From a virus: a DNA stretch of 20,691 nucleotides. The notes under the pieces are model-generated. The model saw nothing but the letters and a program-made list of their open reading frames with translations. It was not told the origin of the DNA and did no database searches. The DNA lies in IMG/VR virus record IMGVR_UViG_3300030108_003797, positions 1 to 20,691 of that record; one strand, 5' to 3'. The translations under genes and the position numbers were made by a program. Every line of letters starts with the position of its first letter. Positions within the stretch are counted from its first letter, which is position 1. This document shows positions 1 through 20,691 of the stretch, one piece after another.

Positions 1-1451
1 CAGTTCTCTGCTGACTTATTTCGGTAGCTGATCATGGTGTAATCGTCCGGAAAACCCTGCAGCCGCTCACATTCTCGCGGTGTCAGCCTTCTGACGCTCA
101 AGCCTTGGCGCAAATAGGTTGTCTGCTTCATGCCGGGGTCTGCAGACAAAGCGCCTGAGTACGGCATTTCTCTTACTTCATCGCGCGAATTTTGAGCGAA
201 GCCAGCCGTGGGAACTAATCCTGCTCCGCCTTGCGAAAATATTTCTTGATCTGAATATCCTGGCGATCCTGACACGCTCGCACCAGAATTGAGAGTTGGG
301 TGGGGATTGTCTAGCGTATCCCAATGCGAGCCATGAGCAACCGCTTGTCCGTTTGCAGAGTCCAGGGTGTAGGCGGTCTCTTCTGAGACGCCGCGACCGT
401 TTGCGTTGGTATTGGCAGTCTGTAGCGCCACGGCCTGACTACCGCCTCGAGAATCGAGGCAGTAGGCAGACCCATCGTCGATATAGTCCTTGCCCTGCGG
501 CCCCGCCTCTGGCTTTCTGCCAACGCAATGAGGGTGAATTGCTATAGCCATAGGATCAGCCGCCCTCAACGAGGGTGACACGTCTTCTCCTGCTGCGTGT
601 GCATCGCCACCCCCAGCGGTTGATTGAAAAGCCAGCGGCGTCTGTCCCTCGTTTACCTCTGTGTTAATGCCTTTACTCATGCGGCTTGTCAGTGTGTTGG
701 CGGTGTCCGGTAGATAAACCGGCAACAATGGGGTTCCTCTGCCCGTGCCATCTTCACTCGCATCGAAGCCTTCACCTCGCAGTGTGTGAGCAGTTCCGAT
801 AGGTATCATGGCTTCCGCTTCTACTCGCTCGTTCCCTGTGCGACTGAAAGGAGGGCCGACCGTAACTGCGGGGGCAACTCTTTCCCCTTCCTGTCTGCGC
901 GGCGCAGGATGCCCTTGCAGGCTGTGGCGCTCAAAGAGTACCGCGGCGGCAGGTCGCCAATCTCCAGAATATCCGACAACGAAGACGCGGCGGCGCCGCT
1001 GGGGAACTCCGAAGTACTGAGCATCAAGGATTCTGTAGGCCCACCCATACCGGAGTTCGGCCAAGCCTCCGAGGAAGGCGCCAAAGTCCCGTCCTCCATT
1101 TGAAGACAACACGCCAGGGACGTTCTCCCAGACCAGCCAGCGGGGCCTTTTTCTGTCAGCCAACCTAAGATATTCGAGCGCCAGGTTACCGCGCTCATCG
1201 TCCATTCCCCCTCTAAGTCCTGCGACACTGAAGGATTGACAGGGGGTTCCTCCGACAAGAAGGTCAATTGATCCATAATCATCTGCTCCGATAGTCGTGA
1301 AATCGCCGTGTAGCGGCACATCAGAATAATGATGCTCTAGCACTCGACGCGGAAATTCTTCTATTTCTGAAAAAAAAGAAGGCACCCAACCAAGTGAGTG
1401 CCAAGCGGAAGTAGCGGCCTCAATGCCGCTACAGACTGAACCATACCTCAT
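1..1451 (-). CDS. DNA (cytosine-5-)-methyltransferase, partial (3' end outside window)
   Basis: The gene transfers a methyl group from S-adenosylmethionine to C5 of cytosine in DNA; in phages this usually protects against restriction or marks phage DNA. The frame is open from ATG at 1451 to the left edge, about 483 codons. Family motifs appear in order: motif I SVCSGIEAAT near residues 5-14 with FSEIE following, the catalytic loop GGTPCQSFS with Cys71, ENVPG starting at Glu109, QRRRRVFVVG starting at Gln151, and RRLTPRECERLQGFPDD around 454-470. The last motif, normally followed by a GNS motif, is cut off. About 300 residues separate the QRRRR and RLTPREC motifs, a long target-recognition region with recurring phrases such as AYTLDS, AYCLDS, ANTLTS and AHTLRG. 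The ATG is chosen for the AAGGA eight bases upstream and because motif I follows at once. It is the last visible gene of a minus-strand operon. The recognition site cannot be read from sequence. Confidence 0.96.
   Translation of the reverse strand, partial: MRYGSVCSGIEAATSAWHSLGWVPSFFSEIEEFPRRVLEHHYSDVPLHGDFTTIGADDYGSIDLLVGGTPCQSFSVAGLRGGMDDERGNLALEYLRLADRKRPRWLVWENVPGVLSSNGGRDFGAFLGGLAELRYGWAYRILDAQYFGVPQRRRRVFVVGYSGDWRPAAAVLFERHSLQGHPAPRRQEGERVAPAVTVGPPFSRTGNERVEAEAMIPIGTAHTLRGEGFDASEDGTGRGTPLLPVYLPDTANTLTSRMSKGINTEVNEGQTPLAFQSTAGGGDAHAAGEDVSPSLRAADPMAIAIHPHCVGRKPEAGPQGKDYIDDGSAYCLDSRGGSQAVALQTANTNANGRGVSEETAYTLDSANGQAVAHGSHWDTLDNPHPTLNSGASVSGSPGYSDQEIFSQGGAGLVPTAGFAQNSRDEVREMPYSGALSADPGMKQTTYLRQGLSVRRLTPRECERLQGFPDDYTMISYRNKSAEN
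821..1276 (-). CDS. Alternative-frame ORF nested inside the cytosine methyltransferase gene (possible dual coding)
   Basis: A 151-codon ORF runs on the same strand as the methyltransferase but in another frame, from ATG at 1276 to TAG at 821. It begins MDQLTFLSEEPPVNPSVSQD and contains CSLSDILE-like text (here SSLSDILEIGDLPPRYSLS) and GILRRADRKGKELPPQL. GGAG lies nine bases before this ATG; the frame is open further up to an ATG at 1321 but without a better ribosome-binding site. It covers the PCQ, ENV and QRRRR motifs of the host frame, so its sequence is strongly constrained by the methyltransferase. From memory, very similar proteins are deposited as hypothetical proteins from many phages and prophages, which may reflect real translation or repeated automatic annotation of a conserved shadow frame. 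No domain or function is recognised. It is listed because of its length and start site, with low confidence that it is expressed. Confidence 0.35.
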   Translation of the reverse strand: MDQLTFLSEEPPVNPSVSQDLEGEWTMSAVTWRSNILGWLTEKGPAGWSGRTSLACCLQMEDGTLAPSSEAWPNSGMGGPTESLMLSTSEFPSGAAASSLSDILEIGDLPPRYSLSATACKGILRRADRKGKELPPQLRSALLSVAQGTSE

Positions 1452-1470
1452 GGATTTGTCCTTTTAAGAG

Positions 1471-1941
1471 TTACCAGCGATTGAGATTGTCCTCACAATC
1501 AGCTCTACTGAAAGAGGCGGTGCCTTCCACATAAACTTCATCTACACAGACGCCGTGCCTAAATTCTGGCACCCATGCCGGACCACGACTCCTCTCGTGA
1601 AACTCTACTTGATAGGCTCGCCACACTTCTTCTTCAATGCCACCCACATTTTCGATTGCACTTCTGATATGCACCAACGAATCTTGGTCAGCATGCTCAA
1701 GACTTGCAGCCCGCAACTGCATCGCAGACATCGTAGTGTCAGCCGGATCGAAGTCTGCCCAAGTGTTGGGGTTCAGCATGGCTGACTCGTCGTATCGCGG
1801 GTCATCTTTTGCGTAAGGAAACCATCTTCCAGCGGTGATGAAACATTCCTCGCTCACCTTTTCGATGATCACTGCAAGCCACTCTGCACCCATAGCCTTG
1901 GAGTCCACTTTGCTTCTAACTTGGTCGCCTACTTTAAACAC
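1471..1941 (-). CDS. Hypothetical phage protein, 156 aa
   Basis: Not recognised. The product is acidic and soluble, without signal peptide or membrane segment. The N-terminus FKVGDQVRSKVDS, followed by a hydrophobic stretch EWLAVIIEKV, resembles the opening of a small SH3/KOW-like beta barrel, but this is only a resemblance. The middle is acidic (ADFDPADTT) and the C-terminus is rich in Glu, Asp and Trp. The start is GTG at 1941, chosen because GGAG lies six bases upstream and the frame opens directly onto the barrel-like strand. It overlaps the preceding gene by eight bases and stops 19 bases before the methyltransferase ATG, so it is probably translated as part of the same operon. Confidence 0.75.
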   Translation of the reverse strand: MFKVGDQVRSKVDSKAMGAEWLAVIIEKVSEECFITAGRWFPYAKDDPRYDESAMLNPNTWADFDPADTTMSAMQLRAASLEHADQDSLVHIRSAIENVGGIEEEVWRAYQVEFHERSRGPAWVPEFRHGVCVDEVYVEGTASFSRADCEDNLNRW

Positions 1942-2278
1942 TGTCTACTCCATAATCGCCACCGCGATACTCTGCCCATACAGTCATCCAAGCGTCTAAC
2001 GCATCTTCAAGATTGTCGCCTTTGTCAGCCTGACAGATAGCGCTTCCAAGAGTTTCAAAGCTTGTGGTTTTCGCGTCACAGAAATCTTCAAGCTCTCGCA
2101 ACCACTTGTGATCTTGTCGCTTGCTTCCCTGGAGGCGCAAGTCAACACATCCACCATCACCCTTGTCTGAAGCCACTAACACAACCTCTCCGTCGAGTGA
2201 TACTTCTGCCTCCCACGCCACACCGCGATGGTGTTCAAACTCTTCAATTTTGGTTACCACTAAGTTGCTCAATTGCAT
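1934..2278 (-). CDS. Hypothetical phage protein, 114 aa
   Basis: Not recognised. It is an acidic soluble protein: a probable beta-rich N-terminal half (LSNLVVTKIEEF, AEVSLDGEVVLVAS, CVDLRLQG) and a helical C-terminal half with several Trp (ALDAWMTVWAEY). The start ATG at 2278 has GGGAG seven bases upstream. The 3' end overlaps the GTG of the next gene by eight bases, so the two are likely translationally coupled. Its 5' leader contains one of two identical 16-bp hairpins, ending 19 bases before the ATG, which may influence its mRNA. Probably an accessory protein of the early or modification operon; function unknown. Confidence 0.75.
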   Translation of the reverse strand: MQLSNLVVTKIEEFEHHRGVAWEAEVSLDGEVVLVASDKGDGGCVDLRLQGSKRQDHKWLRELEDFCDAKTTSFETLGSAICQADKGDNLEDALDAWMTVWAEYRGGDYGVDSV

Positions 2279-2297
2279 GATGTTGCTCCCTGATAAC

Positions 2298-2313
2298 GGC
2301 CGCTTACGCGGCC
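2298..2313. repeat. Perfect 16-bp hairpin, copy 1
   Basis: GGCCGCTTACGCGGCC is a six-base-pair GC-only stem with a TTAC loop (GTAA on the transcribed minus strand). An identical copy lies 38 bp away at 2336-2351. It sits in the leader of the 114-aa gene, just upstream of that gene's GGGAG ribosome-binding site. No run of T follows on the minus strand, so it is not a classical intrinsic terminator. Confidence 0.8.
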
Positions 2314-2335
2314 TGATCTTCTACCTTTTGGTTCG

Positions 2336-2351
2336 GGCCGCTTACGCGGCC
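2336..2351. repeat. Perfect 16-bp hairpin, copy 2, containing a stop codon
   Basis: This is the same 16-bp sequence as 2298-2313. On the minus strand its GTAA loop contains the TAA stop of the 65-aa gene, so the final Ala-Ala codons form one arm. The stem is entirely G/C. No T-tract follows. It could be an mRNA-stabilising 3' hairpin, a processing site or a weak terminator. Confidence 0.8.
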
Positions 2352-2539
2352 AGCTCTGGCTTCAATTCTTCCAAATCTTGCAGAATCACATGCTTATAGT
2401 GTGACCATAAGAGTTGGTTACCGTTTTGCGTGACATACCACTCGCCTGATCTAAACCGCTTGGTGCACTTGTATACTCTGATGCTGGGGTCTTTCGCCAC
2501 GCTCCAAACGCTCTTATCAATTTTTTTCAACTTAACCAT
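2342..2539 (-). CDS. Small basic hypothetical protein, 65 aa
   Basis: Not recognised. The product begins MVKLKKIDKSVWSVAKDPSI and continues with a Trp/Tyr-rich stretch (GEWYVTQNGN, LLWSHYKHVILQDLEELKP) that reads like a compact beta-hairpin plus helix domain. The frame is open further upstream to 2623, but ATG at 2539 is preferred: AAGGG lies nine bases before it, and the extra N-terminal residues (HRHGNCHTPLVV) look non-coding and cover a candidate promoter. The gene ends inside a perfect hairpin. Role unknown; it belongs to the oxygenase-methyltransferase operon. Confidence 0.7.
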   Translation of the reverse strand: MVKLKKIDKSVWSVAKDPSIRVYKCTKRFRSGEWYVTQNGNQLLWSHYKHVILQDLEELKPELAA

Positions 2540-2581
2540 GTCTTTTTCCCTTTCGGTCAGGACCATCCCGACCACAAGAGG

Positions 2582-2610
2582 AGTATGACAGTTACCGTGT
2601 CGATGTGCAA
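2582..2610 (-). promoter_or_regulatory. Candidate sigma70-type promoter
   Basis: On the minus strand TTGCAC (2610-2605) is separated by 17 bases from CATACT (2587-2582), a partial match to the -35 and -10 consensus at ideal spacing. It lies in the 91-bp gap between the oxygenase stop and the preferred ATG of the 65-aa gene, the largest non-coding gap in this operon. It could drive the three small genes and the methyltransferase independently of the oxygenase. Pattern match only. Confidence 0.3.
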
Positions 2611-2630
2611 CAGTTTGCAACAATTATTTT

Positions 2631-3350
2631 TCATTTAGATAACAATAGCTTAGTGCGCTCTTTCAGCCGATCTCGGTCATACAGCCAGAAAACCAGAAGA
2701 TAACGATCGCCTCGGGCGACCGGCAACCCGCGGTGCAGTTTTGTAAATGATGGGAAGATGAGCGCGTGCCCGGTAGGCAGCGGCTTCAGTTTGCCAGCGC
2801 CGTGAAACTCTGTTCCGCCGCCGTCGTAGTCACCGCTATTCAGTGGCACCACGACACTGATGTCTGCGCTTTCATCATGGTGCCAGGCGCCCTGTTGCTT
2901 GTCGCGGATGTTGTAGTTAGCCAGCTGTATTGAGGCAATGTCTGCACAGTTGCGCTGGTAGAGCTGAAAGAAGATTGGCTGCAGCACGCTTCGCACACAG
3001 AAAAACATGGTCCGGTAGAGCTCGGGCACTTTGTCTTTCAGCACGATCTCTGGGATTTGTCGCAGCTGGTCCTCTTCATCATTGACCTCGAAGAGCCCCA
3101 TCTCCTTCATCTCTTTTATCTCTTCGACCAGCATTTTGCAATACTGCCGACGAAGCAGCGGTGCCCGGTAAATATCTGGGAATAGTTTTTTGATGTGCGA
3201 CTTGATCGGCAGCTGCTCGAGATCCTCCATCCCGCGGCTTGCTTGATATCTTGCAATCATGGGCAATGATGCCTGCGCTGCCTCATACACTGGCTGATGC
3301 ACCATCCAGTGGGATCGCATCGAAAGCAAGTAATTATCGAACTTGTGCAT
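2631..3350 (-). CDS. 2-oxoglutarate/Fe(II)-dependent dioxygenase (prolyl-4-hydroxylase-like)
   Basis: The predicted activity is oxidative hydroxylation using 2-oxoglutarate, O2 and Fe(II); the substrate is unknown. The C-terminal half shows the double-stranded beta-helix signature: His157 and Asp159 in WHHDES as the HxD pair, DYDGGGTEFHG at 174-184, GHALIFPS at 194-201, distal His206 in KLHRGLP, and Arg216 in GDRYLLVFWL as the likely 2-oxoglutarate ligand. All iron ligands are present. The N-terminal ~110 residues are helical and not recognised. The 239-aa length is normal for phage members of this superfamily. The ATG at 3350 has no clear ribosome-binding site (upstream TTGGCAC is weak). It is the first gene of the minus-strand operon that ends in the DNA methyltransferase, and lies divergent from a regulator candidate. 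The GGGTEFH and HRGLP context fits the P4H type better than the TET/JBP type. Confidence 0.9.
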   Translation of the reverse strand: MHKFDNYLLSMRSHWMVHQPVYEAAQASLPMIARYQASRGMEDLEQLPIKSHIKKLFPDIYRAPLLRRQYCKMLVEEIKEMKEMGLFEVNDEEDQLRQIPEIVLKDKVPELYRTMFFCVRSVLQPIFFQLYQRNCADIASIQLANYNIRDKQQGAWHHDESADISVVVPLNSGDYDGGGTEFHGAGKLKPLPTGHALIFPSFTKLHRGLPVARGDRYLLVFWLYDRDRLKERTKLLLSK

Positions 3351-3407
3351 ACGTTTGTGCCAAGGTACTATTCGTTGTAACAGTAGGTTATCAAAGAGGG
3401 ATTAGAC
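3351..3407. promoter_or_regulatory. Divergent intergenic region with a candidate operator palindrome
   Basis: This 57-bp spacer separates the leftward oxygenase operon from the rightward regulator pair and must hold the start signals for at least one direction. It contains an imperfect palindrome at 3375-3394: TTGTAAC, a five-base spacer, then GTTATCAA. That would be a plausible site for the ribbon-helix-helix protein encoded immediately to the right. No convincing -35/-10 pair was seen; TTGTGC at 3355-3360 with TAACAG at 3378-3383 is a weak candidate. GAGGG at 3396-3400 is the ribosome-binding site of the rightward gene. Confidence 0.4.
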
Positions 3408-3590
3408 ATGGAAGAAGCAGTAACTACTCCGGTCGCAAATCGGGAGCAGCGTAAAACCCTGGCCGTCGATCCCGTTACATACGAAATGCTTTCACGCATT
3501 TGTGCGGATCAGCGTCGGTCCAAGATTACGCAGCTGAGAATGTTGATTGAGGAAGAGTTCGATCGACTTGGTTTGAGTCTGGAGGATTAA
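3408..3590 (+). CDS. Small ribbon-helix-helix-like DNA-binding protein (putative regulator)
   Basis: The 60-aa product has the profile of the Arc/MetJ/CopG fold: a short basic strand RKTLAVDP (residues 15-22), a first helix VTYEMLSRICADQRRS, a turn, and a second helix ITQLRMLIEEEFDRLG. Proteins of this fold act as dimers, inserting the N-terminal strand into the major groove. ATG 3408 is supported by GAGGG seven bases upstream. It is one of only two credible plus-strand genes in the window and starts next to a palindrome in the divergent spacer, which suggests autoregulation and control of the oxygenase operon. The next gene overlaps it by one base (TAATG). The assignment rests on pattern, not a database match. 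Confidence 0.7.
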   Translation: MEEAVTTPVANREQRKTLAVDPVTYEMLSRICADQRRSKITQLRMLIEEEFDRLGLSLED

Positions 3591-3874
3591 TGAAGCTTTT
3601 TAAAAGCAAAGAAAAAAAGGTGCCTCAGGCTTACCAGCCGGTACTCGAGAGCATGGAAATAATCGATCTATTCAGCCGCATGACGCTACACCAGCAAATG
3701 GCGTTGATGCGTTTGATGAGCCGAAATCTTGTAATCGACACCGGCGATTTGCTGATGGGCTATGAGCTCGATTGGAGTGTAGAGAGCGCCCTCATAGTGG
3801 GACGCCTTTCTCTTGATGACACAGTTTCCCCTACGCCAGAAGTTGCCCAATCCCTGCCTGCCGAGCAGCAATAA
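3590..3874 (+). CDS. Small hypothetical protein coupled to the RHH gene, 94 aa
   Basis: Not recognised. It has a basic N-terminus (MKLFKSKEKKV), an amphipathic helical centre (MEIIDLFSRMTLHQQMALMR and following), a DWSVESALIVGRLSLDD segment, and a Pro/Gln-rich tail. There is no signal peptide or membrane helix. The ATG overlaps the TAA of the RHH gene (TAATG) and GGAGG lies six bases upstream, so translation is well supported. Its last 44 bases overlap the 3' end of the large leftward ejection-type gene, in antisense. It may be an accessory partner of the regulator. Confidence 0.7.
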   Translation: MKLFKSKEKKVPQAYQPVLESMEIIDLFSRMTLHQQMALMRLMSRNLVIDTGDLLMGYELDWSVESALIVGRLSLDDTVSPTPEVAQSLPAEQQ

Positions 3875-6392
3875 GCCTGTCTTCCTCGTCCGGTAGCAAA
3901 GTGGGAGAAAGTGGCGAAGGTGACATCGCTGCCTGGAACTCAGACGCACTGACAGGCTCCATGAAGGGCAAAGGGTCGAAGACACTTTGAGACGCCGCGA
4001 TGTCAGCCATGCGGCCTTCCATTTCCTCTCTCGAGGGCAGCAGCTTGTCAGCTACTGTGCTCGGCACCGACTCTCTGAACCGCATCTCATTGTCTTCTGG
4101 CATCGCTGCAACTGAGGGCGTTGACGCGGACCCCTCAAATGCCAGCGGCTCCAACGTCTCGCCCTGCATTCCACTTACAATGGCTTGGATCTCCTCACGT
4201 ATTTCGGGCTCTACCTCCCAGATCTGCACCAGGCGCCGGACATGCTGACCAAATGAGTTGGGGTTGTAGGCAGCAGTCTGCACACCCTCTGCCAGCCATT
4301 TAACGAACCGAGGGCTCGTCAACAGCTTGGCCATAGCAAACGGCGCAATCAAAGATCCAAAGCCGAACTCAAAGCCGTCTGACCCGGTAGTAGCGCCTGC
4401 GGCTATCTCTGCGCCAAAGGGCGCAAACAGTGAAAGCGCATAGACCGCCCGGGCAGTGCCGCTGGGGTTGTTCATCGCTTTTGCGGTGTTAGCAACTCGG
4501 CCGATCGCGAAGGTGAGGTCATTCATTGCTGAGCTGAGCTCTTTGTACCGACCTCCGCGGAATAAAATGTCTTGCGCCTCTGGCGACAGACTGTTGAAGT
4601 TTTTATAGAACCTGCTGGCGCTGAAACCAGCTTGTTCCAGAGCTTCCGCTCCCGTTTGCTCTACCCCTTCTTCTGCGAATTCTCTGGCTCCCCTGGCGCC
4701 AAAGTTTGGAAGACCCATGCTGCCCAGCATGTATCCCGTTAAAACCTCAAATTCTTCCTCAGTAAATTTATCTCGCAATGCAGCTAGGCGATCACCGCCT
4801 TCACCCATGCCTTGCTTAACCAAATTGAGAGCCAGCCGTGCCTCGTCACCACCCTTGGCAATCACCTTGTCAATGAAGCGGATGGACCCGCCGGGGCCCT
4901 GATTCTTTTTCACAAAGGCATTGGCTTCTGAGTACAGCCTTTCAATATCTCTGGCTCGATCGACAACGCCCTCTGCACCCTCTTCAAACAAGTCGCCCTG
5001 CCGCAGACGCACGGCAGCTTCCTCTACCAGAGCATCAATATCTTTCGTGAGATAACCCACTAGCTCTTTTTGCTTGGCCTGTTGAGCGTTGAGCTTGGCG
5101 CCAGTGGAAACCGCGGAATCCAAATCCCTCATCAAGCTCGTTCTTAAAGCTCGCAAGCGATCGAAGGTGAGCGCACCATTTTCCGCGTCTTTCAACACTT
5201 TCGCAGCTTGTTCTAAAGCAGGATGCAAGAAGGGAGCACCTGTAGCCGTCTGTGAGTCGGCTATATATTTTTCTATAAAGGCTCGTGTGTTGGGCGCTGT
5301 AGACGTGATGTCAGGCATCAAATCGCGCACACCGTCATACATTGTTTTCAGCTTTGCGTCGTATCGGTCACGCGCTGCTTGGGCGCTTTCTACGACACTC
5401 TCCGCAGTTTCTGCAAAACTGCGGCGACCGCCAAATTTATCGGCCAGCGCCAGTGCTCTCTCTTCCAGTTGCTTCACTGTCCTGGCGGCGTTCTCCCGCA
5501 TTATTTTTGAGGACGGCAACAAATTCATAAGCGCGCTGTTTTCAATCAGCTCTAACACCGGATTCGCTGATACCTGGGCCGCGGTCGGATTGGTCACACC
5601 AGCTCGGGTCAGCTTATCTAATGCCTCTTTTGCCGGCGCGCTAATGGCGTTGATGCCGTAGCGGATTGGGGCGCCTGCGACATGTTTCACCCCTTGAGCA
5701 ATTTTGTTAACGACCGGCCCGGCAACGGCATTAATGCCAGCCGTTGTACCCACGTCAACCAGCTGCTCTAGGCCGGTACGCGGATCCTCGATTTCGTTGA
5801 AGTAACGCAATATGCTGAGATAAGCTTCTCTCGCAGCTGCCGATCCCGCGCCCTCCCCGGCCATCACTAATGCCGGAGCTGCTACCGCCCCGATACCTCC
5901 ACTTGCTACAGTCGTGCCTCCGGCTGCAGCAAGTCCTGCGGTAGCGCCGCCAATCGCCCCAGCTGTCTCTGCGATCTCCGGCCCCACGTCGAGGATGTCA
6001 CGGAGACCTGGCACTGGGACGCCGAAAAGCCGTAGATCTTCATCGAAAAGTGTAGGCACTCCGGTCTGAGGATCTTTGTAAATGAAATTACCGCGCCCAT
6101 ATTTAGCTGCTCCCGAGGCCGGGTCGTAGACCTCCACAGGCATGGCGTCAGGGTAGAAAGTTCTGAGGATCTCAAGCCGATTCGCTGGTCGTGTCGCAGC
6201 AGATACCGCAGCACGCACGTTTGCTGGCGCACCAGTTTTGGTGTCTATCTTGCTGTCCATCATCTGCTCTGTAGCTTGGAGCAGCATTTCGTCATCCATA
6301 TTTGTAAAGCCAGGAGTGACAGGCGGCTTTGGGGGGAATGCCGTGTCGAACAAAATGTCATCCGGCAGAGTGCTCAAAGATGAGTTACTCAT
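3831..6392 (-). CDS. Large internal virion / DNA-ejection-type protein, 853 aa
   Basis: Inferred to be a minor virion protein of the kind podoviruses carry inside the capsid and eject with DNA. The N-terminal ~30 residues are Pro-rich; residues ~75-130 include YGRGNFIYKDPQTGVPTLFDEDLRLFG cut here as YGRGNFIYKDP and TLFDEDLRLF, a pattern I associate with phage ejection proteins. A Gly/Ala-rich hydrophobic stretch at ~138-185 (TAGAIGGATAGLAAAGG and following) could insert into a membrane. Long helical segments at ~290-560 suggest coiled coil. A second hydrophobic Gly/Ala-rich stretch precedes a Glu/Pro-rich C-terminal tail. No lytic transglycosylase motif is apparent. ATG 6392 has GAGGAG nine bases upstream and overlaps the previous gene by eight bases. 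The 3' end overlaps the convergent plus-strand gene. It is the last gene of the late operon. Confidence 0.8.
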   Translation of the reverse strand: MSNSSLSTLPDDILFDTAFPPKPPVTPGFTNMDDEMLLQATEQMMDSKIDTKTGAPANVRAAVSAATRPANRLEILRTFYPDAMPVEVYDPASGAAKYGRGNFIYKDPQTGVPTLFDEDLRLFGVPVPGLRDILDVGPEIAETAGAIGGATAGLAAAGGTTVASGGIGAVAAPALVMAGEGAGSAAAREAYLSILRYFNEIEDPRTGLEQLVDVGTTAGINAVAGPVVNKIAQGVKHVAGAPIRYGINAISAPAKEALDKLTRAGVTNPTAAQVSANPVLELIENSALMNLLPSSKIMRENAARTVKQLEERALALADKFGGRRSFAETAESVVESAQAARDRYDAKLKTMYDGVRDLMPDITSTAPNTRAFIEKYIADSQTATGAPFLHPALEQAAKVLKDAENGALTFDRLRALRTSLMRDLDSAVSTGAKLNAQQAKQKELVGYLTKDIDALVEEAAVRLRQGDLFEEGAEGVVDRARDIERLYSEANAFVKKNQGPGGSIRFIDKVIAKGGDEARLALNLVKQGMGEGGDRLAALRDKFTEEEFEVLTGYMLGSMGLPNFGARGAREFAEEGVEQTGAEALEQAGFSASRFYKNFNSLSPEAQDILFRGGRYKELSSAMNDLTFAIGRVANTAKAMNNPSGTARAVYALSLFAPFGAEIAAGATTGSDGFEFGFGSLIAPFAMAKLLTSPRFVKWLAEGVQTAAYNPNSFGQHVRRLVQIWEVEPEIREEIQAIVSGMQGETLEPLAFEGSASTPSVAAMPEDNEMRFRESVPSTVADKLLPSREEMEGRMADIAASQSVFDPLPFMEPVSASEFQAAMSPSPLSPTLLPDEEDRLIAARQAGIGQLLA

Positions 6393-7038
6393 CGAATATT
6401 ACTCCTCGCATTTCCAATCTGGCCTTTAGCTCTGGATCAGTTTTAGCCCTTTCCTTGAGTTCCTCAAGGGCCTGCTCCTGGGTGCGAGTGACGCTGCCAG
6501 GCTGCTCTGGCTTGACGGCCTTCCTCGCCTGGTCATAAGCCGCACCAGCCAAACTTTTAGCCACCTGAGCGTCTCGTAACCGAGCGGCTCTCTTGTCAGC
6601 TATCTCCTCTGGCCCCTGCCCCGGCAAAGGCACATACCGCCTAAAAACCATAGGAAATTCTTGTTGAGTAATTGCAGCGCCCGTTTCTGCTCTCAATTGC
6701 GCCTGTATGTAATCCTCTAGCGCGCGGTTGTAAAGCATCCATTTTGAAGAGTGCAAAAAAGGCTCAAAGACGTCGGGGATGAAGGGCCCATATTGGATGA
6801 GAAGCGCGTCATAGGCGTTACCATAATTGAATCCGCTATCCTCTAGGTCTGCCATTGTTTTTGCAGCATCTTCCATGCGGACCGCTCTAGAAGCCTCTTT
6901 TGTTTGCTCTGCGGTAAAAGGCGACTTTTTCTTCTCTGTGCCCTCAATCGGGCTGATCTTCACCGCAGATTGATCAAAAGCAGACTGATACTCCTCTTCA
7001 GTTACAGGCTGAAATATGCTGGCATCAAATTCAGTCAT
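6385..7038 (-). CDS. Probable internal virion protein, 217 aa
   Basis: A helical, charged, soluble protein. The central region RALEDYIQAQLRAETGAAIT, then QQEFPMVFRRYVPLPGQGPE and ADKRAARL, matches a phrase I recall from many phage structural/ejection proteins (an RxETGAAI segment, then a Y-x-P-x-P-G segment, then an ADKR/QKR segment). The C-terminus is Glu/Lys-rich and probably helical. ATG 7038 overlaps the TGA of the preceding gene (ATGA) and has no strong ribosome-binding site, so translation is presumably coupled. The position between other ejection-type genes supports a virion role. Exact function is not known. Confidence 0.75.
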   Translation of the reverse strand: MTEFDASIFQPVTEEEYQSAFDQSAVKISPIEGTEKKKSPFTAEQTKEASRAVRMEDAAKTMADLEDSGFNYGNAYDALLIQYGPFIPDVFEPFLHSSKWMLYNRALEDYIQAQLRAETGAAITQQEFPMVFRRYVPLPGQGPEEIADKRAARLRDAQVAKSLAGAAYDQARKAVKPEQPGSVTRTQEQALEELKERAKTDPELKARLEMRGVIFDE

Positions 7039-7865
7039 GGGCTTGTTTGCTCATAGTAATGATCGCCATCTTTGCCTTTCCCAATGTAGGTGTAGCCAGG
7101 CACCGTAGGGGGCGCTCCTTTGACTTTGTCTGCAGGAATTTTGTAGCGTTGAGGTGCGACCTGTCCGCTTGGATCGCCACCGCCTCCAAAAATATCATCT
7201 ATTCTGCGAGGAACCTGCTCAATAATTTGAACCCCGCTTTCTGTTTGCACGATGTTGCGGGTGATTTTTTCGTACTCTGCCACCGCGATTTTATACTCTG
7301 GCGTTTCTTTGAAGGCGGGATTAGCCTCCCCTTTTAGCAATGTATTGAGTATCTGAGACTTCACATCCTTCCCTGGGAAGTAAGCGCCGCCTAGTTTCAT
7401 TTGCTCAAGCAACAGCTCGAGCTTCTGCTCCGCGAGTAACTGATCTACTTCAGCCTCATCCTTCCTTTCTTGCTCCAACTGCTTATACGCGAGCATGCCG
7501 AGCTCTTGCTCAAGCTTGCGCTTCTCTTCGCGCGTCTCTGCAGCGGCGTCTGAAAATAAATTGAACCCGGCCGCAAGCCCGTAACCCAGCGGTGAGGCGC
7601 GATTCTCAGCGTTTGCGGCTATGCCTTTGCTGAGCGCAGTGGCTAGGTCATAGATGTTTTTGCGCCGAGGCTGGGTCGATTGAAAGATCTTCTGTAGCTC
7701 TTGGACCCGGGTAGTCACATCGTCAGCCGCGGTGCGATCTCTTTCTCTAATTTGACGCAAGGTCTCTTCGTAATCTTGATAAGCTGGAGTGTCAAAAATG
7801 CTCACCGCTCCCGCCGTCGAGAACCCTTTGATCTGTTCTTCCATTTGCGCTCTGCTCATACTCAT
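7035..7865 (-). CDS. Putative virion protein with central coiled coil, 276 aa
   Basis: Not firmly recognised. Residues ~25-65 are a charged helix (YEETLRQIRERDRTAADDVT and following), ~85-115 are Gly/Ala-rich (SPLGYGLAAGFNLFSDAAAE), and ~115-155 form a strongly charged Glu/Lys/Leu helix likely to be a coiled coil. The C-terminal 60 residues are Gly/Pro-rich and end with GYTYIGKGKDGDHYYEQTSP, which resembles a small beta domain. The ATG at 7865 overlaps the TGA of the previous gene; a second ATG two codons later is equally possible. There is no clear ribosome-binding site, so coupling is likely. Context among ejection-type genes suggests an internal or tail-associated virion protein. Confidence 0.72.
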   Translation of the reverse strand: MSMSRAQMEEQIKGFSTAGAVSIFDTPAYQDYEETLRQIRERDRTAADDVTTRVQELQKIFQSTQPRRKNIYDLATALSKGIAANAENRASPLGYGLAAGFNLFSDAAAETREEKRKLEQELGMLAYKQLEQERKDEAEVDQLLAEQKLELLLEQMKLGGAYFPGKDVKSQILNTLLKGEANPAFKETPEYKIAVAEYEKITRNIVQTESGVQIIEQVPRRIDDIFGGGGDPSGQVAPQRYKIPADKVKGAPPTVPGYTYIGKGKDGDHYYEQTSP

Positions 7866-9991
7866 GCTGGGTATTGCTGCCCGGGAGTCGGGAATCGGAA
7901 CGGTTGATCAGTATTGATCGGCGGCATGGGTGTCTGCCCCGGAATAAATATCGCAGGCCCTAAGGTTGTGGTGCCTTGCGGCGGTGCTTGCTGGGGAACG
8001 GGTTGCTGTTGTTGAGGCGCCGGCATGCCCATCTGCTGCGCCTGCTGATTCAGAAATTGTTGGTTTTGCGCCAAGGCTTGCTGCTGATTTTGGAATTGAC
8101 CAAAGGCACCGAATGCCCCTAGCCCTGCTGACAATGCAGCGTTGAATGCGTTGGGCGGCAACGCAAATGCGGTTTGTGTTTTGCTCGGGCCCGTTTGCTG
8201 GCCTGCCATTGACACAAACGGCATTAAGGCCGTGTACTGCGCTAAAGGCGCTTGCTGAGCGCTCAGTAGTGCCTGGCGCTGCGCGTCCAGCTGAGACTGT
8301 CGCAATTGTTGCTGTTGCTGACCCATCGATGTCAGCATGCCTATGTCTGCGGCCGCAGCCTGCTGAGCCTGACTTCCAAGCCCCGTAAGTCCCGAGGCCA
8401 GGCTTTGTCTACCCTGCTGCAACGTCTGGCCTGCCTGCCCTTGTACTTGACCCAAGTTGCCATACCCCGCAGCGATAGCAGAAGCCTGCTGCGCTTGCTG
8501 CTGGGCCATCTGCCTCTGCGCCGCTAGACGGCTGGATGCAGATTGTTGCATTTGAGATTGGCGCGCCAGGTTGGCCCGTTGCTGCGCCTCTGCTGCGCTC
8601 ATTTCTTGGTCTGATAAGGCCTGGGTGCCAGCAAAGCGTTGGCCAGCGAGGGAAGCGATCTGCCCACTATATCGTTGCTGCGCTGCCAATCGGCGTTGCG
8701 CTGCGTCACTCAGTGAGTCTGCTAGGCGTTCACCGGCGGCGCTTTCCAATTGCGCCCGTCGCCCGAGCTGATCTGCGAGCGAACTCCCTGCGGTAAATCG
8801 TTGCTGCGCGCCACTACCTAACCGGCCCGCCAAGCTTTCGCCGGCGGTAAACCGCTGACCGGCCAAACTCGCGAGTCCAGATGATGCAGCTCGTTGCGCC
8901 TCTTGCTGTCGCGCAAACTCGTTCAAGGCACGCTGTTCAGCGCTCTGGAAGCCGCTAGAGCGTATTGCAGCCAATCGGTCTGCCAGACCCCTACCTAACG
9001 CCTCTCGGCGCTCCGCAGCGCTTAGGCGAGCTCTGGAGCCAAATGCCGATTCGCCGCCTGTCTGTATATCTCTGGCGCGCTGCGCGATGTCTTGTTGCTC
9101 ACCAGCCTCAAAGACATCGTCGATCGTCTGTTGCACCACTCGATCCTCAAAAGGATCGAAGAACGCAGCTGTCATTCGGGGATCGAAACCGCCTGTAGTC
9201 TGACGTAATCGCGCCTCTGACTCCGAAAGCCTTCGACCAAGATCGCCTAATCCTGCAGCGGTCGTGCGCTCTGCAGCGCCAAGCCCAAGGTCTAGCCCTC
9301 CGACTGCCGACCGTAGAGCTGCCTCTGATCGGCCCAAGCCGGGGGCTAAACTTCCTATTGCCGCCCTGCGCTGCGCTAACGCGCCACCCAAGTCGCCGCC
9401 GAAACGGTCGATCGCTTGCTGCTCTCGGGCGAGTGCCGTGTCGAGTTCTTGGCCCAGAGTAGAAACGCCGCCGCGGAGTGTCCCGGTCGCCTGATCAACT
9501 CGCCGGCCCAGCGCCTGTTCGCCCTCTCGAGAGACGCGATCTAGAGCGTCGAGATCGGCGCCGAACCGACCCGTCGCACGGCGCGTCGTGCCCATAGCTT
9601 CTCCGAGGCCCCGCTTCAACGTTGATAGACCACGTTGCTCTGATCTCAACTGGTCTCGTATACCAGCCTCTAAATCACGTTGACCGCCAAATAACTCGCG
9701 CTCCGCAGCGCGTAAAAACGGCTGCTGCGAGCCAATACTACGCCTAGCTAACTGTTGAGCGGCTATTTGGTCTGGACTAAATCCCGCTATCTCTTGCGGA
9801 ATGACAAGGGGTCTGCCTTGCTCATCGAAAAAAGTTCTCTCCGCTGCGCGGAAGGCGCCAGGTAAGAAGCCGCCCTGACCGTCCAGCCCAAACAGCAATT
9901 GCTGAATGACGGGGTCCATGCTGACGTCGCCGCGCATGATGTTGGCAACGAATGGCAGTTCTCCGGTCTGTGTGGTTGGCCCGTTGCTCAT
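7862..9991 (-). CDS. Large Gln/Ala-rich coiled-coil virion protein, 709 aa
   Basis: A long, low-complexity, mostly helical protein, presumed minor virion or ejection protein. The N-terminal ~90 residues look folded (ELPFVANIMRGDVSMDPVIQ, FRAAERTFFDEQGRPLVIP). Residues ~100-265 have helices of ~20 residues with Gly/Leu punctuation. At ~275-340 the phrase FFDPFEDRVVQQTIDDV followed by AFGSRARLSAAERRE resembles a conserved block (Asn-Pro-Tyr...VV, then GAFGGSR) found in many aquatic phage structural proteins. Residues ~370-460 carry loose repeats (SLAGQRF twice, QQRFTAG). The C-terminal third is Gln-rich and ends Pro/Gln-rich. The frame is open to 10042, but ATG 9991 is preferred: GGGG lies seven bases upstream and the preceding gene ends one base before it. 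Confidence 0.8.
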   Translation of the reverse strand: MSNGPTTQTGELPFVANIMRGDVSMDPVIQQLLFGLDGQGGFLPGAFRAAERTFFDEQGRPLVIPQEIAGFSPDQIAAQQLARRSIGSQQPFLRAAERELFGGQRDLEAGIRDQLRSEQRGLSTLKRGLGEAMGTTRRATGRFGADLDALDRVSREGEQALGRRVDQATGTLRGGVSTLGQELDTALAREQQAIDRFGGDLGGALAQRRAAIGSLAPGLGRSEAALRSAVGGLDLGLGAAERTTAAGLGDLGRRLSESEARLRQTTGGFDPRMTAAFFDPFEDRVVQQTIDDVFEAGEQQDIAQRARDIQTGGESAFGSRARLSAAERREALGRGLADRLAAIRSSGFQSAEQRALNEFARQQEAQRAASSGLASLAGQRFTAGESLAGRLGSGAQQRFTAGSSLADQLGRRAQLESAAGERLADSLSDAAQRRLAAQQRYSGQIASLAGQRFAGTQALSDQEMSAAEAQQRANLARQSQMQQSASSRLAAQRQMAQQQAQQASAIAAGYGNLGQVQGQAGQTLQQGRQSLASGLTGLGSQAQQAAAADIGMLTSMGQQQQQLRQSQLDAQRQALLSAQQAPLAQYTALMPFVSMAGQQTGPSKTQTAFALPPNAFNAALSAGLGAFGAFGQFQNQQQALAQNQQFLNQQAQQMGMPAPQQQQPVPQQAPPQGTTTLGPAIFIPGQTPMPPINTDQPFRFPTPGQQYPA

Positions 9992-9992
9992 A

Positions 9993-11750
9993 TCAAGCCC
10001 CTTTACCGGCCGGCGGTGCTGATGCACGACCGCTGAATACATCCATCATTTCGTACATCAAATCGGTCCCCCGATCTCTGTCTTCTTCCCGTGAGGGCGT
10101 CAAAGTGAGGACACCGTTTTTGTTTTTCATATCGAAGGCACCAGCCCCTCGCACTGCGCGGCCGGTCATCACGAATTCACCGTCGCTCAACATGGCGGGG
10201 ATGTCATCGCTGATTTCGGTACCGGGTCCATCAATGTCGCCGTCCATGCGGACAAACATGGCGCTCTCTACATTACCGCCATCTCTATAACCGACCACTG
10301 GAGCACTAGCTCTTCTGCCCCCGCTTAGTGTCGGCATGGTGTCTTGCGGCAACAGTCCAAACTCTACGGGGTTGGGCGGAGGCTGTCCTGTCCTTCTGGC
10401 GATCTCAGCCTCAATGTTATATCGCCCCGCGGCGTTCATTTGCGTTAGGGGAGTGAGAGGTACGCCCTTGATTTTCTTGGCCTCATCGTAAGCCAATTTG
10501 CCAATGAGACCGGCAAGGCCAGCAGCGCCCAGCATGCCGCCAGGGAAGCCGCCACCGCCACCACCCATGCCGCCGAAAGCATTAGCGAAAGCGTTTCCGC
10601 CGCCCATTTGCTGCTGCCCCGGTTGCAAGACGTTGCCGAAGAAGTCTGTGACATTTTGTGCGAGCCCTCGATTATCGACGCCGGGGGTGATGAATTCACC
10701 TATAGACCCAACCACCCCAGCGCCGGCATACGGACTGATCAAGCCCGCTTTTTGCAAATCAATCAAGATCTCATCGGGGGTCAAGCCTGCTTGTCCTGCT
10801 AACTTGATTTGCTCTCGTATCGCCGGATTATTTTGTCCCGCCTTGAAAAGAATGTCCCCGGGGTCACTGCCAAAAATGGTCTGCCCCAAATTGTCAATGA
10901 GGCCCACCCCATCTACACCGGGCATGATGTATTCGCCAATATTGCCAATGACATTCTGCAAACTGCCAATACCGCTTTGGATCGCTGCGCCAGGGTTACG
11001 GAAAAAATTCGTGATGCTTGAGGCAAAACTGCCGCCGCCACCGGGCATAGGCGCTGTTAATGAGGCGATACCGGCTATTGGGTTCCCAGCCTTAAAGGCA
11101 TCATACGTTGAGTAAGCCCGTGAAATGCCAGCAGCGATTCCCTGGTGAGGGCCCGGTATAAACTGAGCTACATCGGCAATCGGCTTAATGACCTTTTTGC
11201 CGACCTTTTTAATGCTCTTCCACGTCTTTTTAAAAAACCCAAACTCTTCCAAACCTGTGAGCGGGTTGAGACTAGCGATGCCAGCGCCTGCTACATAAGC
11301 CTCTGGATCGAGATCAAGTTCTTGGAACCGTCTCTCTACCGCCAACTCAAACTGTGGGTCGGCCATCATTTGGGGCGGTAACACGACCTCCCCAGGCGTC
11401 AGATGCGCCAATAGAACGTCTTCGCCTCGGCCTGCTTGCGCCAACTCGAGGGCCATATCACCTAACGGCGCCTGTGCCCCTATCTCAGCGGCCTCCGCTA
11501 AACCCTCTGCCACCTTGACCTCTGTGGGATCTTCAGCGGTATCGCGGGCCTCCATCAGTGCGAGTACGGATTGTGTGAGGGCGTCATCCTTCGTTTGCGC
11601 TGGGGCCATCTCAGCTGCTTGCAAACCTCGCGCAACAGCTGGATCCTGTATGTCTATGTAATCAGTGTCTACCGACCCTCCCTCTGCCATCATCATTGGC
11701 ATCTGTGAGGCCCCGAGCATTGCGATCCTTTCTTGCAGAAGTGTGTTCAT
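9993..11750 (-). CDS. Gly-rich virion protein with tape-measure-like PGE(F/V)V motifs, 585 aa
   Basis: Inferred virion structural or ejection protein. Two related phrases stand out: HLTPGEVVLPPQMM at ~116-129 and GPGTEISDDIPAMLSDGEFV followed by MTGRAVRGAG at ~508-537. The second matches the PGTG...D-x-(V/I)PA-(M/L)L-(T/S)-x-GE-(F/Y)-V motif seen near the C-termini of many tape-measure and related phage proteins. A basic segment FFKKTWKSIKKVGKKVIKPI (172-191) precedes hydrophobic Gly/Ala-rich regions. Residues 268-300 and 347-380 are an internal duplication (IGEYIMPGVDG versus IGEFITPGVDN). Residues 382-420 are poly-Gly-like and hydrophobic. ATG 11750 overlaps the TGA of the previous gene and uses its GGTGA as a weak ribosome-binding site. 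It stops one base before the next gene's ATG. Confidence 0.78.
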   Translation of the reverse strand: MNTLLQERIAMLGASQMPMMMAEGGSVDTDYIDIQDPAVARGLQAAEMAPAQTKDDALTQSVLALMEARDTAEDPTEVKVAEGLAEAAEIGAQAPLGDMALELAQAGRGEDVLLAHLTPGEVVLPPQMMADPQFELAVERRFQELDLDPEAYVAGAGIASLNPLTGLEEFGFFKKTWKSIKKVGKKVIKPIADVAQFIPGPHQGIAAGISRAYSTYDAFKAGNPIAGIASLTAPMPGGGGSFASSITNFFRNPGAAIQSGIGSLQNVIGNIGEYIMPGVDGVGLIDNLGQTIFGSDPGDILFKAGQNNPAIREQIKLAGQAGLTPDEILIDLQKAGLISPYAGAGVVGSIGEFITPGVDNRGLAQNVTDFFGNVLQPGQQQMGGGNAFANAFGGMGGGGGGFPGGMLGAAGLAGLIGKLAYDEAKKIKGVPLTPLTQMNAAGRYNIEAEIARRTGQPPPNPVEFGLLPQDTMPTLSGGRRASAPVVGYRDGGNVESAMFVRMDGDIDGPGTEISDDIPAMLSDGEFVMTGRAVRGAGAFDMKNKNGVLTLTPSREEDRDRGTDLMYEMMDVFSGRASAPPAGKGA

Positions 11751-12061
11751 GTGGTCACCGTCACTGTGCCTACGCCAAGGGCTGCGGAAACGCCAGACGG
11801 GTAAGTCTGGTGCTCATACAGATTTCTAAACCGCGTGCCATCAAACGCCTGATGCACTTGCTCCGTAGTATTAAAAATAATCGCTCCCGTTGCAAATTGT
11901 AGCTCTGCAATTTCAGTGGCGTTAAAGTGGGGAGAAATAGAAAAATCGACGCCCCCTAAATTAATTTCAAGAATTCTGACTAGCCGATTGAAAGTATCTG
12001 CGGATACGGACTGATCATCCCCCCGTGCCAGAGGCAAACGAGTGGGTAATAAGACGCTCAT
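11747..12061 (-). CDS. Small virion-module protein ending in GTVTVTT, 104 aa
   Basis: Not firmly recognised. The N-terminal part includes a helix (SADTFNRLVRILEINLGGVD) and the centre reads like beta strands (IAELQFATGAIIFNTTEQVH, GTRFRNLYEHQTYPSG). The last seven residues, GTVTVTT, are the same as the C-terminal tail of the otherwise different protein at 16052-16375. The ATG overlaps the TGA of the gp10-like gene (TGATG) without a strong ribosome-binding site. The stop overlaps the next ATG (ATGA). Location directly after the stabilisation protein suggests a tail-hub or connector accessory; this is context only. Confidence 0.7.
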   Translation of the reverse strand: MSVLLPTRLPLARGDDQSVSADTFNRLVRILEINLGGVDFSISPHFNATEIAELQFATGAIIFNTTEQVHQAFDGTRFRNLYEHQTYPSGVSAALGVGTVTVTT

Positions 12062-13956
12062 CAGCGCCGTCCGCTAGGCTGTATTTCTAGTCGTGTGCTG
12101 CCAAGTCGCCACTTGTAGCCCTTGGCATCGGTGTCGGACAAATCATCATCAGAGGCAAATCGCAGCACTACTTGGCGCGCTCTACTTCGCAAACTTTTGA
12201 AGGTGGTGTCCGTTAGTAGCTGAGTCGTGCTGTCAGTCACCAACGCCTCGCCCGGGAAGTTCCTCCGCTTGAGGAGTAAGTTGATTGCAGGCGTGTTGCT
12301 GATGCCCGCGTCGATTACAAACTTGACATCGGGCACTACCTCTTTGATAAAGCTGAAGTTTTCGCCATCACCAAGATCGATGTCGGCCGACTCTACGAAC
12401 ACCCCAGACATCTTTGACTCATTATCGTCGTACCCTGTCTCATGCTGAAAGATGCATTGCGTGCTGTCTGTGGTAGCCGCCGCAAAAGGCGTGTCATCAA
12501 TCCCAGCATCGAGCCAGGAGTAGCGCACGAGAGACCCTATGCTCCAATGATTCTCTTCGTAATTGTAAATGACGTATCGGCTGATTTCGCCCGTGCCGTC
12601 CTCTAGGCTAGGATAGAAAAACCACATTTCCCCGTATTCTGAGTTTAGACCCATGTGGCACTTAAAAGCCTGACCGAGGTTGATGTCATTAAAAACATAC
12701 TCTTGGACTGAGCACGGCAGTTTTTGTACGGATCCGGTGTAGGTGTAAAACCCGGTTTTACTCGCAAAGAATACGCCATTGGGCGCCGCTACAGCAGCTT
12801 TGGGCCCGATCAACCCAGCCCCCTCATTGACCAGATTCACCGCAAACGTCAGTGGTGGGCCGATAAACTGCATGCTGTACAGGCTGGTGTCTGTCCAGAT
12901 GAGCACTTCTTGACGGCTCTTGATTCCGCCAACGATGAAGCTACCGCTTGATATTCGGAGAGAACCAGCACTGTTTGTGTTAAGCGGCTCAAACTCTAAT
13001 TCGTTTTCTTGATCACTAAACGCGATAAGCATCGGATCTACCGATCCTGTCCGGCTACCGCCGGCTAATGGGTCGGCGCCTAACACAATCAAATGCCTGT
13101 CAGTCTCTGAGGTGATCACCTGCAGCGCTTTCGTGGGCACCTTGTTAGCGCCACTAACACCAGATAACTCAACGGCCCGTGTCGATGTGCCATCGCTCTC
13201 TAGCCACCTGTAAATGCCGCCACCTCGGACATTGATAATCAGGTTTTCGCCATAGTTGTCATGCGTCCAGATGCGCAGCTGATTGACATTTGAGATCGGT
13301 GAGGCCGAGCCCCAACCGCCAGCACCCCAGGTGCCGACCCCCCAACCAGTGGCGATCACATAGGTATCGAGCCCTGTATTAATTTGATAGGCCCCGACCG
13401 TGCTACTACCGCCGTTCCCTGAGTCACTAGCATTAGCCGTGACCGTCGTGCCGGCTGTATCTTTTGCGGTGATTTCGTAAGCGTTTGCCGAGGTCACAAG
13501 GCTTATTTGATATTCCTGATTGAGCACCGCAGCGGTCACGTTACCGCCAAGAGAGGCAGCGCCACTAAAGGTAACAAAATCGCCCGTCACCGCACCATGC
13601 GCCGTGTCTGCCACGGTGATCGTACTGCTACCATTCGTAGCAGAAAAGGTAACGTCACCAGCGCCCGTGGTAAGGCGCAGAGGCGTCACGTCATAATAGG
13701 CGTCGCCTAGCTCGATATAGTATTTGAAGGTGGTGCCGATCCCGAGATATCGGGTGCCATCTAGCGCTATCCATGCGTGCAGTGCGCGGCCAGTACCAAG
13801 GTAGTTGCTCTCTCCAAGCTTGCGCCAGCCACCGACTTTTTCCACGCGCCCTTGTCTGAAGCGGACCAGGTTGCCATCGACCCAGCCGCCCTTCGCCGCA
13901 TAATCAGTGGATTCTTTGTCTATCCCCGGCCGGAACTCTATCGCTTGCAGTGGCAT
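12061..13956 (-). CDS. Packaged-DNA stabilisation / tail hub protein (P22 gp10-like)
   Basis: In P22-type podoviruses gp10 closes the portal channel after DNA packaging and links the gp4 ring to the tail needle. The N-terminus IEFRPGIDKESTDYAAKGGW followed by VDGNLVRFRQGRVEKVGGW is the hallmark opening of the family (Pfam phage stabilisation protein). The rest is long and beta-rich, with repeated aromatic strands such as EVLIWTDTSLYSMQFIGPP and NHWSIGSLVRYSWLDAGID, consistent with a propeller-like body. Residues ~98-190 look like an inserted beta domain (STITVADTAHGAVTGDFVTF, ANAYEITAKDTAGTTVTA), probably a surface decoration. The 631-aa length exceeds P22 gp10 (about 470 aa), partly because of this insertion. 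ATG 13956 follows the previous stop by three bases, with weak GG as ribosome-binding site. Confidence 0.85.
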   Translation of the reverse strand: MPLQAIEFRPGIDKESTDYAAKGGWVDGNLVRFRQGRVEKVGGWRKLGESNYLGTGRALHAWIALDGTRYLGIGTTFKYYIELGDAYYDVTPLRLTTGAGDVTFSATNGSSTITVADTAHGAVTGDFVTFSGAASLGGNVTAAVLNQEYQISLVTSANAYEITAKDTAGTTVTANASDSGNGGSSTVGAYQINTGLDTYVIATGWGVGTWGAGGWGSASPISNVNQLRIWTHDNYGENLIINVRGGGIYRWLESDGTSTRAVELSGVSGANKVPTKALQVITSETDRHLIVLGADPLAGGSRTGSVDPMLIAFSDQENELEFEPLNTNSAGSLRISSGSFIVGGIKSRQEVLIWTDTSLYSMQFIGPPLTFAVNLVNEGAGLIGPKAAVAAPNGVFFASKTGFYTYTGSVQKLPCSVQEYVFNDINLGQAFKCHMGLNSEYGEMWFFYPSLEDGTGEISRYVIYNYEENHWSIGSLVRYSWLDAGIDDTPFAAATTDSTQCIFQHETGYDDNESKMSGVFVESADIDLGDGENFSFIKEVVPDVKFVIDAGISNTPAINLLLKRRNFPGEALVTDSTTQLLTDTTFKSLRSRARQVVLRFASDDDLSDTDAKGYKWRLGSTRLEIQPSGRR

Positions 13957-13959
13957 ACA

Positions 13960-14391
13960 TTATGCCAACCGGATGATGGCGCCCGTTGCTGTGGGGGAGG
14001 GGAAAACAACAGTGAAATTGCCTGCCGTACTCGATTTGTCAGAGCCAAAGTCTAGGCTGCAAACCGCTTTGTTTGAGGCAGAAGAGTTGTAGATAAGGGC
14101 CCCCCGGACGCCACTCAAAGTCGCCGTACCAAACGTAAGGTCTGCAAAGTCGCACACCGCAGTGGAGCTGGCCAGAACTGGCGTGACGCTGGTAAGGGCG
14201 TTACCACCGCTTGTGTAGTTGGTGCCAGACGCTTCCTGGCTCGTTGTAAAGGCTGTAGTGCTGGCGCCTAAAGTCGCTGAGGATGTGTACAACGCTAGTT
14301 TGAAAGTGTTGCCAGAGCTCGCAGTAAAATTATGAGTGCCTACAAGAAGCTCTTGTTTAAACGAATTTGCCACTGCATTTGAGATCGCCAT
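13960..14391 (-). CDS. Conserved beta-rich phage structural protein (decoration/fibre-like), 143 aa
   Basis: The product is nearly all Thr/Ser/Ala/Gly-rich beta strand: FKQELLVGTHNFTASSGNTF, then KLALYTSSATLGASTTAFTT, CDFADLTFGTATLSGVRGAL, and a hydrophobic end GNFTVVFPSPTATGAIIRLA. From memory this is a recognisable family common in aquatic phage genomes beside connector genes, where it is annotated as hypothetical, decoration or fibre protein. No enzymatic motif is visible. The ATG at 14391 overlaps the TAA of the previous gene (TAATG), and AAGGAG lies five bases before it, one of the strongest ribosome-binding sites in the cluster. That strength would fit a protein needed in many copies per virion. 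Confidence 0.78.
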   Translation of the reverse strand: MAISNAVANSFKQELLVGTHNFTASSGNTFKLALYTSSATLGASTTAFTTSQEASGTNYTSGGNALTSVTPVLASSTAVCDFADLTFGTATLSGVRGALIYNSSASNKAVCSLDFGSDKSSTAGNFTVVFPSPTATGAIIRLA

Positions 14392-14681
14392 TAGAGCTCC
14401 TTCAGTATTTTAGCTAGATCAGCGTGCCCCTGACTGTTCAACAGATACGCCAGAGTCGTGCGATCACTTGATATCGCACTCTTCATATTTCGCAAGACTA
14501 CCTCATATAGCTGCTGTCTGAAAGCCTCGGCCTGCTGGCGTATGTGAGGGGGAGCATTCTCTGAAATCCCCGCAATTTGCTCTATTGCGCGATTGGCCCA
14601 GAACTCAGGTGGGTGACCTCCATTGTCGGAGGTGGCAACCCCAACCGTTCCCACCTCTACCCCTACGTTTGCGCTTATCAT
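14391..14681 (-). CDS. Small helical virion-module protein, 96 aa
   Basis: An 18-residue Gly/Val-rich start (MISANVGVEVGTVGVATSDN) is followed by GGHPPEFWANRAIEQIAGIS and a helical remainder (PPHIRQQAEAFRQQLYEVVL, SDRTTLAYLLNSQGHADLAK). I recall the HPPEFWA...PPxIRxQA...SDRTT pattern from uncultured aquatic phages, always near the head-tail genes, but know of no assigned function. ATG 14681 overlaps the TGA of the previous gene (ATGA). AAGGG abuts the ATG too closely to be an ideal ribosome-binding site, so coupling is likely. It overlaps the next start by one base. Confidence 0.75.
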   Translation of the reverse strand: MISANVGVEVGTVGVATSDNGGHPPEFWANRAIEQIAGISENAPPHIRQQAEAFRQQLYEVVLRNMKSAISSDRTTLAYLLNSQGHADLAKILKEL

Positions 14682-15406
14682 CCCTTGTACGGCTCCGGTG
14701 CTGCTGGCAGTTCTACCTTCTGAAAATTGTACTGTGCCTGAGCTTCAGTAAACTGGCTGCGCTTGCAGACCAGCCAATGACCATCCTCATCTGGCGTCGC
14801 TAGAAGAGGATCATCTAAACGGTGATATCCATATAATCGTTCATGCGGTTCGACATTACTGTCTAGTAGCGCGGACCTAGGGCTGCATCCGACACTCACA
14901 CCATTGCTTATGCAGCGAGAAACCCAGAACTCTACACACGCCCTCCCGGCCTCCGCGAAATGCAAATTGTGCTTATAACTAAAATCCATGCCATAAAGGT
15001 CAATGTGACCGACTTTGTTATATAGGGCAAATGCAATCGCATACGCCACAGTTGTATTCAAATATGCGCATTTCTGATCTCCGATCACATCATTGATGGG
15101 ATACTCCACCACCGATGGAACTCTTTCATCCAGCTCGCAGGAGTAGATTGGGATAGCAGGGTCAAAGTCAGGCAACAGGCGCCGCATGACGTCGGTTTGG
15201 TTACCAGCGTCCTCTGTGTCGAGGTAGCGCGACGCTGGGTCCATCATAAAGACCCGATCGCACTTGAATACGGAAATACTTGAGTTGATGCACCAGACTT
15301 CATCCCAGACAGCGCTGTTTTCTCTGCCTATTACATAATCAATCTGTGATGCGCCTAATCCAATTATTGCTACTTTCTTGCCTTCTAGATCCCTGATTCT
15401 AGACAC
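14678..15406 (-). CDS. MptE/DUF115-like Rossmann-fold protein
   Basis: The N-terminus KKVAIIGLGASQIDYVI (10-26) is a Rossmann-type beta-loop-helix with GLGAS as the nucleotide-binding-like turn. WDEVWCINSSISVFKCDRVF followed by MMDPASRYLDTEDAG and a later HIDLYGMDFSYKHN (134-147) match the pattern of DUF115/MptE-like proteins, whose cellular members include a pterin pyrophosphokinase and proteins linked to glycosylation. Phage members of this family lie in the structural module of many aquatic phages with unknown role. The start is GTG at 15406, one base after the previous stop, with GGAG nine bases upstream. A soluble enzyme-like gene embedded among connector genes suggests modification of a virion component, but the reaction is not known. 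Confidence 0.72.
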   Translation of the reverse strand: MSRIRDLEGKKVAIIGLGASQIDYVIGRENSAVWDEVWCINSSISVFKCDRVFMMDPASRYLDTEDAGNQTDVMRRLLPDFDPAIPIYSCELDERVPSVVEYPINDVIGDQKCAYLNTTVAYAIAFALYNKVGHIDLYGMDFSYKHNLHFAEAGRACVEFWVSRCISNGVSVGCSPRSALLDSNVEPHERLYGYHRLDDPLLATPDEDGHWLVCKRSQFTEAQAQYNFQKVELPAAPEPYKG

Positions 15407-15407
15407 T

Positions 15408-16055
15408 CTACGTCACTCCTGTCCTCAACAAGTCATATCTAAATTCATCTCTGGTGGCGCGGCCCTCAGACACATTTTTCATTCTGGCAATACCTTCCTT
15501 GAACCGTTGCTCGAGGGTGCCAATTACATCGGGCGGCTCTTTCAAAAAGACCGCAGCCTCCACCAATGTGCCGTATAGCAAGGGGTCTGGATGATCGGTA
15601 GACAATAGAGTGCTGCCAGAATCGGTGCCCACGGTCAGCGACGGTGGCTTATGTAGATAATGTAGTTCGATTGAGTAGCTTTGGTCTGGCACCGGGGATA
15701 GCTCAAAAGCAGTGTTATCAAACAGACTGTAAAACCGCGGGCGCCCTGTCACCGTTGTGTCAGGGCTAAACTCTTTGATGAACGATGGGTGCTTGTATTC
15801 AAGATAGTGGTATTTGTTACTTGATATCACTGCCAGAGAGAAGGGGGCAAAAAAATCAGAGGGCGTCGCCAGGAACCTGACAGTCGCGGTCACGTTGCCG
15901 GTTACATTCTGACGCTGCTCTGGCAGCTGCACCAGCTTAAAGATACGGCTCTCAGCTTCTTTGATAAACGTGTCTAGGCTGGCGTTGAAAGTTGTCTCAT
16001 CTACCTGCAAATAGTCTTTCACTGCGGTCTTGAGAGTAGAGAGTGTAAAGCTCAT
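15408..16055 (-). CDS. Head-tail adaptor (SU10-adaptor-like), 215 aa
   Basis: The product opens with a helical domain (FTLSTLKTAVKDYLQVDETT, TFIKEAESRIFKLVQLPEQR) and continues with strands LATPSDFFAPFSLAVI, KYHYLEYKHPSFIKEF, GRPRFYSLFDNTAFELSPVP and SIELHYLHKPPSLT. It ends with a helical domain (DPLLYGTLVEAAVFLKEPPD and EQRFKEGIARMKNVSEG). This helix-beta-helix order and the phrase (L/I)P.DFL...(Y)LE match adaptor proteins that attach to the portal in short-tailed phages, such as the SU10 adaptor family. The ATG overlaps the TGA of the previous gene (ATGA), with GGTGA seven bases upstream. It and the gp4-like protein at 16375-17070 are probably successive ring components between portal and tail hub. 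Confidence 0.75.
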   Translation of the reverse strand: MSFTLSTLKTAVKDYLQVDETTFNASLDTFIKEAESRIFKLVQLPEQRQNVTGNVTATVRFLATPSDFFAPFSLAVISSNKYHYLEYKHPSFIKEFSPDTTVTGRPRFYSLFDNTAFELSPVPDQSYSIELHYLHKPPSLTVGTDSGSTLLSTDHPDPLLYGTLVEAAVFLKEPPDVIGTLEQRFKEGIARMKNVSEGRATRDEFRYDLLRTGVT

Positions 16056-16375
16056 GTCGTTGTCACCGTCACCGTCCCGACACTGACCGTAAGCCCAAAC
16101 GGCGTGAGTTGGGTGCCTAATTTGCCTTTGCCGACGTTAGTGTACACCATGAAAAAGTTGCCATCGTTGCCGTCTGCAGAGGGATCGATCCTGGCGTCTC
16201 GCACTGCCTGGGGGTCAATGGGTGGAGGTTTTGGCATGAGCTGCGGGTGCTTGGCCGACCACTGATCAGGGCCGACCAATAGACCGTCCCACGTCTTCTT
16301 CATGTCTTTCAGCTTATAGCGAAAACCCGTGATGTCACAGATGCCGTAAGCATTTTTGCCCGGTGCAAAGGGCAT
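16052..16375 (-). CDS. Small conserved virion-module protein ending in GTVTVTTT, 107 aa
   Basis: The N-terminal part NAYGICDITGFRYKLKDMKK followed by TWDGLLVGPDQWSAKHPQL is a phrase I recall from small phage proteins in connector modules, where it is often YGFCDRCGFRY with two cysteines; here the second cysteine is Thr, so a metal site is unlikely. The C-terminus TPFGLTVSVGTVTVTTT shares GTVTVTT with the protein at 11747-12061. The start is taken as ATG 16375 (overlapping the previous TGA as TGATG) because AGGA lies seven bases upstream; a GTG at 16378, one codon earlier, is the alternative. The stop overlaps the adaptor ATG. Function unknown; probably a connector or tail accessory. Confidence 0.74.
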   Translation of the reverse strand: MPFAPGKNAYGICDITGFRYKLKDMKKTWDGLLVGPDQWSAKHPQLMPKPPPIDPQAVRDARIDPSADGNDGNFFMVYTNVGKGKLGTQLTPFGLTVSVGTVTVTTT

Positions 16376-17070
16376 CACGCTATCCTGTAGATTGTGAGAT
16401 CGGGCGCTACTTTAAATGATGCTCTGCTCTGATCTTGGCTCAAGGCTCGCTCAAACTCTTCTTCATACAGCTGCTTCAGCAGGGGCACTTTCTCAGGCGC
16501 ACGTTTGAGCGCCATGTAATACGCCAAACCCGCTGCCAGGCAGGGGAAAAACCGAAAGGGCATTTCAAGTGTATTCGACCCAACATCTGCGTCATCCATG
16601 CGCACCAGCACATTGACATGGATGGTGTAGGTACTGTTCTTGTCAGGCGCCGGCCACACTGTGATGGTGGGGCTAATCTGCTTGTCAACAAAGTATTGAT
16701 TGGGCTTGCCAGTGGTTGTTTTGGTGGAGATGTGAGCATACTCGGCTCTAGAGAGTTTGCTCAGCGGCACGTCGGTTGTAGTGCCAGATATGGTCTCTCG
16801 GACAAACACATCCAGCACGTCAATAATGCTGGTGGGCGTAGTGGAGTCCACCTCGTAGGTGATAGTGTCCTTCACCGCCGCGATGGTCTTGGCCTTGATT
16901 GTCCACTGATTGAGCCCTCTATTGGCCCACTCGGCCAGCATCAAGTTCAGCGACCTTTGAGCGGTCTTGAGGTCATACCCGGTCCTAAGCTCTAATCCGC
17001 AGCGCTCAAATGCCTCTTCGACGTAGTCTGCAACGTCGAGCTCAAAATCTTTGCTTCCGCTAGTCGCCAT
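16375..17070 (-). CDS. Head-tail connector / tail accessory protein (P22 gp4-like), 231 aa
   Basis: Such proteins form a ring below the portal and prepare it for the gp10-type hub. The N-terminus MATSGSKDFELDVADYVEEA followed by FERCGLELRTGYDLKTAQRS and LNLMLAEWANRGLNQWTIK is a typical all-helical gp4-like opening. The centre is beta-rich (VDSTTPTSIIDVLDVFVRET, SRAEYAHISTK, PNQYFVDKQISPTITVWPAP), then YTIHVNVLVRMDDADVGSNT, and a helical end MPFRFFPCLAAGLAYYMALK with YEEEFERALSQDQSRASF. ATG 17070 is preferred over a GTG at 17079: AGGTG precedes it at good spacing, and family members I recall begin MATSG. The 5' end overlaps the previous gene by 11 bases. Confidence 0.8.
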   Translation of the reverse strand: MATSGSKDFELDVADYVEEAFERCGLELRTGYDLKTAQRSLNLMLAEWANRGLNQWTIKAKTIAAVKDTITYEVDSTTPTSIIDVLDVFVRETISGTTTDVPLSKLSRAEYAHISTKTTTGKPNQYFVDKQISPTITVWPAPDKNSTYTIHVNVLVRMDDADVGSNTLEMPFRFFPCLAAGLAYYMALKRAPEKVPLLKQLYEEEFERALSQDQSRASFKVAPDLTIYRIA

Positions 17071-17749
17071 CGTCCGCACCTGCGTAGAGGTTGTTGAAAA
17101 TTTGATTTACGTCAAGCGTGTAGTCTAAGTCACTTTTGCTGTAATGGATATGTTGTGACGGGCGGAAGTCAGGCGCCCCCTCTCCTGTCTCAAACCAGGC
17201 GGGGTGTGTGACCCTCACGCGATTATTGGGCAGCGCCACAATGTTGCCCGTCCAGAGCCCGGCGTCTAACAGCTCAAGCACATGACTCTGTTTGTGCTGC
17301 GCTGGATCGTCGGCGATTTCGTTCTCGGAGTAATCCACCGTGAAATAATATTTGGCGGGGTAAGTTTCCCCGTCGATAATTGCTAGCCAAGGGCACGGGG
17401 TGGCTCTGTCGAGGACATATACAGCATGATGGTGGGAGCTGCAGTCCCAGGGCTGCGCCGCCCACACGGGCATTGGCTCGGGCCACTCCTCTAAGGCCGT
17501 GTCACCCACCAATGCCGTAATCGGCATGCGAGCCCACATGGCACCGCCATGTACGTTAGGCTCATCATCATCGTCATAAGTTTCAGCGCCTGTAAATATC
17601 AGCTGAAAACTCAAGCACCGTGTAGGCATCGTAGTCACGGCGATCGCCATCGCGTGGATAAACTCGCCGTGATACTTTTGATGGTTATGCGTGTATTCCC
17701 TGCGTACCCAACATTTGAAATGAGGTACGTTACTTTGCAAATATGCCAT
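17060..17749 (-). CDS. Conserved phage protein of unknown function, 229 aa
   Basis: The product begins MAYLQSNVPHFKCWVRREYT and continues HNHQKYHGEFIHAMAIAVTT, a phrase I associate with a conserved family in uncultured aquatic phages that sits just upstream of the gp4-like connector. The body is beta-rich with many aromatics (GGAMWARMPITALV, PWDCSSHHHAVYVLDRAT, YPAKYYFTVDYSENE) and ends with NRVRVTHPAWFE and DYTLDVNQIFNNLYAGADDG. His and Trp are frequent but no catalytic motif is clear. The ATG directly follows the previous TAG, and GGGAG overlapping that stop is its ribosome-binding site. A virion or assembly role is inferred only from context. Confidence 0.78.
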   Translation of the reverse strand: MAYLQSNVPHFKCWVRREYTHNHQKYHGEFIHAMAIAVTTMPTRCLSFQLIFTGAETYDDDDEPNVHGGAMWARMPITALVGDTALEEWPEPMPVWAAQPWDCSSHHHAVYVLDRATPCPWLAIIDGETYPAKYYFTVDYSENEIADDPAQHKQSHVLELLDAGLWTGNIVALPNNRVRVTHPAWFETGEGAPDFRPSQHIHYSKSDLDYTLDVNQIFNNLYAGADDGD

Positions 17750-18301
17750 CTATCTCCCGTAAAGGCCGCTCTTCGTGCTTGACGGTGGACGCATGTTTCG
17801 TTTCACGCCGCCCTTATTGCCGCCCTTGGTTTTCATGGCGCCGCCTTTAGCCATTCCCTTAGACTTCATCATGCCGCCTTTAGCCATTCCTTTAGACTTC
17901 ATCATGCCGCCTTTGGCCATGCCCTTAGTCTTCATGGCACCGCCTTTAGCGTAACCTTTGGACTTCATGGCACCGCCTTTCTTCATGCCCTTGGTTTTCA
18001 TGGCACCGCCTTTCTTTTTTGTTTGAGCCTTTTTCATTCGGTCCCTCAACTTCTTTGAGTCCTTTTTACTGAGAGAGCTATCTACGTCTTTAGCAATCCC
18101 TGAGCCAATATTTTTCATGGCTCCTTCTAATTCTTTCTTAGTCATCGCAGCCCCAGTCACACTGCGTAACATTTTCTCGATTTTTTTACGCTCAGCCTCT
18201 GGGAGGGCAGTCACGTCAACAACGGTTTTTTTCATTGTGATTTTTTTTGCCGGCCCTTTTGACGCACCGCCTTTCTTCATGCCTTTTGCTTTCATCTTCA
18301 T
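17750..18301 (-). CDS. Lys/Gly-rich repeat protein, 183 aa
   Basis: Extremely basic. Residues 1-24 are Lys-rich (MKMKAKGMKKGGASKG). Residues ~27-95 form a helical region (VVDVTALPEAERKKIEKMLR, AMTKKELEGAMKNIGSGIAK, KKDSKKLRDRMKKAQT). Residues 97-162 are six tandem 11-residue repeats of the form KGG(A/M)MK(T/S)KGMA, and the tail KGGVKRNMRPPSSTKSGLYG is again basic. There is no signal peptide. ATG 18301 has GGAG nine bases upstream; the stop abuts the next gene. Similar MKKGG-repeat proteins occur in many marine phages without known function. The charge suggests binding to DNA or to acidic virion surfaces, which is inference. The neighbour upstream also carries GMKKGGSAKKGG, so the two may share a partner or origin. 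Confidence 0.8.
   Translation of the reverse strand: MKMKAKGMKKGGASKGPAKKITMKKTVVDVTALPEAERKKIEKMLRSVTGAAMTKKELEGAMKNIGSGIAKDVDSSLSKKDSKKLRDRMKKAQTKKKGGAMKTKGMKKGGAMKSKGYAKGGAMKTKGMAKGGMMKSKGMAKGGMMKSKGMAKGGAMKTKGGNKGGVKRNMRPPSSTKSGLYGR
17816..18013 (-). repeat. Six 33-bp tandem coding repeats (11-residue Lys/Gly units)
   Basis: Six in-frame units code for KGGAMKTKGMK, KGGAMKSKGYA, KGGAMKTKGMA, KGGMMKSKGMA, KGGMMKSKGMA and KGGAMKTKGGN. Units four and five are identical at protein level and nearly so in DNA, which suggests recent duplication. Copy number is likely to vary by slippage or recombination. Confidence 0.9.
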
Positions 18302-18316
18302 GGTAAAAATCTCCAG

Positions 18317-18958
18317 TTATTTAGGAACCCGGGTGGTCTTGCGCTTAGCGTTCATCATGGCGCCGCAGCCTCGAGCCTGGAGCTCTACCATCCCACCGTT
18401 ACGCATATTGCGAGCAATCGCCTCACCGCGCTTCCGCTCGTACTTACTGATCTTGCCATCCTTGTTAAGGTCAGATTTTTTCGCATCAAATTCCACACTG
18501 CCTCCCGTTTTCTTTTTCAGAAGGTCAGCGTCTGCCTTACGCGCACCGCCCTTTCCAGTGGCAAAAGATCGGACTCTACCGCAGGCCCATGCGCTGGCGG
18601 GGACGTTACGAGAGCCGCTACTGTAATAAGCGCCAAGACCGCGCTTGTAAACCTTATTGAGTGTAGAAACTGATTTGCCGCTGCTTTTCGCGTGCTTCTT
18701 GACGCACGCCGGTGTGCCGCCACCGCCCTTCTTAGCTGAGCCACCTTTCTTCATACCTCTTGCTGCACGCTCTTTTGAGATGCGGTCCATTTCTGCTTTG
18801 GTCAACGTACCCTCCCTGGCCTTTTTGGCCGTGCGCTTCATTTCAGCCTCTTTGGCTTTTTTCTCAGACGCGCTCAATCCCTCTAGATATTTGAGCGGAG
18901 TGCCTTTGCGATTTTTGGGCACCGGAGCGAACTTCCGTTTAGCTACTGCTTTAGCCAT
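18317..18958 (-). CDS. Lys-rich protein with DUF5824-like domain and one EF-hand loop, 213 aa
   Basis: Residues 1-80 are Lys-rich and probably helical, ending in RGMKKGGSAKKGGGG. Residues ~96-146 (STLNKVYKRGLGAYYSSGSR, then ASAWACGRVRSFATGKGGAR and KADADLL) match the pattern of a domain I recall as DUF5824, widespread in phages and large viruses, whose role is unclear. Residues 163-174, DLNKDGKISKYE, are a canonical 12-residue EF-hand loop (D1, N3, D5, G6, I8, S9, E12). The end, NGGMVELQARGCGAMMNAKR, resembles a short Gly/Arg tail common at the C-termini of small aquatic phage proteins. ATG 18958 has AGG eight bases upstream. The gene lies between the three-EF-loop protein and the Lys/Gly repeat protein, with gaps of about 15 bases. 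Confidence 0.78.
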   Translation of the reverse strand: MAKAVAKRKFAPVPKNRKGTPLKYLEGLSASEKKAKEAEMKRTAKKAREGTLTKAEMDRISKERAARGMKKGGSAKKGGGGTPACVKKHAKSSGKSVSTLNKVYKRGLGAYYSSGSRNVPASAWACGRVRSFATGKGGARKADADLLKKKTGGSVEFDAKKSDLNKDGKISKYERKRGEAIARNMRNGGMVELQARGCGAMMNAKRKTTRVPK

Positions 18959-18973
18959 AGAGTGCCTAACCTC

Positions 18974-20446
18974 TCACTTTCTCGAAGCTGGTATTCGGGC
19001 GGACAAGCCGCCAGAATCGGGCAAATTCATAGGCGGTATCGCTGTCAGGCGACGCGGGTCACTAATGATTCTGCGACCACCCGGTGGACGTGGCATTGGC
19101 TCTCTATTGCTAAAATCATCAGGCGCTTGGTATCCGATAGACTCCAGATAGTCGGCGATTTGCTTTTGCAGTGCCGTCAGGTCGAAATTGCCGCCAAAGA
19201 TGCCAGGTATTCCTTGCGCTCGGATGCCGTCAATTGCCTGCTGCACGCTGTCGGCCACTGGTGGAGATGCGTCTGCCGCTTGTGTCGCCCCTTGAACCGT
19301 CCCGAGCGTGTTGAGGAAAGCTTGCCCTGGGCTGGTGGGTGCGATATCAGACGTCAGCTGCTGGTCGGTTTCCTCCAACGGTACAGGAGTGCCGACAGGC
19401 ATTGTGGTAACTGTTCCAGGTTCTTGAGCGCGCATAAACTCTGCATATTCCGCGTTAGTGACCATGCCGTCATTATTCAAATCGTAGCCCTGCTGAATGC
19501 CGTAGCTCTGCTTGGCTAAGGCTTCTAGGCGCGTCATCCCGCTATCCATCAGCTCTTGAATCCGTGACTCAACTCCAGTGAAGTCTGGATTCATTGACAT
19601 CTGAAACTCAGCGTTTGTCACAACGCCGTCATTGTTGATGTCATAACCCTTAGAGATGGAGCGTAGTTGTTGCTCTAAAGCTTCCTCTCTAGTCAGCCCT
19701 TGCCTGCTAGGGTCCATCAGCTGCGCGATACGATCATCTAGATTCGCTCTTGGATCGTCAGCGCCGAGAACAGGTACGGGCTCGGGAGTTGGGGTAGATT
19801 CCGGCGGCGCCTGTGGTGTGGAGCGATCAAACACGGGCCGACTAAAATACTCAGCAAAACCCTCATAAGGGCTGCGAGAGCCGCCATACTCCAGCATTGC
19901 TTCTCTCATTACAGCAGAAGCGTCGGGGCCAAATAAAGATTCTTGCGTGGCGGGAGGCATGATGGGCATGGTGGATACCTCATCGCGATCATCAATCCCG
20001 TTGCCATTATCGTCAATAAATCTCATGTCGCGAATCATACCGCCCTCTTGCATGCGCATCGGCGGAGGCTGCATTTGACGCCGATCAGCGATTCTGTCTG
20101 CCGCTCGCCTTCTTGCCAAAATCTGTTCTATCAGACTGCTTATTCCCAATCCGCTTGATGAGCGAGCTGGGGGACCAAAGTTAAACGGGCCCGGGACAAA
20201 GGGCTCGGGGCCGCTAGAAGGCGGTATAAACCCTAGTCCAAGCTGATTACGTCCGCCCGTTGGAGAGGGCATTCTTGTGGGGCCGGGGCCACCCAAATTA
20301 GGTGGCATCTGCCCAAGTCTAGGTCCGCCAGTAGGCGGGCTTACTCTTGTGGGGATGTATGGGTTCCGCGGACTCGGTGGCATGTTTGGATTCATCAACT
20401 GCGTGCCGGGCGCTGATTGTCTTGCCATATTTGTAAAAAATCCCAC
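18974..20446 (-). CDS. Pro-rich protein with three EF-hand-type calcium loops, 490 aa
   Basis: Residues 1-95 are Pro/Gly-rich and likely disordered. A short helical segment (SSLIEQILARRRAADRIADR) precedes the first loop, DDNGNGIDDRDE at 145-156, which is atypical at position 8. Loops two and three are canonical: DINNDGVVTNAE at 269-280 and DLNNDGMVTNAE at 322-333. Each is preceded by a related helix (LTREEALEQQLRSISKGY and MTRLEALAKQSYGIQQGY), so residues 238-281 and 294-334 are a tandem duplication. The C-terminal part is again Pro-rich. Calcium binding is inferred from the loops. The start is GTG 20446 because GGGAG lies seven bases upstream; an ATG at 20428 is the alternative but lacks such a site. 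No known phage virion protein was recognised with certainty; context suggests a structural or assembly role. Confidence 0.8.
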   Translation of the reverse strand: MGFFTNMARQSAPGTQLMNPNMPPSPRNPYIPTRVSPPTGGPRLGQMPPNLGGPGPTRMPSPTGGRNQLGLGFIPPSSGPEPFVPGPFNFGPPARSSSGLGISSLIEQILARRRAADRIADRRQMQPPPMRMQEGGMIRDMRFIDDNGNGIDDRDEVSTMPIMPPATQESLFGPDASAVMREAMLEYGGSRSPYEGFAEYFSRPVFDRSTPQAPPESTPTPEPVPVLGADDPRANLDDRIAQLMDPSRQGLTREEALEQQLRSISKGYDINNDGVVTNAEFQMSMNPDFTGVESRIQELMDSGMTRLEALAKQSYGIQQGYDLNNDGMVTNAEYAEFMRAQEPGTVTTMPVGTPVPLEETDQQLTSDIAPTSPGQAFLNTLGTVQGATQAADASPPVADSVQQAIDGIRAQGIPGIFGGNFDLTALQKQIADYLESIGYQAPDDFSNREPMPRPPGGRRIISDPRRLTAIPPMNLPDSGGLSARIPASRK

Positions 20447-20458
20447 GGGCTTCTCCCT

Positions 20459-20691
20459 CTACCAATTCTTGCAAGACCAGTAGCTGGCCGCGAAAACATC
20501 TTTCTTCTTCTCTACCGCGTCACAATTATGACGGGCTCGAAAATTCTTACGGCGCCCCGGCTGATCTTTTTTGATAGTCATGTTGGGATCGCCATATCTC
20601 ACAATCTTTACCTGGTCCCCTTTTTTTGCGAGAACCTTAAACTTTTTGTTTCCCCCAGGTGTCCGTACCTGCTTGTTATAACCAGGGAAGC
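20459..20691 (-). CDS. Small basic DUF6321-like protein, partial (5' end outside window)
   Basis: A frame open from the right edge to TAG at 20459 codes for about 76 residues of a very basic protein: TPGGNKKFKVLAKKGDQVKI, VRYGDPNMTIKKDQPGRRKN, then FRARHNCDAVEKKKDVFAAS and YWSCKNW at the end. The order of a VKI-VRYGD strand, an RRKNFRARHNCD segment and a terminal AS-YW-x-x-K-x-W matches a small protein family I recall from T4-like and other phages (DUF6321), normally about 75-90 residues, so little is missing. Two cysteines (NCD and WSCKNW) could form a metal or disulphide pair. The function is unknown. It ends 12 bases before the GTG of the EF-hand gene, and that gap holds the GGGAG ribosome-binding site of the latter. 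Confidence 0.75.
   Translation of the reverse strand, partial: FPGYNKQVRTPGGNKKFKVLAKKGDQVKIVRYGDPNMTIKKDQPGRRKNFRARHNCDAVEKKKDVFAASYWSCKNW

Follow-up and report, generated by a model that had tools for sequence, protein, structure and literature searches.

A gene nested in the +1 frame of phage C5 cytosine methyltransferases probably encodes a second chain of the enzyme

The window analysed here, a virus record of 20,691 bases, carries at one end a C5 cytosine DNA methyltransferase (MTase) gene in which a second open reading frame is nested on the same strand. The sequence evidence presented below indicates that the nested ORF is a genuine gene. It most likely encodes a small second (beta) subunit of the same C5-MTase, a reading to which we assign a probability of about 0.7. 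The nested gene would most likely be translated from its own ATG at position 1276, with its own Shine-Dalgarno sequence, on the MTase mRNA, and its product is expected to bind to the MTase and to be needed for methylation.

The MTase (alpha) occupies the main frame at positions 1..1451 of the minus strand, beginning at ATG 1451 and running off the contig after motif IX. It matched PF00145 with an E value of 7.1e-48, the best stretch aligning residues 2-166 to model positions 2-166; motif X would lie beyond the contig end, and the motifs are otherwise present. The nested gene (821..1276, minus strand) consists of 151 codons and a TAG stop (823-821) in the +1 frame of the MTase, and counted from ATG 1321 the same ORF has 166 codons (821-1321, minus strand). 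Both versions agree with the preliminary description of this DNA, as does the GGAG that it placed nine bases before ATG 1276: the Shine-Dalgarno-like four-mer was found at 1286..1289 on the minus strand (read 1289-1286), 9 nt 5' of the start. The nested ORF had also been said to overlap all the catalytic motifs of the MTase. The overlap covers MTase residues 59-209 and includes motifs IV (PCQ), VI (ENV) and VIII (QRRRR), but motif I lies upstream and motif IX (RRLTPRECERLQGFP, about window 42-95) is likewise outside. Motif IX, given as VRRLTPRECERLQGFPDD at 42..95 on the minus strand, stands in the MTase frame, unlike in EcoHK31I-type enzymes. In 40 relatives, the position of ATG 1276 is occupied by ATG in 27 and by TTG in 4, and that of ATG 1321 by ATG in 12. 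ATG 1276 was considered the better start because ATG or TTG is kept there more often and because it is there, and not at ATG 1321, that synonymous constraint begins to rise.

Elsewhere in the window, a 2OG-Fe(II) oxygenase-like protein (phrog_61, E 9.7e-25) is encoded at 2631-3350 on the minus strand, separated from the MTase by three listed ORFs. The same strand encodes a protein rich in lysine and glycine, in which MKTKGMKKGGAMK-like units recur and which has no Pfam match (17750-18301), and a phage protein with EF-hand-like calcium-binding loops (18977-20446; EF-hand_1 E 1.1e-5, just under the cut-off).

Two options had been put forward for the nested frame, a frame held open by constrained motif codons and a genuine overprinted gene, and a stop-depletion test against codon-shuffled controls and a test of synonymous-site constraint had been proposed. 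For these analyses, MTases were gathered with the MTase protein alone as the query, so that the nested frame played no part in the selection. The stop test covered MTase residues 62-200 in 55 non-redundant MTases, with 500 within-gene shuffles of synonymous codons that kept the MTase protein. No stop was found in the +1 frame of the 55 MTases, compared with 152.4 ± 10.2 in the shuffles (minimum 123), and the frame was open in 55/55 MTases against a shuffle mean of 4.6 and a maximum of 11. The +2 frame of the same MTases contained 338 stops, with 260 expected.

Synonymous constraint was measured as codon identity at conserved residues relative to expectation, using 40 MTases and 755 divergent pairs. 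The ratio was 1.09-1.26 in the blocks 5' of the nested start, the last of which includes nested codons 1-2, and 2.10 in the ten codons that follow. Within the nested ORF it ranged from 1.33 to 2.72; it was 1.45 in the block containing the nested end and 0.93 beyond it. The constraint therefore spans the nested ORF from start to end. In addition, among changes that alter the MTase, the ratio of nonsynonymous to synonymous change in the nested frame (dNN/dNS) was 1.38 in an upstream control region and 0.30 in the nested frame overall, with 0.77 for nested residues 4-92, which are weakly constrained, and 0.14 for residues 93-146. At MTase residues 179-204, conservation was higher in the nested frame (0.571) than in the main frame (0.343). 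Possible loss of the ATG and GGAG in homologues was also examined. The start together with the Shine-Dalgarno four-mer was retained beyond chance, in 24/40 window-type MTases versus 6.2 ± 2.1 in shuffles, and the start codon alone in 33/40 versus 21.8. Stop depletion, synonymous constraint and retention of the start with its Shine-Dalgarno sequence all speak for the overprinted gene, and the sequence evidence says that the nested ORF is real and under selection at the protein level. The statement in the preliminary description that near-identical translations have been deposited from many phages was not confirmed.

Depletion of +1-frame stops was also found in other MTase groups. Firmicutes-type MTases had 1 stop versus 53.1 ± 6.0 (22/23 open), Javan246-type 0 versus 60.2 (12/12 open), and L578-type 0 versus 146.4 (26/26 open). 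L382, a Firmicutes-type gene, is a true exception with a stop inside the nested ORF. P1-type MTases had 9 stops versus 60.6 ± 5.9, and 15/17 were counted as open; in one exception, L008, the stop lies directly 5' of the nested ATG, and in the other, L468, the counted stretch lies within an intein. Since both sets of stops fall outside the nested ORF, all 17 P1-type nested ORFs are intact. The start with the Shine-Dalgarno four-mer was present in 23/23 Firmicutes-type MTases (4.2 in shuffles) and 7/17 P1-type MTases (0.9). The start codon alone was found in 23/23 Firmicutes-type (15.8) and in 15/17 P1-type MTases (13.3), the latter not beyond chance. In the four further groups, synonymous constraint peaks over the nested C-terminal part (up to 2.4-2.8) and then falls towards 1, with few cells 3' of the nested ORF in the Javan246-type. 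Constraint over the nested N-terminal part is weak in the P1-type (1.06-1.49 in most blocks). As a control, 14 C5-MTases taken from genomes contained 68 stops versus 74.5 ± 6.1; L524, the sole open gene among them, comes from the same Aeromonas genome as L234 and is itself a member, and the other 13 show the expected stops.

Two observations on these groups lie outside the nested ORF. Residues 1-40 of the Firmicutes-type MTases (L331-L410) show an unexplained raised synonymous identity of 1.41-1.67. The main ORF of L468, a P1-like dmt, has 1096 codons and is interrupted at the catalytic cysteine by an apparent intein (..GTPC FTAGHMVL ... VVHN CQAFS..), and the nested ORF downstream of it is intact; in sixteen more P1-like loci the match to the query begins at residue 78, which fits the same intein insertion.

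The C-terminal part of the nested protein points to what the product may be. Nested residues 90-129 (890..1009, minus strand) were aligned by hhalign with the segment that follows motif VIII in canonical C5-MTases (FP....LKDILEEEVDEKYYLS.K). In canonical enzymes this segment lies in the main frame 3' of motif VIII, as RLKDILEEEVEEKFYLSKK in L570 (example stretch LKDILEEEVEEKFYLS) and RLKDVLELEVDEKYYLSET in L571. Bacillus phage vB_BhaS-171 (L577) has SLLDILEEEVPEKYFLSER in the nested frame, and its main frame has motif VIII followed by something else. An HMM of ten canonical main-frame segments, seven of which were reached via a consensus typed partly from recall, was searched against 37,401 ORFs of other loci. 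It gave 113 matches at E <= 0.01 (99 distinct sequences). No main frame was among them, and 110 had been called as nested ORFs; of the other 3, L273 looks by eye like a nested domain and L559 and L563 do not. Sixty of the matches came from loci found with the Firmicutes-type MTase query, 43 from the C-domain query of viral contigs and ten from elsewhere. The reach of this HMM is confined to Firmicutes-type and deeper nested ORFs: no locus of the window- or P1-type query was matched at E <= 0.01 (best 0.11 and 2.4), and the window's own nested protein gave an E value of 38.

Profile-profile comparison reached further. The nested family A6 matched the ten canonical segments in hhalign with a probability of 90.5% (E 1.4e-6), the Firmicutes-type nested profile with 95.3% (E 2.4e-8), 76 window-type rows (residues 100-129) with 71.2% (E 3.7e-5) and 8 P1-type rows with 15% (E 0.0017), and the Firmicutes-, window- and P1-type matches all fall at the same place. 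Between the window- and Firmicutes-type nested profiles the probability was 99.9% (E 9.9e-38); the kinship of their main frames contributes to this figure. With Dcm-type MTases alone the hhalign signal was weak (P 0.065 and 0.028), and with a mixed set of eight sequences it was not significant (P 0.24). Judged from the HMM matches and these profile alignments, the nested C-terminal segment is homologous at the family level to the canonical C5-MTase segment after motif VIII.

An AlphaFold2 model of the nested protein, built from 146 aligned sequences, had a mean pLDDT of 66 and a pTM of 0.33 for the whole protein. Block pLDDT was 81-97 over residues 111-150 and 59 over residues 101-110, and helices were predicted at residues 100-106, 117-130 and 136-148 (833..979, minus strand). 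The model thus suggests a confident small helical C-terminal part, with the rest poorly defined. A Foldseek search with this model returned no structural match (best E 3.4), a PDB sequence search with the nested protein returned nothing, and Pfam and NCBIfam searches of nested proteins gave no convincing family. Among PHROG families, phrog_16143 (139 positions) matched 51/59 nested proteins and phrog_1008 matched 7/59; both are labelled 'DNA methyltransferase', a label that may stem from the overlapping gene. The phrog_16143 matches imply that some depositors probably annotated the nested frame.

The distribution of the domain was surveyed in 328 C-domain loci with 295 distinct nested sequences (the best 80 of 199, 349 and 577 confirmed loci, plus loci from an MTase query). 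An open MTase frame with motif VIII was present at 320/328; at the remaining 8 the motif varies, the locus is masked or cut, or, in L303, the MTase frame is not open throughout. No stand-alone homologue outside an MTase was found among the 328 loci. In L303 (2746-3519) the nested frame runs into MTase C-terminal sequence and the MTase frame stops within or after the domain, which reflects either a natural split of the gene or a frameshift in the record. A tblastn search with the nested protein gave 115 phage records and 527 plasmid records, 448 of the latter from Escherichia. In the window and the loci compared with it, among the matches listed, the nested protein aligned to the +1 frame of the MTase with no internal stop. 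Among 274 genomes of one class, the only whole-domain match besides the starting genome was L508, where the domain is nested, and four others were short pieces. In the P1 genome (NC_005856), a nested ORF of 157 codons lies at 66728-67201 in dmt, with GGAG 7 nt before its ATG, and does not appear in the feature list of that region.

In a tree of 49 MTases, the window-, P1- and Firmicutes-type enzymes fall in one clade, so the five groups do not represent five independent origins. The nested layout requires 5 changes on this tree, at least 3 of them forced, and more than one gain or loss is thereby implied. L508 and L552 group with the main nested clade in a set of 22 rows (support 100/100). L508 encodes a 302-residue MTase without motif IX, together with a nested ORF of 182 codons that carries the C-domain and then motif IX. 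Its C-domain was detected with a profile E value of 9.1e-7 and a tblastn E value of 1.1e-7 (a one-sequence search), and it matched the Rctr41k nested frame at E 4e-13. L550 and L552 are like L508, with the domain and motif IX nested and a main frame without motif IX; in L550 motif I is also in the nested frame, perhaps owing to a frameshift in the record.

That there is no gene, and that the frame stays open and looks alike merely through constrained MTase codons, was rejected and has a negligible probability. The nested sequence is partly dictated by MTase motifs (GKTSP, for example, arises from WENVP), but shuffles that preserve the MTase give 152 stops where 0 are seen, synonymous constraint stops where the nested ORF ends, and stops are as frequent as expected in 13 further C5-MTases that share these motifs; dNN/dNS and the retained start add to this. 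A more serious rival accepts the gene and takes its product to be an accessory protein separate from the enzyme, one that would modulate the host or restriction. We regard it as unlikely, yet as the main alternative, for the coding evidence would fit any real protein and the nested proteins match no Pfam family. Against it stand the family-level homology of the C-terminal segment to a canonical C5-MTase segment, the 320/328 domain loci over which an open MTase frame with motif VIII runs, and the nested chains of L508, L550 and L552, which bear MTase motif IX as well as the domain.

The +1 frame could also be reached by programmed frameshifting inside the MTase, yielding a fusion. The nested segment is indeed MTase-like, canonical enzymes have it after motif VIII on one chain, and the L303 nested frame extends into MTase C-terminal sequence. 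However, the nested SLSDILE shares its bases with main-frame motif VIII (RVFVVGY), and a single fused chain could hardly hold both of these and the usual linker. Moreover, constraint rises at the nested ATG, and the start with its Shine-Dalgarno sequence is conserved. Frameshifting was accordingly ranked low and appears very improbable.

A second subunit of the MTase is the explanation we prefer. Homology of the nested C-terminal segment to the canonical one is the reason for reading the product as a displaced piece of the enzyme. The nested C-terminal domain would supply, in trans, the canonical segment between motif VIII and the target-recognition region, and the main chain would supply motifs I-VIII, the variable region, IX, and X (beyond the contig end). 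By analogy with the small chain of M.EcoHK31I, the nested chain would complete the small domain of the MTase, and loss of the nested product should abolish or change methylation. With the displaced segment encoded by the same bases as motif VIII, the main and nested chains would be interlocked; an ancestral deletion with a frameshift as the source of this arrangement is speculation. The preliminary description had guessed at a product that is expressed with the MTase and modulates it. This comes close to the favoured reading, but the homology of the C-terminal segment leads us to prefer a part of the enzyme over a modulator. For the further suggestion of an action against host restriction as such, no evidence emerged. 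A point against the subunit model is that an MTase of canonical type, which has the segment in its main frame, can do without a nested gene.

On balance, we lean towards a broader interpretation, in which a large share of phage-borne C5-MTases would be two-subunit enzymes, including Dmt of phage P1 (whose C5 activity is suspected according to the record note). Their second subunit would be an unannotated +1-frame gene across the catalytic motifs that arose when the post-VIII segment moved out of frame, and the EcoHK31I-type enzymes would represent one branch of this ancient arrangement. The abstract of PMC9927249 states that few long overlapping genes of prokaryotes are fully established, and the present gene recurs in five C5-MTase groups, phage P1 dmt among them. 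If the interpretation is true, two interlocking parts of the same enzyme are encoded by a single piece of DNA, a testable case of such coding; many phage MTase genes would then have two products, and codon-optimised or recoded copies would lose one of them. With M.EcoHK31I as an example, C5-MTases of two chains are a known kind of enzyme. The new elements are the occurrence in five groups, P1 dmt among them, evolutionary evidence of coding in the nested frame, a form whose main chain retains motif IX, and an identity for the nested segment; no description of this nested gene was found among the matches listed in the open-access literature.

Of the known systems, M.EcoHK31I is the precedent for an enzyme of two polypeptides. 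Its small polypeptide is reportedly read from a frame nested in the gene of the large one (Lee et al. are said to have described this in 1995), and such a second ORF nested in the other MTase frame is found in the window. M.EcoHK31I (YGGCCR) is described in passages of PMC3404938 and PMC3439449 as a two-polypeptide C5-MTase; according to the former, its large chain carries motifs I-VIII and X and the recognition domain, and its small chain carries motif IX. The window differs in that motif IX is borne by the main chain, the nested chain stopping short of it. Because motif IX stays in the main frame, the window is regarded as a variant of the two-polypeptide type. L508 and L552, with a nested chain of C-domain and motif IX, share the described EcoHK31I arrangement, a likeness by layout only.

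Other methylases offer partial parallels. The ShiLan domain, an out-of-frame HNH hidden in phage methylases according to part of PMC11855218, resembles the nested gene as an out-of-frame ORF within a phage methylase gene, but is there presented as a mobile homing-endonuclease insertion off the MTase core and not as a subunit. One phage m5C MTase is reported, in a passage of PMC5537653, to be inactive in E. coli. M.AquI likewise has two chains forming one C5-MTase and, as outlined in part of PMC3404938, is split in the variable region after motif VIII. The small chain of M.AquI comprises the distal variable region and motifs IX-X, whereas the nested chain of the window would supply a short post-VIII segment and, unlike in M.AquI, the main chain runs on past the supplied segment. 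Finally, the canonical C5-MTases of Riemerella phage CRP5 (L570), L571, a Pectobacterium phage (L572) and RB43 (L576), and the Dcm-type L514-L516, have a post-VIII segment homologous, at the family level, to the nested C-domain; unlike the window, they carry it in the main frame of a single chain.

Follow-up and report, generated by a model that had tools for sequence, protein, structure and literature searches.

EF-hand-type sites have been much studied in eukaryotes and are known in bacteria. Members of the EF-hand superfamily (PF00036 / PS00018) have acidic or amide residues at loop positions 1, 3 and 5, Gly at position 6, a hydrophobic residue at position 8 and Glu at position 12. In phages, an EF-hand-like calcium site can serve as a switch in an enzyme, as described for the lysin LysGH15, where the site has the loop-F arrangement described also for dockerin (PMC4022735). 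The PS00018 signature has been sought in the structural proteins of the chelator-sensitive phage TP-84, and none was found (PMC5889276). In the literature we found no report of a phage structural EF-hand, or of an EF-hand-type site as a conserved swappable element of the phage head or neck. The gene block considered here is related to that of Pam1, a short-tailed cyanophage with structure-based annotation of the capsid, cement, adaptor and needle-head proteins (PMC9382816).

The DNA studied here is a linear virus fragment of 20,691 bases (the window), for which the initial annotation had reported four EF-hand-type loops in two adjoining genes coding for proteins of 213 and 490 aa. All four were located in these neighbouring ORFs at the place reported (Table 1), and far above chance: the 12-residue PS00018 loop was matched twice in the 490-aa protein (0.0055 expected in composition-preserving shuffles) and once in the 213-aa protein (0.0007 expected), and no such match was present in all the other genes of the window, a total of 6,630 residues. 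Loop 1 of the 490-aa protein, at aa 145, fails the pattern. The 490-aa protein scored just under the cut-off of Pfam EF-hand_1 (25.0 bits against 25.4, E = 1.1e-5) and the 213-aa protein under that of EF-hand_5 (14.2 bits against 25.9, E = 0.03), and dockerin type I (PF00404) likewise stayed under its cut-off with E = 0.014 and 0.17, the latter in the single-loop 213-aa protein. The loops resemble the EF-hand superfamily in the ligand positions listed above and in the two-sided helices of one modelled unit (unit B), but differ from it in being single units in a Pro-rich viral protein, in the repeat spacing of 53 residues and in the Pfam scores that fall just short. The sequence data support taking them for true EF-hand-type loops that evolve under purifying selection, with metal binding as a prediction.

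Table 1. Positions in the window of the two loop-bearing genes, their parts and the neighbouring genes of the same block.
Feature	Position	Strand	Remarks
C-terminal part of upstream small basic protein, g97 family	20459..20689	-	HTVC041P counterpart is a weak DUF5754 match
490-aa Pro-rich acidic protein, fast-evolving family in one syntenic slot	18974..20446	-	GTG start, pI 4.7, 12.7% Pro
Loop 1 DDNGNGIDDRDE, aa 145-156, DxNxNG[IV]DDRDE motif, register variant of EF loop	19979..20014	-	
Conserved family core, aa 183-208, consensus SPYxGxxxYLxxRPVFDR	19823..19900	-	
EF unit A, aa 229-286, first copy of helix-turn-helix-loop-helix repeat	19589..19762	-	
Canonical EF loop DINNDGVVTNAE, aa 269-280, in unit A	19607..19642	-	
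EF unit B, aa 288-341, second copy	19424..19585	-	
Canonical EF loop DLNNDGMVTNAE, aa 322-333, in unit B	19448..19483	-	
213-aa very basic protein, DUF5824 + EF cassette + RGCGA tail	18317..18958	-	pI 10.7, net charge about +38
DUF5824 domain, aa 21-145	18524..18898	-	PF19141 E = 5.3e-9, 36.8 bits, cut-off 25
EF cassette EFDAKKSDLNKDGKISKYERKRGEAIARNM, aa 156-185, virus-specific loop-plus-exit-helix module	18404..18493	-	
Canonical EF loop DLNKDGKISKYE, aa 163-174	18437..18472	-	
Conserved C-terminal tail GGMVELQARGCGAMMNAKRKTTRVPK, aa 188-213	18320..18397	-	also on adjacent gene in relatives
183-aa Lys-rich repeat protein, AKGGAMKTKG-type repeats, downstream in same block	17750..18301	-	
229-aa conserved protein (g229), independent synteny anchor	17060..17749	-	
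Head-tail adaptor, SU10_adaptor / Pam1 type, first copy	16375..17079	-	
Head-tail adaptor, SU10_adaptor / Pam1 type, second copy	15408..16055	-	

We give a probability of about one half to the reading that the loops are constitutive binding sites for divalent metal, serving as small, swappable structural staples in a pair of minor proteins from the head/neck block of a Pam1-like short-tailed phage. The metal would be Ca2+ (or Mg2+), both proteins would be part of the virion, and the binding would be structural rather than regulatory. The overall weakness of the AF2 models, the lack of a significant PDB match to the 490-aa model, the optional nature of the EF units and the cultured Pam1-like relatives, whose capsid-adaptor region has no PS00018 loop on the coding strand, count against this reading.

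In the 213-aa protein the loop is part of a cassette of about 30 residues, FDAKKSDLNKDGKISKYERKRGEAIAR, for which homologues and profile scans gave the consensus FDAKKSDLNKDGKISxYERxRGEAIA, followed by the C-terminal GGxV..RGCGAxM...KRKxTRVPR. The part preceding the cassette is swapped among relatives: it is DUF5824 in the group of the window, many others have half of DUF5872 (the N-terminal one), and in proteins of 59-60 aa there is nothing. In the model, which is of low confidence, residues 151-162 are coil and a helix follows the loop at residues 172-184, and so there is no incoming helix; judging by this model the cassette would be a loop with an exit helix as in dockerins and not a full EF-hand. 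The resemblance to dockerin type I and other loop-F sites, including LysGH15, would lie in just this arrangement of a 12-residue loop and one helix. However, dockerins have a tandem pair whereas the cassette has a single loop with a weak PF00404 match, and the LysGH15 site is in an enzyme domain, unlike the small basic head/neck-block protein here. Alignment of the cassette against solved structures gave no match, and when the 213-aa model was compared with predicted viral structures in Foldseek, it matched DUF5824 proteins that have no assigned function (three rows from annotated phage records were excluded from the input for structure modelling). As a structural staple, the loop and exit helix would make up a compact module, flanked on one side by a basic domain that can be exchanged (in the window, DUF5824) and on the other by the conserved RGCGA tail, and the metal-bound module would hold the small basic protein together.

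Several observations on the relatives of this gene can be added. DUF5872 is seemingly split over two adjoining genes (L136:5344-6001, L193:3940-4493 and similar loci). The EF cassette is, or once was, part of the gene with the N-terminal half, and the C-terminal half is encoded by the following gene; in several contigs both genes end in RGCGAxM...TRVPR, a tail that has the look of a portable tag. The 213-aa gene itself is divided near aa 71-75 into two ORFs that overlap and lie in different frames at L025:2443-3067, L026:2775-3705, L027:6561-7410, L028:3-792 and L031:7980-8472, as would result from a split gene, frameshifting or sequencing error.

It is possible, although we consider it rather unlikely, that the 213-aa protein, like its basic neighbours, is associated with the DNA inside the head, where the cassette would stabilise the fold or pair proteins and have no role outside the capsid. 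The pI and net charge of the 213-aa protein, which are similar in the neighbouring 183-aa protein, would fit this, as would the swapped N-terminal domains DUF5824 and DUF5872, both small and uncharacterised, and the tail common to two adjoining genes, as a targeting tag might be. In addition, DUF5872 and DUF5754 proteins have been listed in an algal giant virus (PMC12085832). On the other hand, no DNA-binding fold was recognised in the weak structure model.

As had been proposed, both canonical loops of the 490-aa protein belong to a unit that is duplicated; it is about 53 aa long and the copies are 48% identical. In the AF2 model, unit B has helices at residues 290-301, 306-318 and 331-341 (block pLDDT 69-91 over aa 291-340), and by this model it would be a helix-loop-helix with helices flanking the loop on both sides. 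The corresponding part of unit A (residues 267-287, including the loop) has a pLDDT below 50, the rest of the model outside unit B is also poor, and the mean pLDDT of the 490-aa and 213-aa models is 58-59. A Foldseek search of the 490-aa model against PDB gave no significant match, and a solved-structure search with the EF region found weak EF-hand proteins only (best E = 0.0037). PHROGs and Pfam gave just coiled-coil-type or spurious matches for 50 members of the family.

The proteins in this slot belong to a single modular family, in which the core and the C-terminal region are conserved and the middle is highly variable. EF units with the loop DLNNDGxVTNAE occur in 21 of 57 members, in one or two copies and mostly as a single unit, and a scan for the unit found 48 viral loci. 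Being optional, the units are not essential to the family. They alternate with long coil-like stretches free of Pro and Gly, which most members without EF units carry: these stretches have a median of 47.5 residues in members without EF units and 23 in members with them (Mann-Whitney p = 3e-8, not corrected for relatedness), and coiled-coil-type Pfam matches are common across the family. If the loops are staples, one or two EF units in the middle of the Pro-rich protein would take the place where relatives have long coiled-coil-like rods, and metal binding would order and stiffen this spacer.

Loop 1, which had been described as an atypical third loop of the same protein, does exist, but it is better seen as a separate motif than as an atypical EF hand. 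DxNxNG[IV]DDRDE is found in 12 family members including the window, with variation restricted to positions 2, 4 and 7, and is an independent conserved motif. Short Pfam searches gave no assignment for it.

The placement of both genes in a phage structural module was borne out by synteny, and both proteins are presumed to be in the virion. The capsid genes are outside the window and the upstream order was read from longer relatives. One of these (L012) and dozens of further contigs have, in this order, a scaffold-like gene, g157, g195, the major capsid protein (PF25209), g236, g134 and g97, followed by the 490-aa slot, the 213-aa slot, the Lys-rich gene, g229, an adaptor, g107, an adaptor, further genes and the stabilisation protein; from the capsid and cement-like genes through g97, the two EF slots, the Lys-rich gene and g229 to the adaptor, dozens of contigs show the order unchanged. 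Both the capsid protein and the stabilisation protein have matches in DSL-LC04, the pelagiphages HTVC023P and HTVC027P, the Roseobacter phages CRP-901 and CRP-902 and the Planktothrix phage Pag-Yong1. The match of the stabilisation protein to DSL-LC04 covers 99% of its length with 38.8% identity, the capsid of L012 is 65.8% identical to that of DSL-LC04, and the DSL-LC04 record names its adaptor 'Pam1 adaptor protein' and a gene after the capsid 'cement protein'. The block thus has the homologous capsid, adaptor and needle-head/stabilisation genes of a Pam1-like head/neck module, and the gene order and Pam1-type matches together place the EF genes between the capsid and the neck of a Pam1-like podovirus. 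DSL-LC04, HTVC027P, CRP-902 and Pag-Yong1 have these genes in similar order, but on the coding strand of their capsid-adaptor region there is no PS00018 match, and the insertion of the two genes is therefore assigned to the uncultured lineage.

Some features of the neighbouring genes are also worth recording. The 183-aa protein has MKxKGxAKGGAMK-type repeats and a C-terminal SGLYGR, and similar tails are found on the equivalent gene in L136 and L157. The best PHROG of g229 is labelled ferredoxin, and elsewhere (L148, L153-L156, L163, L184) the gene adjoins terminase-like or oxygenase-like genes away from the EF genes. The opposite end of the window carries a C-5 cytosine DNA methylase gene (3-1451) and a likely 2OG-Fe(II) oxygenase-type gene (2631-3350; weak OGFOD2-like match, under the cut-off).

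The loss of acidic ligands in close homologues, which would speak against the loops, was not seen wherever the loop was retained. Among 73 distinct nucleotide versions of the cassette, collected with a pattern that required Asp1, Asp5, Gly6 and Glu12, position 3 was always N or D and position 9 was Ser in 72. The dN/dS-like ratio was 0.085 at ligand positions and 0.25 at the other loop positions, with synonymous sites near saturation. The ligand test was repeated in a non-circular way by anchoring on the C-terminal tail alone, and all 72 contexts with a loop were canonical (17 variants). As for tail contexts without a loop, L136 and L138 have the same gene minus the whole cassette, L115 is incomplete, L145 has the tail on another gene, and the remainder are the adjacent DUF5872-C gene. 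Hence, in these tail-anchored contexts no decayed loops were seen and the cassette is either intact or wholly gone, which is as selection for metal ligation predicts, the binding itself being a prediction.

Since earlier loci had been fetched via the cassette, which is a bias, the test of its presence was redone with g229 as an independent anchor. The cassette was present in 15 of 18 syntenic loci, so it is not universal; two of the other three are close relatives in which the gene is otherwise retained, and the third is without the gene. A broader g229-anchored count gave 21 of 55, lower mostly because the anchor gene occurs in other contexts. As the cassette is cleanly missing from three relatives, it is not essential to virion stability across the group.

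This pattern bears on the calcium switch suggested by the initial annotation for the moment when the phage meets the low-calcium cytoplasm. On such a reading the sites would stay unfilled while particles assemble in the host cytoplasm and be occupied once lysis releases them into calcium-rich water, which would lock the particle, or they would empty again on DNA entry and trigger release. The strong selection on canonical ligands, the location of the genes within the head/neck block and the LysGH15 precedent (PMC4022735) are all in line with a switch. However, EF units are found in just over a third of the 490-aa family, the cassette is missing from some of the independently anchored relatives, and the presence of both proteins in the particle is presumed. 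The argument from seawater was dropped as evidence because the record of the window carries no habitat information. A switch between seawater and cytoplasm is thus possible but unsupported, and we consider it improbable. That the loops have ceased to bind metal and persist as evolutionary relics, or are mere generic turns, is very unlikely, because relic loops would drift: the Pfam scores under the curated cut-offs and the one-sided helix in the 213-aa model would agree with it, but the ligand positions stay constant amid variation in neighbouring positions and codons, and no intermediates of decay were seen. A constitutive structural role remains the reading we prefer.

The loops had been called uncommon, which holds for annotated phages, as the cassette is nearly absent from them (5 of 50,697 records), but does not hold for its own phage group: a profile scan found it encoded in at least 553 stretches of IMG/VR, although the contigs may be redundant. 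Only two loci in 84,980 species genomes encode it, both in a phage-like context, and the cassette is therefore a virus-specific module; a host origin was rejected on the same scan. One related observation is from L192, a contig of 119,860 bases from a Paracoccaceae single-cell genome, which has a CRP-3-like phage region with the EF cassette, either an integrated phage or a contig mixture.

The cassette is also found inside otherwise unrelated proteins of cultured phages, namely gp36 (1292 aa) of CRP-3 and gp39 (383 aa) of CRP-738, both Roseobacter phages, and gp27 (45 aa) of the Pelagibacter phage HTVC041P. In these the cassette sequence is the same, and its place in the head gene block is between the portal/scaffold genes and those of the coat; the CRP-3 and CRP-738 proteins differ from that of the window in having a AMLSEGEYVLPA-type segment in place of the RGCGA tail. 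Further, the tape-measure-like protein of the window (9993-11750) has a short DDIPAMLSDGEFV-type segment that recurs beside the cassette in the CRP phage proteins L036 gp36 and L037 gp39. The cassette occurs also on a 75.8-kb contig (L035) with genes for a T4-type single-strand-binding protein, a DnaB-like helicase and a UvsX-like recombinase. One could speculate that it has been passed among unrelated aquatic phages (Pam1-like and CRP-3-like short-tailed phages and that of contig L035) and inserted into various small head proteins as a calcium sensor of inside versus outside the cell, but we hold this to be a long shot.

The observation of the initial annotation was correct and better supported than could be known when it was made; its framing as an oddity with a seawater switch is only partly supported. 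What emerges is more interesting than that: an EF-like cassette, virus-specific and swappable, that is widespread in a large group of uncultured phages and shared with a few culturable ones. Because a few of its carriers, Roseobacter and Pelagibacter phages, are in culture, the importance of calcium could be tested with CRP-3, CRP-738 or HTVC041P.
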